A stretch of 64,000 nucleotides of DNA, from NCBI RefSeq assembly GCF_011044155.1, contig NZ_CP049056.1, forward strand, positions 2,604,001 through 2,668,000, written 5' to 3'. Shown here one piece after another: positions 1 through 64,000 of the stretch (the first letter of the stretch is position 1; every line of letters starts with the position of its first letter). The notes beneath the pieces are model-generated. The model ran no database searches and had not been told where the DNA came from. It worked only from the letters and a program-made list of their open reading frames with translations. A program made the translations under genes and the position numbers. The stretch is from Pikeienuella piscinae. GTDB lineage: Bacteria > Pseudomonadota > Alphaproteobacteria > Rhodobacterales > Rhodobacteraceae.

Positions 1-1214
1 TTGAGCGAGGTGACTTCAAAGTCGAGCGCGGCCACGATGTATTCAGCTTCTTCGCGAATACTTGCATTGATCTGCTTTCGAAGAGCGATATTGCGGGCCC
101 TTGATGGCGAGATGTTATCGCCGCTGATGGCGCGGTCCTGCGCGATCTCATCTCGAATCTCGATGTCATGTATCCGAAAACCGGTGATGAGATCCGAGTC
201 TCGAAACTCGGTCACGCTCCAGAGATCGTCGCCCGCTTCCAGGGCGGCCGCGGCGCGCTCGTACCGCGCCTGGGAATCGGCCAGCCGGAGCCGGATGTCG
301 GCCAACGCCTGATTCGATGCGCTCAGCTGAATGGTCAGCATCTCGGAACTCTGAGCATGCCGCGCAGCCAGATCGAGCCGCGCGGCTTCCAGCGCCTCTT
401 CGGAACGGGCGACTCTGCGCCTCTGATCCTCGATGCTCCGATTGACCATCTCGATCACCGCGACGACATCCTGGTTCTTCGTCATCTGCTGAAACGAGAT
501 GTATTCATCGCTTATCGTGTTGGCGACCAGCGCGGCCTGCTGCGGGTCAGGCGCTCCGTAGACGACTTCGATCACTCGCGATCCGCCGATGTGGCTGATC
601 TGGAGATTCGCGCGCAGTTTGCTGATCGCGGCCCGAACTGCGTTGGACTTCCGGTCTTCGTCGGAAAGTGAGTCTGTCTCCGAGGGGCTCTCCCTCAGGC
701 CCAGCCGCACCACGAGACCGTCAATCAGCTCTGCGCTGGCCGGCAGACCCCATTGGGCCAGCAGATCGTCCGTGTAGCGGGACAGGGAGAATTCGTCGGC
801 GGGCGCGCTGTCGTCATCGGGGGCCGGGGCCTCCAACTCCGCCGACTCGACTTCGGCCAGCCCAAGACGCTCCACCACTTTCCCGAGCAGCGTCGTGGAG
901 TTGAGAATCTCGATCTGGTTGCCGAGTCCCCTTCCGGCGTCCGGCTCAGCCAGAACATTCGAAATGGCGACGATCTGAAGACGTTCGGGTTCGAACAGGA
1001 TGCTGGTCTTCGCCAGATAGACCGGCTCCTGCCTGCTCACATGATAGGCGCCGACACCCAAGCCGAAGATGATGAAAAGCAGTATCAATAGCCTGCCGCG
1101 CCAGATAATCAGCGCGATCTTCCTTAAATCCAGAATGCTTTCCGTAGTGTTCTCATAGGGGAGTTCATACGCATCCACATCAAACCGCCCCTCCTGATTT
1201 GCCGCACGATTCAT
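1..1214 (-). CDS. Wzz/GumC-type polysaccharide chain-length or export protein (partial)
   Basis: Reading the minus strand from ATG at 1214 gives an open frame of about 404 residues that runs off the left edge, so the C-terminus is missing. Residues about 30-52 (KIALIIWRGRLLILLFIIFG) form the first membrane helix. A Wzz-type periplasmic region follows, with the usual opening in which the protein is stretched to the outside (SILFEPERLQIV), and then a long Ala/Arg/Glu-rich coiled coil (about residues 250-330). Proteins of this family control the length or export of surface polysaccharide from the inner membrane. Some are fused to a BY-kinase domain, and the window cannot show whether this one is. 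No partner polysaccharide gene is inside the window. The family call is good; the exact polymer is unknown. Confidence 0.8.
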   Translation of the reverse strand, partial: MNRAANQEGRFDVDAYELPYENTTESILDLRKIALIIWRGRLLILLFIIFGLGVGAYHVSRQEPVYLAKTSILFEPERLQIVAISNVLAEPDAGRGLGNQIEILNSTTLLGKVVERLGLAEVESAELEAPAPDDDSAPADEFSLSRYTDDLLAQWGLPASAELIDGLVVRLGLRESPSETDSLSDEDRKSNAVRAAISKLRANLQISHIGGSRVIEVVYGAPDPQQAALVANTISDEYISFQQMTKNQDVVAVIEMVNRSIEDQRRRVARSEEALEAARLDLAARHAQSSEMLTIQLSASNQALADIRLRLADSQARYERAAAALEAGDDLWSVTEFRDSDLITGFRIHDIEIRDEIAQDRAISGDNISPSRARNIALRKQINASIREEAEYIVAALDFEVTSL

Positions 1215-1721
1215 CGGCACCACCTGTCTCGAGTGCACATTCAGTTCCTCGATACCTATACTTCTCCCACAACAAGGCGCGGGCAGACCGAAAGAGTCTT
1301 TAGCCTCTCCTATGAGGAACCATATCAGGGCACAAAACCGCCCGGTTGTCGATAATACCTCGCCCGAGACGATGCGCCGAAATGCACACTCGCCGCCCGC
1401 CAACGGAAGCGGGCGCGCGTCGCTTCACGCGGCGTTCCGGGAATTTACGCGCGTCTCAACGTCGCGCTGGAGGCGATCCACCCCCTCGCGATCGGTCTGA
1501 CCGCGCCGTCCCGGAGAGCGAACGCGCGGATGGCGCGGACTTCCAACGCCGTCTCTCAAGCTTCTTGACATCCTGTCGGCGCTGCACTCTGGTGAAAAGT
1601 GCAAGCGGTTGCTTCCGCAAGCATCTGGAAGGTTGGCGCGCTTAATGCGGGTACTTTCTCCTTCGTATTTGCGGATCCGCGAACGTTCGCGTCGACGCAG
1701 CAATGCGGGAGGAGACGCCAG
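1215..1721. other. Divergent intergenic region between the Wzz-type gene and narK
   Basis: These 507 bases separate two divergent starts and should hold promoters for both. A TTGACA hexamer at 1565-1570 is the best -35 match toward narK, but no convincing -10 box follows. I looked for an FNR/NNR dyad (TTGAT-N4-ATCAA or TTGAC-N4-GTCAA) and found none. The short frames here have no family resemblance or ribosome binding site, so I see no gene. Confidence 0.5.
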
Positions 1722-4436
1722 GTGAATGCGGCGACGGATATCGGTTCCGGAAAGGAATGGCGCGCTCTCTCGCTCAGCACGGTTGCATTCACGACCTGTT
1801 TCGCAGTCTGGACGATCTTCGCGATCATCGGGATCGAGATCAAAGCGGAACTTGGCCTCAGCGAGACCGAGTTCGGCCTGCTCGTCGCGACGCCGGTTCT
1901 TACAGGGTCGCTGACGCGGCTGATTCTCGGAATCTGGACCGAGCAATTCGGCGGCCGGCTTGTCTTCACCGTCCAGATGCTGGTGACGGCGGCCGCGACG
2001 TGGGGACTGACGCAGGCGGACAGCTTCGCCACCTACATCCTCGCGGCGCTCGGAGTCGGGGTCGCGGGCGGGTCGTTCGCGGTCGGGGTCACCTTCGTCT
2101 CACACTGGTTCCCGAAGGCGCGTCAGGGCATGGCGCTGGGGGTTTTCGGGGCCGGCAATGTCGGCTCGGCGCTCACCACCTTTGTCGCGCCGCTGGTCAT
2201 GGTCGCCTGGGGGTGGGAGGCGGTGGCGCAGATCTGGGCGGCGGCGCTGGCGCTGGTGGCGGTGGTTTTCTGGCTCTTCGCGCGCGACGACCCGGAATCG
2301 ATCGCCCGGCGCCGCGCCGGACGCCGGCCGTCTTTTGCTGACCAGATCGCGCCGCTCAGGAATCTGCAGGTCTGGCGCTTTTCGCTCTATTACTTCTTCG
2401 TCTTCGGGGCGTTCGTGGCGCTGGCGCTCTGGCTGCCGAACTACCTCGTCGAAGTCTACGACGCGGATATCCGCACCGCGGGCATGGCGGCGGCGATGTT
2501 CTCACTCGCGGCGAGTCTGTTTCGCGCCTATGGCGGGCAACTCTCGGACCGCAAAGGCGCACGCACCGTGCTCTACTGGACCTTCGGGTTCTCGATGATC
2601 GTGCTCCTGATGCTGTCCTATCCGCCGACCGACTACGTGATTCATGGCGTCAGGGGGCCGATCGCATTCTCGACGCAGATGGATTTCGGGCCGTTCGTCT
2701 TTGCGATTTTCGTTCTCGGCTTCTTCATGAGCCTCGGAAAAGCGGCGGTCTTCAAACATATTCCGGTCTATTACCCCAAACATGTCGGGTCGGTCGGCGG
2801 CCTCGTCGGCATGATCGGCGGCCTTGGCGGATTCGTTCTGCCGATCGCATTCGGGGCGCTTCTCGACCTGACCGGCATCTACACCTCGTGCTTCGCGTTC
2901 CTCTTTCTTATCGTCGGCATGGCGCTCGTCTGGATGCATCTGTCGATCAGGGAGATGGAGAAGTCCGCGCGCGGCGTGCCGCTCGACGAATTGCCCGAAC
3001 TGCCGGAAATGCAGGGCTTCCCCGCGATCGCCAAGCCGGAGCGGGTGCTGGAAACCTGGAATCCGGAAGACGCCGAGTTCTGGGAGACCACGGGCCGACG
3101 GATCGCGACGCGCAACCTCTGGATTTCGATTGTCTGCCTGCTGTTCGCGTTTTCGGTCTGGATGGTCTGGTCGGTGGTGGTCGCGAAGCTGCCGCTGATC
3201 GGCTTCGATTTCACCGCGGCGCAGCTCTTCTGGCTCGCGGCGCTGCCCGGGCTTTCAGGGGCGACCTTCCGGATCTTCTACTCGTTCATGGTGCCGATCT
3301 TCGGCGGCCGGCTCTGGACCACGATCTCGACCGCCTCGCTGATGTTGCCGGCCTTCGGCATCGGCTACGCTGTGCAGAATCCGGAGACGCCCTATTTCAT
3401 ATTCCTTGTGCTGGCGCTGCTCTGCGGTTTCGGCGGCGGCAACTTCGCGTCGTCGATGGCCAATATCGGCTTCTTTTTCCCGAAGAAGGAAAAGGGCGCG
3501 GCGCTGGGCAAGAACGCCGGCCTCGGCAATCTTGGCGTTTCGGTGATGCAGTTCCTGATCCCGGTAGTGATCACCGTTGGCGTCTTCGGCGCGCTCGGCG
3601 GCCCGCCGCAGCAGGTCTCGGAGAGCGAACAACTGTGGCTGCAAAACGCCGGGTTCGTCTGGGTGCCGTTCATTGCAGTCGCGACCATCGCGGCTTGGGT
3701 CGGCATGAACGACATCGCCGACGCAAAGGCCTCCTTCTCGGAGCAGGCGATCATCTTCCAGCGCAAGCACAATTGGATCATGTGCCTGCTCTACACCGGA
3801 ACGTTCGGCAGCTTCATCGGATTCTCGGCTGGGTTCCCGCTGCTGGCGAACACCGCCTTCCCGGAGGTGAACTCGTTGCGGTTCGTGTTCCTCGGGCCGC
3901 TGGTCGGCGCGCTCAGTCGCGCATGGACGGGATGGATCGCCGACAAGTACGGCGGCGCCCGCGTCACCCTCTGGGTTTTCATTGGCATGATCGTGGCGGC
4001 CCTCGGCGTTCTGTTCTTCCTCTCCGTGGGGTCGTTCATCGGCTTCTTCGCCATGTTCATGGCGCTCTTCTTCTTCACCGGGGTCGGGAATTCATCGACA
4101 TTCCAGATGATCCCGAACATCGTTGGCGACTATGTTCCGCGACTGATGCCGGAACTCGACGCCGATGCGCGGCGTCGGCAAATCGAGCGTGAAAGCGCCG
4201 CGATCACCGCGTTCACCTCGGCGATCGCCGCTTACGGCGCGTTCTTCATCCCCAAGGCCTATGGCTCTTCGATCGCGGCCACCGGCAGCGCGAACCTGGC
4301 GCTCTGGGGGTTCGTCATTTTCTATGTGATCTGCTTGGCCGTCACCTGGTTCTGGTACGAACGACGCGGCGGTTTACTTCACGATATGGAGCGTCGCCGC
4401 TCCGGAAAGCCTATCGGGGACGCCCAGCCAGCCTGA
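1722..4436 (+). CDS. narK: NarK1-NarK2 fused nitrate/nitrite transporter
   Basis: This is a double major-facilitator protein of 904 residues, twice the normal MFS length. The first half (about residues 1-440) carries the nitrate-signature glycine motif in its fifth helix (GVFGAGNVGSA). The second half (about 460-904) has a second copy (GKNAGLGNLGVSV). Such fusions are known from Paracoccus, where the first domain acts as a nitrate/proton symporter and the second as a nitrate/nitrite antiporter. Start choice: GTG at 1722 follows GGGAGGAG at 1707-1714. An earlier in-frame ATG at 1599 would add 41 residues unlike the family. It lies 16 bases before narG, so uptake and reduction of nitrate are probably co-transcribed. 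Confidence 0.93.
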   Translation: MNAATDIGSGKEWRALSLSTVAFTTCFAVWTIFAIIGIEIKAELGLSETEFGLLVATPVLTGSLTRLILGIWTEQFGGRLVFTVQMLVTAAATWGLTQADSFATYILAALGVGVAGGSFAVGVTFVSHWFPKARQGMALGVFGAGNVGSALTTFVAPLVMVAWGWEAVAQIWAAALALVAVVFWLFARDDPESIARRRAGRRPSFADQIAPLRNLQVWRFSLYYFFVFGAFVALALWLPNYLVEVYDADIRTAGMAAAMFSLAASLFRAYGGQLSDRKGARTVLYWTFGFSMIVLLMLSYPPTDYVIHGVRGPIAFSTQMDFGPFVFAIFVLGFFMSLGKAAVFKHIPVYYPKHVGSVGGLVGMIGGLGGFVLPIAFGALLDLTGIYTSCFAFLFLIVGMALVWMHLSIREMEKSARGVPLDELPELPEMQGFPAIAKPERVLETWNPEDAEFWETTGRRIATRNLWISIVCLLFAFSVWMVWSVVVAKLPLIGFDFTAAQLFWLAALPGLSGATFRIFYSFMVPIFGGRLWTTISTASLMLPAFGIGYAVQNPETPYFIFLVLALLCGFGGGNFASSMANIGFFFPKKEKGAALGKNAGLGNLGVSVMQFLIPVVITVGVFGALGGPPQQVSESEQLWLQNAGFVWVPFIAVATIAAWVGMNDIADAKASFSEQAIIFQRKHNWIMCLLYTGTFGSFIGFSAGFPLLANTAFPEVNSLRFVFLGPLVGALSRAWTGWIADKYGGARVTLWVFIGMIVAALGVLFFLSVGSFIGFFAMFMALFFFTGVGNSSTFQMIPNIVGDYVPRLMPELDADARRRQIERESAAITAFTSAIAAYGAFFIPKAYGSSIAATGSANLALWGFVIFYVICLAVTWFWYERRGGLLHDMERRRSGKPIGDAQPA

Positions 4437-4452
4437 CGTAAGGAGCCAGCCC

Positions 4453-7400
4453 ATGAGCCACCTTCTCGACCGTTTGAATTTCCTGCAAAAACGTCAGACT
4501 TTCGCCGGCGGCCATGGAGAGACCACCGCTGACAATCGGGCATGGGAGGAAGTCTACCGAAATCGCTGGCGTCACGACAAGATCGTGCGCTCCACCCACG
4601 GGGTCAACTGCACGGGCTCATGTTCGTGGAAGATCTACGTCAAGTCCGGCATCGTCACCTGGGAGACGCAACAGACCGACTATCCGCGGACCCGGCCCGA
4701 TTTGCCGAACCATGAACCGCGGGGATGTTCGCGTGGCGCCTCTTACAGCTGGTATCTATATTCCGCCAACCGGGTGAAAACCCCGCTCGTGCGCTCCCGT
4801 CTACTCAAGCTCTGGCGCAAGATGCGCGAGAGCAAGAGCCCTACCGCGGCCTGGGCGGCGATCCAGGCGGACCCGGTGCTGCGGAAATCCTATACGGAGG
4901 TGCGCGGCAAGGGCGGATTCGTCCGCGCCTCATGGGACGAAGCGTCCGAGATCGTGGCTGCGGCCAACGCCTATACGACAAAGAAGTACGGGCCGGACCG
5001 GGTGTTCGGCTTCTCGCCAATTCCGGCGATGTCGATGATCTCCTACGCCGCCGGCGCGCGCTATCTGTCGCTTCTGGGCGGCACCTGCATGTCGTTCTAT
5101 GACTGGTATTGCGATCTGCCGCCGTCCAGCCCGCAGACCTGGGGCGAGCAGACCGACGTTCCGGAAAGCGCGGACTGGTACAACGCCAGCTTTCTGATGC
5201 TCTGGGGCTCCAATGTTCCGCAAACCCGCACGCCCGACGCGCATTTCTACACCGAGGCGCGCTATCGCGGCGCGAAGTCCTGCGTGGTCAGCCCGGATTA
5301 CTCGGAGGCCTCCAAATTTTCCGATATCTGGCTGTCGCCGCGCGCCGGCACCGACAGCGCGCTGGCGATGGCGATGGGCCATGTCATATTGCGCGAGTTC
5401 CACATTGATCGGCAGCCGGAATATTTCGCCGATTACGCGCGCAAATACACCGACTTTCCGATGTTGGTGCGGCTCGACGCGAAGGACGGCCGCTACGTGC
5501 CAGGGCGAATGCTGCGGGCCGGCGATTTCGACGACGCGCTCGGGCAGAAGAACAACCCCGACTGGAAGACCGTCGCCTGGGACGAAAAGAAAGGCGAGAT
5601 CGTGGTCCCGAACGGCTCGATCGGCTTTCGCTGGGGCGAGGACGGCAAGTGGAACCTTGAGGAGAAGGCGGGCCGCGCGAACACGCGGCTGCGTCTGAGC
5701 CAGGTCGCCGAAGAGAACCGCGACGACGTGGTCGGCGTCGATTTCCCCTATTTCGGCGGCGCGGCGCGCGGCCCGTTTGTGAAAACCGAGCATCCCGAAA
5801 TACTCACCCGCAACGTGCCGGTGCGGCGCATCCAGACCACCGAGGGCGAAGCGCTTGTGGCGACCGTTTTCGATCTCTTCTGCGCCAATTACGGCGTTGA
5901 CCGGGGGCTCGGCGGCGAGTGGGTCGCCGCCGACTACGAAGCCGACATTCCCTACACCCCGGCCTGGGCGGAGAAGATCACCGGTGTGAAGGCCAACGCC
6001 ATCGTCACCGTGGCCCGCGAGTTCGCGCTGAACGCCGAAAAGACGAATGGCAAGTCGATGGTCATCCTCGGGGCCGGGATCAATCACTGGTACCACATGG
6101 ATATGGCCTATCGCGGCATCATCAACATGCTGGTGATGTGCGGTTGCGTCGGCCAGTCCGGCGGTGGCTGGAGCCACTATGTGGGCCAGGAGAAACTGCG
6201 CCCACAGACCGGTTGGACAGCGCTCACCTTCGCGCTCGACTGGGCGCGACCGCCACGCCAGATGAACGGGACCTCGGCCTGGTACGCGCATAGCGACCAG
6301 TGGCGCTACGAAACCGTGAAGGTGAGCGAGATCCTCAGCCCCACCGCGCCGGAAGGCGATTGGGACGCAAGCATGATCGACCTCAACATCCGCGCCGAGC
6401 GGATGGGGTGGCTCCCCTCCGCGCCGCAGCTGAAGACCAACCCGCTGGAGGTGGGGCGCGCCGCGAAGGAGGCCGGCGCGGACGTGAAGGACTACGTGGC
6501 TGAACGGTTGAAGTCTGGCGAATTGCAGATGTCCTGCGAGGACCCGGACGCGCCGGAGAACTGGCCGCGCAATCTCTTCGTCTGGCGCTCCAATATTCTC
6601 GGCTCCAGCGGCAAGGGGCACGAGTATTTCCTCAAGCATCTGCTCGGCGCCGTTCACGGGGTGATCGGCAAGGAGCTCGGCGACGAGGGCAAGGTCCGCT
6701 CGAAAGAGGCCGTCTGGCGCGACAAAGCGCCGGAGGGGAAACTCGATCTCCTCGTGACGCTCGATTTCCGCATGTCCACCACCGCAGTTTATTCCGACAT
6801 CGTGCTGCCCGCGGCGAGTTGGTACGAGAAGGACGATCTCAACACTTCCGACATGCACCCGTTCATCCACCCGCTGCAGGCGGCGGTGGACCCGGCCTAT
6901 GAGTCGCGCTCGGACTGGGAGATCTTCAAGACCATCGCGAAGAAGTTCAGCGAGATTGCGCCGGAGATCCTAGGGGTCGAGGACGACGTGGTGCAATTGC
7001 CGCTACAGCATGACAGCGCCGGCGAGATCACACAGGGCCATGTCCGCGACTGGAAGAAAGGCGAATGTGAATTGATCCCGGGCGAGACAGCGCCGAATTA
7101 CATCGCCGTCGAGCGCGATTACCCGAATCTCTACAAGCGCTTCACCTCGCTCGGGCCGCTTATGGAGAAGATCGGCAATGGCGGAAAGGGCATCGCCTGG
7201 GACACCAAGACCGAAGTGAAGCATCTGATCGACCTCAACGATCCGGTGCTCGAGGAAGGGCCCACCGCGGGACTTGCGAAGATCGACACCGGCATCGACG
7301 CGGCGGAAGTGGTGCTGATGCTGGCGCCCGAAACCAACGGCGAGGTCGCGGTGAAGGCGTGGAAGGCGCTCGGCAAGATCACCGGGCGCGACCACATCCA

Positions 7401-8195
7401 TCTGGCGGAGGCGAAGGAGGATGAGAAGATCCGCTTCCGTGACATCGCGGCTCAGCCGCGCAAGATCATCTCCTCGCCAACCTGGTCTGGCATCGAAAGC
7501 GAGGAGGTCTGCTACAACGCCGGCTACACCAACGTCCACGAACTGATCCCGTGGCGCACGCTCAGCGGCCGCCAGCAGCTATACCAGGATCATCTCTGGA
7601 TGCGCGCCTTCGGCGAGGCGCTCTGCGTCTACCGTCCGCCAGTTGACCTCAAGACCATCACCGGTGAGATCAACGAAGCGGAGCGCGATGGAACGCCGCA
7701 TGTGGTGCTGAACTTCATCACCCCCCATCAGAAATGGGGCATCCATTCGACCTATACCGACAACCTTCTGATGCTCACCATGAGCCGCGGCGGACCGATC
7801 GTCTGGCTGTCGGAAGATGACGCCAAGACGGCCGGCATCGTCGATAACGACTGGATCGAGGCCTACAACATGAACGGCGCGCTGGTGGCGCGGGCGGTGG
7901 TCTCGCAGCGCATCAAGCCCGGCACGGTGTTCATGTATCACGCGCAGGAGAAGATCGTGAACGTGCCCGGCTCGCAGCGCACCGGGCGGCGAGGCGGGAT
8001 TCACAATTCCGTCACCCGCACCGTGATGAAGCCCACGCACATGATCGGCGGCTACGCCCAGCTCAGTTACGGCTTCAACTATTACGGCACGGTGGGCTCG
8101 AACCGCGACGAATTCGTGGTGGTGCGAAAGATGACCGAAGTGGACTGGCTGGACCAGCCAGCGGCGCCCGAAACCCGGCAAGTGGAGGCCGCAGA

Positions 8196-8199
<4 letters not shown>
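4453..8199 (+). CDS. narG: Respiratory nitrate reductase alpha subunit
   Basis: NarG is the catalytic subunit. It reduces nitrate to nitrite at a Mo-bisMGD cofactor on the cytoplasmic face of the membrane. At 1248 residues it is full length. The N-terminal FS0 iron-sulfur ligands are visible as His49, Cys53, Cys57 and Cys92 (HGVNCTGSC, then RGCSRG). The stretch FYDWYCDLPP, which carries the Mo-ligand aspartate in E. coli NarG, is conserved, as is WGSNVPQTRTPDAHF. AAGGAG at 4440-4445 supports ATG 4453. The stop overlaps the narH start (ATGA). No molybdenum cofactor gene lies in the window, so cofactor must come from elsewhere. Confidence 0.98.
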
Positions 8200-9724
<1,525 letters not shown>

Positions 9725-9728
<4 letters not shown>

Positions 9729-10429
9729 CCGTCACCTTGAGAGCCCTGTCTGCGTTGCTCACCTATCCCAGTCCCGAGCTTCAGGCCGCCGCGCCCGATA
9801 TCGCCCGCGCGCTCTGCGATGAAGGACTGCTGGGGGCGGAGGCGATTGCTGGACTGGAGCCGCTTCTCGCGCAGTTCGCGGCCGACGACATCTTCGATGT
9901 TCAGGAGCGGTTCGTGCTGCTCTTCGATCGCTCGCGATCTCTCTCCTTGAACCTCTTCGAGCATGTTCACGGCGAAAGCCGCGATCGCGGCGGCGCGATG
10001 GTCGATCTGCTCGAAACCTATCGCGCCGGCGGGTTCGAGCCGGTCGGGCCGGAGTTGCCGGACCACCTGCCGATGCTGCTCGAGTTCCTTTCCACGCGGC
10101 CGCTGGCGGAAGCGCGGGAGATGCTGGCGGACGCGGCGCATATCTTCGTCGCGGTGGCTGAGCGGCTTGAAAAGCGAAAAAGTCCCTATGCGCCGGTCTT
10201 TCGCGCGCTGGAGACGCTCGCCGCCAGCCCGGCCGAGGCGGAGCTTCTGGCGGAAATCTCCGCTCAACCTGATGACGACCCCGAAGATCTCGCCGCGCTC
10301 GACGCGATCTGGGAGGAGGCGGCGGTGACGTTCGGGCCGGACCCGAACGCGGGCTGCCCGACGGGCCGCGACCTGTTGGCCCGAATGGGGCCTGCGCCAC
10401 AGCCGGAATGGACCGGCGAAAAAGGCTGA
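9725..10429 (+). CDS. narJ: Nitrate reductase molybdenum cofactor assembly chaperone
   Basis: NarJ is a cytoplasmic chaperone of the TorD/DmsD superfamily. It binds apo-NarGH and is needed for cofactor insertion and membrane attachment; it is not part of the final enzyme. The protein is 234 residues from ATG 9725, which overlaps the narH stop. A longer frame from 9620 lies inside narH and is not the start. The opening LRALSALLTYPSPEL and the acidic helical body with LLEFLSTRPLAEAREML fit the family. Position between narH and narI is canonical. Confidence 0.95.
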
Positions 10430-10445
10430 GCCGGAGGAGGCCCAG

Positions 10446-11135
10446 ATGAACTTCCTGTTGTTCCAGATCTACCCCTATATCGCGCTGACCGTGCTCGCCC
10501 TCGGCTCCATCATCCGGTATGAGCGCGACCCGTTCACATGGAAGTCCAGCTCCAGCCAGCTGCTGCGCCGAGGGCGATTCATCCTCGGCTCGGTGCTCTT
10601 TCATGTCGGCGTCCTGACAATTTTCGTCGGCCATCTCGGCGGGCTCCTGACGCCGCTCTGGTTCTTCGAGCTTGTCGGAATTTCACACACCTTCAAGCAG
10701 TGGCTCGCCATCATCGTCGGGGGCGCCGGCGCGATCATGGCGCTGGCCGGCGGCGCAATCCTTCTTCACCGCAGACTGACCGACCCGCGCGTACGCGCGC
10801 ATTCGAGCTTTGCGGACACATGGATCCTGATCCTGCTCATGGCGCAGCTCGTGCTCGGCTTTCTCACGATCTTCGTGTCTTTGCAGCATCTTGACGGCGA
10901 CGAGATGGTCAAGTTCATGACTTGGGCGCAGGGCATCTTCACTCTCAGGGCCGATTCCTGGACCCATGTCGCGAACGCCAACATCCTTTTCAAACTGCAT
11001 ATCTTCCTCGGGCTGACGATCTTCCTCCTGTTCCCGTTCACCCGGCTCGTGCACATGCTCTCCGCGCCGGTGCGCTATCTCTGGCGCCCCGGCTACCAGA
11101 TCGTGCGCGGGCGCCGGCGCCCCGCGGCCGAATGA
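10446..11135 (+). CDS. narI: Respiratory nitrate reductase gamma subunit (cytochrome b)
   Basis: NarI is the membrane anchor and quinol dehydrogenase of the complex, holding two b hemes. The protein has 229 residues and about five membrane helices. Likely heme ligands are His53 and His63 in helix II (FHVGVLTIFVGH) and His185 and His203 in helix V (HIFLGLTIFLLFPFTRLVH), matching the spacing of the E. coli ligands. GGAGGAGG just before ATG 10446 is a strong ribosome binding site. The stop at 11133-11135 overlaps the next gene's ATG. Confidence 0.97.
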   Translation: MNFLLFQIYPYIALTVLALGSIIRYERDPFTWKSSSSQLLRRGRFILGSVLFHVGVLTIFVGHLGGLLTPLWFFELVGISHTFKQWLAIIVGGAGAIMALAGGAILLHRRLTDPRVRAHSSFADTWILILLMAQLVLGFLTIFVSLQHLDGDEMVKFMTWAQGIFTLRADSWTHVANANILFKLHIFLGLTIFLLFPFTRLVHMLSAPVRYLWRPGYQIVRGRRRPAAE

Positions 11136-11956
11136 TGCAGGCGCGCGCGCTCCAACCCGAGGTCTCGGTCAACGGCGAGGTGATCCCCTCCTCGCTGATC
11201 GCTGCGGAGGCGCAGAACCACCCGGCCCCACCCGGCAAACCGGGCCTCGCCTGGCGGGCGGCCGCGCGGGCGCTGGCGGTGCGGGCGCTTCTGCTGCAGG
11301 CGGCGCGCCGGCTGGAGTTGGATCCCGAACAGCAGGAATTGGGACCCGGCCGGCGGGAGACCAGGGACGAGGCGCTCGTGCGTGCGGTGATCGAGACGCA
11401 TGTCCGGGCTGAGCCTCCCGATGATGACGCGTGCCGCGCCTTCTACGCCGCCCACGAGCAACGCTTTCGCGCGCCGAACCTCTATGAAGCGGCGCACATC
11501 CTCCTGCCCGCACCGCCTGACGACCCCGCTGCGCGCGCAAAGGCCCGCGAATTCGCCGAAGCGCTGCTGAAGGAGATCATGGTCGACGCGCGCGCCTTCG
11601 ATCGGCTGGCGAGGGAAAACTCGGCCTGCGAATCGCGGGGGAACGGCGGCCGCCTCGGGCAGATCACCGCCGGAGACACCGTGCCCGAGTTCGAAGCGGC
11701 GCTCGAAGCGCTTGAGGAAGGAGCGATAAGCCCGGCCCCGGTGGAGACGCGCTACGGCTTTCACATCATCCGGCTCGACGCCCGTGCGGAGGGTGAGATT
11801 CTCCCTTTCGACAATGTGCGCCAACGTATTCGCGAGATGCTCGAACGCGCCGCCTGGGCGCGGGGCGCCAGGGCGCTCGTGACCCGCCTGCTCGAAGAAT
11901 CGACAATAGAGGGCGTCAGTTTCTCCGCCGCGGACGCCGCCCCGCCGGACCTCTAG
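11132..11956 (+). CDS. Parvulin-type peptidyl-prolyl isomerase of the nar operon
   Basis: The protein is 274 residues from ATG 11132 (or 11135), overlapping the narI stop. A helical N-terminal part (about 1-115) precedes a rotamase domain (about 115-225) with the family signatures AAHILLP, LARENSACESRGNGGRLG and ETRYGFHIIRLD. There is no signal peptide, so it acts in the cytoplasm, unlike PrsA/SurA-type relatives. Parvulin genes like this follow narI in several alpha- and gammaproteobacteria and have been proposed to help NarGHI maturation. The target proline bond is not known. NifM is a relative. Confidence 0.9.
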   Translation: MMQARALQPEVSVNGEVIPSSLIAAEAQNHPAPPGKPGLAWRAAARALAVRALLLQAARRLELDPEQQELGPGRRETRDEALVRAVIETHVRAEPPDDDACRAFYAAHEQRFRAPNLYEAAHILLPAPPDDPAARAKAREFAEALLKEIMVDARAFDRLARENSACESRGNGGRLGQITAGDTVPEFEAALEALEEGAISPAPVETRYGFHIIRLDARAEGEILPFDNVRQRIREMLERAAWARGARALVTRLLEESTIEGVSFSAADAAPPDL

Positions 11957-12054
11957 CACGGGACGCGCTCTGATCGTTCGCCCGTAACGGGGTGAAGCGC
12001 GCGCACCCGGCGCGATCTCTTGGGAATACGGTCAGCCTCCGGCGATATCGCCGC

Positions 12055-12714
12055 TCATGTCGGCGAAGCCTCGGAGCCATCGATCGCGCGTCGGAGAAAC
12101 TCCAGCCTGTCCTGACCGAAAAAGAGCTCGTCTTTCCAGATATAGGTCGGCGAGCCGAAGACGCCGCGCCTCGCGGCTTCGCGCGTGTTGGCCTGCATCT
12201 CTTCCTGAATGTCGGCGCGCATCGCCTCCTCGCAGAGGAGGACGCCCGCGACGCCGAGCTCAAGTCCGTCAACGATCTCCGCGATGATCTTGACGGCGGC
12301 GATATCGCGATCGTCGCGCCAGAGCGCCTCGAGGATCGCGTGGCTGAGCCGGCCGGCGTCCAGGCCACGGCGCTGCGCCGCGATGACGGCGCCTGAGGGA
12401 AGCTCGCGCGGGCCGTAGTGATGGGACGGATCGACATTGATCCCGATGCCGAGATGCTTTCCCCAGCGGCGGTATTCGAGCTGCGTGTAGCTTTCGCGGA
12501 TCGGGTCCTTCTCCATGACACGGGCGCCGGCGTGGGGACGGTCCGTCGTCCGCGCGCCGTCGAAAGCGTAACGCCCCTCGACCAGCGCCAGCAGATCCAT
12601 GGGATGATGAGAAACCGTGACGCCATGCTCCGCCGCCAGCGCATTGAGCCGCGCCGCGCCGAGATAAGCGAACGAGGAACGGATGGAGTAGAAATACTCG
12701 ATTACGTGAGACAC
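12055..12714 (-). CDS. 2-hydroxychromene-2-carboxylate isomerase / DsbA-fold kappa GST-like protein
   Basis: The protein has 219 residues if it begins at GTG 12714, which has AGAGGAGAG upstream; an ATG further upstream lacks a good binding site. The opening IEYFYSIRSSFAYLG matches the glutathione-site serine segment of the HCCA isomerase/kappa-GST family. The closing GVFGSPTYIWKDELFFGQDRLEFL-type segment (cis-Pro loop and WGQDR-like box) is diagnostic. Such enzymes isomerise intermediates of naphthalene breakdown, but many homologs have unknown substrates. No aromatic pathway gene is adjacent, so only the fold and the glutathione-dependent class are supported. Confidence 0.85.
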   Translation of the reverse strand: MSHVIEYFYSIRSSFAYLGAARLNALAAEHGVTVSHHPMDLLALVEGRYAFDGARTTDRPHAGARVMEKDPIRESYTQLEYRRWGKHLGIGINVDPSHHYGPRELPSGAVIAAQRRGLDAGRLSHAILEALWRDDRDIAAVKIIAEIVDGLELGVAGVLLCEEAMRADIQEEMQANTREAARRGVFGSPTYIWKDELFFGQDRLEFLRRAIDGSEASPT

Positions 12715-12993
12715 GTCGGCTGAACTCTCCTCTTTGCGACCATGCATAACCGCAGCAACGGGTCGCCGCCAGCGGTCGCGAACACTGCGGATTCGGCCCC
12801 CGCGCGGGCCTCGCGACGCCGATGGCGCCGTGCTCAAACACCAAGGGCGCGATCTCGCAGATTTTTTTGGGAACGTAACGCCCCTTCGCCGCATCCAACG
12901 GTCGGACGGAACAATGTTGGGCGAGGCGGGGATGGGCGGAAACGCTCTTCGCGGCCTTCGCCGATCATGCAGCCCAACCGAAAGGAAACCGAA

Positions 12994-13332
12994 ATGATCG
13001 TCTACGCCGTCATCGTCTTTGCAATCGCCGCCCTCGGGGGGCTCTACCTCGCCGGGCATGCGCTCCGCGAAAAGTTCGCGCCCTGGGCGGTGTCGCTTCT
13101 CCACGCCGGCCTCGGTGCGCTGGGGCTCATCCTGCTGATCGCGGCGCTGATCGAGGGGGCGGCCTCGCAAACCGTCCTGATCGGTTTCGTGATCCTGCTG
13201 GCGGCGGCGCTAGGCGGGTTCTTTCTCGCGTCGTTTCATCTGCGCAAGCGTCTGGCGCCGAAGGCCGTCGTCGTGGTCCATGCCGGCGTCGCCGTGGTCG
13301 GGTTCCTGACCGTTCTGTCCCAGGTGATCTGA
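12994..13332 (+). CDS. Small four-helix membrane protein with an internal duplication
   Basis: The protein has 112 residues with AAAGGA at 12981 before ATG 12994. It contains two similar halves, each with two membrane helices separated by a charged pair (LREKFAPWAVSLLHAGLG in the first, LRKRLAPKAVVVVHAGVA in the second). This internal duplication suggests origin from a two-helix ancestor. It lies 4 bases before a DUF2231 membrane protein, so the two are probably translated together. The function is unknown; a role in membrane redox or metal handling would be a guess. Confidence 0.75.
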   Translation: MIVYAVIVFAIAALGGLYLAGHALREKFAPWAVSLLHAGLGALGLILLIAALIEGAASQTVLIGFVILLAAALGGFFLASFHLRKRLAPKAVVVVHAGVAVVGFLTVLSQVI

Positions 13333-13336
13333 CTCC

Positions 13337-13756
13337 ATGCGTCATCCTCTGCATCCCGCATTCGTCCATTTTCCGGTCGCCTGCTGGTCGCTTGCAGTCG
13401 TCGCCGATTTCACGAGCCTGTGGCTGGGAGAGGCCGCCTGGCGCTGGTCGGGTGGGCTGCTCGCTGTCGGCTGCGCGTTCGCGATGCTCGCCATGCTGGC
13501 CGGCATGGCCGAGCTGCCGCGGGTGCCCGAGGGGGCCCCGATGAGTGACGCCTGGGCGCATATGGGCGCCATGATGGCCGCCTTCGCGTTCTTCGCGGCG
13601 CGGCTGGTCCTGCGGCTCGACCATCTGCAACCGCTTGCGCCAGATACGGTTTCGCTCTTGCTCGATGCTGGCGGGTTCATCGCGCTGACCGTCGGCGGGT
13701 GGTTCGGCGGGCGGCTGGTATACGGCCACGGGGTCGGGCGGAACCGGCCCGAATGA
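13337..13756 (+). CDS. DUF2231 family membrane protein
   Basis: The protein has 139 residues. It opens with the DUF2231 signature RHPLHPAFVHFPVACW, in which the His residues may bind heme or metal, and continues with four predicted membrane helices. Family members are often found near heme or copper redox genes, but no biochemical role is established. It follows the four-helix protein at 12994 with only 4 bases between them, so it is very likely in the same transcript. Confidence 0.85.
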   Translation: MRHPLHPAFVHFPVACWSLAVVADFTSLWLGEAAWRWSGGLLAVGCAFAMLAMLAGMAELPRVPEGAPMSDAWAHMGAMMAAFAFFAARLVLRLDHLQPLAPDTVSLLLDAGGFIALTVGGWFGGRLVYGHGVGRNRPE

Positions 13757-13835
13757 AAATTCTTCATCAACACCAGTTGCGTCGGCCAGCCGTCGACCAC
13801 GCAGCGCATGCCGCGCGCCGACGAGGAGTATGATC

Positions 13836-14555
13836 GTGCTGAACAGAATCCCCTCCCTCACCTATACTGCGGACGACGCGCCCGTATCGAGCCGGATCCG
13901 CGCGCGACTCAGGAGAGCCGGACAGCCATTCCGGGCCAATGACAACATCGCCGCCTTCGTTGAGGACGGTGAGCTGGACGAATTGCGCCTGGAGGTCGAG
14001 AAACGGATGGAAGAGGTGCTCGGCGCGCTGGTGATCGACACCGAAAACGACCACAACACCGCCGGCACGGCGCGCCGGGTGGCGAAGATGTTTCTCGACG
14101 AGGTGTTCGCCGGGCGGTATCGCGATGCGCCGCCGGTGACCAGCTTTCCGAACGTCTCACAGCTCAACGAATTGATGATCGTCGGCCCGATCACCGTGCG
14201 CAGCGCCTGCTCGCACCATTTGTGCCCGATCATGGGAAAAATATGGATCGGGGTCCTGCCGAACACCGACGCGGACCTGATCGGACTGTCGAAGTACGCC
14301 CGGCTCTGCGACTGGATCATGAGCCGGCCGCAGATCCAGGAAGAGGCGGCGATCATGCTGGCAGATGAACTGGAGCGCCGTATCCGGCCCGACGGGCTGG
14401 CGATCGTGATGGAGGCGGATCACTTCTGCATGCACTGGCGCGGGGTCAAGGACGAGAAGCCGGTGATGACCACCTCGATCATGCGCGGCGCCTTCCTCGA
14501 GAACGACGCGCTGCGGCGTGAGTTTCTCGAGCTGCGGAACCGGGACCGCCAATGA
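13836..14555 (+). CDS. folE: GTP cyclohydrolase I
   Basis: FolE converts GTP to 7,8-dihydroneopterin triphosphate, the first step of folate synthesis. Zinc-site and active-site motifs are visible: SACSHHLCPIMGK, then the helix KYARLCDWIMSRPQIQEE, and near the end EADHFCMHWRGVK. Start: GTG 13836 sits 7 bases after GAGGAG (13823-13828). ATG 13830 is only one base from that site, so it is less likely although it adds just two residues. The length of 239 residues is slightly long because of a divergent N-terminal tail. It stands alone, with no other folate gene in the window. Confidence 0.95.
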   Translation: MLNRIPSLTYTADDAPVSSRIRARLRRAGQPFRANDNIAAFVEDGELDELRLEVEKRMEEVLGALVIDTENDHNTAGTARRVAKMFLDEVFAGRYRDAPPVTSFPNVSQLNELMIVGPITVRSACSHHLCPIMGKIWIGVLPNTDADLIGLSKYARLCDWIMSRPQIQEEAAIMLADELERRIRPDGLAIVMEADHFCMHWRGVKDEKPVMTTSIMRGAFLENDALRREFLELRNRDRQ

Positions 14556-14936
14556 CTCTGGGAACCGGCTGGTGCAAAAGGCCCCGCTGACCCGCCTGCG
14601 CACATGACGACCGCAATCCGGCCAGCAACCGAGCGGCGCCGGGGCCGCCCTCGGGCGCCACCGGCGCCGTGCCCAGACGCGGGTCATTTCTTTGGTCGCT
14701 TTGATCGCTGGATTTCTTCCAGTTCTGGCGCCGGCGCCGGGAACTGGAAACCTTTACCTCATTGTTTGAATTCTCCGCCTTATTGAGCTGCGAAGCCTCT
14801 CCAATCCGTAGTGTGCTCTTGGTTGTGTCTCTCGTTGTGACAGCCCGCAACTCGGTCGCCCCGAGTTCGTAAACGTGATCGGAGCCTTGTCGCCAATCGT
14901 GCCGAGTGGCCGTTTCTCGCTATAGTATCGACGCTA
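14556..14936. other. Intergenic region after folE with an inverted repeat
   Basis: No gene is supported in these 380 bases. At 14719-14747 there is a hairpin whose arms CCAGTTC and GAACTGG enclose a GGCGC/GCGCC inner stem. It may end folE transcription but has no T-run, so a classical intrinsic terminator is not shown. The local base composition drops relative to neighbouring genes and leads into the IS3 relic. Confidence 0.4.
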
Positions 14937-15529
14937 AGGTCCCGGCATTTTGGTCACATTCGCGAGCGTCATGAACCAGTTGGCGCGCCGGCACTCGGCA
15001 TGAATGCAACCGTCGAAGGCCAGGACGAACGCATTGTCTGTCGGTTCTGCCGGCCGTGAAAGGTCGGGTGTAGCCCCGCGCCGATACGACCGGAAACCCA
15101 TGTAGCGGGAGATGAACTCGCTGCCCTGGTCGATAGAGATTGTTTTGGGGTGCGATGCCGCTTGGCGCGAGATCGCCCGCCTGCTGGTCATCACTGACCG
15201 TGTCTAGATCCCTGCTCTAACTGCAGGACTTGCCCGACGATACCCAGATAGACCGAACTGGCGTTTCGGTTCGATCATGGCGGCAAACGGATGTTCGTCG
15301 TCAGCACACCCCCGTACCGGTCGACGCGGTGTGAGTCGGTGTGAGCCCAGAACGCGGCGAAGGCGGCGCTCAGATACTTTCATCCGACCGCGCGCTCGAT
15401 CGGTGCATGCGCGACAAAGGGAGAGGATCAGAAGTTTCCCGAGGACGCCTTCCTCAGAATCAACTCGTCCAGCGTCAGGTTCGAAACCGCGCGCCTAAGC
15501 CGCTCGTTCTTCTTCCGCAGCCGTTTCAG
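14937..15529 (-). mobile_element. Decayed IS3-family insertion sequence (orfA tail and orfB fragments)
   Basis: Minus-strand reading shows three ordered pieces of an IS3-family transposase of the IS407-like group. At about 15428-15529 is the end of orfA (LKRLRKKNERLRRAVSNLTLDE, ending at a stop after SGNF). At about 15200-15420 is the start of orfB (RMKVSERRLRRVLG and later QFGLSGYRRA). At 14937-15194 is the C-terminal catalytic part (TISIDQGSEFISRYMGF, LSRPAEPTDNAFVLAFDG, HAECRRANWFMTLA). The middle of orfB with the first catalytic Asp is gone, frames are interrupted, and no terminal inverted repeats are seen. The element is dead and probably old. Confidence 0.8.
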
Positions 15530-15615
15530 GGGAGCAGATCACGCGGAACACGCACACGAGCGGGAGAAAGTCGTTTTCTCGGTTCGTGACGCCGGAGTTC
15601 GATTCACACCAGGCG

Positions 15616-15641
15616 TTTTGTCGACAAGATTGTTGACAAAA
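15616..15641. promoter_or_regulatory. Tandem palindromic operator candidate before the GntR gene
   Basis: TTGTCGACAA (15618-15627), a perfect 10-base palindrome, is followed 12 bases on by TTGTTGACAA (15630-15639), which differs at one position. The pair is framed by TTTTGTC and GACAAAA, giving a larger dyad. FadR/FCD-type GntR proteins bind short palindromes of the TTGTnnACAA kind, so this is a good candidate for autoregulation of the downstream gene and operon. Binding is inferred. Confidence 0.55.
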
Positions 15642-15672
15642 TGACGAGAGGCCTGGAGGGTGAACTCGACAC

Positions 15673-16386
15673 ATGGGAATGGACATGGAATCTGAACAAC
15701 CGCGACAATCGAAGCCATCAAGCGGCGCACCCGAAACGGGTTCGGGGTCCGATGTTCAACGGATTGTTGAGCAGCTTCGGTCGCGGATCTCAGAGCATGA
15801 GATCGCGCCGGGGTCGAAGCTCAAGGAGCAGGATATTGCTCGTGAGTTCGGCGTTTCACGCACCAAGGTGCGCGAGGCTCTCGCCGCTCTGGAGATTCGC
15901 GGCTTCGTCGCTCGCACGCCGAATAGAGGCGCTGTCGCACGGCGGCTGGAGCTGAGCCAGGTATTCGAGATCTACGATGTGAGAGAGGTTCTTGAAGGGC
16001 TCGCTGTCCGAAGAGCCGTGGAGAACGGGCGCCGCGAAATCTGGGCGGAGCTCCTTGCAGAGGCTGACGGCGCGTTCGAGGAGCGCGTGCTCGCCGGCGA
16101 GCTTCACCTGTATGAAAAGCTATTCCAGCGTTTCCGCAAGGAGGTTATCGACGCGGCGGCCAATCCGGTTCTGACCGATATGCTCGACAGCGTTCGCGAC
16201 CAAACCAATGTCACGCTGCGCCGCGTCGTCATGCTCCCCGGACGCGCCGAACAAGGACTGCGCAACCTTCGCCTCGCCCTCGAAGCAATGAAAGCCGGAG
16301 ACGCCGCGGGCGCGGAGCGCCTCAGGCGCAACGGCATCAGGGAGGCGATCGCAGCCCTGAAACACTACCAGAGATTTGTACTATGA
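15673..16386 (+). CDS. GntR-family transcriptional regulator, FCD (FadR-like) type
   Basis: The protein has 237 residues. A winged-helix domain lies at about 25-95 with the recognition segment DIAREFGVSRTKVREALAAL and the wing GFVARTPNRGAVARR. An all-helical FCD ligand-binding domain follows (about 105-235), expected to bind an organic acid. GGAGGG at 15654 precedes ATG 15673, and ATGs at 15679 and 15685 are possible alternatives. The stop overlaps the start of the dehydrogenase gene (ATGA), so regulator and catabolic genes are one operon. It probably represses the cluster and is released by the pathway substrate. SuyR-like regulators of sulfolactate operons are one possible relation. Confidence 0.9.
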   Translation: MGMDMESEQPRQSKPSSGAPETGSGSDVQRIVEQLRSRISEHEIAPGSKLKEQDIAREFGVSRTKVREALAALEIRGFVARTPNRGAVARRLELSQVFEIYDVREVLEGLAVRRAVENGRREIWAELLAEADGAFEERVLAGELHLYEKLFQRFRKEVIDAAANPVLTDMLDSVRDQTNVTLRRVVMLPGRAEQGLRNLRLALEAMKAGDAAGAERLRRNGIREAIAALKHYQRFVL

Positions 16387-17468
16387 CTACGCTGGCCGCA
16401 AAATCTCCGCCCCCGAGAGCGCGCCGCGACGAACTCGAACGCTGGACCGCGGCGATGTTGGACGCGGCCGGGGTCCCGGAAGGAGACGCCAACCTGGCCG
16501 CGCGGACCCTCGTCAGATGCGACACGCGCGGTTTTCGGACCCACGGCCTCGCAAGACTATGCGATTATCTCAAGAAGATCGCCGCCGGAGAGATCGCGCG
16601 TGAGACACCGTCTCCGGAGCCGCCGGATGGTCCGGTTTTCACTTACGAGGCTGGCGGGGCGCTTGGGCAGGTCGCGGGGCCGAGAGCGGTTGACCAAGCT
16701 CTTGCTCTGGCCGCTACGTACCCCGTCGTCACCTGTCAGATTCAGAATTCGGCGCACCTTGGTGCGCTCGGGGTCAACCTGCTCGGCGCCGCGGATAAGG
16801 GCTGCGTCGCGCTCATGTTTCAAGCGACGCCCCCGGTCATCGGCGCGCCGGGCGCAAAGAGGCCGATGATCGGCAACAACCCTTTTGCGATGGTTGCGCC
16901 GCGCCTTGGCCAGCCGCCCTTCGTCGTCGATATGGCGTGTTGCGTGGCGGCGCGCGGCAACATTCTGCTCGCGACTCGAAACGACGAGCCGATCCCGGAG
17001 GGCTGGGCGCTTGATGGCGAAGGCGAGCCGACGACCGACGCGGAGGCGGCCCTGCTCGGTTCGCTTCTTCCGGCCGGAGGGCACAAAGGACTCGGGCTCG
17101 CCATGATGGTCGAGATTCTCGCGGGCAGTCTCGCCGGCGCGACCTTTCGGGATAGCCTCAATCCCGGCGGCGGGATCGCCAGCGGTGGCGGGCGTCTCAA
17201 TGCGTTGGTTCTTGTTTTCAACCCGGACCTGTTGCAGGGCCGGGCGGCCTATGACGAGCACGTCGCCGCCTGGACCACGCATTATCTCGCGGCGGGCGGT
17301 CCGTCGGCGCGCATTCCCGGCGAACGCGCCCAGGAGGCGGAGCAGGCCGCGGAGCGCCACGGCGTGCCGCTTCCGGTCGCCATCATCGAAGAGCTGAAAG
17401 CCGCCGGAGCCGCCGCGCGCATCCCTTTCCCCGCGATCGAGCGCGGGCATCTGCCGGACCAGCAATAG
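16383..17468 (+). CDS. Ldh-family NAD(P)-dependent 2-hydroxyacid dehydrogenase
   Basis: The protein has 361 residues and belongs to the malate/L-lactate/L-sulfolactate dehydrogenase family (Ldh_2), which has its own fold unlike classical LDH. Family segments include RCDTRGFRTHGLARL, NSAHLGALGVNL, GNNPFAMVAPR and the late LPAGGHKGLGLAMMVEIL. Members oxidise or reduce 2-hydroxyacids such as sulfolactate (ComC), ureidoglycolate or malate. In (R)-sulfolactate catabolism a ComC-type dehydrogenase works beside SuyAB, and that arrangement is matched here. The substrate is not proven by sequence. It overlaps the GntR stop by 4 bases. Confidence 0.88.
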   Translation: MTTLAAKSPPPRARRDELERWTAAMLDAAGVPEGDANLAARTLVRCDTRGFRTHGLARLCDYLKKIAAGEIARETPSPEPPDGPVFTYEAGGALGQVAGPRAVDQALALAATYPVVTCQIQNSAHLGALGVNLLGAADKGCVALMFQATPPVIGAPGAKRPMIGNNPFAMVAPRLGQPPFVVDMACCVAARGNILLATRNDEPIPEGWALDGEGEPTTDAEAALLGSLLPAGGHKGLGLAMMVEILAGSLAGATFRDSLNPGGGIASGGGRLNALVLVFNPDLLQGRAAYDEHVAAWTTHYLAAGGPSARIPGERAQEAEQAAERHGVPLPVAIIEELKAAGAAARIPFPAIERGHLPDQQ

Positions 17469-17481
17469 ACGAGGAAACAAA

Positions 17482-17763
17482 ATGACACGTGCGATCGTGC
17501 TTCATCCGAACGACAATGTCGCCACCCTGATCGACGAGGCCGCCAAAGGCGTCTCCGCAGAGTTGCGGGGCGAGCGCACGGGCGCCGTAGAGCTTCGGGC
17601 AGACATACCCTATGGCCACAAATGTGCGGTCATCGCGCTGTCCTCGGGGGACGACATCCTCAAATACGGTCAGGTCATAGGCAGGGCGACAGCCGACATT
17701 GCGATCGGCGACCACGTTCACACGCATAACGTCGAGGCGCTTCGCGCCCGCGGCGACCGTTAA
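17482..17763 (+). CDS. UxaA/SuyA-type small lyase subunit (SAF domain)
   Basis: The protein is 93 residues and consists of a single SAF domain: RAIVLHPNDNVATLI, then IPYGHKCAVIAL, then KYGQVIGRATADIAIGDHVHTHN. It matches the N-terminal part of altronate and galactarate dehydratases and the separate SuyA subunit of (R)-sulfolactate sulfo-lyase. It has GAGGAAA upstream and ends 7 bases before the large-subunit gene. The separate small and large genes fit both SuyAB and split UxaA-type dehydratases. It should pair with the large subunit at 17771 and may also have to serve the second one at 22104. Confidence 0.88.
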   Translation: MTRAIVLHPNDNVATLIDEAAKGVSAELRGERTGAVELRADIPYGHKCAVIALSSGDDILKYGQVIGRATADIAIGDHVHTHNVEALRARGDR

Positions 17764-17770
17764 GGCGCGC

Positions 17771-18925
17771 ATGATGTCTTTCCTTGGATATGAGCGGCCT
17801 GACGGCCAGGTCGGACTTCGCAATCATGTCGGCGTCATCTCGGTGATGGACAACTGCAACCCCGTCACGCGCGCGGTCGCGAACGCGGTGGAAGGCGCGC
17901 TGCCGGTGACCACGCTTTTCGTGCGCGGGCAGCTTGGGCGCGACCTGGACATCGCCTATGACACGCTCGCGGGACTTGCGCGCAATCCGAACATAGCTGC
18001 GATCGTTCTGATCGGACTCGAACCCGTGACGACGGAAGAGGTGGCGTCGCGCATCCGATCCTGCGGCAAACCTTTGGAGATTGTGAATATCCAACTCGTC
18101 GGCGGCACCATCGAAGCAACGGCGCTTGGGGTCCGGCATGCGGCGCGGCTGATGCGCGAAGCGAGCCGCCAGAAGCGGACGAACCAGCCGCTCACGAAAC
18201 TGACGATCGGCGTGGAATGCGGCGGCTCCGACACCACCTCCGGCCTCGCCTCCAACCCTTCGATAGGCTTCGCCGCCGATCAGGTGGTCGCCGGCGGCGG
18301 CAAGGTGGTGATCTCGGAGACGTCCGAATTCTTCGGCGCCGAGCACCTCTTCGCCGAGCGGGCCGAAACCGAAGCGGTCGGACAACAGTTTCTCGACGCC
18401 GTGCTTGGATTCGAAGAGGAAGTGATGGCCCGTGGGCTCGACCTCCGAGGCGCCAACCCGTCGAAGGACAATATCCGCGGTGGGTTGACGACAATCGAGG
18501 AAAAGGCCCTCGGCGCGATGTCCAAGGCTGGAACCTCTCCGCTCGTCGGCGTGCTCAAATACGGCGAAGCGCCGATGAAGGCAGGACTCCATTTCATGGC
18601 GACTCCAGCGCCTGCGGTGGAGTCGTTGACCGGGCTCGCCGCCGGCGGATGCCAGCTCATCCTCTTCTCCACGGGCGTCGGCAATCCGATCGGCAGCGTG
18701 GTCGCGACCACGCTGAAGGTGTCGGGCAATCGCAACACGGTCGCTACGTTCAGCGACAACATCGATTTCGACGTATCGGACGTCATCGAAAACGGATCGC
18801 CGATCCGCGAGGCAGGCGGGCGGCTCTTCGACTTCACGTTGGAGGTCGCCTCCGGCGCCCTCACCAGTTCCGAAGTGCTGGATGTGCGCGAAACCGCAAT
18901 CAGTCGTTTTGAGCCTTCGATGTGA
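17771..18925 (+). CDS. UxaA/SuyB-type large lyase subunit, copy 1
   Basis: The protein has 384 residues from ATG 17771 (ATG 17774 is also possible); the longer frame from 17699 lies in the previous gene. Family marks include FLGYERPDGQVGLRNHV, the GGSDTTSGLASNP box typical of iron-dependent UxaA/GarD/SuyB enzymes, and the end VRETAISRFEPSM. The family removes water from sugar acids or sulfite from (R)-sulfolactate to give pyruvate. With the dehydrogenase, small subunit and GntR gene upstream, a lyase acting on a 2-hydroxyacid is likely. Sulfolactate and aldarate or hydroxy-dicarboxylate substrates cannot be told apart from sequence alone. Confidence 0.88.
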   Translation: MMSFLGYERPDGQVGLRNHVGVISVMDNCNPVTRAVANAVEGALPVTTLFVRGQLGRDLDIAYDTLAGLARNPNIAAIVLIGLEPVTTEEVASRIRSCGKPLEIVNIQLVGGTIEATALGVRHAARLMREASRQKRTNQPLTKLTIGVECGGSDTTSGLASNPSIGFAADQVVAGGGKVVISETSEFFGAEHLFAERAETEAVGQQFLDAVLGFEEEVMARGLDLRGANPSKDNIRGGLTTIEEKALGAMSKAGTSPLVGVLKYGEAPMKAGLHFMATPAPAVESLTGLAAGGCQLILFSTGVGNPIGSVVATTLKVSGNRNTVATFSDNIDFDVSDVIENGSPIREAGGRLFDFTLEVASGALTSSEVLDVRETAISRFEPSM

Positions 18926-18933
18926 ACTCGCCC

Positions 18934-18969
18934 CTCCCGTCGCGCCCGCCGGGGGGGCGACGACGGGAG
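18934..18969 (+). terminator. Strong intercistronic hairpin, no T-run
   Basis: CTCCCGTCGCGCCC pairs with GGGCG and CGACGGGAG with one bulged A and a 7-base loop. It lies between the first large lyase subunit and the TRAP binding protein. There is no U-tract, so it is more likely an RNA stabiliser, processing site or partial terminator that sets the binding protein level apart from the enzyme genes than a full stop. Confidence 0.5.
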
Positions 18970-19007
18970 CATAAAAGCACCCGGCGGAAAAAAGGGAGAC
19001 CTACACC

Positions 19008-20039
19008 ATGAAAGCAATGATCACGCCACGAGCAGGACGCCGCGCGCTCGCGCTTTCCGCGCTCATCGCAGTCGGACTTTCGGGCGGCGCAAGCGCCCAG
19101 ACGAAAGAGATCGGATTTCGCTGCGCGCCGTTCGGCTCGATCATGTACACGGTCGGTAACGCGATTCAGGACCTGACTCAGAAACGCCATGCGACGCTCC
19201 GCGTGACAAACGCGGAAGGGCCGGGATCAACAGCCATCACAGTGAATCTGATGTCCGGTGGCGAGTGGGTAAATACGATTGGCTGCACGAGCCTGCTCGA
19301 CTACACCTACGCGGAACAGGGCGTCGAGCCATTCTTCAGCGAAGCGCATCCCGAGATCCGCACCGACGTGAAGGTGCTGTTCAACGGCTTCTACGGCGCG
19401 ATCGGGGTGCTGACGACGGATCCCGCCATAGAGTCCGCGACGGACCTTGATGGACGCTCGCTGGCGCTCGGTCGCCGCGCCCAGGCGCATTGGGGCGGAC
19501 TGCCTGCGCTGTTTCTCGAAAAAGGCATGCCGGAGGTCGACCCCGACATGGAGTTCATGGGAACCGCCCCATCGCACGAAGCACTGGTGGAGAACCGGAC
19601 CGAAGCCATCATCTCGCAGATCGTCATGTCGCCGGACGGTGCGAAGGCTTTCAAACCGGGCGTGGTGAGCCAGCTTTTCGCCTCGGGCCGTGACATCTAT
19701 CTGGTGGGCTTCCCGAACGAGGCCTTCCAAAAGGCGGAGGAGGGGGGCATGCGCTTCCGGCCGATCGCCGTCTCGGGCGACCAGATCCCCGAGGCAGCGG
19801 GCGACCGTAGCGTGAACTGGATCTTCGCGCCCGCCGCAATTTCGGTCCACAAGGACTTCTCTGAGGAGGACGCCTACGAGCTTACAAAGTTCATGATCGA
19901 GAACGCGGACGCGCTCCCGGATTACGCCGCGACGCTTAGCGTCGTAGCCTCGGGCGAAGGGCTGCTCGGCGACTGGCAGGCCGATGACCTGCATCCCGGC
20001 GCTCTCCGCGCGTATCGGGAGGCGGGTTTGATCGAATAG
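19008..20039 (+). CDS. TAXI-family TRAP transporter solute-binding protein
   Basis: The protein is 343 residues with a signal peptide (ALALSALIAVGLSGGASAQ) cut at about residue 31, so it is exported to the periplasm. The mature start KEIGFRCAPFGSIMYTVGNA and the later ALVENRTEAIISQI and NWIFAPAAISVHKDF fit the TAXI branch of TRAP binding proteins. It should bind an organic acid and deliver it to the fused permease encoded next. GGGAGA precedes ATG 19008. Ligand identity is unknown. Confidence 0.9.
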   Translation: MKAMITPRAGRRALALSALIAVGLSGGASAQTKEIGFRCAPFGSIMYTVGNAIQDLTQKRHATLRVTNAEGPGSTAITVNLMSGGEWVNTIGCTSLLDYTYAEQGVEPFFSEAHPEIRTDVKVLFNGFYGAIGVLTTDPAIESATDLDGRSLALGRRAQAHWGGLPALFLEKGMPEVDPDMEFMGTAPSHEALVENRTEAIISQIVMSPDGAKAFKPGVVSQLFASGRDIYLVGFPNEAFQKAEEGGMRFRPIAVSGDQIPEAAGDRSVNWIFAPAAISVHKDFSEEDAYELTKFMIENADALPDYAATLSVVASGEGLLGDWQADDLHPGALRAYREAGLIE

Positions 20040-20092
20040 CGACCCGGAACTTGCGCGGGTCGCTCCCGCGCCTCCCTGCATAGGGAAGAGCC

Positions 20093-21982
20093 ATGAACTG
20101 GATCTCCGTCATCGCATCTGGCGTCGCGCTTTTGGCGGCGCTCTACCATCTCGGGTTCGCGTTCGATCGACCGTTCACCGAGGGCGAGCACGCGATCATC
20201 CATGTCGGGTTCGCCGCCCTCATCGTGGGCGTCGACCAAGCTCGGCGGCGGCGAGGCGCATTTCGCTTTCTCGCCGTCGCGTGCACCGTGGCCGCGCTCG
20301 CGGCGAGCGTCTACTTCGTTCAGATCAGCGAAGAGCTTGAGCTCCGTTTCGGAATTGGGCTGACGATGCCCCAGACCGTCGCAGGGATCGCGATCATCGT
20401 CGCGGTCATTATCCTGTGCTGGATGGAATGGGGGCTCATAATCGCCTCCCTCGCTGTGATCGGCCTTTCCTACTTCTTCTTCGGCGACAATATTCCCGGC
20501 GCGATGCGCGCCGCGTCGCATCCTTCGTTCGAATATGCGATGACATTCCTGATATCGTCGGGCGGAACCGGTCTCTACGGGCAGGTGACGCCGATCTCCG
20601 CCAATATCGTATTTCTGTTCATGGTCTTCGGCGCGTTGCTCGCCTCCACCGGCGTCACACGCCTGTTCATGGAACTCGGCAACTGGCTGGGACGACTCCT
20701 GAAAGGCGGCGCAGCCGTGACAAGCGTGGTCTCGAGCGCGCTGCTCGGGACGGTGACGGGCGCGACCGTCGCCAACGTCGCGATCACTGGCGTTTTCACT
20801 ATCCCGACAATGAAACGTCAGGGATTTCGCGCCGAGGATGCCGCCGCGATGGAGTCCGTCGCGTCGTGCGGCGGCCAGATCCTGCCGCCGGTCATGGGCG
20901 CCGGCGCCTTCATCATGGCGGCGTTTCTCGGCGTCAGCTACGTGGACATCGCGTTGCGCGCGCTCGTCCCGGCGCTCCTCTTTTTCGGGTCGGTTCTGCT
21001 CGTGATCGCTTTCATCGTTCGGAAGTCCGGCCACATCGAAGAATGCGACCCGCCCGACTTCAGATGTATCCGGGGTGAGATATTCCCCTTTCTCGCCCCT
21101 ATGACGACGCTGGTCTATTTTCTGATGAACGGGTATTCGGCGACGACCGCTGTCGTATTCGCGATCGCCGCGATTATCGGTTCGACGCTGCTCCGGCCCT
21201 CCACCTGGCGTTCGAAATCGGGATTCGTGAACTCGCTGAGAGCAATCTTTGAAGGGTTGGTCTCAGGCGCGCAGCAAGGCGCGGGGCTGGCGATCGTCAT
21301 CGTGGTCATTTCGCTTGTCGCCCAATCCCTGATCACGACCGCGCTTGGCCCGAAATTCGCCAGCGCGCTTTCCGGACTCGCGGGCGGGTACACGTTCCTG
21401 GCGCTCCTGCTGATCATGCTGGCGTCGCTCATTCTGGGCTGCGGGCTGCCTACCGTCGCCGCCTACACGATGGTGGCGATCATGATGATCCCCGCCCTCA
21501 GCACGCTCGGGGTGGATGCGTTCGCCGCCCACATGTTCGTCTACTATTTCGCCGTTTACGCCGCGGTGACGCCACCCGTCGCGACTGCGGTGATCGTCGC
21601 GTCGAGGATCGCGGAAACGAGCTTCTGGGGCGCCGCATGGGCGTCGATGAGGCTGATGGCGGGGCCGATCATCCTGCCGTTTCTCTTCATCTATCATGGC
21701 GACATCCTCACGTTCCCGCTGAATTCGGGCGCGCTGCTGCCGATCTTCGCCTGGCTTGTCGCGACCGTCAGCCTCCAGATCGTCACCGTCCGCCATTTCG
21801 TCGGCCCCGCGTCGGCGCTCGACATCGCGGCGGCGGGGGCGTCGGTGGCTTTCGCCTTCGCCTGGATCGTGGCGGGCGCCATGCCGCTGCTCGCCGTCGC
21901 TGTCCTCCTGCTAGCATTCGTCACGACCTTGCAGTTGAGACGCCGGTCGCGGGCCGCCGCGCCACGCTCCGGCGCCGCATGA
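20093..21982 (+). CDS. TRAP transporter fused DctQ-DctM permease, TAXI type
   Basis: The protein has 629 residues and is a TRAP permease in which the small four-helix DctQ-like part (about 1-130) is fused to the DctM-like part. The DctM part has the central block GTVTGATVANVAITGVFTIP and GCGLPTVAAYTMVAIMMIPA that line the substrate path. TAXI systems always use such a fused permease with a TAXI binding protein, here the preceding gene. It imports its solute with a sodium or proton gradient. GGGAAGAG lies just before ATG 20093. Confidence 0.93.
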   Translation: MNWISVIASGVALLAALYHLGFAFDRPFTEGEHAIIHVGFAALIVGVDQARRRRGAFRFLAVACTVAALAASVYFVQISEELELRFGIGLTMPQTVAGIAIIVAVIILCWMEWGLIIASLAVIGLSYFFFGDNIPGAMRAASHPSFEYAMTFLISSGGTGLYGQVTPISANIVFLFMVFGALLASTGVTRLFMELGNWLGRLLKGGAAVTSVVSSALLGTVTGATVANVAITGVFTIPTMKRQGFRAEDAAAMESVASCGGQILPPVMGAGAFIMAAFLGVSYVDIALRALVPALLFFGSVLLVIAFIVRKSGHIEECDPPDFRCIRGEIFPFLAPMTTLVYFLMNGYSATTAVVFAIAAIIGSTLLRPSTWRSKSGFVNSLRAIFEGLVSGAQQGAGLAIVIVVISLVAQSLITTALGPKFASALSGLAGGYTFLALLLIMLASLILGCGLPTVAAYTMVAIMMIPALSTLGVDAFAAHMFVYYFAVYAAVTPPVATAVIVASRIAETSFWGAAWASMRLMAGPIILPFLFIYHGDILTFPLNSGALLPIFAWLVATVSLQIVTVRHFVGPASALDIAAAGASVAFAFAWIVAGAMPLLAVAVLLLAFVTTLQLRRRSRAAAPRSGAA

Positions 21983-22041
21983 CGACCCGTGCGGGGCCCC
22001 CCGCACCCAACCCGAGAACCGCGCAATCAAAGGAGAGCGCC

Positions 22042-22107
22042 ATGATCAGACCGACCGCAGCGCCCAGAACCGGACTCCCACTTCGCCTTGGGAGGGTCGC
22101 GCGATGA
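22042..22107 (+). CDS. Possible 21-residue coupled leader ORF
   Basis: AAAGGAG at 22029-22035 is correctly spaced before ATG 22042, and the frame of 21 codons ends in TGA that overlaps the ATG of the next gene (22104). The peptide is basic (MIRPTAAPRTGLPLRLGRVAR without its stop) and resembles no known protein. It may be a short leader that couples translation of the second large lyase subunit, or the surviving start of a deleted gene. This is a prediction from signals only. Confidence 0.4.
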   Translation: MIRPTAAPRTGLPLRLGRVAR

Positions 22108-23258
22108 CTGAGTTTCTTGGCTATCGGCGCGATGATGGATCAGTCGGGATCCGGAACCATGTGGTGGTTCTCTCGGCGATGGACACCGCGAATCCCACCG
22201 CGCAGCGCATCGCGTCAAGCGTCCGCGGCGCCGTGCCGATTACGATCTCCTTCGGGCGCGGACAGATCGGCTTTGACTACGAGATGACCGTACGGGCGCT
22301 GGCTGGTCTGGGCGCGAATCCGAACGTCGCGGCGGTCCTCGTGGTGAGCCTTGAGCCGACGTCGGCCGAACGGGTGGCCGCCCCCATCGCGGCGACCGGC
22401 AAGCCCGTGGAGATCATCACGCTGATGGGCGAAGGCGGTTCGATCAACGCGACGGCCCGCGGCGTGCGCTGGGTCGCGGAACAGACGTTCGCCGCGTCCC
22501 GGAAGCGGCGCGAGCCTTGCCCGGTTTCCTCTCTGATCGTCGGGGTGGAGTGCGGAGGGTCCGACACCACATCCGGCCTCGCTTCAAACCCGGCCGTCGG
22601 CGCGATGGCGGATCTCCTGGTTGACGCCGGCGGATCCGTCATCCTGTCCGAGACGTCGGAATGGATGGGCGGCGAGCATCTCCTCGCCGAGCGCACCGCG
22701 GATTCCGATGTCGCGAAACGGATCATCGAGGCTGTCGAGCGGGTGGAGCAAGACGCGCATGAGCGCGGGGTCGACATCCGGGGGCAGCAACCGACCGCCG
22801 ACAATATTCGCGGTGGATTGACGACGATCGAAGAGAAATCGCTTGGCGCCATCCTCAAGGGCGGTACGCGTCCAGTGGCGGATTTCCTGGAGTATTGCGA
22901 GCGGCCCCGGAAGCCGGGGTTGAACCTGATGGACACCGCCGCGCCCGCCGCCGAGTCCATCACCGCGCTTTCCGCTGGCGGCTGCCAGATGATCCTGTTC
23001 TCGACGGGTCAGTGCAACCAACTCGGCGCTCCTCTCTCGCCCACGCTCAAAGTCAGCGGCAACGCGACGACGCTTTCGCGGATGACCGATCATATCGACA
23101 TCGATGTCGGCAATCTGCTGAGTGGCGAAACGAGCCTGCAGGAAACCGGTGCGCGCGTCATGCGCGCCGCCATGGAGGTCGCGAGCGGAGGGCTCACCCG
23201 CGCCGAGATCTTCAGCGAGGAAGTCACCACTATCAGCCGGTTCGAACGCTCGCTTTGA
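22104..23258 (+). CDS. UxaA/SuyB-type large lyase subunit, copy 2
   Basis: The protein has 384 residues, exactly as long as the copy at 17771 and clearly paralogous (FLGYRRDDGSVGIRNHV, VGVECGGSDTTSGLASNP, DNIRGGLTTIEEKSLGAI). It is diverged enough to suggest different specificity or stereochemistry. GGGAGGGTC precedes ATG 22104. Unlike copy 1 it has no small SAF subunit gene before it; a 21-codon frame sits there instead. It may share the small subunit at 17482 or act as a homomer. Its place after the TRAP genes and before the Tct genes suggests a second substrate. Confidence 0.85.
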   Translation: MTEFLGYRRDDGSVGIRNHVVVLSAMDTANPTAQRIASSVRGAVPITISFGRGQIGFDYEMTVRALAGLGANPNVAAVLVVSLEPTSAERVAAPIAATGKPVEIITLMGEGGSINATARGVRWVAEQTFAASRKRREPCPVSSLIVGVECGGSDTTSGLASNPAVGAMADLLVDAGGSVILSETSEWMGGEHLLAERTADSDVAKRIIEAVERVEQDAHERGVDIRGQQPTADNIRGGLTTIEEKSLGAILKGGTRPVADFLEYCERPRKPGLNLMDTAAPAAESITALSAGGCQMILFSTGQCNQLGAPLSPTLKVSGNATTLSRMTDHIDIDVGNLLSGETSLQETGARVMRAAMEVASGGLTRAEIFSEEVTTISRFERSL

Positions 23259-23302
23259 CGCGCGAACTTGCTCGGCCAGATTTGAAACGGGAGAAACATG
23301 AC

Positions 23303-24253
23303 ATGAAACTGCACGCCATAGCCGCTGCGTTGCTCTTTGGTGCGACCCTCGCCGCGCCCGCCGTTGCTGATGATAGCTTTCCAAACCGGCCGATCACGAT
23401 GGTCGTACCCTTCGGCCCCGGGGGCGGCAGCGATCTCATCGCCCGCACCGTGGACAAATTCTCCGCCGACGAGTTCGGCGCCAACTTCACCTTCGAATAC
23501 CGGCCGGGGGCTGGCGGCCATATCGGCGCCAACATGGTCGCCAACGCCGAACCGGACGGCTACACCATCGGCACCTATAACGTGCCGCATATCGCGCTCG
23601 GGCCGGTCACCGGCGTAGCGCAATACGCCCTCGAAGACTTCACCTTCCTCGGTCAGGTGGCCGGCGACCCCGTCGCGATCGCGACGGCGCTCGGAAGCGG
23701 ATACGAAACGTTCGCCGACTTCATCGCAGCCGCGAAAGCCAACCCTCGGAAACTGACACTCGGCACCGCGGATCAATTCGGCGGCACCCATCTCCTCGCG
23801 TTGCAGATCGCGGACGCCAGCGGGATCGACATCACCGTCGTACCCTTCCCCGGCGGCTCGCAACTCGTCGCGGCGGTGCTTGGCGGCCATGTAGACGCGG
23901 GCGTCGCGGGCCTGCCGCCCTTTCTCGGCTCGAAAGATGAAACGCAGTTCCTCGCTCTCGCCGGCGCCGAGCGCGACGACGTATTGCCGGATGTGCCGAC
24001 CCTTAAGGAACAGGGTGTCGATCTCGTCATGCGCACCGGTCGAATCTTTATCGCGCCAACGGGACTCGATGATGATGTCGCGGCGCGACTGCGCACCGGG
24101 TTCAAGGCGATTTACGACAATCCCAATCTTCAGGCGGAGTTGAAGAAGGTCGGGCAGTCCCCAAACTGGATGTCCGGAGACGAACTGGAGGAGTCGCTCC
24201 TCAGTTACGAGAACGCCGCGGCCAGATTGTTCAAAGAAGCGCAGACGAAGTGA
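23303..24253 (+). CDS. TctC/Bug-family solute-binding protein
   Basis: The protein has 316 residues from ATG 23303; a longer frame from 22895 runs inside the previous gene. The signal peptide is LHAIAAALLFGATLAAPAVA. The mature start FPNRPITMVVPFGPGGGSDL is the classic Bug-family opening. It is the periplasmic component of a tripartite tricarboxylate transporter and should bind a carboxylate or sulfonate. The permease subunits follow in order A then B. TTT systems are known importers for sulfolactate in some marine bacteria, which fits the lyase genes here. Confidence 0.92.
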   Translation: MKLHAIAAALLFGATLAAPAVADDSFPNRPITMVVPFGPGGGSDLIARTVDKFSADEFGANFTFEYRPGAGGHIGANMVANAEPDGYTIGTYNVPHIALGPVTGVAQYALEDFTFLGQVAGDPVAIATALGSGYETFADFIAAAKANPRKLTLGTADQFGGTHLLALQIADASGIDITVVPFPGGSQLVAAVLGGHVDAGVAGLPPFLGSKDETQFLALAGAERDDVLPDVPTLKEQGVDLVMRTGRIFIAPTGLDDDVAARLRTGFKAIYDNPNLQAELKKVGQSPNWMSGDELEESLLSYENAAARLFKEAQTK

Positions 24254-24274
24254 TCGCGTAGCGAGGGAAGTGCA

Positions 24275-25789
24275 ATGGACAGTCTCGCCCATCTCTCGGA
24301 CGGTTTCGTCGCGACCCTCGCGCCCCGGATCGTTCTGGTGATGCTCGCCGCCATTGTCGGCGGCATCGTCATCGGAACGCTCCCTGGCCTGACTTCGGTG
24401 ATGGCGATCTCGTTGATGCTGCCGATCGCCTACAGCCTGGACCCCGTCACGGGGCTCGCCATGCTCGGGGCGATCTACTCCGCGGCGATCTACGGCGGCG
24501 CCAATTCGGCGATTCTGCTCAACACGCCTGGCACGCCCTCCTCGCTCGCGACCACGTTCGACGGCTATCCGATGACGCTGCAGGGCCGCGCGGATGACGC
24601 GCTCTACGCTTCGCTGATCGCCTCGGTGATCGGCGGCTTGGTTGGAACCATAATCCTGATCGCAAGCTTCGGTCCTCTCGCCCAGATCTCGCTCGCGTTC
24701 GGTCCTCCGGAATATTTCTGGCTCGCGATTCTCGGGCTTCTCACCATCGCGGCGATGTCCTCCGGCAACATGGTGAAAGGCATCTTCTCCGGGGCGCTCG
24801 GCATGTTGCTGGCGACGATCGGACTCGATCCGTCCATCGGCCTGCCTCGTTTCACCTTCGGCTATTCGCCGCTGATCGAGGGGATCGGAATGGTGCCCGC
24901 ACTGCTTGGCATTTTCTCTTTCTCACAAGCTCTCAAACTGCTCGAGGATCGCGCCTCGTACATCGTGGAATACAAGCCCCGGCGGCGCGTGATCCGTTCC
25001 CTCGTTCCGGTCTTCGTAAGACGATGGTGGCTGATCTTGCGGTCATCGCTCATCGGCACCGGCGTCGGCGTCCTGCCCGGCGCCGGGGGCGTCATCGCAT
25101 CCCTGATCGCCTACAATGAGGCGCGGCGCTGGGATCGCGATCCCTCGCGCTACGGCAAGGGCGCGATCGAAGGGCTGATCGCCTCCGAAAGCGCCAACAA
25201 CGCTCAGGTCTCGGGCTCGCTCGTTCCGATGATGGGCCTCGGGATCCCGGGCAGCGCCAATGCGGCCATCATCCTCGGCGCACTTCTGGCCTTCGGCATC
25301 CAACCCGGCGTCGGCCTCCTTCGTGACAGCGGCGATGTCGCCTATGCGTTCATGGCTTCGTTGATCGTCGCCAACATCCTCATGCTCTTTGTTGGCGCCG
25401 TGATGATCCGGGCGACCGTGCGGGTGTTGCTCGTGCCGTCGTCCTTCATCTCGCCAACAATCATCGTGTTCTGCGTCATCGGCGCTTACGCGGCCTCCTA
25501 CGGCATCTATTCCGTCGTCGTGATGGCCGGCGCCGGCTTCCTGGCCTACCTCCTCTCGAAGGCGGACATTCCGCTTGGCCCGATGGGGCTCGGACTGGTG
25601 CTCGGCCCGGTCGCCGAACAGGGCCTTGGCCTCTCGCTGATGATCGGGCGCTCGGCGGACAACCTGCTCGACGTCTTCGTGTTCCGCCCGATCTCCATCG
25701 TGTTGATTCTGCTCTGCGCCGCGACGGTGGCGACCGCATTCATCCTCGAGCGCCGCGAGAAAATGAAAACGGCCATGGGAGCGGGGTGA
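24275..25789 (+). CDS. TctA-family large permease subunit
   Basis: The protein has 504 residues and about 12 membrane helices. The family glycine-rich motifs [42 protein letters not shown] and [17 protein letters not shown] are present. It is the main channel of the tripartite tricarboxylate transporter formed with the binding protein at 23303 and the small subunit at 25794. It starts 21 bases after the binding-protein stop with GAGGGAAG upstream. Confidence 0.94.
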
Positions 25790-25793
25790 GATC

Positions 25794-26240
25794 ATGCGTG
25801 TGACATACGCCTCGGGCGTCTATCTGATCGCGATCGCGGCGGTCGGCGTATTCTGGGCCCAGACTGCGAACCTCATGTACCCTGCAGATGTGTTCCCGAG
25901 GATGATTCTGGCTGTGATCGGCCTCACCGCCGTAATCGCTCTAGTTCGGGAGATCCGCGAGCCGACCGAGACGAAGGTTCTGAATCGCGGCTTCATCTTC
26001 GCGCTCTGCGTTTCGGCGTCCGTGGCCGTCTATATCGCCGCGGTCCCGACGATCGGCTTCTATACGGCCAGCGCCGTCTATCTCGCGCTTCTCTACCCGA
26101 TAACCATGCGAATAAAGGACGGTCAGACGCTCACGCTACGCTCGGTCGGGGCGGCCATCCTCACGACCGCAGGCGTGGTTACGGCTCTCTACGTGGTCTT
26201 TTCGGCAATGCTGAAGGTCAACGTGCCGACATTGCTTTAG
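25794..26240 (+). CDS. TctB-family small permease subunit
   Basis: The protein has 148 residues with four predicted membrane helices, the usual size for TctB. Typical features are the first helix [14 protein letters not shown] and [11 protein letters not shown], a common sequence in TctB proteins. It starts 4 bases after the TctA stop (GGGGTGAG upstream), so the two are coupled. The order C-A-B differs from the C-B-A order of the classic citrate system. It is the last gene of the catabolic cluster. Confidence 0.88.
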
Positions 26241-26859
26241 GCGACGAATCCGATGGCCGTACGAATCTCCGCAGGCCGTGGACCAAACCGCTGACGCCGA
26301 TCATAGGGCTTGTCTGTGCAGACGCTTAGACTCTCTGCGGATGCGCTTGATCGGTAAGCGTCCGGCGTCGCTGCACTGCCGCGCATAGAGGGTGATCGGT
26401 AGTGTCCACCACGGGATATCCTTGTCGCCAGCAAAACCGATGAGGGTCATAACCGCTTGCCGCAATGGGGCGGGATCAGTGCTCCTCAAGGCGAGGTATT
26501 CCTCCGAATTGCCCAAGCGTGAACGATCTACGTCGAGCCGTCCTGAGCAGCGTATGGAGGTAAGTCCCATGTTCGATCTGGTCTTGCCTCCAGATGCCGT
26601 TCAGCCTCTCTGTAAGCCTCTCTGAGAGCTGCTTCGCCTCGGTCGCATCAGAGATGACAGCCGAACACGGATGAACGCTCCACAAGCTTCTATTGCGCGC
26701 TCTGGAACTCTGCGATTGTAGTAGTAAGTGCCGCTGCGAAAGATCATCTGCCGGACCGGCGAGCGCCGTCAATTCGCGTTTGTGTGACCGATCACGTGCA
26801 TGAGCATCAAGCTCCATCAGATTTTCTCCAATGGTCGCAGGTGCTTTCAAGCGTCTCAT
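26241..26859. other. Gap between the catabolic cluster and tRNA-Asn
   Basis: This 620-base stretch holds no intact gene. Most of it, on the minus strand, carries broken reading frames: the recombinase fragment at 26476-26747, and a separate open stretch at 26301-26570 (SEEYLALRSTDPAPLRQAV, IPWWTLPITLYAR) that I cannot assign to a family. No terminator for the plus-strand operon ending at 26240 is visible. Confidence 0.5.
26476..26747 (-). pseudogene. Decayed tyrosine recombinase (integrase) N-terminal fragment
   Basis: From ATG 26747 on the minus strand the reading begins MIFRSGTYYYNRRVPERA and goes on to FIRVRLSS. This is the arm-binding N-terminus common in alphaproteobacterial phage-type integrases. 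Near 26650 the frame shifts, and the next frame continues with DATEAKQLSERLTERLNGIW, the expected following helix. No catalytic Arg-His-Tyr domain is found. It starts 113 bases downstream of the 3' end of a tRNA-Asn on the same strand, the usual place for an integrase after integration at a tRNA. The family call rests on two short motifs. Confidence 0.55.
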
Positions 26860-26934
26860 GGCTCCGGCGGTAGGATTCGAACCTACGACCAGCGGATTAA
26901 CAGTCCGATGCTCTACCACTGAGCTACGCCGGAC
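26860..26934 (-). tRNA. tRNA-Asn (anticodon GTT)
   Basis: The minus strand reads TCCGGCGTAGCTCAGTGGTA for the acceptor and D arm. It continues with an anticodon loop CTGTTAA holding GTT, the T arm GTAGGTTCGAATCCTAC and the acceptor end CGCCGGAG with CCA encoded at 26860-26862. All stems pair. The gene is flanked on its 3' side by a decayed integrase, which suggests past use as an integration site. I did not find a second copy of its 3' end in the window. Confidence 0.97.
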
Positions 26935-27147
26935 CAGAGACGTGGCAGGGCCTTTAGCAAAGGGATGAGGCGAGGTCCAGCGCCTATTCGCGGAACGGGG
27001 TCGGTCGGGATCGGGGCGCGCCGCCGCCCCATCCTGCGCCGCCAACCGGCTCTTGCGACTTGACGCGAGCGGCCCGAACGCGCGCTATGGCGCGAGGGGA
27101 ACGAAAGAATCGGAGCGCGCTTGGCTGAACGGGCGGGAGAGGGGGGC

Positions 27148-28695
27148 ATGGAGGCGGCGGTGCTGTTCCAGGCGCGGGGGCTGAACAAGTCATTCCCCGG
27201 CGTGAAGGCGAATGACGACATCGCCTTCACTGTTCGCGAGGGAGAGATCCACGCTCTCCTCGGCGAGAACGGCGCAGGCAAATCGACCCTGGTGAAGATG
27301 ATCTACGGCGTTCAGCGCCCCGACGAAGGGGAAATGCGCATGCGCGGCGCGCCCTATGCGCCGGACAACCCTGGCGATGCGCGGGCGGCTGGCGTTGGCA
27401 TGGTCTTCCAGCATTTCTCGCTGTTCGAGGCCATGAGCGTGGCGGAGAACGTCGCGCTCGGCATGAACGACGCGCCACCGGCGCGAAAGCTCAACGCCCG
27501 CATCCGCGAAGTGAGCGCGGCCTACGGCCTGCCGCTCGATCCCACGCGCCTTGTTGGCGAGCTATCCGTTGGCGAGCGTCAGCGGATCGAGATCGTTCGC
27601 TCACTCTTGCAGAATCCCCGACTCCTGATCATGGACGAACCGACCTCGGTGCTGACCCCGCAGGAGGTCGAGCGGCTTTTCGCAACGTTGCGCAAGCTCG
27701 CCGCGGAGGGGGTCGCGATCCTCTATATCAGCCACAAGCTCGACGAGATCCGCGCGCTCTGTCATGGCGCGACGATCCTCAGGAGCGGAAAAGTGACGGG
27801 GGAGTGCGACCCGCGCGCGGAGACGACGCGAAGCCTGGCGGAAATGATGATCGGGCGCAGCCTCGCTACTCCTCGGCCCGTGGACTGGAAGCCGGGGAAG
27901 GCGCGGCTTTCGGTCGATAAGCTGAGCGTGAAGAGCGCGGAGCCCTTCGGCGTCGATCTCACGAAGCTTTCATTCGTGCTGCGCGCCGGCGACATACTCG
28001 GCGTCGGCGGCGTGGCCGGCAACGGCCAGGACGAGCTTCTCGGCGCGCTTTCCGGCGAAACGCGGACAAATCCGGCGACGATCCGTCTCGCTGACGCGCC
28101 GATCGGCCATCTCGGCCCGAGCGAGCGGCGGCTGGCCGGACTCTGCGTCGCGCCGGAGGAGCGGCTCGGCCACGCCGCCGCGCCCGACATGTCGCTGACC
28201 GAAAACGCGGTGCTGACGGCGCGCAGCCGCGCCAGGCTCGTCGGCGGATCCGGTCTCGTCAGACAGGGCGCCGCGGCCCGTTTCGCGCGCAACGTGGTGG
28301 AGACATATGACGTCAGGACGGCGGGTGTCGAACACGCCGCGAAATCGCTCTCCGGCGGCAACCTGCAGAAATTCGTCGTCGGCCGGGAGATCGCGCAACG
28401 ACCGGACGTTTTTGTCGTCTCGCAGCCGACCTGGGGCGTCGACGCCGGCGCCGCCGAAGTGATCCACGACGCGATCCGCACGTTGGCGAAAGGCGGCGCC
28501 GCGGTCATGGTGATCAGCCAGGACCTGGATGAGTTGATGGAGGTCTCGACCCTGCTTTCGGTGATCGCCGAGGGGCGGCTCTCGTTCCCGGTGCCGGTCG
28601 CGGACATCACGGTCGAGCAGATCGGCGTGATGATGGGTGGCGGCGGGATCGTTCGTGCGGATCAGACGGAATCGCCAGTGGCCGGTCATGCTTGA
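27148..28695 (+). CDS. BMP-type ABC importer, dual ATP-binding protein
   Basis: The protein has 515 residues and two ABC domains. The first has Walker A GENGAGKST, signature LSVGERQRIE and Walker B LLIMDEPTS. The second has a degenerate Walker A (GVAGNGQDE), signature LSGGNLQKF and a changed Walker B (FVVSQPTWG), as is normal in this sugar/nucleoside-type family. It powers import with two permeases and the binding protein encoded downstream. Start: ATG 27148 follows GAGAGGGGGG; a TTG at 27121 in frame has no better signal. The stop overlaps the next gene by 8 bases. Confidence 0.94.
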   Translation: MEAAVLFQARGLNKSFPGVKANDDIAFTVREGEIHALLGENGAGKSTLVKMIYGVQRPDEGEMRMRGAPYAPDNPGDARAAGVGMVFQHFSLFEAMSVAENVALGMNDAPPARKLNARIREVSAAYGLPLDPTRLVGELSVGERQRIEIVRSLLQNPRLLIMDEPTSVLTPQEVERLFATLRKLAAEGVAILYISHKLDEIRALCHGATILRSGKVTGECDPRAETTRSLAEMMIGRSLATPRPVDWKPGKARLSVDKLSVKSAEPFGVDLTKLSFVLRAGDILGVGGVAGNGQDELLGALSGETRTNPATIRLADAPIGHLGPSERRLAGLCVAPEERLGHAAAPDMSLTENAVLTARSRARLVGGSGLVRQGAAARFARNVVETYDVRTAGVEHAAKSLSGGNLQKFVVGREIAQRPDVFVVSQPTWGVDAGAAEVIHDAIRTLAKGGAAVMVISQDLDELMEVSTLLSVIAEGRLSFPVPVADITVEQIGVMMGGGGIVRADQTESPVAGHA

Positions 28696-29749
28696 GCTGC
28701 AACCCCGCAAGGAGGCTTCGCGGGCCATGGTCTGGCTCACGCCGATTCTCGCGGTGGCGCTGACCATGCTGGCCGGGCTTGCGCTTTTCGTCGCGCTCGG
28801 CAAGGACCCGGTCGAGGCCGTCAGGCTGATCTTCATCCAGCCGCTCCTCGACCCCTACAGCCGCACGGAGCTTCTGGTGAAGGGAACGCCGCTGGTGCTG
28901 ATCGCCACCGGCCTCAGCATCGGGTTTCGCGCCGGGGTCTGGAATATCGGCGCCGAGGGACAGTTCATCATCGGCGCGCTCACGGGCGGCGTAGTGGGAC
29001 TGGCGCTCTACGAAACGCCAGGCCTCTGGCTTCTGCCGCTGATGGCGATGGCCGGCGCGGCCGGCGGCGCGGCCTGGGCGATGATCCCGGCGTTTCTGAA
29101 GATCAGGTTCAACGCGAACGAGATTCTCGTCTCGCTGATGCTTGTCTATGTCGCGGAGTTGCTGCTCTCAGCTCTGGTTTCTGGTCCCTTGCGCGACCCC
29201 GACGGGTTCAACTTTCCGGAAAGCCGGATGTTCCATGACAGCGCGACGCTGCCGATCATCATCGCCGGCACCCGCGCGCATGTCGGCGCGCTGGTCGCGC
29301 TCGGCGTCGTCGTCGCCGCCTATGTGCTGATGGACCGGCATATCTTCGGTTTCCAGGTAAAGCTTTACGGCCAGGCCCCGCGCGCCGCCCGCTTCGCCGG
29401 GTTCCGCGACGGAAGGCTGATCGCAGGCTGTCTCGGTCTTTCCGGCGCGCTCGCCGGACTGGCGGGCATGTTCGAGGCGACCGGGCCGGTCGGCCAACTG
29501 GTTCCCGGCCTCCCGGCGGGGTACGGGTTCACCGCGATTATTGTCGCCTTTCTCGGCCGGCTTCATCCCTTGGGCGTCTTGTTCGCTGGGGCGGTGATGG
29601 CGCTGACCTATATCGGCGGTGAATCGGCGCAGATCGCGATGAACCTGCCCGCGGCGGCGATCAGCGTCTTTCAGGGCATGCTGCTTTTCTTCCTGCTCGG
29701 GATGGACGTTCTGGTGAATTTCCGGATCCGGTGGAGGCGGACGGCGTAA
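28688..29749 (+). CDS. BMP-type ABC importer permease 1
   Basis: The protein has 353 residues from ATG 28688; the longer frame from 28637 belongs to the ATPase gene. It has about ten membrane helices. The segments GLSIGFRAGVWNIGAEGQFIIGA and FNANEILVSLMLVYVA match BPD_transp_2 permeases of nucleoside-type importers. It overlaps both neighbours (8 bases before, TAATG after) and forms the membrane channel as a heterodimer with the next protein. Confidence 0.93.
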   Translation: MLELQPRKEASRAMVWLTPILAVALTMLAGLALFVALGKDPVEAVRLIFIQPLLDPYSRTELLVKGTPLVLIATGLSIGFRAGVWNIGAEGQFIIGALTGGVVGLALYETPGLWLLPLMAMAGAAGGAAWAMIPAFLKIRFNANEILVSLMLVYVAELLLSALVSGPLRDPDGFNFPESRMFHDSATLPIIIAGTRAHVGALVALGVVVAAYVLMDRHIFGFQVKLYGQAPRAARFAGFRDGRLIAGCLGLSGALAGLAGMFEATGPVGQLVPGLPAGYGFTAIIVAFLGRLHPLGVLFAGAVMALTYIGGESAQIAMNLPAAAISVFQGMLLFFLLGMDVLVNFRIRWRRTA

Positions 29750-30681
29750 TGGATGTCTCGGTGCTCAACCCGGTTCAGATCATGGCGAGCCTGATCATCG
29801 CCGCGACGCCGCTCCTCTTCGCGGCCCTTGGCGAACTCGTTGTCGAGAAGTCCGGCGTGCTCAATCTCGGGGTCGAGGGGATGATGATCGTCGGTGCGAT
29901 CGGCGGTTTCGCCACCGCGCACGCCACTGGCTCGCTCATGCTCGCCGTCGTCGCCGGGGCCGCTTCGGGCGCTGTGCTGGCCTTTCTCTTCGCGGTGCTT
30001 ACGCAATATCTGATGTCGAACCAGGTGGCGACCGGTTTGGCGCTCACGCTTTTCGGGCTCGGCATCGCTTCGCTTCTCGGACAGGGATACGCAGGCCAGA
30101 CGCTGGACGTCTCGACCCGACTCGACATTCCGGGGCTCACGGACCTGCCCGTGGTCGGCCGGCTGATCTTCGGCCATGATCCGCTGGTCTATCTCTCGGT
30201 TGCGATGACCGCCGGCGTCTGGTGGTTCCTGAACCGGACGCGGCCCGGCCTGAACCTGCGCGCGATCGGCGAGAACCATGACGCCGCCCACGCCATTGGT
30301 TACGGGGTGCGTCGGACCCGCGTCGCGGCGATTCTGTTCGGCGGCGCCATGGCGGGAATCGGCGGCGCCTATCTCGCCGTCGTGCAAACTCCGCTCTGGG
30401 TGGAGGGCATGACCGCTGGGCGCGGCTGGATCGCGCTCGCCATCGTCGTCTTCGCCGCCTGGAAACCCTGGCGCGCGCTTCTCGGGGCCTATCTATTCGG
30501 CGGGGTGACCATCGTTCAGCTCAACCTGCAGGCGCTGGGCGTCGCGATCGAGAGTCAGTACTTGTCGATGACGCCATATCTCGTCACGATCGTGGTGCTG
30601 GTTGTGATATCCGCCGACCGGGCGCGAGCGCGATCGAACGCGCCCGCCTGTCTCGGCAAACCGTTTTTCGCATCGGCCTGA
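29749..30681 (+). CDS. BMP-type ABC importer permease 2
   Basis: The protein has 310 residues from ATG 29749, which overlaps the stop of permease 1 (TAATG). The hallmark opening TPLLFAALGELVVEKSGVLNLGVEGMM and the later NLRAIGENHDAAHAIGYGV identify the second permease of purine or nucleoside-type importers. It ends 57 bases before the binding-protein gene. Substrates in this family include purine nucleosides and bases, but this one is not specified by sequence. Confidence 0.93.
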   Translation: MDVSVLNPVQIMASLIIAATPLLFAALGELVVEKSGVLNLGVEGMMIVGAIGGFATAHATGSLMLAVVAGAASGAVLAFLFAVLTQYLMSNQVATGLALTLFGLGIASLLGQGYAGQTLDVSTRLDIPGLTDLPVVGRLIFGHDPLVYLSVAMTAGVWWFLNRTRPGLNLRAIGENHDAAHAIGYGVRRTRVAAILFGGAMAGIGGAYLAVVQTPLWVEGMTAGRGWIALAIVVFAAWKPWRALLGAYLFGGVTIVQLNLQALGVAIESQYLSMTPYLVTIVVLVVISADRARARSNAPACLGKPFFASA

Positions 30682-30738
30682 TCGAGGGAAAGCAAACGCG
30701 GGTTCGGGCCGCCATTTGGGATCAGACAGGAGAGAGAG

Positions 30739-31821
30739 ATGAACCTGATCAGAGTATGTGTCGGCGCTGCGGCGGCGATGGGGCTGGCGCTCGGCGCGCT
30801 GGCGACGAGTGCTGCGGAGGATCCGCTGAAAGTGGGGTTCGTCTATGTCGGGCCGACGGGCGATTTCGGCTGGACCCATGAGCACGACCTCGCGCGCCAG
30901 AAAATCGACGAGCATTTCGGCGACAAGGTCGAGACGACCTATGTCGAAAGCGTGTCTGAGGGACCCGACGCGGAACGCGTCATTCGCCAGATGGCGCAGT
31001 CGGGCCATGACCTGATCTTCACCACGTCCTTCGGTTACATGAACCCGACCGTGAAGGTCGCCAAACTGTTCCCGGACGTGAAGTTCGAGCACGCGACCGG
31101 CTTCAAGCGCGAAACGAACCTCTCGACCTATTCCGCCCGGTTCTACGAGGGGCGGCATGTCATCGGCCTGATCGCCGGCAAGATGACCAAGACCAACACC
31201 ATCGGCTATATCGCCTCCTTCCCGATCCCGGAGGTCGTCCGCGGCATCAACGCGGCCTATCTGGCGGCGAAATCGGTGAATCCCAACGTAAAGTTCAAGA
31301 TTGTCTGGGCCTCGACCTGGTTCGACCCGGGGAAAGAGGCGGACGCCGCCAATGCGCTGATCGAGCAGGGCGCGGACGTCATCATGCAGCACACCGATTC
31401 CGCCGCGCCAATGACGATCGCCGAGGAAAAGGGCGTCAAGGCGTTCGGGCAAGCCTCAAACATGATCAAGTTCGGGCCAACCGCCCAACTGACCTCGATC
31501 ATAGACAACTGGGCGCCGTATTACATTGAACGCGTGCAGGCGGTGATGGACGGGACCTGGGAATCGACCGACACTTGGGGCGGCATCAAGGACGGCATGG
31601 TCGTCCTCGCTCCCTATAACGATAACCTGCCCAAGGATGTCGTCGCTCTCGCGGAGTACGCGCGGCTCGGCATTCAGCTTGGCAAGATTCATCCCTTCGC
31701 CGGGCCGATCAACAAGCAGGACGGTTCCGAATGGCTCGCCGCGGGCGAAACGGCCACCGATGAAGATCTGCTCGGCATGAACTTCTATGTCGAGGGGATC
31801 GAAGGCGCATTGCCGAACTGA
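30739..31821 (+). CDS. BMP-family ABC transporter substrate-binding protein
   Basis: The protein has 360 residues. A signal peptide ends near ALATSAAEDP. The mature protein starts PLKVGFVYVGPTGDFGWTHEHD, the typical basic membrane protein (Med/BMP) opening, and continues with FTTSFGYMNPTVKVAKLFPDVKFEH. BMP proteins bind purine nucleosides or related small molecules in the periplasm. AGGAGAGAGAG precedes ATG 30739. The gene closes the four-gene transport operon, which ends at the hairpin at 31844. Confidence 0.94.
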   Translation: MNLIRVCVGAAAAMGLALGALATSAAEDPLKVGFVYVGPTGDFGWTHEHDLARQKIDEHFGDKVETTYVESVSEGPDAERVIRQMAQSGHDLIFTTSFGYMNPTVKVAKLFPDVKFEHATGFKRETNLSTYSARFYEGRHVIGLIAGKMTKTNTIGYIASFPIPEVVRGINAAYLAAKSVNPNVKFKIVWASTWFDPGKEADAANALIEQGADVIMQHTDSAAPMTIAEEKGVKAFGQASNMIKFGPTAQLTSIIDNWAPYYIERVQAVMDGTWESTDTWGGIKDGMVVLAPYNDNLPKDVVALAEYARLGIQLGKIHPFAGPINKQDGSEWLAAGETATDEDLLGMNFYVEGIEGALPN

Positions 31822-31843
31822 GTCCGGCGAGAAGCTGAAGGCC

Positions 31844-31874
31844 GGCCCGGGCGGCACGCGCCCGGGCCTTTCCT
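31844..31874 (+). terminator. Rho-independent terminator after the BMP operon
   Basis: A 10-base-pair stem GGCCCGGGCG / CGCCCGGGCC (31844-31853 and 31859-31868) with a 5-base loop is followed by TTTCCT. Stem strength and position 23 bases after the stop make this a reliable end for the transporter operon. Confidence 0.85.
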
Positions 31875-31928
31875 GTTGAACGCCGTCGCGGCGACCCCTA
31901 AACCCGAAAAACCGCAAGGGAGAACCGG

Positions 31929-32780
31929 ATGCTTGAAAGCGACTCGCAGCTTCTTGTCAGCACCACGTGGCTGGCCACGCATCTGAACGCGCCCGACGTC
32001 AAGGTCATCGACGCGACCTGGCGTCTGCCGGGGACGGGGGGCGATCCGCGAAGCGATTACGAAGCGGCCCATATACCCGAAGCGCGCTTCTTCGACATCG
32101 ACGAGATTTCGGATCAATCCTCGCCACTGCCGCACATGCTGCCGCCGATGGAGAAATTCGTCTCCCGCGTCCGGGCGATGGGGATCGGCGACGGCCATCG
32201 GGTGGTGGTCTACGATCAGGACGGGCTATTCTCCGCTGCGCGGGTCTGGTGGATGTTTCGCGTCTTCGGCCACCGCGATGTCGCGGTGCTGGATGGCGGG
32301 CTGAAGAAATGGCTGGCCGAGGGCCGCCCGGTTGAGGATATCGCGCCGATGCCGCGCGAACGCCATTTCACCGGCCGCAAGGACGCCTCGCTGGTGCGCG
32401 ACGTTACGCAGGTCGCGGCGGCGCTGAAGCTGGACGAAGAGCAACTGGTCGACGCCCGAGCGCCCGAGCGCTTTCGGGGCGAGGCGCCGGAGCCGCGCCC
32501 CGGACTCCGCGCCGGGCACATGCCGGGGGCGAAAAACCTTCACTACGCGACGCTGTTCAATCCGGACGGGACGATGAGGCCGGTCGAGGAGATCCGTACG
32601 CTGTTCGAAGGCGCCGGAGTCGATTTGAACCGGCCGATCATCACGACCTGCGGGTCCGGCGTCACCGCAGCGATCCTGTCGCTGGCGCTCGCGCGGATTG
32701 GCCATCGCAAGGTCGCGCTTTACGACGGATCGTGGTCGGAATGGGGGGCTTATCCCGACCTCGAGGTCGAAACCGGATGA
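31929..32780 (+). CDS. sseA: 3-mercaptopyruvate sulfurtransferase
   Basis: The protein has 283 residues and two rhodanese domains. The first (about 5-140) lacks the catalytic Cys, as usual. The second (about 160-283) carries the active loop CGSGVTA, the form typical of mercaptopyruvate sulfurtransferase rather than thiosulfate rhodanese. It transfers sulfur from 3-mercaptopyruvate to thiols or cyanide, releasing pyruvate, in the cytoplasm. AAGGGAG precedes ATG 31929. It overlaps the acetyltransferase gene by 4 bases. Confidence 0.93.
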   Translation: MLESDSQLLVSTTWLATHLNAPDVKVIDATWRLPGTGGDPRSDYEAAHIPEARFFDIDEISDQSSPLPHMLPPMEKFVSRVRAMGIGDGHRVVVYDQDGLFSAARVWWMFRVFGHRDVAVLDGGLKKWLAEGRPVEDIAPMPRERHFTGRKDASLVRDVTQVAAALKLDEEQLVDARAPERFRGEAPEPRPGLRAGHMPGAKNLHYATLFNPDGTMRPVEEIRTLFEGAGVDLNRPIITTCGSGVTAAILSLALARIGHRKVALYDGSWSEWGAYPDLEVETG

Positions 32781-33316
32781 GCGCCGAAGCCGGGAAATGG
32801 CTTGACTACACAGTCACCTATCTCGAAATGACGACGCGCCCGGAAGGTCCGCGCCCACCGGCGCCGAACCTGCCTGGCCTCGCTCTGATTCAGGCCGAGG
32901 ATCCGCCGCCGCGCTGGTTCCTGCATCTATACGACAGCGTCGGCGCCGACTACGAGTGGACTGACTGGCGCCGCCGCTCGGAAGAGGAGCTGCGGGCGTT
33001 AATCGCCGGGCCGGACGCGTTGATCTACACCGCAATGGTGAAGGGCTGGACGGCCGGATTCTTCATGCTCGACTGGCGCGAGAAGGGAACCTGCGACCTC
33101 GCCTATTTCGGGCTGGCGCCGGAAGCGCAGGGCCTCGGCCTCGGGCGCTGGCTCCTGGGTGAGGCGATCCGCGCGGGCTGGGCGCGGCCGGGCGTGAATC
33201 GGATGGTGGTCGAGACCTGCACGCTCGACAGTCCGCGCGCGCTGCCGCTTTATCAGCGCATGGGGTTCGCGCCCGTGCGCCGCGTGGAAAAACGCCGACG
33301 CGCCGCACGGGGCTGA
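32777..33316 (+). CDS. GNAT-family N-acetyltransferase
   Basis: The protein has 179 residues from ATG 32777, overlapping the sulfurtransferase stop. The acetyl-CoA site is the LAPEAQGLGLGRWLLGEAI stretch, with motif Q-G-L-G-L-G matching Q/RxxGxG/A. A typical C-terminal DSPRALPLYQRMGFAPV follows. The substrate is unknown. Coupling to a sulfurtransferase suggests a role linked to sulfur or amino acid metabolism, but that is inference. Confidence 0.88.
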   Translation: MSAEAGKWLDYTVTYLEMTTRPEGPRPPAPNLPGLALIQAEDPPPRWFLHLYDSVGADYEWTDWRRRSEEELRALIAGPDALIYTAMVKGWTAGFFMLDWREKGTCDLAYFGLAPEAQGLGLGRWLLGEAIRAGWARPGVNRMVVETCTLDSPRALPLYQRMGFAPVRRVEKRRRAARG

Positions 33317-33619
33317 GTCCCCGGCCCCGATTGGTCGCCCGGCCTATTTCCGACGTGGCGTAACCGCCTTCCGGGCAAGGGCCGCATGGCCACCCTCATC
33401 GGTGAGGTCGCCCACTCGGAATGCTTCACACCTTCTTTCTTCGGCCGACGCCAGAATCGCAGATATGCGGAGGGCGTCAGCAGGGACGAAATATGCGCCT
33501 GTTCCCGGTGAGCGCAGTTGATCGTATCGCCGGGAAACATCGCATATCATCCGGGGCGCGAACGCGCCATCCGGGTCAATCCTCTACAGACCGCTGCGCC
33601 TGAAAAGCGAGCGCATCAA
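33317..33619. other. Intergenic region, convergent genes
   Basis: About 300 bases separate the acetyltransferase from the terminator of the PRC-barrel gene. Two short minus-strand frames here (33253-33540 and 33344-33550) lack ribosome binding sites and family resemblance. I see no supported feature. Confidence 0.5.
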
Positions 33620-33641
33620 AAGGGCCCCGCGAGGGGCCCTT
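33620..33641 (-). terminator. Intrinsic terminator of the PRC-barrel gene
   Basis: AAGGGCCCC and GGGGCCCTT pair perfectly around a 4-base loop. On the minus strand the stem is followed by a T-run (TTTTGA), so it ends the minus-strand PRC-barrel transcript 26 bases after its stop. Confidence 0.85.
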
Positions 33642-33667
33642 CGCTGTTCATCTCATCAGACGACTGG

Positions 33668-34591
33668 TCAGCTCTTATAGTCAGGCATCGCTTCGAGCGA
33701 TTCGCGGGTCTGGTCCACGACAACGCGCACCTCGTCGCCATCTTCGTTCTGCATCACCTTCAGTTTGCTGAAAGGCAGCGAGACCGGTTTCTCACCCATC
33801 CCGAGAAAACCACCGACATCGACAAGAACGGATGAGACTTTGCCATCCTGCGCGAGGAGCAGCTTGTCGATCTCCCCAATCGCCTCATCGTTAGAACTGT
33901 AGACGGTCGCTCCATCCAGGTCTTCGGTGGTCAGCTTGGTGAAATCGGCTTCCACCCATTGCTGGCTGTCGCCCGCGACCATCCCGTTCGCGGCGGGCTC
34001 GGCAGCTTCGGTTCCGACTGCGGGCGCCGCCGCGTGATCGGTCACGGTCGCGGCGTCGGAGTCCATCTCGGCGGCGCCTGCATCGCCGAGCCGTGTGTAA
34101 CCAGCCTCCGACTCATCGAATTCCGGCATCGCTTCGAGTTCTTCCCGCGAAATTTCAGACACGATGAACACTTCGTCCGGATCGTCGGAGTCCTGGACGA
34201 TGCTGACCTGATCCAGGCCAACCGCAACGGTGTGCTCGCCCATGCCGAGGAACCCACCGACATCGACCAGCACCGAGTGAATGGCGCCGTCCTTGGACAT
34301 GATGACGTCGCTGATTTCGCCGATATGTTCCCAATCGGCGGACGCGTCGGCCACGCCAGCGTCACCCTCGATCACACCCACGTAAACCGGGCGATCGATG
34401 AAGTCGCTCGCCAGGATCTTGTCGCCGCCGACGACGGGGGCCGACGACTGGCTGTAATCCGTCTTCGGCGCGGCCGTCTCGGTCGCAGCAGCAGCCGGGG
34501 CCGCCTGTTCGGATTTCGTTGCGCTCTCTTGCGCGAGAACCGGCGCGGCGAGAAGGCTGACGAGAGCGGTTGTCGCTAGGATCCGTTTCAT
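33668..34591 (-). CDS. Secreted protein with two PRC-barrel domains
   Basis: The protein has 307 residues with a clear signal peptide (ILATTALVSLLAAPVLAQ). Two PRC-barrel repeats follow, at about 55-150 and 210-305. Both hold the block SVLVDVGGFLGMGE, and both end with a MP-E/D-Y-like segment (ELEAMPEFDE and SLEAMPDYKS). The linker is rich in Ala and Glu. PRC-barrel proteins in the periplasm or outer layers have been linked to stress response, but no specific function is known. AAAAGGAA precedes ATG 34591. It has its own terminator, so it is a single-gene unit. Confidence 0.88.
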   Translation of the reverse strand: MKRILATTALVSLLAAPVLAQESATKSEQAAPAAAATETAAPKTDYSQSSAPVVGGDKILASDFIDRPVYVGVIEGDAGVADASADWEHIGEISDVIMSKDGAIHSVLVDVGGFLGMGEHTVAVGLDQVSIVQDSDDPDEVFIVSEISREELEAMPEFDESEAGYTRLGDAGAAEMDSDAATVTDHAAAPAVGTEAAEPAANGMVAGDSQQWVEADFTKLTTEDLDGATVYSSNDEAIGEIDKLLLAQDGKVSSVLVDVGGFLGMGEKPVSLPFSKLKVMQNEDGDEVRVVVDQTRESLEAMPDYKS

Positions 34592-34878
34592 TTCCTGTTC
34601 CTTTTCGGTTTATGGCGCCGAAGCGCTATCGCATACGGTGTAGAAAACGCCGCGTATGCTTCGCCGTTCCAGATGTTCGTGTTGTTTATTTTTTGCTTGA
34701 TCTAGGAACCATGCGCTGCTCCGCGCGTTTTCGTGGGCCTTTCTATCTTGTTTCTTATCGTCGCCGTTTGAACTGTTGAGGCGATTCCGAGTTCCCGCAC
34801 CCTGATGATGACGCGAGGAGGTTTTCCAGGCGTCGGAAGGGGATGGCGTGAGCCGCCTTACTCGTTGATATTGCGCAG

Positions 34879-36048
34879 ATGTTCCGAGACCTTTCCGCCT
34901 CCTCCGTCTTCATGGGCCTGCTCGCGGCGTTTGTCGGCTTCGCCTCATCCTTCGCCGTCGTGCTGCAAGGTTTGCGCGCGGCCGGAGCAACCGAGGCGGA
35001 GGCGGCGTCGGGGCTGATGGCGATCGCGATCGCGAAAGGGATCGCCGCGATCGCGCTCTCGGGGAAAACCCGCATTCCGATCGCCATCGCCTGGTCGACG
35101 CCCGGCGCGGCGTTGCTCGCGACCTCCGGCGCGCTGCCCGGCGGGTTCGCGGAGGCGGTCGGCGCGTTCCTGGTCTCGGGCCTTCTGCTGGCGGCGACAG
35201 GGCTTTTCCGCCCGCTCGCCCGTGTAATCGAGCGTATCCCCGCCTCGCTCGCCTCGGCGCTTCTGGCGGGGGTGCTGCTGACGCTTTGCCTCGCCCCCTT
35301 TCGCGCCATCGCCTTCAACCCCCTCTGGGGCCTCGTCATCCTGATTGGCTGGGTCGTCGGCGGGCGGATCGGACGTGTCTGGTCGGCGCCCGGGGCGCTG
35401 GCGGGCTTCATCCTCGTCGTCATCTTCGGGGTGCGGCCCGAGATGAGCGCTTTCGCGGCGCTGACCACGGCGGCGATCCAGCCGCCGATCTTCGTCCAGC
35501 CGATCTTCACCGTCGCCGGGCTGGTGGGAATCGCCCTGCCGCTCTACGTGGTCACCATGGCCGGACAGAATCTGCCCGGCGCCGGCGTCCTGAAGGCGCA
35601 TGGCTATCCCACGCATGCCGGATTGGTTCTCTCCGTCTCCGGCTTCGCCTCCATGCTCGCTGCGCCATTCGGCGGTCATGCCTGCAATTACGCCGCCATC
35701 ACCGCCGCGATGTGCATGGGAGAGGAGGCGCACCCCGACCCCGCACGGCGCTACTGGGCTTCGATCACGGCGGGGGGCTGCTACGTGCTGCTGGGTGTTT
35801 TCGCCGGTCTTACAGCCGGATTCGTCGCGCTGGCCCCGACAGTGCTGATCGAGTCGGTGGCCGGGCTCGCGCTCCTCGGCGCATTCGCCGCCGCCGCCTA
35901 CGCCGCCTTCGCGCGGGTCGAAGACCGGGAAGCTTCGGCCGTGACCTTGCTCGCGACCGCCTCCGGGCTCAGCATGTTCGGCGTTTCCGGCGCTTTCTGG
36001 GGATTGCTTGGCGGCGGCGCGATCCACTGGCTGAGGAAAACGAAATGA
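34879..36048 (+). CDS. BenE-family benzoate-type transporter
   Basis: The protein has 389 residues and about 12 membrane helices. BenE signatures are visible: LQGLRAAGATEAEAASGL, the proton-site region AIAWSTPGAALLA, and the helix MAGQNLPGAGVLKAHGY. Members carry benzoate or related aromatic acids with protons. No benzoate degradation genes lie near, so the true substrate is uncertain. The stop overlaps the next ATG, coupling it to an acetyltransferase. The upstream interval (34592-34878) should hold its promoter, but no clear boxes are seen. Confidence 0.9.
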   Translation: MFRDLSASSVFMGLLAAFVGFASSFAVVLQGLRAAGATEAEAASGLMAIAIAKGIAAIALSGKTRIPIAIAWSTPGAALLATSGALPGGFAEAVGAFLVSGLLLAATGLFRPLARVIERIPASLASALLAGVLLTLCLAPFRAIAFNPLWGLVILIGWVVGGRIGRVWSAPGALAGFILVVIFGVRPEMSAFAALTTAAIQPPIFVQPIFTVAGLVGIALPLYVVTMAGQNLPGAGVLKAHGYPTHAGLVLSVSGFASMLAAPFGGHACNYAAITAAMCMGEEAHPDPARRYWASITAGGCYVLLGVFAGLTAGFVALAPTVLIESVAGLALLGAFAAAAYAAFARVEDREASAVTLLATASGLSMFGVSGAFWGLLGGGAIHWLRKTK

Positions 36049-36512
36049 CGATCTTTCGCGCGCCCGAAGCCCGCGACGCCGCCGCGCTGGTCGGGATGGC
36101 CGATGCGCTGTGTCTGCATCAGGGCGATCCGACGGGCAATTTCACCATTGAGAAGGCGCTCAGGGACGTGATCGCACCCGACGCGCCGCTCTCATGCCTA
36201 GTGGCCGAAAAGGCCGGCGCGCTCGAAGGGTTCGTCTTCTGGCATTTCGCCTATGAGACCTGTTACGCGGCGCGCGGCGGCCATGTCACCGATCTCTACG
36301 TCAGCGAAAACCAGCGCGGAAGCGGCATCGCCGAAGGGCTGCTGCGCGCCGCAGCACGCAGCGTGAAGGCTGCGGGGGGCGAGTATCTCTGGCTCACCAA
36401 CCACAAGACAAACACCCGCGCCCGCGCCTTCTACGCCAAACATATGGAGGCGACGGACCATGTAATTGTTCAGTTCGCCGCATGGGAGCGTTTCGCGGCG
36501 CTGGCGCGCTAA
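36045..36512 (+). CDS. GNAT-family N-acetyltransferase
   Basis: The protein has 155 residues from ATG 36045, overlapping the BenE-type gene by 4 bases; the much longer frame from 35286 is antisense-like overlap with that gene and is not used. The acetyl-CoA site is DLYVSENQRGSGIAEGLL, with the Q-R-G-S-G-I motif, and WLTNHKTNTRARAFYAKH follows. Substrate is not known. It meets the ETF-QO gene tail to tail with only 3 bases between stops. Confidence 0.88.
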   Translation: MTIFRAPEARDAAALVGMADALCLHQGDPTGNFTIEKALRDVIAPDAPLSCLVAEKAGALEGFVFWHFAYETCYAARGGHVTDLYVSENQRGSGIAEGLLRAAARSVKAAGGEYLWLTNHKTNTRARAFYAKHMEATDHVIVQFAAWERFAALAR

Positions 36513-36515
36513 GGC

Positions 36516-38174
36516 TTACATATTCGGATAATTCGGCCCGTCGCCGCCCTGCGGCGTGCGCCATTCGATGTTCTGACTCGGGTCCTTGATGTCGCAGGTC
36601 TTGCAGTGAACGCAGTTCTGCGCGTTGATCTGAAAGCGCGGCCCGGCGCCATCTTCGCCTTCGATCACCTCATAGACCCCGGCCGGGCAATAGCGCTGCG
36701 CCGGTTCCGCGAATTTCGGCAGGTTGACGCCGATAGGTATGCTTGGATCGAGCAGATGCAGATGGCTTGGCTGGTTCTCTTCGTGATTCGTGCCGGAGAA
36801 GCTGACATTGGTGAGCCGGTCGAAGCTCAACTTGCCATCCGGACGGGGATAGTCGATCGGCTTGTGCTTCGCCGCCGCCTCGGTCGCCGCAGCGTCGGAC
36901 TTGCCGTGACGGAGCGTGCCGAAAAGCGTGAGCCCGGTGAGGTTCGCAAACCACATGTCGGCGCCGCCGCCGACCAGTGAAGCAGCGAGGCCGTATTTCG
37001 ACCAGAGCGGTTTGACGTTCCTGACCCGTTTCAGGTCTTTCGCGATCGGGCCGGAGCGCACATCGGCGTCATATTCCGTCAATTCGTCCGACGCGCGCCC
37101 TTCGCCGATGGCCGCAAACGCCGCTTCCGCCGCCGCCTTCCCCGAGAGCATGGCGTTGTGATTGCCCTTGATGCGGGGGACGTTGACCATGCCTGCGGCG
37201 CAACCGAGGAGCGCGCCGCCCGGGAACGTCAGCTTCGGCAACGACTGCCAGCCGCCCTCGGTGATCGCCCGCGCGCCATAGGCGACGCGCTTTCCGCCCT
37301 CCAGGGTCTCGGCGACCATCGGGTGATGCTTGAAGCGCTGGAACTCCATGTAGGGATAGAGATAGGGGTTCCGGTAATTCAGGTGGACGACGAAGCCGAC
37401 CAGAACCTGATTGTTGTCGATGTGATAGATGAAGGAGCCGCCGCCCGCATTGCCGCCGAGTGGCCAACCCATCGTGTGCGTGACGCGGCCTGGGTGGTGA
37501 TGTTCCGGCTTCACCTCCCAAATCTCCTTCATGCCGAGGCCGTATTTCTGCGGCTCGCGACCTTCGGCCAGCCCGAATTTCGCGATCGCCTGTTTCGAGA
37601 GCGAGCCTCTGACGCCCTCCGCCAGCAGCACGTATTTGCCATGCAGCTCCATCCCGGGCTCGTAGCCCGGGCCCTTGGTTCCGTCCTTCTCGACGCCGAA
37701 CTCGCCAGCGACGACGCCTTTCAACGCGCCGTTTTCGTCATAGACCAGTTCGGAACAGGCCATACCCGGAAAGATCTCGACGCCGAGTTCCTCGGCATGT
37801 TCCGCCATCCAGCGGCAGACATTGCCCATGGAGACGATGTAGTTGCCGTGGTTGTTCATCAACGGCGGCATCGGGAAATTCGGAACCCGGACCTGGCCCG
37901 CCTCGCCGAGGATATAGAAGCGATCCTCGGTCACCGGCACGTCGAGAGGCGCCCCCCGCTCCTTCCAGTCTGGGATCAACGCGTCGATCCCCGATGGATC
38001 CAGGACGGCGCCGGAAAGAATATGCGCGCCGACCTCGGAACCCTTTTCCAGCACCACGACGGAGATATCATCGCCGCCAAGCTGCTTCAGGCGGATCGCG
38101 GCGGACAAGCCGGCCGGGCCGGCGCCGACGATAACGACGTCGTATTCCATCGATTCGCGGCTGCTCTCGCTCAT
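36516..38174 (-). CDS. Electron-transfer flavoprotein-ubiquinone oxidoreductase
   Basis: ETF-QO passes electrons from reduced ETF to ubiquinone. The protein has 552 residues from ATG 38174 (AGAGG upstream); a frame from 38225 adds 17 residues unlike the family. The N-terminal FAD site YDVVIVGAGPAGLSAAIRL is at about 10-28. The membrane and quinone region lies in the middle. A C-terminal [4Fe-4S] domain has ligands in NCVHCKTCDI and QNIEW, ending PNYPNM. It accepts electrons from the two acyl-CoA dehydrogenases encoded upstream on the same strand. ETF alpha/beta genes are not in the window. Confidence 0.97.
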   Translation of the reverse strand: MSESSRESMEYDVVIVGAGPAGLSAAIRLKQLGGDDISVVVLEKGSEVGAHILSGAVLDPSGIDALIPDWKERGAPLDVPVTEDRFYILGEAGQVRVPNFPMPPLMNNHGNYIVSMGNVCRWMAEHAEELGVEIFPGMACSELVYDENGALKGVVAGEFGVEKDGTKGPGYEPGMELHGKYVLLAEGVRGSLSKQAIAKFGLAEGREPQKYGLGMKEIWEVKPEHHHPGRVTHTMGWPLGGNAGGGSFIYHIDNNQVLVGFVVHLNYRNPYLYPYMEFQRFKHHPMVAETLEGGKRVAYGARAITEGGWQSLPKLTFPGGALLGCAAGMVNVPRIKGNHNAMLSGKAAAEAAFAAIGEGRASDELTEYDADVRSGPIAKDLKRVRNVKPLWSKYGLAASLVGGGADMWFANLTGLTLFGTLRHGKSDAAATEAAAKHKPIDYPRPDGKLSFDRLTNVSFSGTNHEENQPSHLHLLDPSIPIGVNLPKFAEPAQRYCPAGVYEVIEGEDGAGPRFQINAQNCVHCKTCDIKDPSQNIEWRTPQGGDGPNYPNM

Positions 38175-38281
38175 GGCTACGCCTCTTTTTTCTGTATCTC
38201 GGCGGGTCTGGCTCTCGCGTTCCATTTATGTTGCGGCGCGGGGCGGGGTCAATCTTGACGCCGCCGCGCCGCCCACACAAC

Positions 38282-40462
38282 TCATCGAAACCGGTCTATC
38301 ACGCCGCGTCCAAGCCGGTAGAGCCGACGCGACAACGGCGGCTCGGTGGGCGTGAAACCGCCGGTCGGCGCATTGGCGGTCGCGCGGAGCGCAGCCTCGA
38401 GATAACCGGGATGAAAAGCTTCCGGCGCCGGCGCCGCCTCCACATCGCGGCGCCAACCCTCGATGGGCGGCGCGACACCTATGCTCCGCAGCAATGGCGC
38501 CGAGCGTTCCTCGAACCGCTCGATCAGGCGAAGCCGCGCCTCCGCCGGGATCGCCATGAGGCCGCGGATCGCGGGAAGCGCGGCAGTCGCGGCCAGAAAT
38601 TCCGCAAAGGCGTCCGCCTGCGCTCTCTTATCCAACCGCGCCAGGGCGATCATCCGCCCGGCGATGGCCTGCTCCGCGCGCGGCGAAGGATAGATTACGC
38701 CTTCTGGCGGATCGGGCGGCGGCGGAACGCCGAGCGCCGCGTAGAACCGCTCCAGAAGGCTCGCCCCCTCCACCGTCTCATAGCCGATCAACTCCAGGGC
38801 GCCGTTCGCGAACTTGCGCCAGTCGGCGGTCAGGCAGGTCAGGTCGGCCATCTGCGGGCCAAGTTCGGCGGCGAACTCTTCGGCCGTGCGCCGGGCCCAG
38901 CCCGTGGCGAGAAAGACGTGCTCGCGCCAATATCGTTCGACATATTCATCAGGGCGGCGAAAGACGGCGATCACCTGTCGACGCGGCAGGAAGCCGAACC
39001 CGGCCGCCGCCCGCCGCATGAGAAAGGCGCGGTCGGCGGCGCCATGAAATGGCAGGCTCAGATTCTCGGCGCTGATGAGAACGCGCGAACAGCCAGAGGC
39101 GACGCATTCCGCCCTCAGCCGCTCGAAGATGGCGCCGTCGCCGCTCCGGATGGCGCCGAAGAAGCCGACATGGCCGGGGGTCGCCGCCCCGCGCCGGTTG
39201 TCGGCGACCGCTTTCAGGAATCCGGTCTCCGGCACGAGCAGGCCAAGCGCCTTCAACCGCTCGCTGTCGCGCTCCAGCACCCGTTGCAGATAGGTCGATC
39301 CGGTCTTGTGAAGGCCGATATGGAGGATTAGCTCCATATCCATCGTCGGCCCGGTCGCCGCGATCGCAGGCTTCAGCACCTGCGCGCGCCGCCAATCGTA
39401 TAGCGCGTCCCAGCGCCCCGCGGCGACCATGTCATATGCGCTCATGAGCTTCGCCCGGCTGACCGGGCCGTGATTGCGCGTCGACTTGTCGAGCGGCGAG
39501 ATCTTCATCGTCGGAAGATCGGCGAAAACCTTGCGGCGCAGCTTCAGACCTGAAATTGCCGCCGTCAGCCGGGCACGGGCGCCGTCCAGCGCAGGGCTCT
39601 GTCGCGGATCATGGTCGAGCGCGCGCACCTCCCAGATCACCCGGCAGATAGAATGGTGCAATTCGCGCTGCAAGGCCATCGACCGGTCGCCTTCGGCGCC
39701 GGCGTATGCGCGGGCGCGCGCGACGCATTTCGTCAGTAGGTCGAGCTGCATCGCCACATCCTCGATCTCCCGCTCGCCGGTGGTGATCGAGCCGAGCCTG
39801 CGACGCCAGATGCGCGCCGGGATGTCGGAAAAGGCGATCTTCTTCGCCGAAAACACGGCTTCGAGGACGAAAAGCCTGTCTTCGAACCGGCGCTGCGCCT
39901 CGTCGAACCGAACACCGCGCCCGACCAGGAAGTCGCGCCGATAGATCGAGGACCAGGAAGAGACGATATATTGCGCCTCAGGCGCTTCCTCGAACGTCGC
40001 GCCCGAATTTCGCCGTCCAAAAAGCAATTCGTCCCGTCGAAGCGGAATCGGATGCAATCTGTCGACCGGGAGAAGCAGCGTTGGCGCATGCGTGAGATCA
40101 GCGCCCGAGCGCGCGGCGAAGGCGAGATTCTTCGCCAGCGCGCCGGCGATGAACACATCGTCCGCGTCGATGAATGTGACGAATTCCTTCTCCGCCGCGT
40201 CGATCCCGGTGTTGCGCGCGGCGGCGAGACCGCGGTTCTCCGCATGTGCGATGACGCGGATCGGATGTCGGGCCGCGATTCCCGATAGGAACGCCGCGCT
40301 CGACGGTCCCGGATTGTCGTTCACCACGATCACTTCGAGATCGTCGATCGGCTGAGCGACGGCGGATGTCACCGCCGCCTCCAGATAGACCTCGTCGCGA
40401 TAGAAAGGGATGACGACGGAAAGGGAACGCGCCGCCGTCATTGGCGCGCCCCCGCGCCGCAC
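38282..40462 (-). CDS. Glycosyltransferase family 2 fused to a sulfotransferase-like domain
   Basis: The protein has 726 residues. Residues about 12-300 form a GT2 domain: SVVIPFYRDEVYLEAAV, then EVIVVNDN, and the metal/sugar site VTFIDADDVF. Residues about 370-700 form a P-loop sulfotransferase-like domain: ILHIGLHKTGSTYLQRVL (PAPS 5'-phosphosulfate loop) and RRQVIAVFRRPDEYVERYW (3'-phosphate region). GTG 40462 follows GGAGGG at a 7-base distance. Such a protein could add and sulfate a sugar on a polysaccharide or lipid. It sits oddly in a beta-oxidation block, 24 bases from the FadJ-like gene. Acceptors are unknown. Confidence 0.8.
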   Translation of the reverse strand: MRRGGAPMTAARSLSVVIPFYRDEVYLEAAVTSAVAQPIDDLEVIVVNDNPGPSSAAFLSGIAARHPIRVIAHAENRGLAAARNTGIDAAEKEFVTFIDADDVFIAGALAKNLAFAARSGADLTHAPTLLLPVDRLHPIPLRRDELLFGRRNSGATFEEAPEAQYIVSSWSSIYRRDFLVGRGVRFDEAQRRFEDRLFVLEAVFSAKKIAFSDIPARIWRRRLGSITTGEREIEDVAMQLDLLTKCVARARAYAGAEGDRSMALQRELHHSICRVIWEVRALDHDPRQSPALDGARARLTAAISGLKLRRKVFADLPTMKISPLDKSTRNHGPVSRAKLMSAYDMVAAGRWDALYDWRRAQVLKPAIAATGPTMDMELILHIGLHKTGSTYLQRVLERDSERLKALGLLVPETGFLKAVADNRRGAATPGHVGFFGAIRSGDGAIFERLRAECVASGCSRVLISAENLSLPFHGAADRAFLMRRAAAGFGFLPRRQVIAVFRRPDEYVERYWREHVFLATGWARRTAEEFAAELGPQMADLTCLTADWRKFANGALELIGYETVEGASLLERFYAALGVPPPPDPPEGVIYPSPRAEQAIAGRMIALARLDKRAQADAFAEFLAATAALPAIRGLMAIPAEARLRLIERFEERSAPLLRSIGVAPPIEGWRRDVEAAPAPEAFHPGYLEAALRATANAPTGGFTPTEPPLSRRLYRLGRGVIDRFR

Positions 40463-40486
40463 GTCGAATCCCTCCGGAGCGCCATG

Positions 40487-42697
40487 TCAGGCCGCCTTCG
40501 TCGCCTCGTGCCGTCCGTAGAAACTCTCCCCGGCCTCGGCGACGTCGCGCAGCAGCTTCGGCGCAGTGAAACGCGGCCCGTGCTTCTGCGCCAGCCGGTC
40601 GCAGATTCGAACGACCTCGTCTGCGCCGAGCATGTCGATCCAAGAAAACGGCCCGCCCGACCACGGCGCGAAACCCCAGCCGAGGATCGCGCCGACATCG
40701 CCTTCGCGAATGTCCTCCAGCACGCCTTCCTCCAGCGCCTTCACAGCTTCGAGCACCTGCGCCAGCATCAGCCGGTGCTGCACTTCGGTGACGTCGGGTT
40801 GCTCCTTGGCCAGCGGGAAATGCTCCTGCAAACCACGCCAGAGGCCCGTGCGCTTGCCGTTCTCGTCATATTCGAAATAGCCGGCCTTGGATTTCCGGCC
40901 CAAGCGACCGGCGTCGAAGAGAACCTGCACCACGTCGTCGCCGGGATTCTCCGGGTAATCGTCGCCCAACGCCGCCTTCGTCGCCCGCATGATCTTCTCC
41001 GCGAGATCGATCGAGGTCTCGTCCCCAAGCTGCAGCGGGCCGAGCGGAAAGCCGAGCTGCTTCGCCGCGTTCTCGATCAGCACCGGTTCTATTCCCTCGG
41101 CGACCATCCGCGCCGCCTCGCCGCCATAGGGAATGATGCAGCGGTTGGCATAGAAGAATCGCGCGTCGTTGACGACGATCGGGGTTTTCCGAAGCTGGCG
41201 AACGAAATCGAGCGCTTTCGCGACCGCTTCGTCTCCGGTCTTCTCGCCCTTGATAATCTCGACGAGCATCATGCGGTGAACCGGGCTGAAGAAATGGATG
41301 CCGATGAACCGCTCGGGGTCACGGCTGGCCTTCGCCAGTTCCGAGATCGGCAGGGTCGAAGTGTTGGTGGCGAAGATCGCTTCTTCCGGCAATTCCGCCT
41401 CCGCCTGTTTCGTCACCTCGCCCTTGACGCCCGGATCCTCGAACACCGCCTCGACGACCAGATCGGCGCCCTTCAGCGCGGCGTAATCCGGCGTGGCCGT
41501 AAGGCGCGAAAGCACGGCGTCCTTCGCCTCCGCGGTCAGGCGTTTTTTCTTGACGTCGTCGTCCAGAAGCCCGGTGATCGTCGCGAGGCCCTTGTCGGCC
41601 GCCGCCTGATCGCGGTCCATCAGCACGACCTCGATGCCGGCGCGGGCGGAGACATAGGCGATGCCGGCGCCCATCATTCCGGCGCCGAGCACGCCGAGTT
41701 TCTTGACTCTCATGTCGGGCACGTCCTTCGGGCGAACCGCGCCCTTCTCCAGCGCCTCCTTGTTCAGAAAGAGCGAGCGGATCATCGCCGCTGAGGTAGG
41801 GTTGAGCATGATGCTGGTCATCCACCGCGCCTCGATCCGGATCGCGGTGTCGAAATCAACCTGCGCGCCCTCGTAGATCGCGCTCATCAGCGCCTTCGCG
41901 GCGGGATAGACGCCCTGCGTGCGCCCGTGGATCATCGCGATCCCGCCGGCCATGGTCTGGAACCCCTGCGGCGTGTAGGGCGCGCCGCCGGGCATCTTGT
42001 AACCCTTCGCGTCCCAGGGCTTCACCAGGTCGGCCTCGGACGCTTTCGACACCCAGGCTTTCGCCGCCTCCATCAGCGCCTCGGGCGGGACGATTTCATC
42101 CACCACTCCAGCGGCTTTCACCGCCTTGGGCGCCATCATCTTGCCCTCGAAAAGGAACGGTGAAGCGCCCATCACGCCGAGCATCCGCGCAAGCCGCGTC
42201 GTGCCGCCGGCGCCGGGGAAGATGCCGACGAGAATCTCGGGAAGGCCGATCTTCGCCTTCGGATTGTCGGCGACGATCCGGCGATGGCAGGCGAGGCCGA
42301 GCTCCAGCCCGATCCCCGCCGCCGTGCCCGGCGACGCCCAGACCACCGGCTTGCCACCCTTCTTCGTCTTGAAGTCCATTCCCGCGAGTTCGATCTTCCG
42401 CAGGAGCCGATGCATCCGCATCACCCCTTCGAATACCGCCTCGGCCGGCGCACGGCCCGCAGCTTCCGCGGCTTTCCGGGCTTTGCCGAGGATGTTGAGG
42501 TCCATCCCACCGGCGAAATCCTTCTTCGCCGATGTCAGCACGATTCCCTTGACCGCATCGTCGCCAAGCGCCTTGTCGAAAGCGGCGTCAAGCTCCGCGA
42601 TCCCGCCCTCGGTCATCACGTTCATCGAGGCGCCGGGCAGGTCCCAGGAGATGACCGCCACGCCGTCGGCGTCCACTTCGTAGTTGAAAATGGTCAT
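40487..42697 (-). CDS. Bifunctional enoyl-CoA hydratase / 3-hydroxyacyl-CoA dehydrogenase (FadJ-like)
   Basis: The protein has 736 residues from ATG 42697 (GAGGAGAGAGAC upstream). The N-terminal crotonase domain (about 1-260) holds [22 protein letters not shown]. The C-terminal 3-hydroxyacyl-CoA dehydrogenase (about 320-720) opens with the NAD site [20 protein letters not shown] and has [19 protein letters not shown]. It performs hydration and oxidation in fatty-acid beta-oxidation. It lies 10 bases downstream of the thiolase gene in a single transcript direction. Confidence 0.95.
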
Positions 42698-42707
42698 GTC
42701 TCTCTCC

Positions 42708-43919
42708 TCACACCCGCTCGAGAATCGTCGCAGCGCCCATGCCGCCAGCGACGCAGAGCGTGGCGAGCGCGGTTTCCCTGTCGGTCCTCTCCATCTCGTC
42801 AAGCGCGGCGCCGATGATCATCGCGCCGGTGGCGCCCAACGGATGGCCCATCGCGATGGCGCCGCCATTCGGGTTCACCGCCGCATGATCGACGCCAAAA
42901 TGCTGCATGAAGAGAAGGACCACCGCGGCGAAGGCCTCGTTCACCTCGAAGGTTCCAATATCGCCGATCTTCATCCCCGCATCACGGAGGATCTTCTCCG
43001 TCACCGGCACCGGGCCGGTGAGCATGATCGCGGGTTCGGAGCCGATCTTTGCGGTGGCGCGGATGCGCGCGCGCGGCTTCAGGCCAAGCTTCTCGCCCGC
43101 CGCTTTCGTGCCCACCAGAACCGCCGTCGCGCCGTCGACGATGCCGGATGAGTTGCCGGCGTGGTGGACATGATTCACCTTCTCCACCTCCGGGTAGCGC
43201 AGCATCATCACCTTGTCGAAACCGGGCATCGTCTCGCCCATATCCTTGAAGGAGGGTTTCAACGCGCCGAGCGACTGCATGTCGGCGCCGGGGCGGATCG
43301 TCTCGTCATGGTCGAGGATCGTCAGTCCGTTCTGATCCTTCACCGCGAAGACGGATTTCGCGAACCGGCCTTCGTCCCACGCCTTGGCGGCGCGTTTCTG
43401 GCTTTCGACCGCGTAGGCGTCCACATCGTCGCGGCTGAACCCGTATTTCGTCGCGATCAGGTCGGCGGAGACGCCCTGCGGCGCGAAATAGGCGTTCATC
43501 GCCAGATAGGGATCGACAGCCAGCGCGCCGCCATCCGAGCCCATCGGCACCCGGCTCATCATCTCGACGCCGCCGGCGACGTAGAGATCGCCGGCCCCGC
43601 CCCTGATCTGGTTGGCGGCGAGGTTCACCGCCTCCATGCCCGAGGCGCAGAAACGGTTGATATGCAGGCCCGGCACCGATCGCTCCCAACCCGCGTAAAG
43701 CACGGCGGAGCGCGCAAGGCAGGCGCCCTGTTCGCCGACGCCTGTGACGCAGCCTAGGATCACGTCCTCGACAAGGCTTTCGTCCAGATTGGTCCGCGCC
43801 TTCAACTCGTTCAGCGCGTTGGCGGCCATCCGGACGGAGGTGACTTCGTGGAGCGCGCCGTCGGGTTTGCCCTTGCCGCGCGGGCTGCGGACAGCGTCGA
43901 AGATGTAAGCGTCGGTCAT
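42708..43919 (-). CDS. Acetyl-CoA C-acyltransferase (thiolase)
   Basis: The protein has 403 residues. The acylated cysteine sits in [10 protein letters not shown] (about residue 90). The other active sites are [22 protein letters not shown] and the C-terminal [10 protein letters not shown] with its general-base Cys. It cleaves 3-ketoacyl-CoA to acetyl-CoA and a shortened acyl-CoA, completing each turn with the FadJ-like protein just downstream. AAGGAGA precedes ATG 43919. Confidence 0.95.
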
Positions 43920-43947
43920 GGGGTCTCCTTCGGAGAGGTCGGCTGCG

Positions 43948-44571
43948 CTAGGCGCGCGGCATCAGGTCGTAAGGGTGTTTCCAGCCCGGCAGCGCCTCAA
44001 TCCGGCCGAGCCAGGCGTCGAGATGCGGCCAGTCCTCGCGGGAGAAGCCGAATGGTTCGGTGTAGAAGAGATACCCGCAGCAGGAGAAATCGGCGTTGGT
44101 CGGCCCGTCGCCGACCAGCCAGTCGCGTTTCGCCAGCGTCGCGTCGAGCGTGGCGTAGGCGGCCTTCAGCCGGCCCTGCATGAAGGCGATCACCTCCGCC
44201 GGGCGTTTCTCCTCGGGGAGGAAATTCATCAGAAAGCGGGTCATGCCGGCGGCGGAGGACATCTTGTGATTGTCCCACAGCACCCAGCGCAGAATCTCAC
44301 GCCGCTCGTCCGGGGTGGCGCCGCCGAACTTGCCGGATTTCTCCGAGATGTAATCCTGAATGACGCCGGACTGCGTGAGTTTCACCTTGCCGTCGAGCAG
44401 AACCGGCGCCTCGCCCATGTCGTTGATCTCGGCCCGGTATTCGGTCGTCCGCGTCGCGCCCTTGAAGAAATCGACGAAGACCGGCGTCCAATCCAGCCCG
44501 GAAAGCGCGAGGGGCAGCGCCGCCTTGTAGGAGTTTCCGCTTTCGCCGAAGCAGTAGAGTTTCATCGTCAT
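43948..44571 (-). CDS. Glutathione S-transferase family protein
   Basis: The protein has 207 residues from ATG 44571; an in-frame ATG at 44565 is also possible. The N-terminal thioredoxin-fold domain starts MKLYCFGESGNSYKAALPLAL, with a Ser after Asn as the likely glutathione contact. It includes GEAPVLLDGKVKLTQSGVI, the usual cis-Pro and Gln-Ser sites. A helical C-terminal domain follows. GST genes of this kind are found in many alphaproteobacterial beta-oxidation operons, but their substrate is not established. It lies 28 bases before the thiolase start. Confidence 0.9.
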   Translation of the reverse strand: MTMKLYCFGESGNSYKAALPLALSGLDWTPVFVDFFKGATRTTEYRAEINDMGEAPVLLDGKVKLTQSGVIQDYISEKSGKFGGATPDERREILRWVLWDNHKMSSAAGMTRFLMNFLPEEKRPAEVIAFMQGRLKAAYATLDATLAKRDWLVGDGPTNADFSCCGYLFYTEPFGFSREDWPHLDAWLGRIEALPGWKHPYDLMPRA

Positions 44572-44667
44572 TGCGTCTTTCCCCGTTTCCTGTTCAGCGC
44601 CGTGGCCTGACATGGGGCCCCGCCGGTTCGTTCGATGCCCCGGAACAGGTCCGGGACCTCGGCCCAT

Positions 44668-45822
44668 TCAAAGCCTGCGCGAGATCAGGTCCTTCATGAT
44701 CTCGTTGGTGCCGCCATAGATGCGTTGGACGCGGGCGTCGGTCCACATCTCTGCGACGTCATATTCCATCATGAAGCCGTAGCCGCCATGCAACTGGACG
44801 CATTCGTCGAGGATGCGGTTCTGGAGATCGGTGGTCCAGTACTTGACCATCGCCGCCGTCTCCACGCTCAATTCGCCCTTCAGATGCGCCTCGATGCATT
44901 TGTCGAGGAAGGCGCGGGCCACCACTGTCTCGGTCTTGCATTCGGCCAGCTTGAACTTCGTGTTCTGGAACTCGATGATCGGCTTGCCGAAGGCATCGCG
45001 CTCCTTGCAATAGGCGATGGTCTTGCGGACCGCGCCTTCCATGGCGCCGACCGCGCCGCAGGCGATCAGCAGCCGTTCCTGCGGCAATTGCTGCATCATC
45101 TGGTAGAAGCCGATATTCTCCTCGCCGCCGAGCAGGTTCTCCGGCGGGATCGGCACGTTATCGAAGAACAGCTCGGACGTGTCGGCGGCCTTCAACCCGA
45201 CCTTGTCGAGATTGCGTCCACGCGTGAAGCCCTCCGCGCCATCGGTCTCCACCGCCACCAGCGAAGTGCCTTTCGCGCCCTCGTTCGGGTCGGTCTTGGC
45301 GGCGACAAGAATAAGATTGGCGTGCTGACCGCAGGTAATGAAGGTCTTCTGCCCGGAGAGTCGATAGGCGTTGCCGTCCTTGACCGCCTTCGTCCTGATC
45401 CGCTGCACGTCGGAACCGCCAGAAGGCTCGGTCATCGCCAGCGCGCCGACAATCTCTCCGGTCGCCATTTTCGGCAGCCAGCGCTTCTTCTGCTCCTCGG
45501 TGCCACAGTTGAGAATGTAGTGCGCGACGATTCCGGAATGGATCGACTGGCCCCACGAAGCGAGATTCACATGGCCCTGAATCAGCGAGAGCACCGCCTC
45601 ATGGCCAAAATCACCGCCGGCGCCGCCATATTCCTCGGGGATCGAGGCGCAGAGGAGTCCGGCCTCGCCGGCCTCGTTCCAGATTTCGCGCTCCATGATG
45701 CCGGCCTTGCGCCAGCCTTCGGCGCGGGGAACCCAGCGCTCCTCCAAGAACCGCGTCGCCGCGTCCAGGAACATCACGTGCTCTTCGTTCATCCAGTCGG
45801 ACTTGAGATTTTCAAACTGCAA
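44668..45822 (-). CDS. Acyl-CoA dehydrogenase, long-chain (LCAD-like)
   Basis: The protein has 384 residues. The likely start is TTG 45822 with GGGAGAG upstream; the first in-frame ATG is 10 codons later. FAD-binding and substrate segments are ALAMTEPSGGSDVQ and ERDAFGKPIIEFQNTKFK. The position that carries the catalytic Glu in medium-chain enzymes is Gly (IYGGTNEIMKD). LCAD and isovaleryl enzymes share this change and use a Glu in a different helix, here visible in LPQERLLIA. So the enzyme should prefer long or branched acyl-CoA. It passes electrons to ETF. Confidence 0.92.
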   Translation of the reverse strand: MQFENLKSDWMNEEHVMFLDAATRFLEERWVPRAEGWRKAGIMEREIWNEAGEAGLLCASIPEEYGGAGGDFGHEAVLSLIQGHVNLASWGQSIHSGIVAHYILNCGTEEQKKRWLPKMATGEIVGALAMTEPSGGSDVQRIRTKAVKDGNAYRLSGQKTFITCGQHANLILVAAKTDPNEGAKGTSLVAVETDGAEGFTRGRNLDKVGLKAADTSELFFDNVPIPPENLLGGEENIGFYQMMQQLPQERLLIACGAVGAMEGAVRKTIAYCKERDAFGKPIIEFQNTKFKLAECKTETVVARAFLDKCIEAHLKGELSVETAAMVKYWTTDLQNRILDECVQLHGGYGFMMEYDVAEMWTDARVQRIYGGTNEIMKDLISRRL

Positions 45823-45917
45823 GGCGTCTCTCCCTAGACGTTCGGAGCGCCCATGGCGGGCGCCGCCTGTTTCAAGCCCCCCGGTGAAGAGAAGCGTTTC
45901 GACGTGGGGCGCAAGCC

Positions 45918-47708
45918 CTAGAACGCCTCCGCCGGCAGGTCCATCACCGGCGCGGCGCCAGTCTGGATCCGCGCAAGCCGCAGCGCCGTCTCCGGCAGCG
46001 CGCGGGCCATGTAATAGCGCCCGGTGCGCAATTTCGCCTCATAAAACGCAGCGTTCCCCTCGCCGCTCTCGAGCCCGGCCCGCGCCGCGACCGCCATGCG
46101 CGCCCAGGCCCAGCCGAGAAGCACATGGCCGAAAAGATGCATGAAGTCGGTGGAGCCGGCGAGCGCGTTGTTCGGGTTCTTCACGCCCTCGGCCATGAAA
46201 TACATCGCGGCCGCCTGAAGATCTTTCGAGGCGGACTTCAGCGGCGAGAGGAAATTCCTGGCCAGCATCTCGTCGTCCTCATGCGCCTTGATGAAGCCGC
46301 GGATCTCCTCGAAGAAAGCCATCAGCGTCTTGCCGCCGTTGAGCGCCAGCTTGCGGCCGACGAGGTCGAGCGCCTGAATGCCGTTCGCGCCCTCGTAGAT
46401 CATCGCGATGCGGGCGTCGCGGACGAACTGCTCCATGCCCCACTCGCGAATATAGCCGTGGCCGCCAAATACCTGTTGCGCCTCGACCGTCATCTCGAAG
46501 CCCTTGTCGGTGCAAAAGCCCTTCAGCACCGGCGTCAGAAGGCCCAGCATCGCGTCGGCTTCCTCGCGCTTCTCGGCGTCGGGGTGGCGATGCGAGACGT
46601 CGTTGATCTCGGCGGCGATCAGAAGCGCCGCGCGCGCCCCCTCCACGAAGCTCTTTTGGTCGAGCAGCATCCGGCGCACATCGGGATGCACGATCAGCGG
46701 ATCGGCGGACTTCTCCGGCGCCGCCGGCCCGGTCACGGCGCGGCCCTGAAGCCGGTCCTTCGCATAGGCCGCAGCGGCCTGATAGGCGGCGGCGGCCTGG
46801 AAAAGACCCTGCCCCGCCACATCGAGCCGGGCGTGGTTCATCATCACGAACATCGCCGGCAGCCCGCGATTGGCCTCGCCCAGCAGGAACCCGGTCGCGC
46901 CGTCGTAATTCATCACGCAGGTCGGATTGCCGTGAATGCCCATCTTCTCTTCGAGGGCGCCGCAAACGACGCCGTTGCGCTCGCCCGGCGTTCCGTCTTC
47001 CTTCGGAAGAAACTTTGGACAGATGAACAGCGAGATGCCCTTCACACCCTCGGGCGCTCCGGTAATCCGCGCGAGAACGAGGTGGACGATGTTGTCCGCC
47101 ATGTCGTGCTCGCCGGAAGAGATGAAGATCTTCTGCCCCGTGATCCGGTAGGAGCCGTCATCCCGTGGTTCCGCCTTCGTGCGCAGCATGCCGAGATCGG
47201 TGCCGCAATGCGGCTCCGTCAGGTTCATCGTGCCGGTCCACTCACAGGTGGCCATTTTCGAGAGATAGGTCTGCTTCTGCTCGTCCGTCCCATGCGTGTG
47301 AATGGCGCGATAGGCGCCAAGCGTGAGGCCGGAGAACATCATGAACGCCATGTTTGCGGCGGAATGGGATTCCCCCGCCGCCGCGTGCAGGATGCCGGGC
47401 AGGCCCTGTCCGCCGAAATCCGGGTCGCAGGCGAGCGAGGTCCAGCCGCCGTCGCGAAGAAGATCGAACGCCGCCCGGAAGCCCTCGGGCGTACGGACGA
47501 CGCCATTCTCCAGTTCGCAGCCGCCGTCGCCGACCGCGTTCAGCGGCGCCAGCACTTCGGCGCCAAGCTTGCCGGCCTCCTCCAGCACCGGTCCGGTAAG
47601 GTCGGGCGTCAACTCGTCATAGCCTTCCAGCGCCTCGTTTTCCTGAACCTTCAGGACTTCGTGCAGGATAAAAAGCTGATCTTCGGTCGGTGGCGTATAG
47701 GTCGGCAT
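45918..47708 (-). CDS. Acyl-CoA dehydrogenase, large FadE/DmdC-like type
   Basis: The protein has 596 residues, about 200 more than classical dehydrogenases because of an extra C-terminal helical domain. Catalytic Glu is in [13 protein letters not shown]. Other family sites are [19 protein letters not shown] and [18 protein letters not shown]. This family includes 3-methylmercaptopropionyl-CoA dehydrogenase (DmdC) as well as straight-chain enzymes, and the sequence alone does not decide. Its location beside thiolase and FadJ favours fatty-acid oxidation. It begins 60 bases downstream of the MerR regulator. Confidence 0.93.
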
Positions 47709-47768
47709 GAATCTGGCGCTCCGTTCGGGATTCGGGAAAGAAGGCGGCCGGCGCAGTCGTCGCCGCGG

Positions 47769-48167
47769 CTATTCCGCGGCGCGGGCGGCGTTGCGGCGGG
47801 AAAGCTCGGCCTCGGTGTCGTCGATCAGGCCCTGAAGTTCCCGCATCGCGTCCTCAAGTTCGTCGCGCTGCGCACGTAGCGCGTCCATCTGAGTGCGGGC
47901 GTTGCTGACCCAGGTTGTCATCTGCGTGACGCCGCCATCGCCGAGATCGTAGAGGTTCAGCCACTGCCGAATCGATTCGAGCGAGAAGCCGAAGCGCTTG
48001 CCACGGAGAATCAGTTTCAGCCGGGCGCGGTCGCGCTGGGTGAAGATGCGGCGCTGGCCTTCGCGGATCGGCGTCAGAAGCTCGCGCTGTTCGTAAAAGC
48101 GCAGTGTGCGGGGCGTGACGTCGAATTCGGCGCAGAGCTCACCGATTGTATAAGTCTGCTCGCTCAT
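47769..48167 (-). CDS. MerR-family regulator of the oxidation operon
   Basis: The protein has 132 residues from ATG 48167; the longer frame from 48776 overlaps other genes. The winged-helix domain is TYTIGELCAEFDVTPRTLRFYEQRELL, with a wing QRRIFTQRDRARLKLILRGKRFGF. A C-terminal coiled coil follows (DALRAQRDELEDAMRELQGLIDD). No Cys pair for metal sensing is seen, so an acyl-CoA or other organic effector is likely, as for LiuR-type relatives. A palindrome overlapping a promoter lies just upstream (48210-48229), so autoregulation is likely. Confidence 0.9.
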   Translation of the reverse strand: MSEQTYTIGELCAEFDVTPRTLRFYEQRELLTPIREGQRRIFTQRDRARLKLILRGKRFGFSLESIRQWLNLYDLGDGGVTQMTTWVSNARTQMDALRAQRDELEDAMRELQGLIDDTEAELSRRNAARAAE

Positions 48168-48199
48168 GAGATCGGCTCCGTTCCTTGCTATGCCCTCTA

Positions 48200-48230
48200 C
48201 ATATATGTATGACGTTAACGTAAGCGTCAA
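48200..48230 (-). promoter_or_regulatory. MerR-type promoter with operator palindrome
   Basis: On the minus strand, TTGACG (48225-48230) is a -35 box. It is followed after 19 bases by TATATG (48200-48205), the long spacing typical of MerR-controlled promoters; CATATA at 17 bases is an alternative -10. The spacer contains the imperfect 20-base palindrome TGACGCTTACGTTAACGTCA (48210-48229). The transcript leads into the MerR gene and the oxidation operon. Confidence 0.7.
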
Positions 48231-48317
48231 GTGTCGACGGAGTGAATATCGGCTCGCCGTCGCGTCGACAGCCGCAATCGGCGCGGCTAGCATCCCGGCC
48301 GATCGAGGAATTCGCAA

Positions 48318-48761
48318 ATGAACACTCCGAAGAATGACGAACCGGGCCCGACCCGTTACCCGCTCGACGCGTTTCCACACGCGCGCGCGCTCGGCCTCCG
48401 GCTTGAACCGCAGAAGGACGGCGGGCTGCATGTCCGCGTGCCCTATGACGAGCGCCTGATCGGCGACCCGGCCACCGGGGTGATCCATGGCGGCGTGGTG
48501 ACGACGTTGCTGGACACCGGATGCGGGATCGCGGCGATGTTGAAGATGGGGGGCAAGGCGGGCGTCGCGACGCTCGACCTCCGGATCGACTACATGCGCC
48601 CATCGAAACCGGGAAAGGCGATTCTCGGGGCCTGCGAATGCTACCGGCTGACCCGCTCCGTCGCGTTCTGTCGCGGCGTCGCCTATGATTCCGATCCCGA
48701 CGACCCGGTGGCGACGGCGGCCGGCGCCTTCATGATCACGCCGCTCGGAGGTCGGGAATGA
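48318..48761 (+). CDS. PaaI-family hotdog thioesterase
   Basis: The protein has 147 residues. The hotdog core is visible as HGGVVTTLLDTGCGIAA, with the HGG motif and catalytic acidic residue, and DLRIDYMRPSKPGKAI. It would hydrolyse acyl-CoA thioesters. It is divergently oriented from the MerR operon, sharing the 150-base gap with its promoter, so both may be affected by the same regulator. Its stop overlaps the next thioesterase gene (ATGA). Confidence 0.88.
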   Translation: MNTPKNDEPGPTRYPLDAFPHARALGLRLEPQKDGGLHVRVPYDERLIGDPATGVIHGGVVTTLLDTGCGIAAMLKMGGKAGVATLDLRIDYMRPSKPGKAILGACECYRLTRSVAFCRGVAYDSDPDDPVATAAGAFMITPLGGRE

Positions 48762-49255
48762 CCGGCGCCGCGACACAGGAAGAAAAGGCCCGCCGCGACG
48801 CCGCGCTGGAGCGGCTGACGCTGACCTCGCCCTATCACCGCTTCATCGGCGTCAGCTTCGTGCGCATGGGGGACGAGTTGACCGCCCGGCTGGCCTATTC
48901 GGAGCATCTGATCGGCAATCCGCTGATCCCGGCGCTCCACGGCGGCGTCACCGGCGCGCTGCTGGAGATCACGGCGATCATGCAACTGGCCTGGGACGAA
49001 CTCTGGCGGGGCATGGAGGCCGGCGGCGCCGAAGCGGCGGCGATCCATGCGGGACGCTTGCCGAAACTCCCGAAAACCATTGATCTCACCATCGACTATC
49101 TCCGCTCCGGCCGACCGCGCGACGCCTACGCCCGCGCCACCGTGCAGAAGGCGGGGCGCCGGGTGGCGAATGTGCGCGTCGAGGCCTGGCAGGATTCGCG
49201 CGACCGGCCGATCGCGGCTGCGCACGGACATTTCCTGATGCAGAATGCCGGCTGA
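48758..49255 (+). CDS. PaaI-family hotdog thioesterase (second)
   Basis: The protein has 165 residues. The hotdog signature is LIPALHGGVTGALLEITAI and later TIDYLRSGRPRDAYARATV. It is only distantly similar to its upstream partner, and the two probably form a heteromeric or paired enzyme. Its start overlaps the previous stop and its stop overlaps the MATE start by 11 bases, so translation of the three is coupled. Confidence 0.88.
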   Translation: MTGAATQEEKARRDAALERLTLTSPYHRFIGVSFVRMGDELTARLAYSEHLIGNPLIPALHGGVTGALLEITAIMQLAWDELWRGMEAGGAEAAAIHAGRLPKLPKTIDLTIDYLRSGRPRDAYARATVQKAGRRVANVRVEAWQDSRDRPIAAAHGHFLMQNAG

Positions 49256-50570
49256 AGCTGGCGTCGTCCTCGATCGGAGACGCGTGCTCAGGATCGCGCT
49301 GCCGATCGTCTTCGCCAACGCCACCGTGCCGCTGCTGGGCGTTGTCGACACCGGCGTCGTCGGACAACTCGGCGCCGCGGCGCCGATCGGCGCCGTCGGC
49401 CTCGGCGCGATCATCATCACCTTCATCTACTGGATTTTCGGATTTCTCCGGATGGGCACCGCCGGCCTGACCGCACAGGCGCTCGGCGCCGGTGACGCGC
49501 GGGAGGCGACGGCGCTGCTGGTGCGCGGCCTCCTCATCGCCGGCGCATCCGGCGCGCTGATCATCCTTCTCCACAAACCGCTTTTCGCGCTCGGCTTCCG
49601 CATCGCGCCGGGGTCGGCCGAGGTGGAGGCACTAGCGGGCGGGTACCTCGCGATCCGCGCATTCGGCGCGCCCGCGGCGATCGCCGCCTTCGCCATCACC
49701 GGCTGGTTGATCGCGGCCGAGCGGACGCGCGCTGTTCTCGCGCTTCAACTCTGGGTCAACGGACTGAACATCGCGCTCGATTTCGTCTTCGTTCTCGGCC
49801 TCGACTGGGGCGTCCAGGGTGTCGCGGCGGCGACGATCATCGCCGAGTGGTCGGGCGCCTGTTTCGGGCTCTGGCTCTGTCGGAGGGCGTTCGCCGGAAC
49901 TGCATGGCGCGCCCCGGCGCTGATCTTTCAGGCTGACCGGCTGCGCAGGATGGCCGCAGTCAACAGCGATATCATGATCCGCTCGATCCTGCTCGAGATC
50001 GGAATCGCGGTGTTCGTCTTCCGCTCCGCCGCGCTCGGCGATGTCGCGTTGGCGGCGAACCAGGTGTTGCTCCAGTTCATTCTCATCACCTCGCACGCGC
50101 TCGACGGGTTCGCCTTCGCGGCGGAAGCGCTGGTCGGGCGGGCGATGGGGGCGCGCAACGCCGCCGCGCTCCGGCGCGCGGCGATTCTTTCCTCGCAGCT
50201 GGCCGGCCTGCTGGTGGTGGCGCTGGCCGCCGCTTTCGTGTTCGCTGGTCCCTGGATCATCGCGATGATGACCACGGCGACGGAGGTGCGCGCGACGGCG
50301 GAATCGCTCTTGCCGTGGCTGATCCTCGCCCCGCTCGTCGGGATGCCGGCATTCATGCTCGACGGCGTGTTCATCGGCGCGACCCGGACCCGCGACATGC
50401 GGAACGCGATGATCGTCTCGCTGGCGCTCTATCTGACGCTCATATTCACACTCGCGTCGGTCTTCGGGGCGTCCGGGCTCTGGGCGGCGCTGCTCTTCTT
50501 CTTCGCCGCGCGCGGGGTCACGCTCGGCCTGCGCTATCCTGCGCTGGAGGCGGCGGCGGGGCGGGCCTGA
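49245..50570 (+). CDS. MATE-family efflux transporter, DinF type
   Basis: The protein has 441 residues and about 12 membrane helices. The DinF-type opening IALPIVFANATVPLLGVVDTGVVGQLG and the repeat FDGFAFAAEALVGRAMGAR-like segment (LDGFAFAAEALVGRAMGAR) are present. MATE proteins export cationic organic compounds by proton or sodium exchange. The start overlaps the end of the thioesterase gene. The exported compound is unknown. Confidence 0.92.
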   Translation: MPAEAGVVLDRRRVLRIALPIVFANATVPLLGVVDTGVVGQLGAAAPIGAVGLGAIIITFIYWIFGFLRMGTAGLTAQALGAGDAREATALLVRGLLIAGASGALIILLHKPLFALGFRIAPGSAEVEALAGGYLAIRAFGAPAAIAAFAITGWLIAAERTRAVLALQLWVNGLNIALDFVFVLGLDWGVQGVAAATIIAEWSGACFGLWLCRRAFAGTAWRAPALIFQADRLRRMAAVNSDIMIRSILLEIGIAVFVFRSAALGDVALAANQVLLQFILITSHALDGFAFAAEALVGRAMGARNAAALRRAAILSSQLAGLLVVALAAAFVFAGPWIIAMMTTATEVRATAESLLPWLILAPLVGMPAFMLDGVFIGATRTRDMRNAMIVSLALYLTLIFTLASVFGASGLWAALLFFFAARGVTLGLRYPALEAAAGRA

Positions 50571-50695
50571 GTCGCCCGATCCGCGCCCCCAGGCCGGCGC
50601 AGGCGGCGCGCCCGCGCGCCGAACGCGGCGGGCCGGACTTGCGCCTCACGGCTGGCAGTCTAGGTTCGCCGCATCACGACCGTCGGAGACGCCGC

Positions 50696-51094
50696 ATGAA
50701 CCCTCCCGCCATCGCCGCTTTCTACAGCGGCCTGAACGCCTTGATCCTGCTCTGGCTCACGGTCGAAGTGGTGCTGCGTCGGCGTTCCGGGCGGATCAGC
50801 CTTGGCGACGGCGGCGACGAAGTGATGAACCGACTGATTCGCGGTCACGCCAATGCAACCGAGACGATGCCGATCGCCCTGATCCTGCTGATTCTCGCCG
50901 AACTGCTCGGCGCGCCCGGTCTCGCTCTGCATGGTCTCGGCGTTCTGCTGACGGTCGGACGGCTTCTCCACGGCCTGCGGTTCACCGGACGCGGCCCGAT
51001 GGCGTTTCGCCTTTACGGAATGGCGGCCACGCTGATCGCAACGGTCCTGCTTGCGCTCTGCGTAATCGGCCTCGCCGCCGGGCGGCTCTTCTGA
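50696..51094 (+). CDS. MAPEG-family membrane protein
   Basis: The protein has 132 residues from ATG 50696 (GGAGAC upstream); the frame from 50315 is a shadow of the MATE gene. It has four membrane helices. The family segment NRLIRGHANATETMPIALILL contains the RxxxNxxE glutathione-type motif, here R-G-H-A-N-A-T-E. MAPEG proteins handle lipids or glutathione conjugates in the membrane; bacterial members are mostly uncharacterised. The stop overlaps the PmbA start. Confidence 0.88.
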   Translation: MNPPAIAAFYSGLNALILLWLTVEVVLRRRSGRISLGDGGDEVMNRLIRGHANATETMPIALILLILAELLGAPGLALHGLGVLLTVGRLLHGLRFTGRGPMAFRLYGMAATLIATVLLALCVIGLAAGRLF

Positions 51095-52434
51095 TGGGGC
51101 CGCGCGAACTCGCGGCCGCGCTCGTCGAAGCAGCGCGGCGAGCAGGCGCGACGAGCGCCGACGCGCTCGCCGTCGAGAGCCGGGACGTCAGTGTCTCGGT
51201 CCGGGGCGGCGCGCTGGAGGAGGCGGAAAGCGCGGAGGCGTCGGATTACGGGCTGCGCGTCCTGATCGGACGCCGGCAGGCCTCCGTTTCCGCCTCCGAC
51301 CCCGCCCCGTCGGTCATCGCGGAGCTTGCCGCGCGCGCGGTCGCAATGGCCCGCGTCGCGCCCGAGGATGAATGGTGCGGTTTGCCGGATGAGTCCGGAC
51401 TCGCGGACCCCTCGCGCCTGCCTGATCTCGATCTTGACGATCCGGCGCCAGCGCCAGCCCCGAGCGCCCTGCGCGAACTGGCGGAACGCGCGGAGGCGGC
51501 GGCGCTCGGCGAAAAGGGCGTGACGCAGGTCGAGAGCGCCGGCGCCGGGTGGCGGCGCGCCATCGTCGCTTACGCCGCCTCGAACGGCTTCGCCGGCTCC
51601 TATGCTCGCACCGGCGCCTCGCTCTCGGTCTCAGCCGTCGCTGGCGCCGGGCTCAAGATGGAGACGGATTACGACTTCGCCGCCCGAACCCACGCCGCCG
51701 ACCTGCCGGCGCCGGAGGAGATCGGCGTGCGAGCCGGGCGGCGCGCGGCGGAGCGGCTGAACCCGCGCCGCGCGAAGACCGGCGCCTGGCCGGTGCTTTT
51801 CGACCGGCGCGTCGCGGGATCTCTGGTCGGACATCTCCTCGGCGCGATCAACGGCGCCGCGGTGGCGCGCGGGGCGAGCTGGCTCAAGGACCGGATGGAC
51901 GAACCGGTGCTGGCGCCGGGGTTCGATCTGGTCGATGACCCGCACCGGCGTCGCGGCGCCGGCTCGCGCCCGTTCGACGGCGAAGGGATGGCGCTTTCGC
52001 CACGCGGGCTGATCGAGAACGGGGTGCTGAAGGGCTGGACGCTGGACAGCGCGACGGCGCGGCGGCTCGGCCTGCCGGCGCCCGGCGGCGCCCGGCGCGG
52101 GGTGGGCGGGGCGCCGCAACCCGGGACCTCGAACCTCACGCTGAGCGAGGGCGCGCGAAGCCCGGAGGAGTTGATCGGCGAAATGGGCGAAGGGTTGATC
52201 GTGACCTCGCTCATCGGTTCGTCGATTTCCGCCACCACCGGCGCCTACAGCCGCGGCGCCTCCGGCTTCTGGGTCGAGGACGGCGAGATCGCCTTTCCGG
52301 TGAACGAGTTGACCATCGCCGGCGCGCTCCCCGAATTCCTGCGCCGGATGACGCCAGCGAACGACTCGGACCGCACGAAAGCGTTGATCACGCCGAGCCT
52401 GCTGGTCGAGGGGCTGACCGTTGCCTCCGGCTGA
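51094..52434 (+). CDS. pmbA: TldE/PmbA-family metalloprotease subunit
   Basis: The protein has 446 residues. Family features are VSVRGGALEEAESAEASDYGLRVL near the N-terminus and the C-terminal NLTLSEGARSPEELIGEMGEGLIVTSLIG. TldE/PmbA lacks the metal site and works with TldD, which holds the HExxH-like motif, to trim peptides such as microcins or unfolded regions. TldD is encoded at the right edge of this window, far from this gene. It overlaps both neighbours. Confidence 0.92.
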   Translation: MGPRELAAALVEAARRAGATSADALAVESRDVSVSVRGGALEEAESAEASDYGLRVLIGRRQASVSASDPAPSVIAELAARAVAMARVAPEDEWCGLPDESGLADPSRLPDLDLDDPAPAPAPSALRELAERAEAAALGEKGVTQVESAGAGWRRAIVAYAASNGFAGSYARTGASLSVSAVAGAGLKMETDYDFAARTHAADLPAPEEIGVRAGRRAAERLNPRRAKTGAWPVLFDRRVAGSLVGHLLGAINGAAVARGASWLKDRMDEPVLAPGFDLVDDPHRRRGAGSRPFDGEGMALSPRGLIENGVLKGWTLDSATARRLGLPAPGGARRGVGGAPQPGTSNLTLSEGARSPEELIGEMGEGLIVTSLIGSSISATTGAYSRGASGFWVEDGEIAFPVNELTIAGALPEFLRRMTPANDSDRTKALITPSLLVEGLTVASG

Positions 52435-53233
52435 GATCGCGCCCGCATCCGACCGGGCCGCCGATCTCGCGCTTCTGATCGACCAGGCGCGCGAGGCGGG
52501 CGAGATCGCGCGCCTTCACCATCGCACCGATGTCGCGACATGGGAAAAGCCGGAGGGGGCCGGGCCGGTGACGGCCGCCGACATCGCCATCGACCGCATG
52601 CTGAAACGCACGCTCCTCGCCGCACGGCCCGATCATGGCTGGCTTTCCGAGGAGATCGAGGACGATCCCGCCCGGCTTGACCATGACCGGGTGTTCATCG
52701 TCGATCCGATCGACGGCACCCGCGCCTTCATGCGCGGCGACGACAGTTTCTGTCACGCGCTGGCGATCGCCGAAGCCGGCGAGGTCACCGTCGCCGTCGC
52801 CTATTTCCCGATCCGTGACCAGATGTACTGGGCCGTGAAGGGCGGCGGCGCGTTCCTTGATGGAACGCCCCTGCACGTCTCGGCGCGCGCCGAGATCGAC
52901 GGCGCGGTGGCGCTTTCGGGGCAAAAGCAGATGCACCCGTCAAGCTGGCCGGGGGGGCCGCCGCCGGTCAGCCGGGAGTTCCGCAATTCACTGGTCTATC
53001 GCCATTGCCTCGTCGCGTCCGGCCGGTTCGACCTCGCCTTCACACTGCGGGCGGCGTGGGAATGGGACGTTGCGGCCGGGGCGCTGATCGCAGGCGAAGC
53101 GGGGGCGGTGGTGACGACCGCTACCGGCGCCGACTGGCGCTACAACGCCGCGCATCCGCGGATGCCGGGAGTGGTGATCGGGCCTGCGCCGCTTCACGCC
53201 GACATCATGACGCGGCTTCGCCCCGTCGCTTGA
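52421..53233 (+). CDS. Inositol-monophosphatase-family phosphatase (CysQ-like)
   Basis: The protein has 270 residues. The metal and catalytic motifs are VTAADIAIDRML, WLSEEIEDD and IVDPIDGTRAFMRG, with the late AWEWDVAAGALI. CysQ-type members remove the 3'-phosphate from PAP, the by-product of PAPS-using reactions, while others act on inositol phosphates. The start appears to be TTG 52421 after GAGGGG, overlapping the PmbA stop by 14 bases. A PAP role would fit the sulfotransferase-like domain at 38282, but this is inference. Confidence 0.85.
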   Translation: MPPAEIAPASDRAADLALLIDQAREAGEIARLHHRTDVATWEKPEGAGPVTAADIAIDRMLKRTLLAARPDHGWLSEEIEDDPARLDHDRVFIVDPIDGTRAFMRGDDSFCHALAIAEAGEVTVAVAYFPIRDQMYWAVKGGGAFLDGTPLHVSARAEIDGAVALSGQKQMHPSSWPGGPPPVSREFRNSLVYRHCLVASGRFDLAFTLRAAWEWDVAAGALIAGEAGAVVTTATGADWRYNAAHPRMPGVVIGPAPLHADIMTRLRPVA

Positions 53234-53286
53234 GCGGAAGCGGCCCCGCGCGATAGACTGCCGCGCTGAATGAACGGAGGACGCCC

Positions 53287-53529
53287 ATGACGGTCAGACT
53301 TCACCTCGTCTTCGGGGGCGAGCTAAAGGACGCGAGCCGCACCGAGTTCGTCGACCCCGACAATCTCGACGTGATCGGAGTCTTTCCGAATTACGCCAAG
53401 GCCTATGACGCCTGGAAGAGCGCCTCGCAACGCAGTGTCGACAGCGCGACGACCCGCTATTTCATCGCCCATCTTCACCGGTTGCGGGACGAGGAGCGCC
53501 GGGATTCCAAGACCGAAGAGATCGGCTGA
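53287..53529 (+). CDS. DUF4170 protein
   Basis: The protein has 80 residues (RLHLVFGGELKDASRTEFVDPDNL, DVIGVFPNYAKAYDAWKSASQ). DUF4170 proteins are small, conserved in alphaproteobacteria and of unknown function. They often lie next to inositol-monophosphatase-type genes, as here. ACGGAGGACGCCC gives a good binding site before ATG 53287. It is followed by a hairpin that also ends the opposite gene. Confidence 0.87.
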   Translation: MTVRLHLVFGGELKDASRTEFVDPDNLDVIGVFPNYAKAYDAWKSASQRSVDSATTRYFIAHLHRLRDEERRDSKTEEIG

Positions 53530-53536
53530 AACGAAA

Positions 53537-53560
53537 ACGGCCCCGCCGCGGCGAGGCCGT
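53537..53560 (-). terminator. Terminator of the sorting-signal gene (possibly bidirectional)
   Basis: ACGGCC and GGCCGT pair around a GC-rich inner stem (CCGCCGCGGCG). On the minus strand the stem is followed by TTTTCGTTTC, a proper T-run for the gene at 53585. It may also stop the plus-strand transcript of the DUF4170 gene, though no T-run follows on that side. Confidence 0.75.
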
Positions 53561-53584
53561 CCGAAAGGCGCGTTCGCCCGGTTG

Positions 53585-54286
53585 TCAGGCGGCGTTGCGA
53601 CGCCGGCGCGAAGCGAAGGACAGTCCCGCGAGCGCGGTGAGGAAGAGCGGCAGCGCCGCCGGAACCGGCACGACCGTGGTCGGGCCGCCGAACGCGATAT
53701 CGCTGGTCACGCCGTTGTCATCGAGTTGCTGGAACCGGACCGCGAACGGGAACGCGTTGTTTCCGCCCGTGGAGTTCAGGCTGAGAAAACTGTCCGCGGT
53801 CAAGCCGGCGAGAAACGTGGCGTCGCCGGTGAGCGTAAACGTGAACGAGCCCGTGTCATTGGCGGCGATGCCAAAGTTCGTTGAGCCGCCATTGATGCCC
53901 GAGTTGAAGTTGTTTGGGGCGTTGTTGGCGGTCGTCGCGCCGATGTCGAACTGCCCGTTATTGCCGGGCGTGTTGATATCGTCAGGCTCCAAGAATTCGA
54001 ACCAGTTGGCGTTCCCTTGCGTTCCGGTCGCCGTGAAGCCGGAGATCCCCGCCACGTCGGTCGGCGCGTTGAAAGCGAAGCCGGTTACTATCGGATCGGG
54101 TGAAACCGAGGCCGTATTCATGATGTCGATCGTTAGCGTATCGATCCCATCATAGCTGAAGTCCACGGTGGCGGTTGTGTTCGACGAACTGACGCCGACG
54201 ACACCGAACGAAACGGCGTGAGCCGCGCCCGCCGCCGAGAGCGTCATTATTGAAGCCGCCAGAGCTCCACGGAAGAAAATTCTCAT
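53585..54286 (-). CDS. Secreted protein with a VPLPA/PEP-CTERM-type sorting signal
   Basis: The protein has 233 residues from ATG 54286; the longer frame to 54433 has no good signal. A signal peptide (RGALAASIMTLSAAGAAHA) is followed by a beta-rich, Asn/Gly/Thr-rich domain. The end VPVPAALPLFLTALAGLSFASRRRR combines the VPxPA motif, a membrane helix and a basic tail, the signature of the VPLPA-CTERM group of exosortase-like sorting. It should be exported and cut near its C-terminus; the exosortase is not in this window. The function is unknown. Confidence 0.9.
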   Translation of the reverse strand: MRIFFRGALAASIMTLSAAGAAHAVSFGVVGVSSSNTTATVDFSYDGIDTLTIDIMNTASVSPDPIVTGFAFNAPTDVAGISGFTATGTQGNANWFEFLEPDDINTPGNNGQFDIGATTANNAPNNFNSGINGGSTNFGIAANDTGSFTFTLTGDATFLAGLTADSFLSLNSTGGNNAFPFAVRFQQLDDNGVTSDIAFGGPTTVVPVPAALPLFLTALAGLSFASRRRRNAA

Positions 54287-54691
54287 GCCTGACCCCATTC
54301 TAACAACCCGGTGGGTTTCATCCACAATCGGTAGCGCTTCACTGAACATGCGCAGCCGCATACATACATAGAATCCATGGATAATTCCATATAATTGCGC
54401 GACTTCGGAAACGAATAAAGTCAGTCCCGCCATGATTGAATCGGGCGCACGATTATGCGGAGGATTTCCGTCCTGGCCCAGTCAGCCTCCGACGGGCATG
54501 CGCGCTATGGTTGAGGATTCGACGGGGTTTTAGGCCGCCCGGATCACGTTCTCGTCAGTAACGGGAGGGAGGGCGTCTCAGACCCAGTAACCGAGTCGCG
54601 GACATCGCCATATTATCGCCTTGATTTCGCCAAGCAATGGTCCGGAACCGATCTGAAGGTTCTCGCTTACTGTCCCTCGTGACCGACGACT
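54287..54691. other. Intergenic region with unexplained plus-strand transcript signals
   Basis: The 400 bases upstream of the sorting-signal gene are AT-richer than the rest. They hold TATAAT at 54390-54395 (plus strand, without a good -35) and ATGGATAATTCCAT at 54377-54390. No coding frame is convincing. A strong plus-strand terminator closes the region, so a small RNA is possible. Confidence 0.4.
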
Positions 54692-54720
54692 GGCGCGCCC
54701 TCTCCGGGGCGCGCCTTTTT
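54692..54720 (+). terminator. Plus-strand intrinsic terminator without an annotated gene upstream
   Basis: GGCGCGCC (54692-54699) pairs with GGCGCGCC (54708-54715) and is followed by TTTTT. The T-run is on the plus strand, but the nearest upstream plus-strand gene ended at 53529 behind another hairpin. In the minus direction, where pncB ends at 54723, there is no T-run. Confidence 0.75.
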
Positions 54721-54722
54721 CG

Positions 54723-56024
54723 TCAGACCAAAACAGCGCGGGGAGTCTGCGCGCCGATCTCGAACGCTCGTCTGTAGCGTTCGATCTCATCCGGCGGCCC
54801 CATCGCCTTCAGCGGATTGTCCGAGATCTTCACCGTCGGCTGACCATCCGCGCTGACCGCCTTGCAGACCAGCGAAAAGGGCGCGAGCCGTTCATCCGCC
54901 GCGAGACCGCGAAAATCGTTGGTCAGGTTTGTGCCCCAGCCAAAACCGAGCAGCACCCGGTCGGCGTAAGCTGCGTGCAGTTGCTCGATCAGGTCAACAT
55001 CCAGACCGTCCGAGAAGATGATTCGCTTCTCCTTCGGGTCCAGGCCATGCCCGCGCCACCAGGCGATCACCGCTTCCGCTTGCTCGAACGGATCGCCGCT
55101 GTCGATCCTGACGCCGGTCCAGTCCGTCAACCAGGGCGGGGCGCGATCGAAGAACGTCGTGGAGGAAAACGTGTCCGGCAGGACGATCAGAAGGTTGCCG
55201 TCATAATCCCTGCTCCAGTCCTCCAGCACCTGATAGGGCGCGGCCTGAAGCGCGCGGTCGTCGCCGTCGCGCCCGGCCAGCGCCGCGTAGACCATCGGCA
55301 ACTCGTGCGCGTTGGTGCCGATCGCCTCCACCTCGCGGCGCAACGCGATCAGGCAGTTCGAGGTGCCGGTGAACCGCTCGCCCAGCCCTTCCATCATGGC
55401 CTGAACGCACCAGTCCTGCCAGAGATAGGAATGCCGGCGGCGGGTGCCGAAATCGGCGATCGAAAGCCCATCAAGCCGGCGCAGACGCTCGATCTTCTCC
55501 CAGACCTTGGCCATGGCGCGGGCGTAGAGCACCTGAAGTTCGAACTTCCCCATGCCGCGCAGGACAGCGCGCCCCCGCAGCTCCATCAGCACCGCAAGAG
55601 CCGGAACTTCCCACATCATCACCTCGGGCCAGGCCCCCTCGAAGGTCAGCTCGTACTGATCCCCTCTGCGCTCCAGATGATAGGGCGGCAGGCGCAGGTT
55701 CTCGAACCAGCCCATGAAGTCAGGGCTGAACATCCAGCGTTTGCCGTAGAACGTGTTGCCGCGGAGCCATGTGCTCTCGCCGCGCGAAAGCGAGAGCGAA
55801 CGGATATGGTCGAGCTGTTCGCGCAACTCTCCCTCGTCGATCAGCTTCGCCAGCGGCACCTCGGCGGAGCGGTTGATCAGGCTGAATTCGACCCGCACGT
55901 CGCGATGCCGGCGGAACACGGTCTGCGCCATCAGGATCTTGTAGAAATCAGTGTCGAGCAGCGAGCGGACAATCGGGTCGATTTTCCAGTTATGGTCATG
56001 GACCCTGGTGGCGATATCGACCAT
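54723..56024 (-). CDS. pncB: Nicotinate phosphoribosyltransferase
   Basis: The protein has 433 residues. It joins nicotinate and PRPP to give nicotinate mononucleotide in NAD salvage. Key segments are SLLDTDFYKILMAQTVF, FGTRRRHSYLWQDWC, and TGTSNCLIALRREVEAIGTNAHELPM, which holds the phosphorylatable His. The C-terminal VRIDSGDPFEQAE and IIFSDGLDVDLIEQL complete the site. It overlaps the pncA stop by ATGA, so nicotinamide is deamidated and then used by two coupled gene products. Confidence 0.97.
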   Translation of the reverse strand: MVDIATRVHDHNWKIDPIVRSLLDTDFYKILMAQTVFRRHRDVRVEFSLINRSAEVPLAKLIDEGELREQLDHIRSLSLSRGESTWLRGNTFYGKRWMFSPDFMGWFENLRLPPYHLERRGDQYELTFEGAWPEVMMWEVPALAVLMELRGRAVLRGMGKFELQVLYARAMAKVWEKIERLRRLDGLSIADFGTRRRHSYLWQDWCVQAMMEGLGERFTGTSNCLIALRREVEAIGTNAHELPMVYAALAGRDGDDRALQAAPYQVLEDWSRDYDGNLLIVLPDTFSSTTFFDRAPPWLTDWTGVRIDSGDPFEQAEAVIAWWRGHGLDPKEKRIIFSDGLDVDLIEQLHAAYADRVLLGFGWGTNLTNDFRGLAADERLAPFSLVCKAVSADGQPTVKISDNPLKAMGPPDEIERYRRAFEIGAQTPRAVLV

Positions 56025-56638
56025 CAGAGAAGCTCCGCGACCGTGGCGCGCCGCACCCCGGCCTCACGCATCTCTTCCCATGCTGCGGCGAGCGAGCCGT
56101 CGAGGTCGATCCCTCGGCAAGCGTCCTCGACAACCGTCGCCTCGAAGCCGAGTTTCGCCGCATCGACGGCGGAGAATCGGACGCAGAAATCCGTGGCGAG
56201 GCCGCAGAGGACCAGCGCCCCGACGCCGCGCTCGCGCAGATAACCGGCGAGCCCGGTCGGGGTTTCGTGGTCGTTCTCGAAGAAAGCGGAGTAACTGTCG
56301 ATCGCCGCCCGAAAACCCTTGCGGATGATCAGGTCCGCATCGGTTCGAAGGCTCTCGTGAAAAGCCGCGCCCGGCGTTCCCTGCACGCAATGCGCCGGCC
56401 AGAGCACCTGCGGCCCGTAATCCGCCTCGATCGTCGAGAACGGCGCTGCGCCCGCATGATTGTCGGCGAACGAGCTGTGATCCGCCGGATGCCAATCCTG
56501 CGTGAGCACGCGAAGCGGATATTGCGCCGAGAGCGCGTTGATCGGCGAAACCACGGCGTCGCCGTCGCGCACCGCCAGCGCGCCGCCGGGGCAGAAATCG
56601 TTCTGGACGTCAATGACGATCAGCGCTGTCCCAGTCAT
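56024..56638 (-). CDS. pncA: Nicotinamidase
   Basis: The protein has 204 residues from ATG 56638, which has a perfect AAGGAGG upstream; the longer frame to 56695 has no signal. The catalytic triad is Asp10 (IVIDVQNDF), Lys107 (IIRKGFR) and Cys152 (CGLATDFC). Metal ligands lie in QDWHPADHSSF. It deamidates nicotinamide to nicotinate, feeding PncB. Confidence 0.97.
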   Translation of the reverse strand: MTGTALIVIDVQNDFCPGGALAVRDGDAVVSPINALSAQYPLRVLTQDWHPADHSSFADNHAGAAPFSTIEADYGPQVLWPAHCVQGTPGAAFHESLRTDADLIIRKGFRAAIDSYSAFFENDHETPTGLAGYLRERGVGALVLCGLATDFCVRFSAVDAAKLGFEATVVEDACRGIDLDGSLAAAWEEMREAGVRRATVAELL

Positions 56639-57169
56639 CCGCGCCTCCTTCTTTCCCTCGTTCAAAGCCATGCGATGCTTTGGTGGCGATGGCAAGTCAT
56701 GGGCGCGCGCCGCGGCAGGAAAGGAAAAACCCTCTCCGGCGAGGGGGATGGGCCGAAGAGGGTCAGAGAGCGAAGCGCGTGTGGGGCATACGCGCTGCTT
56801 TTCATGTTACGGACGATAACGCCGCCCGCCTGTGGGTCCGGCCGATACGCTTGGCCGGTTTTGGGTGGCGGCGCGTTGAGTGTGGATACGCCGCACAACC
56901 CAAGATAGCATCTCGCGCAGTAGAGTCATGCCAAGAATTGTTTCGCTTCTGCATCATTTCGGCCGTCGCCGTAATTTCGCCTCTTTTATGTATTGATTCG
57001 TTAGAATTTTTGACGATCAGAACGAGAAATGGCGTTCACATTAAATTATTTGACTCACTTTGGTCGCAAACAACTTCACCGCCGCGCTGAACCGCCGGAC
57101 GCGGATATCTACAGAGACGGCCTTGACGAGGCGGGGCGTCTCGCGCCCCATCGAATCCGGAGGAGCGGC
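56639..57169. other. Divergent intergenic region between pncA and the GMC gene
   Basis: These 530 bases hold no gene I can support. The part at about 56930-57060 is clearly AT-rich and should carry promoters. A strong terminator faces the minus strand at 56729-56763. Several -35-like hexamers exist (for example TTGACG near 57009) but no clear -10 pairs. Confidence 0.5.
56725..56763 (-). terminator. Minus-strand terminator upstream of pncA
   Basis: The minus strand reads ACCCTCTTCGGC and, after an 11-base loop, GCCGGAGAGGGT, giving a 12-base-pair stem with one G-T pair. It is followed by TTTTTCC. It stops a minus-strand transcript before the pncA promoter, but no gene is annotated upstream on that strand up to 57169. 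It may end a small RNA or block read-through from antisense initiation. Confidence 0.7.
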
Positions 57170-58753
57170 ATGAGTGATGAATTCGACTATCTGATCGTCG
57201 GCGCCGGAACGGCGGGCTGCGTTCTCGCCAACCGGCTGTCGGCTGCGCCTTCCACGCGCGTCGCGCTGCTCGAAGCGGGCGGAACTGACAACTACCACTG
57301 GATCCACATTCCGGTAGGCTACCTCTATTGCATCGGCAATCCGCGCACCGATTGGGGCTTCAAGACAGCGCCGGAGCCGGGGCTGAACGGGCGCGCGCTG
57401 CTCTATCCGCGCGGCAAAGTGCTCGGCGGGTGCTCCTCGATCAACGGAATGCTCTATCTACGCGGACAAGCGGCGGACTACGACGGCTGGCGGCAGATGG
57501 GCTGCGCCGGCTGGGGATGGGACGATGTCTTGCCGCTTTTCCGGGCGAGCGAGGATTACTACGCCGGGGCCTCGGACATGCACGGCGCGGGCGGCGAGTG
57601 GCGGGTGGAGGAGCAGCGCCTGCGCTGGGACGTGCTCGAGGAGATCAAGGCGGCCTTCATCGCGACCGGCGTTCCCGAGTGCGATGATTTCAACACCGGC
57701 GACAATTTCGGCGTCGGCTACTTCAAGGTGAACCAGAAATCCGGCTGGCGCTGGAGCGCGGCGCGCGGCTTTCTCAACCCGGTGAAGGCGCGCAAGAACC
57801 TGGCCGTCCGCACTGGCGCGCAGATCGCGCGGCTGCTGTTCGAAGGGCGGCGGGCGACCGGCGTCAAGCTGGTCGACGGGACCGAACTGAAGGCGCGGCG
57901 AGAGGTCATCCTCTGCGCGGGCGCGATCGGCACGCCACAGATCCTCCAGCTTTCGGGCGTCGGGCCGGGCGCGCTGCTGCAGAAGCACGAAATCGGGATC
58001 GTGCATGAGGCGCCGGAGCTCGGCGCAAACCTGCAGGACCACCTTCAACTCCGATGCGCCTTTCGGGTGAGCGGGACGAAAACGCTGAACACCATGGCTA
58101 ACTCGCTCTGGGGCAAGGCGAAGATCGGGCTCGAATACGCGCTGAAGCGCACCGGCCCGATGTCGATGGCGCCGAGCCAGCTCTGCGCCTTCACCTGTTC
58201 CTCCGAGCGCGTGGCGACGCCCGATCTCGAATACCATGTCCAGCCGCTTTCGCTGGAAGCCTTCGGGCAACCGCTTCACGATTTCGACGCGGTGACGATC
58301 AGCGTCAGCAATCTCAGACCTGAAAGCCGCGGCCGGGTGGAGATCGCCCGCCCCGATCCGCTATCGCAGCCGATCATCGCCCCGAACTACCTTTCGACGC
58401 CGGGCGACCGGCGCATCGCCGCGGCCGCCATCCGACAGGCGCGTGAAGTCATGGCGGCCCCACCGCTCGCTCGCCGCCTGCCGGAGGAATTCATGCCGGG
58501 ACCGGAGGCAGTGAGCGACAAGGAACTGGAGCGTGCGGCGGGCGATATCGGCTCCACGATTTTCCACCCGGTCGGCACCGCGCGTATGGGGTCGGACCAG
58601 GGCGCGGTCGTCGACCCTGAATTGCGGGTGCGCGGGATCGAGCGGCTTCGCGTGGTCGACGCCTCGGTGATGCCGCGGATCACGTCCGGCAACACCAACT
58701 CGCCCGTAGTGATGATCGCGGAGAAAGCCGCGCGGATGATCCTCGCCCGCTGA
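57170..58753 (+). CDS. GMC-family FAD-dependent alcohol/choline dehydrogenase
   Basis: The protein has 527 residues from ATG 57170 (CCGGAGGAGCGGC upstream); the longer frame from 57029 adds 47 residues with no resemblance. The FAD site is YLIVGAGTAGCVLANRLS, then the signature PRGKVLGGCSSINGMLYLRG. The C-terminal active site is FHPVGTARMG (His) and GNTNSPVVMIAEKAA (Asn). GMC members oxidise alcohols, including choline (BetA). The next gene is a Rieske oxygenase with features of quaternary-ammonium enzymes, so a related substrate is possible. Confidence 0.92.
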   Translation: MSDEFDYLIVGAGTAGCVLANRLSAAPSTRVALLEAGGTDNYHWIHIPVGYLYCIGNPRTDWGFKTAPEPGLNGRALLYPRGKVLGGCSSINGMLYLRGQAADYDGWRQMGCAGWGWDDVLPLFRASEDYYAGASDMHGAGGEWRVEEQRLRWDVLEEIKAAFIATGVPECDDFNTGDNFGVGYFKVNQKSGWRWSAARGFLNPVKARKNLAVRTGAQIARLLFEGRRATGVKLVDGTELKARREVILCAGAIGTPQILQLSGVGPGALLQKHEIGIVHEAPELGANLQDHLQLRCAFRVSGTKTLNTMANSLWGKAKIGLEYALKRTGPMSMAPSQLCAFTCSSERVATPDLEYHVQPLSLEAFGQPLHDFDAVTISVSNLRPESRGRVEIARPDPLSQPIIAPNYLSTPGDRRIAAAAIRQAREVMAAPPLARRLPEEFMPGPEAVSDKELERAAGDIGSTIFHPVGTARMGSDQGAVVDPELRVRGIERLRVVDASVMPRITSGNTNSPVVMIAEKAARMILAR

Positions 58754-58881
58754 GGCCACCGCGCGTCGCGCCGCCGAAGCGGTGAATGAAGCTTCGGGTA
58801 TCGTCCGTGATATTGGGACCGCCCGAGGGGCGACGGGTGCGGCCACAAGACGCCGACGGCCGCATAAGAGGAGAAAAGACC

Positions 58882-60024
58882 ATGACAAGACATGACCCCA
58901 TCGACGGCCCGCCCGATGCGCTGGCGGAGTTGAAGGCCAATGTCTCGGTTCCCTTCAATCGCGCACGCGCGATGCCGCGTTCAGTCTATACCTCCGAAGC
59001 TTTCTTGAAGCGGGAGATGGAGGACATCTTCGCGAAGGAATGGTTCTGCGCCGGTCGCTCGGACCAGTTTGCGAAGCCGGGCGACTACATCACGCTCGAA
59101 TTGGTGGGAACGCCGATCATGGTGCTGCGAGACCGTGAGGGGATACTGCGCGCGCAGTCCAACACCTGCAGGCACCGGATGTCGACGCTGCTGGAAGGTT
59201 CGGGAAACACGTCCACCATCGTCTGCCCCTATCACGCCTGGACCTACGGGCTCGACGGGCGGCTGCGCGGCGCGCCGGGGATGAATCTGAACGAGTCCTT
59301 CGAGCGCGACGAGATACGCCTGCCGCAGATCCGGTGCGTCGAATGGCTCGGCTGGGTGCTGGTGTCGCTGAACGCCGACGCCGCAGACCCGGCCGAACAG
59401 CTCTCCGACGTCGAGGCGCTGATCGGCGATTTCCACATGGAGGATTACCGCCAGACCTTCCAGGAGACGCATCGCTGGAACACCAACTGGAAGGTGCTGG
59501 CCGAGAATTTCATGGAGAGCTATCACCTTCCCGTCTGTCACGGTGGAACCATCGGCGGCTTCGTGAAGCTGGAGGAGATGGAATGCCCGCCCGGCCTTCC
59601 CGCCTTCAACTATCACTGGATTCTGAAAGACCCGGATTTCTTTCTCTCTGTCGCGCACCCGACCAACACGCGGCTGGTGGGTGAGCGGCGGCGGACGACC
59701 TATCTGCTGGCGATCTATCCCAGCCTGATGATCACCCTCACGCCCGGCTATTTCTGGTATCTGAGTCTTCACCCGGACGGAGTCGATGGCGTCCGCATCC
59801 TCTATGGCGGCGGGCTGTCGCCCGATTTCGCCGCGGACCCGAAGGCGGAGGCGCATTTCGACGCCGTCAAGAAACTGCTCGACGAAGTGAACGAGGAGGA
59901 CAAGGGCTGCACCGAAAATGTCTATCGCGGGCTCTGCTCCGCCCTCGCGGAGCCCGGCCCGCTGTCGCATCTCGAGCGGCCGAACTACGATTTCGCGACC
60001 TGGATCGCGGACAAGCTGGGTTAG
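58882..60024 (+). CDS. Rieske-type oxygenase alpha subunit, quaternary-ammonium-like
   Basis: The protein has 380 residues from ATG 58882 (AGAGGAG upstream). Rieske ligands are Cys96/His98 (TCRHRM) and Cys115/His118 (CPYHAW). The mononuclear iron site is at His215 and His220 (MESYHLPVCH). The residue that bridges the two centres is Glu212 instead of the Asp of ring dioxygenases, a change known from carnitine (CntA) and glycine betaine (GbcA) oxygenases. It may therefore act on a quaternary amine. A reductase partner is not adjacent. The preceding GMC dehydrogenase is in the same direction. Confidence 0.9.
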   Translation: MTRHDPIDGPPDALAELKANVSVPFNRARAMPRSVYTSEAFLKREMEDIFAKEWFCAGRSDQFAKPGDYITLELVGTPIMVLRDREGILRAQSNTCRHRMSTLLEGSGNTSTIVCPYHAWTYGLDGRLRGAPGMNLNESFERDEIRLPQIRCVEWLGWVLVSLNADAADPAEQLSDVEALIGDFHMEDYRQTFQETHRWNTNWKVLAENFMESYHLPVCHGGTIGGFVKLEEMECPPGLPAFNYHWILKDPDFFLSVAHPTNTRLVGERRRTTYLLAIYPSLMITLTPGYFWYLSLHPDGVDGVRILYGGGLSPDFAADPKAEAHFDAVKKLLDEVNEEDKGCTENVYRGLCSALAEPGPLSHLERPNYDFATWIADKLG

Positions 60025-60043
60025 GCGGCGCGGGGCGCTGCTT

Positions 60044-60289
60044 TCACCATCGCCGCGCTTGAACGAGAATGCCTTCGATCGTCTCCTCGCCCAGCGCTTT
60101 CGCCGCCTCCAGCCGGTGCAGCCCCTCGACGAGGACATATCCCTCGCCATCGGCGCGAACGAGGATCGGGGTGGTCAGGCCGTTTTCGAGGATGTCTTCG
60201 GCAAGCGCGGCGACTTTCGCCGCCTCCAGCGTTCGCGCGCGTTTCGCCGGAACACGGATCGCTTTCAGCGGGAGGGTTTGCTGCTTCAT
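60044..60289 (-). CDS. Small ParB/sulfiredoxin-fold protein
   Basis: The protein has 81 residues from ATG 60289 and contains only a ParB-type N-terminal domain: ALAEDILENGLTTPILVRADGEGYVLVEGLHRLEAAKAL, in shortened view LVEGLHRLEAAKALG, the GxHRxxA/AxxLG motif. There is no helix-turn-helix and no arginine-finger patch, so it is unlikely to partition plasmids. It lies 10 bases downstream of the gamma-glutamyltransferase gene, hence probably co-expressed. Function unknown. Confidence 0.75.
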   Translation of the reverse strand: MKQQTLPLKAIRVPAKRARTLEAAKVAALAEDILENGLTTPILVRADGEGYVLVEGLHRLEAAKALGEETIEGILVQARRW

Positions 60290-60299
60290 CGCCGCGCCC

Positions 60300-61904
60300 T
60301 CAAGTCCCCACCGCCATCCCGTCCGCCGCCGGGTCGGCCCCGCCGTCCAGCACGCCATCCACAAGGCGGATCGTGTGGACGAGCGGCAACATGTGGCTGA
60401 ACGGGTGGCGTTTGGTCGGGTAGCCGCGCGCTTGCAGCTCGCGCTCGGTGGAGCGGAGGATGCGGTTCGTCAGCTCGATGACTTCGGAGGTCGCCGTGAA
60501 GCGCGGGGCGCTCACCGCCTCCTGCGCCGTCATGCCGAAATCGACGACGTTCAGGATCGCCTGAAGATTGCCCATCGTGATCGTGGTGCCGCCAGGCGCG
60601 CCGACCAGAAGAAAGGGTTCCTCCCCCTTGAAGACGATGGTGGGTGAGAGCGCCGTGAACCGGGCCTTGCCAGGGGCGAGCGAGCCGGGGCGGCCGGGGC
60701 GCGGATCGAATACCATCATGCAGTTATTGTACATGAACCCCAGCCCCTCGGTCACGACGCCCGATGACGAGCCGAGCGAATGGGTCATCGTCACGCAGTT
60801 TCCCGCGGCGTCCGCGACATTGATATGGGTGGTCTCGCGGCTCTCGTATCCGCCGCCGAGGCGCGGCACGGCGGCCTTCTCGCCGCGCCGAATGCGCGCC
60901 GCCGCAGCATCGGCGTAGGCGTCGGAGAGCATCTCGTCCTGCGGAATGTCGACGAAGCGCGGATCGCCCATGCGGGCGTCCTTCTCGGCGGTGGCGATCT
61001 TCATCGCCTCAGCCACGACGGCGATGTAATCGGCCGAATTGTGGCCCATCGCCGCAAGGTCGAAACGCTCGAGTATGCGGAGCATCAGCGCGATCACCAG
61101 CCCGCCGCCCGGCGGCTGGTTGGTCGCGACGCGATGACCGCGATAGCTGATCCAGAGCGGCGCGGTCTCCTCGGTCGCGCAAGCGGCGAGGTCGTCCATG
61201 CTCAAAAGCCCGCCATTCGCAGCCATGTCTGCGGCGATCTCGCGGGCGATGGCGCCGGAATAGAAATCTTCGGCGCCGTTCTCGGCGATGCGGCGAAGCG
61301 TGCGCGCCATGTCAGGGTTCTTCAACACCTCGCCAACGCCAAGCGGGGTTCCGTCCGTCTTGCAGTAGATCTTTCGCGTGGCGGGATCGTCGGTGAGACC
61401 ATGGATGCGGGCGATGCGGCCTTTGTCTTCGCCGCGCATCCAGAAGGAATGGACGGCGGGGCGGATGGCGAAACCGTCCTCGGCCAGAGCGATCGCGGGC
61501 TCCAGCGCCTTGGCGAGCGGGATCGTGCCGAAGCGCGTGAGCGCCTCGTCGAAGGCGCGGAGAGTCATCGGCGTGGTCGCGGACTGGCGGCCGATCTCGT
61601 TCACGCGGCCATCGAGGACGAAACCGAACCCATCATCGCATTCGCGGATGATGCGCTTCTCCCACATGTCGGGCGTCACCGCCGCCGGTGCGCGGCCGTG
61701 AAAATCGATCAGCAGGTGCGGCCCGCCCGCGAGGTGCAGATGCAGGGAGCCGAAACCGGCGATGCCGCACATCTGCGGGTCGACCACCGTCTGCACGAAC
61801 GCGGCGGCGATGGCTGCGTCGACCACGTTGCCGCCAGCCGCGAGAACATCAAGCCCGGCCTCCGCCGCCTCAGGTTGCGGGGCGGAAACCATGAATTTGC
61901 GCAT
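60300..61904 (-). CDS. Gamma-glutamyltransferase family protein
   Basis: The protein has 534 residues from ATG 61904; the frame to 61967 adds 21 residues. The autocatalytic Thr that becomes the new N-terminus of the small subunit is in the RETTHINVADAAGN segment. The large subunit part starts VSAPQPEAAEAGLDVLAAGGN. Other family marks are TNQPPGGGLVI and GAPGGTTITMGNLQ. No clear signal peptide is visible, so cytoplasmic location is likely, which differs from E. coli GGT. Gamma-glutamyl or amide hydrolase activity is expected. Confidence 0.93.
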   Translation of the reverse strand: MRKFMVSAPQPEAAEAGLDVLAAGGNVVDAAIAAAFVQTVVDPQMCGIAGFGSLHLHLAGGPHLLIDFHGRAPAAVTPDMWEKRIIRECDDGFGFVLDGRVNEIGRQSATTPMTLRAFDEALTRFGTIPLAKALEPAIALAEDGFAIRPAVHSFWMRGEDKGRIARIHGLTDDPATRKIYCKTDGTPLGVGEVLKNPDMARTLRRIAENGAEDFYSGAIAREIAADMAANGGLLSMDDLAACATEETAPLWISYRGHRVATNQPPGGGLVIALMLRILERFDLAAMGHNSADYIAVVAEAMKIATAEKDARMGDPRFVDIPQDEMLSDAYADAAAARIRRGEKAAVPRLGGGYESRETTHINVADAAGNCVTMTHSLGSSSGVVTEGLGFMYNNCMMVFDPRPGRPGSLAPGKARFTALSPTIVFKGEEPFLLVGAPGGTTITMGNLQAILNVVDFGMTAQEAVSAPRFTATSEVIELTNRILRSTERELQARGYPTKRHPFSHMLPLVHTIRLVDGVLDGGADPAADGMAVGT

Positions 61905-62029
61905 CTCTCTGAGCTCTCCGCTGAAGTTGACCGGAGGACGATAGACCGGGGCTCGCGCAGGGCGCAACTTGCCTGGCGCGCGGCCACCATCGCAAGACGA
62001 ACTGCGATTCAGGCCAACCCGAATCCGGG

Positions 62030-62722
62030 CTAGGGGCGAATCGGCCCCATCGCCTCCTCGACTCGCCGGCTCAGCTCATCGACATCGGTGAGTATGAGGC
62101 CGCCGCGGCTCCGCTCCATCACGCCATCCTTGGTCAGTGCGGACAACTCGCGGCTGACGACCTCGCGGCGCGAGGAGATGAGATTGGCGAGATCCTCCTG
62201 AATCGGCGGCGGAGAAACGATACGCTGGCCGGGATGGCCGGAACGCGGGCGGGACTGGCGCAACAGCTCCGCGCAGAGCCGCTGTCGGGCGGTGAGGAAC
62301 GCTTGTTCCGCGAGGCGCTCGTTGATCGTGCGCACCCTCTCGGTCAGCTTCTCCAGCGTCCGCCGCGCGATGAGGGGGACGGAAGTCGCAATCTCCATGA
62401 ACACCTCACCAGGCATCACGCAGATCTCGGAATTATAGAGCGCGATGACCGAGGCGGAGCGGCTCCGCCCGTCGATCGCAGACATCTCGCCAAAGAAATC
62501 GCCCTTGTCGAGATGATTGAGAATCACATGCCGCCCGTAGGCGGAGGACATCAGGACCCGCACCTGGCCGGAGATGATGAAAAGGACATCGTTCGATTCG
62601 TCACCATAGTCGACGATCAGTTCATGCGCCTCGAAGGTTTTCCAGCGACAGCGCGGCGCCGCCTGCGCGGCCGCGTCTTCCGGCAACCCTTCGAGAAGCG
62701 GAATACCCGCAAAATCCGCCAT
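62030..62722 (-). CDS. Crp/Fnr-family transcriptional regulator
   Basis: The protein has 230 residues from ATG 62722. The cyclic-nucleotide-type domain (about 15-130) has LFIISGQVRVLMSSAYGRHVILNHLDKGDFFGEM. A helix-turn-helix of Crp type follows (about 165-225), with QEDLANLISSRREVVSRELSALTKDG. There are no Cys residues arranged for an iron-sulfur cluster, so it is not an oxygen-sensing FNR; cAMP or another signal is likely. Its relation to the nar operon is not known. Confidence 0.92.
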   Translation of the reverse strand: MADFAGIPLLEGLPEDAAAQAAPRCRWKTFEAHELIVDYGDESNDVLFIISGQVRVLMSSAYGRHVILNHLDKGDFFGEMSAIDGRSRSASVIALYNSEICVMPGEVFMEIATSVPLIARRTLEKLTERVRTINERLAEQAFLTARQRLCAELLRQSRPRSGHPGQRIVSPPPIQEDLANLISSRREVVSRELSALTKDGVMERSRGGLILTDVDELSRRVEEAMGPIRP

Positions 62723-62766
62723 CACCAAATTCCCCGCCGCAACCCGAAACGATCTTGTTGAAAGAG

Positions 62767-62794
62767 ATAGCACAGGCTGAGGGCGATGGTCCAA
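62767..62794 (-). promoter_or_regulatory. Candidate promoter for the Crp/Fnr gene
   Basis: On the minus strand, TTGGAC (62789-62794) and TGCTAT (62767-62772) are separated by 16 bases, close to the sigma-70 optimum. Transcription would start about 40 bases before the start codon at 62722. Confidence 0.4.
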
Positions 62795-62822
62795 CCCGAT
62801 GATTCTCGGCGCGATTCCCGAA

Positions 62823-64000
62823 TCAGGCCGCCGCCCCGCCAACGGTCAGCCCGTTGATCAGCAGGGTTGGCTGACCGACCCCGACCGGCACACCTTGACC
62901 GTTCTTGCCGCAGGTGCCGATTCCGGGGTCGAGCGCCATGTCGTTTCCGATCATCAGGACCTTGCCGAGCGCGGTCGGTCCGTCCCCGATCAGCGTCGCG
63001 CCCTTCACTGGATGCAGCACCTTGCCGTTCCTGACCCGATAAGCCTCGGTGCAGGAAAAGACGAACTTCCCGTTAACGATATCGACCTGCCCGCCACCGA
63101 AACCGACGGCGTAGATTCCGTCCTTCACCGCCGCCACCACGTCGCCGGGATCGGCCTCGCCGCCGAGCATCACCGTGTTGGTCATCCGCGGCATCGGGAT
63201 ATGCGCGAAACTCTGGCGCCGGCCGTTGCCCGTCGGCGCCATGCCCATCAGCCGGGCGTTCTGACGGTCCTGCATGTAACCGGTGAGGATGCCGTCCTCG
63301 ATCAGCACGGTGCGGCCGGTTGGCGTGCCCTCGTCGTCGAAGGAGAGCGAGCCGCGCCGCCCGGGAATCGTTCCGTCGTCGACGACAGTTACTCCGGGCG
63401 CGGCGACGCGCTGGCCCATCAGGCCGGAGAAGGCCGAGGTATTTTTTCGGTTGAAGTCGCCCTCCAGGCCGTGGCCGATCGCCTCATGGAGCAGGATCCC
63501 AGGCCAGCCGGCGCCGAGCGCGACCTCCATCACCCCCGCCGGCGCGTCCTCCGCTTCAAGATTGACCAACGCGATGCGAAGCGCCTCCTCCGCCGTCGCC
63601 TTCCATGCCTCGGGGGCGATCAGCGCGTCATAGCCCATGCGCCCGCCGCCTCCGGCATTGCCGCTTTCGCGCCGCCCATCCTTCTCGACGATGACCGAAA
63701 TCGACAGCCGCGCCAGCGGGCGCGCCTCGGCCAGAGAGCCGCCTTCGGGGCGGAGAATCTCGACCTCCTGCAATTCGCCCGCAAGGGAGGCGGAGACCTG
63801 CACGACGCGCGGATCGCGCGTCCGGAGATAATCATCGATCTCGCGGAGCAGCTCCACCTTGGCGGCGAAACTCATCCCGGCGAGCGGGCTCTCCTGCGGA
63901 TAGAGCCGTTGGTTGGCGACGGGGGGCGGCGGGGCGGGGCGGGACTCTCCCTCCGCCGCGGCAAGGCGCGCGGTCTCCGCAGCGCGGCGAAGCGCGGCCG
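62823..64000 (-). CDS. tldD: TldD metalloprotease (partial)
   Basis: The frame is open from the right edge (64000) to 62823, giving about 392 residues with the N-terminus outside the window; ATG 63875 is an internal Met, since the upstream codons also encode the family sequence (RLYPQESPLAG). The metal motif LLHEAIGHGLEGD and SFSHIP-like QSFAHIPMPRMTNT mark TldD, the catalytic partner of PmbA. The C-terminal GKNGQGVPVGVGQPTLLI is typical. It degrades unfolded or antitoxin-like peptides together with the PmbA encoded at 51094. Confidence 0.95.
   Translation of the reverse strand, partial: AALRRAAETARLAAAEGESRPAPPPPVANQRLYPQESPLAGMSFAAKVELLREIDDYLRTRDPRVVQVSASLAGELQEVEILRPEGGSLAEARPLARLSISVIVEKDGRRESGNAGGGGRMGYDALIAPEAWKATAEEALRIALVNLEAEDAPAGVMEVALGAGWPGILLHEAIGHGLEGDFNRKNTSAFSGLMGQRVAAPGVTVVDDGTIPGRRGSLSFDDEGTPTGRTVLIEDGILTGYMQDRQNARLMGMAPTGNGRRQSFAHIPMPRMTNTVMLGGEADPGDVVAAVKDGIYAVGFGGGQVDIVNGKFVFSCTEAYRVRNGKVLHPVKGATLIGDGPTALGKVLMIGNDMALDPGIGTCGKNGQGVPVGVGQPTLLINGLTVGGAAA

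Follow-up and report, generated by a model that had tools for sequence, protein, structure and literature searches.

What is a protein that joins a family 2 glycosyltransferase (GT2) to a sulfotransferase-like half doing among the genes of beta-oxidation? The question is raised by one gene of the window (the whole stretch of 64,000 nucleotides of Pikeienuella piscinae DNA that was analysed), in which the first-pass annotation had recognised one protein uniting a GT2 domain with a half that carries GLHKTGSTYLQ. The frame, of 726 residues, is present as claimed (Table 1), with both FIDADD and GLHKTGSTYLQ in its translation, and the coordinates of the open reading frames also bear out the spacing of 24 bases to a FadJ-like gene and the placement between this gene and the one encoding the ETF-ubiquinone oxidoreductase (ETF-QO). 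What these two halves would do together, and whether their neighbours have anything to do with it, is addressed below.

The fusion gene and its glycosyltransferase half

The GTG start of the fusion lies 24 nt past the TGA of FadJ and is preceded, 7 nt to its 5' side, by a GGAGGG Shine-Dalgarno-like motif, with an in-frame ATG as the alternative start. That this is a genuine gene rather than a frame open by chance is shown by full-length homologues in other genomes and by a dN/dS of ~0.27 in both domains when the window fusion is compared with that of a 65% identical congener. The C-terminal extension is the least conserved part, with 46% identity and a dN/dS of ~0.5 against the congener.

Table 1. 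Features of the fusion gene and its two neighbours in the window (residues counted from the ATG at 40441)
Feature	Position	Strand	Remarks
GT2-sulfotransferase fusion gene	38282..40462	-	726 aa from GTG 40462; 719 aa from ATG 40441
GT2 (GT-A type) glycosyltransferase domain	39782..40441	-	~residues 1-220; PF00535, PDB GT2 relatives, alignment of 14 fusions
DADD metal/nucleotide-sugar motif	40157..40168	-	residues 92-95; D92, D94 and D95 invariant in 14 fusions
Middle region joining both domains	39347..39781	-	~residues 221-365; without Pfam match; helical in low-confidence model
Sulfotransferase-superfamily domain	38672..39346	-	~residues 366-590; from profile comparisons
P-loop / 5'-phosphosulfate-binding motif GLHKTGST	39293..39316	-	residues 376-383; aligned to GLPRAGST of Pfam-detected sulfotransferases
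SAENL motif	39059..39073	-	residues 457-461; Glu459 is a candidate catalytic or acceptor-side residue (putative role)
3'-phosphate-binding motif RRPDEYVER	38933..38959	-	residues 495-503; usual Ser (503) is Arg here
Variable C-terminal extension	38285..38671	-	residues 591-719
FadJ-like multifunctional beta-oxidation enzyme	40487..42697	-	24 nt upstream; neighbour only, outside the system
ETF-ubiquinone oxidoreductase	36516..38174	-	PF05187 and PF21162; downstream neighbour only

Judged by the family it matches, the N-terminal half is a GT2 glycosyltransferase. It scores 91.8 bits against PF00535 (GT-A type), for which the curated cut-off is 23.3 bits (E 6e-26), and solved GT2 enzymes in the PDB match it in sequence searches, the best at 6e-14. 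In the alignment of 14 fusions, NDNP (41-44), DxDD (92-95), FEDR (186-189) and W212 are invariant, E187 and D188 being the downstream acidic (ED) motif, so that both the DxDD and the ED motifs of the family are kept. Unlike other members of the family, the fusion has 500 further residues, including the sulfotransferase-type domain, and its N-terminal half falls far under every curated cut-off of the NCBIfam equivalogs; therefore, neither the sugar nor the linkage can be named.

The C-terminal half and the PAPS sulfotransferases

The assignment of the C-terminal half is less direct. Against PF13469, with a gathering score of 27 bits, the window protein reaches 15.9 bits and its congener 24.7 bits (positions 5-194, 5e-5), and since the window half stays under the cut-off, profile methods were used. 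One profile (A4) was built from the C-terminal halves of the 14 fusions only, and a broader one (A5) also took in standalone relatives. Compared by hhalign with 41 sulfotransferases that PF13469 or PF00685 had picked out of related genomes, A4 gave a probability of 96.0 (E 3.8e-9, 180 columns), and the controls (APS kinase, Lon, ETF-QO and FadJ, two of which are P-loop families) gave at most 0.4. In this alignment, GLHKTGST stands opposite GLPRAGST, FRRPDEYVERYW opposite the RRHPMGCCFSAY region, and the LIGYE strand opposite RVLYE. A sulfotransferase HMM free of fusions, run on 596 proteins, recovered two fusion C-terminal halves at E 3e-5 (positions 4-197 of 257) with both PAPS motifs in register, and on the window protein the same HMM marked both motifs weakly, again in register. 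Among the PDB sequences, the fusion-only profile A4 had no significant match, whereas A5 (hmmsearch) found the sulfotransferase 3rnl at 9e-4, SULT4A1 at 0.008 and weaker SULT matches. The profile-profile match, the PDB sulfotransferases and the register of the motifs thus make the membership of this half in the PAPS-sulfotransferase superfamily well supported at the level of sequence.

Within that superfamily (PF13469, Sulfotransfer_3, and PF00685, Sulfotransfer_1), the fusion has the 5' P-loop and the 3' Arg in register and the third conserved strand aligned, but differs from the typical members in remaining under the Pfam gathering score, in a P-loop of the form HKT(G/A)(S/T)T, in an invariant SxE and in a 3' Ser that is mostly lost. 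The P-loop residues G376, H378, K379, T380 and T383 are invariant in the 14 fusions, S457 and E459 in the 14 fusions and 8 standalone relatives, and R495 of the 3' motif in the 14 fusions and the standalone relatives. The Ser of that motif, which as a rule touches the 3'-phosphate, is replaced by Arg in the window protein and its congener, and was found by inspection in 5 of 15 fusions. Two AlphaFold jobs yielded models of low confidence (pLDDT 42 and 58, with only two sequences put in), too poor to bear on the GT-A fold of the one half or the sulfotransferase fold of the other; Foldseek and VIA-align on these models returned generic alpha/beta matches under informative scores, with no sulfotransferase listed.

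The beta-oxidation neighbourhood

On the same strand, the order of the genes is MerR regulator, two acyl-CoA dehydrogenases, GST-like gene, thiolase, FadJ, fusion and ETF-QO. The likely start of ETF-QO, at 38174, gives it the N-terminus MSE..REAMEYD that its orthologues conserve, and therefore 107 nt separate it from the fusion stop; the start of the longest frame, at 38225 (36516-38225), is probably wrong, the orthologues backing 38174. On the other side, a scan for promoters and terminators between FadJ and the fusion detected no sigma-70-like site and no terminator excess, nothing rising above chance. Together with the short gap of 24 nt and the Shine-Dalgarno-like motif, the lack of such an isolating site makes it likely, as a prediction, that the fusion is co-transcribed with FadJ.

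Does sharing a transcript imply sharing a pathway? The adjacency of FadJ and the fusion is found in the window genome only. In three congeners (G001, G002 and G003, ~1 kb downstream being examined in the last) the linkage is absent and other genes follow FadJ. G001 has the fusion followed by a histone-deacetylase-like gene and then ETF-QO, with FadJ on another contig. Elsewhere, the fusion lies within ~5 kb of lon in eight other genomes, in six of which it is also next to or near tgt; lon and tgt were confirmed by NCBIfam in one locus, and at the remaining ones we take the genes to be lon and tgt from their sequences. At the remaining loci, the fusion has parC and etfAB nearby, stands between nadE and gltB, or has another setting, and on chromosomes it mostly occurs as an orphan, away from glycan clusters. 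ETF-QO, in turn, is often found across the wider family beside a gene that, from its sequence, we presume to be greA. The functional tie to the fatty-acid genes that their proximity might suggest was accordingly not borne out: the linkage to FadJ, thiolase and ETF-QO is not conserved by synteny, membership of the fusion in the beta-oxidation block was rejected, and the fatty-acid setting looks like an accident of the window lineage.

Two side observations concern these loci. In congeners, the place after FadJ that the fusion takes in the window is occupied by a methyltransferase-like gene and by two genes resembling the halves of a sulfopyruvate/phosphonopyruvate decarboxylase (L139 2903-4624; L140 3217-4941). 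Histone-deacetylase-like genes (PF00850) are near sulfotransferase-domain genes in two genomes (L064 16549-17754; L063 11605-12699), adjoining the fusion in G001 and ~2 kb from a 646-aa sulfotransferase-like gene in G018.

Distribution of the fusion and its relatives

The architecture is not unique to the window, as a survey of GT2-sulfotransferase fusions made clear. Among 394 genomes of the same family, sampled at nearly one genome per genus, 13 from 12 genera encode a full-length fusion, amounting to 14 proteins with 29-65% identity to that of the window. In contrast, among 385 genomes across the class no full-length fusion was found outside the family, the only one being that of the window genome itself. 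Four Leisingera plasmid records hold further copies, ~31% identical, and viral contigs gave GT2-type matches and one short sulfotransferase-like match. Standalone relatives of the sulfotransferase half are also present, three of them in the window genome and others elsewhere in the family.

Plasmid DNA of Qingshengfaniella (L101 8251-12054; L306 6825-10628) encodes a larger glycosyltransferase-containing protein of ~1267 aa to which the fusion profile aligns with both its halves, which suggests that GT2-sulfotransferase fusions may have had more than one origin. Contig 16 of another genome (G008; L065 1630-8883) bears several adjacent sulfotransferase-like genes, detected with the sulfotransferase HMM. 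Both domains are already known; in the literature searched, no bacterial glycosyltransferase-sulfotransferase fusion was found, which is not proof of absence, and the public annotation of the Leisingera relative names only the GT2 half.

Glycan context and supply of PAPS

A glycan setting is seen on plasmids of Leisingera aquaemixtae and L. caerulea, where the relatives of the fusion are encoded among glycosyltransferases, an ABC exporter, Poly_export and a UDP-galactopyranose mutase (glf), together with three other annotated sulfotransferases, each matching a Pfam sulfotransferase family. This setting of export genes and sulfotransferases supports a surface-glycan role. The relative WP_259966063.1 ('glycosyltransferase family 2 protein') shares the two-domain architecture with the window protein over its full length at ~31% identity; however, it belongs to a plasmid polysaccharide export cluster, whereas the gene of the window stands as an orphan on the chromosome. 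A second copy in genome G149 (L100) groups with the Leisingera plasmid copy with a support of 1.0 and is near a sulfotransferase-like gene recognised by motif, weak in the sulfotransferase HMM. The polysaccharide context comes from one divergent clade (L100 and L240). In its own right, the Leisingera plasmid NZ_CP081054.1 (L240, 4829-35339), with the fusion relative, three annotated sulfotransferases, an ABC exporter, glf, a rhamnosyltransferase and Poly_export, is a candidate sulfated-capsule plasmid.

An APS kinase is encoded in the window genome and in all 13 fusion genomes. The supply of PAPS was also considered as a discriminating test and failed: APS kinase is near-universal, being present in 137 of 149 family members, and therefore does not discriminate.

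Fusions of a sulfotransferase domain with another glycan-modifying domain exist in animals, where the N-deacetylase/N-sulfotransferase (NDST) combines it with a deacetylase. The likeness drawn here is one of architecture, and the partner in the window protein is a glycosyltransferase instead of a deacetylase. NDST is named in PMC13353177. Regarding bacteria, the sulfated capsule cluster of Cobetia marina KMM 1449 has separate glycosyltransferase, sulfotransferase and PAPS-synthesis genes (PMC11766843); the window fusion would belong to the same kind of pathway, but a glycosyltransferase-sulfotransferase fusion was not found in the part of the cluster description consulted (PMC11766843).

A proposed mechanism and its alternatives

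The analysis establishes the fusion, its conservation, the family of both halves and the PAPS-making capacity of the genome. On this ground, the reading that we favour, and hold to be rather probable, is that of a cytoplasmic enzyme of two domains, one attaching a sugar to a surface glycan and the other probably sulfating that glycan, its beta-oxidation setting being the product of a relocation. In such a Rhodobacteraceae-type lineage, the GT2 domain would lengthen a lipid-linked or surface glycan from a nucleotide-sugar donor, and the PAPS-sulfotransferase-superfamily domain would then probably move sulfate from PAPS onto that glycan, possibly capping or marking it; catalysis by either half, the use of one acceptor by both and the sequence of the two steps are all deduced. 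The neighbourhood of FadJ and ETF-QO would have arisen when the fusion was relocated in the window lineage, where it is probably carried along on the beta-oxidation transcript while standing outside that pathway. Several points weigh against this reading: the window half scores under the Pfam threshold, the 3' Ser is kept in only 5 of 15 fusions, the structural models are poor, APS kinase is too common to discriminate, most chromosomal copies are orphans, and the polysaccharide context is confined to one clade. Of the earlier proposal of one enzyme for a sulfated glycan, the part that stands is the fusion of a GT2 to a sulfotransferase-superfamily domain, with a Leisingera plasmid context that fits a sulfated surface glycan; a functional tie to the fatty-acid genes, in view of the synteny, is not supported. 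A stricter version is tentative and somewhat doubtful: one polypeptide would add a sugar and then sulfate that same residue, as a coupled enzyme restricted to one alphaproteobacterial family, which in that reading would have been overlooked because databases see the GT2 half only.

The main rival to a bifunctional enzyme is a protein in which the GT2 half works and the sulfotransferase-like half is degenerate and non-catalytic, binding a nucleotide or the glycan acceptor, so that the glycan would be unsulfated. In its favour, inspection shows the 3'-phosphate Ser to be lost from 10 of the 15 fusions (Arg in the window protein), and the window C-terminal half stays under the Pfam gathering score; nonetheless, K379, T380 and T383 of the P-loop and R495 of the 3' motif are invariant in the 14 fusions, and the purifying selection on the sulfotransferase domain equals that on the glycosyltransferase domain, so that we regard a degenerate half as unlikely, if worth serious attention. 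Both domains could instead be active but apart, each with an acceptor or a complex of its own, so that the fusion would merely co-localise two steps of one surface-glycan pathway. The standalone relatives of the sulfotransferase half in the window genome and the family would fit such a division, as would the separate sulfotransferases that the plasmid clusters retain beside the fusion, but the halves have been kept together in full-length orthologues across 12 genera, which suggests coupling and renders separate acceptors improbable. Least credible, and in our view barely worth entertaining, is a function within the beta-oxidation block, for instance in turning fatty-acid intermediates into a sulfated glycolipid: the short distance to FadJ, the Shine-Dalgarno-like motif of the fusion's own, the likely co-transcription and the single gene between fusion and ETF-QO in G001 speak for it, yet other genes follow FadJ in G001, G002 and G003, and in eight other genomes the fusion is near lon, in six of them near tgt as well.

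Significance

The fatty-acid neighbourhood, which could be read as a clue to function, would thus be a local accident. Beyond this locus, genes have been poorly matched to the sulfated glycans on the surface of marine-type bacteria, and since the sulfotransferase half escapes the Pfam thresholds, fusion genes of this kind are counted as plain glycosyltransferases. If the coupled activity is true, a glycosyltransferase-sulfotransferase of this family would be a ready-made enzyme for sulfated glycans.
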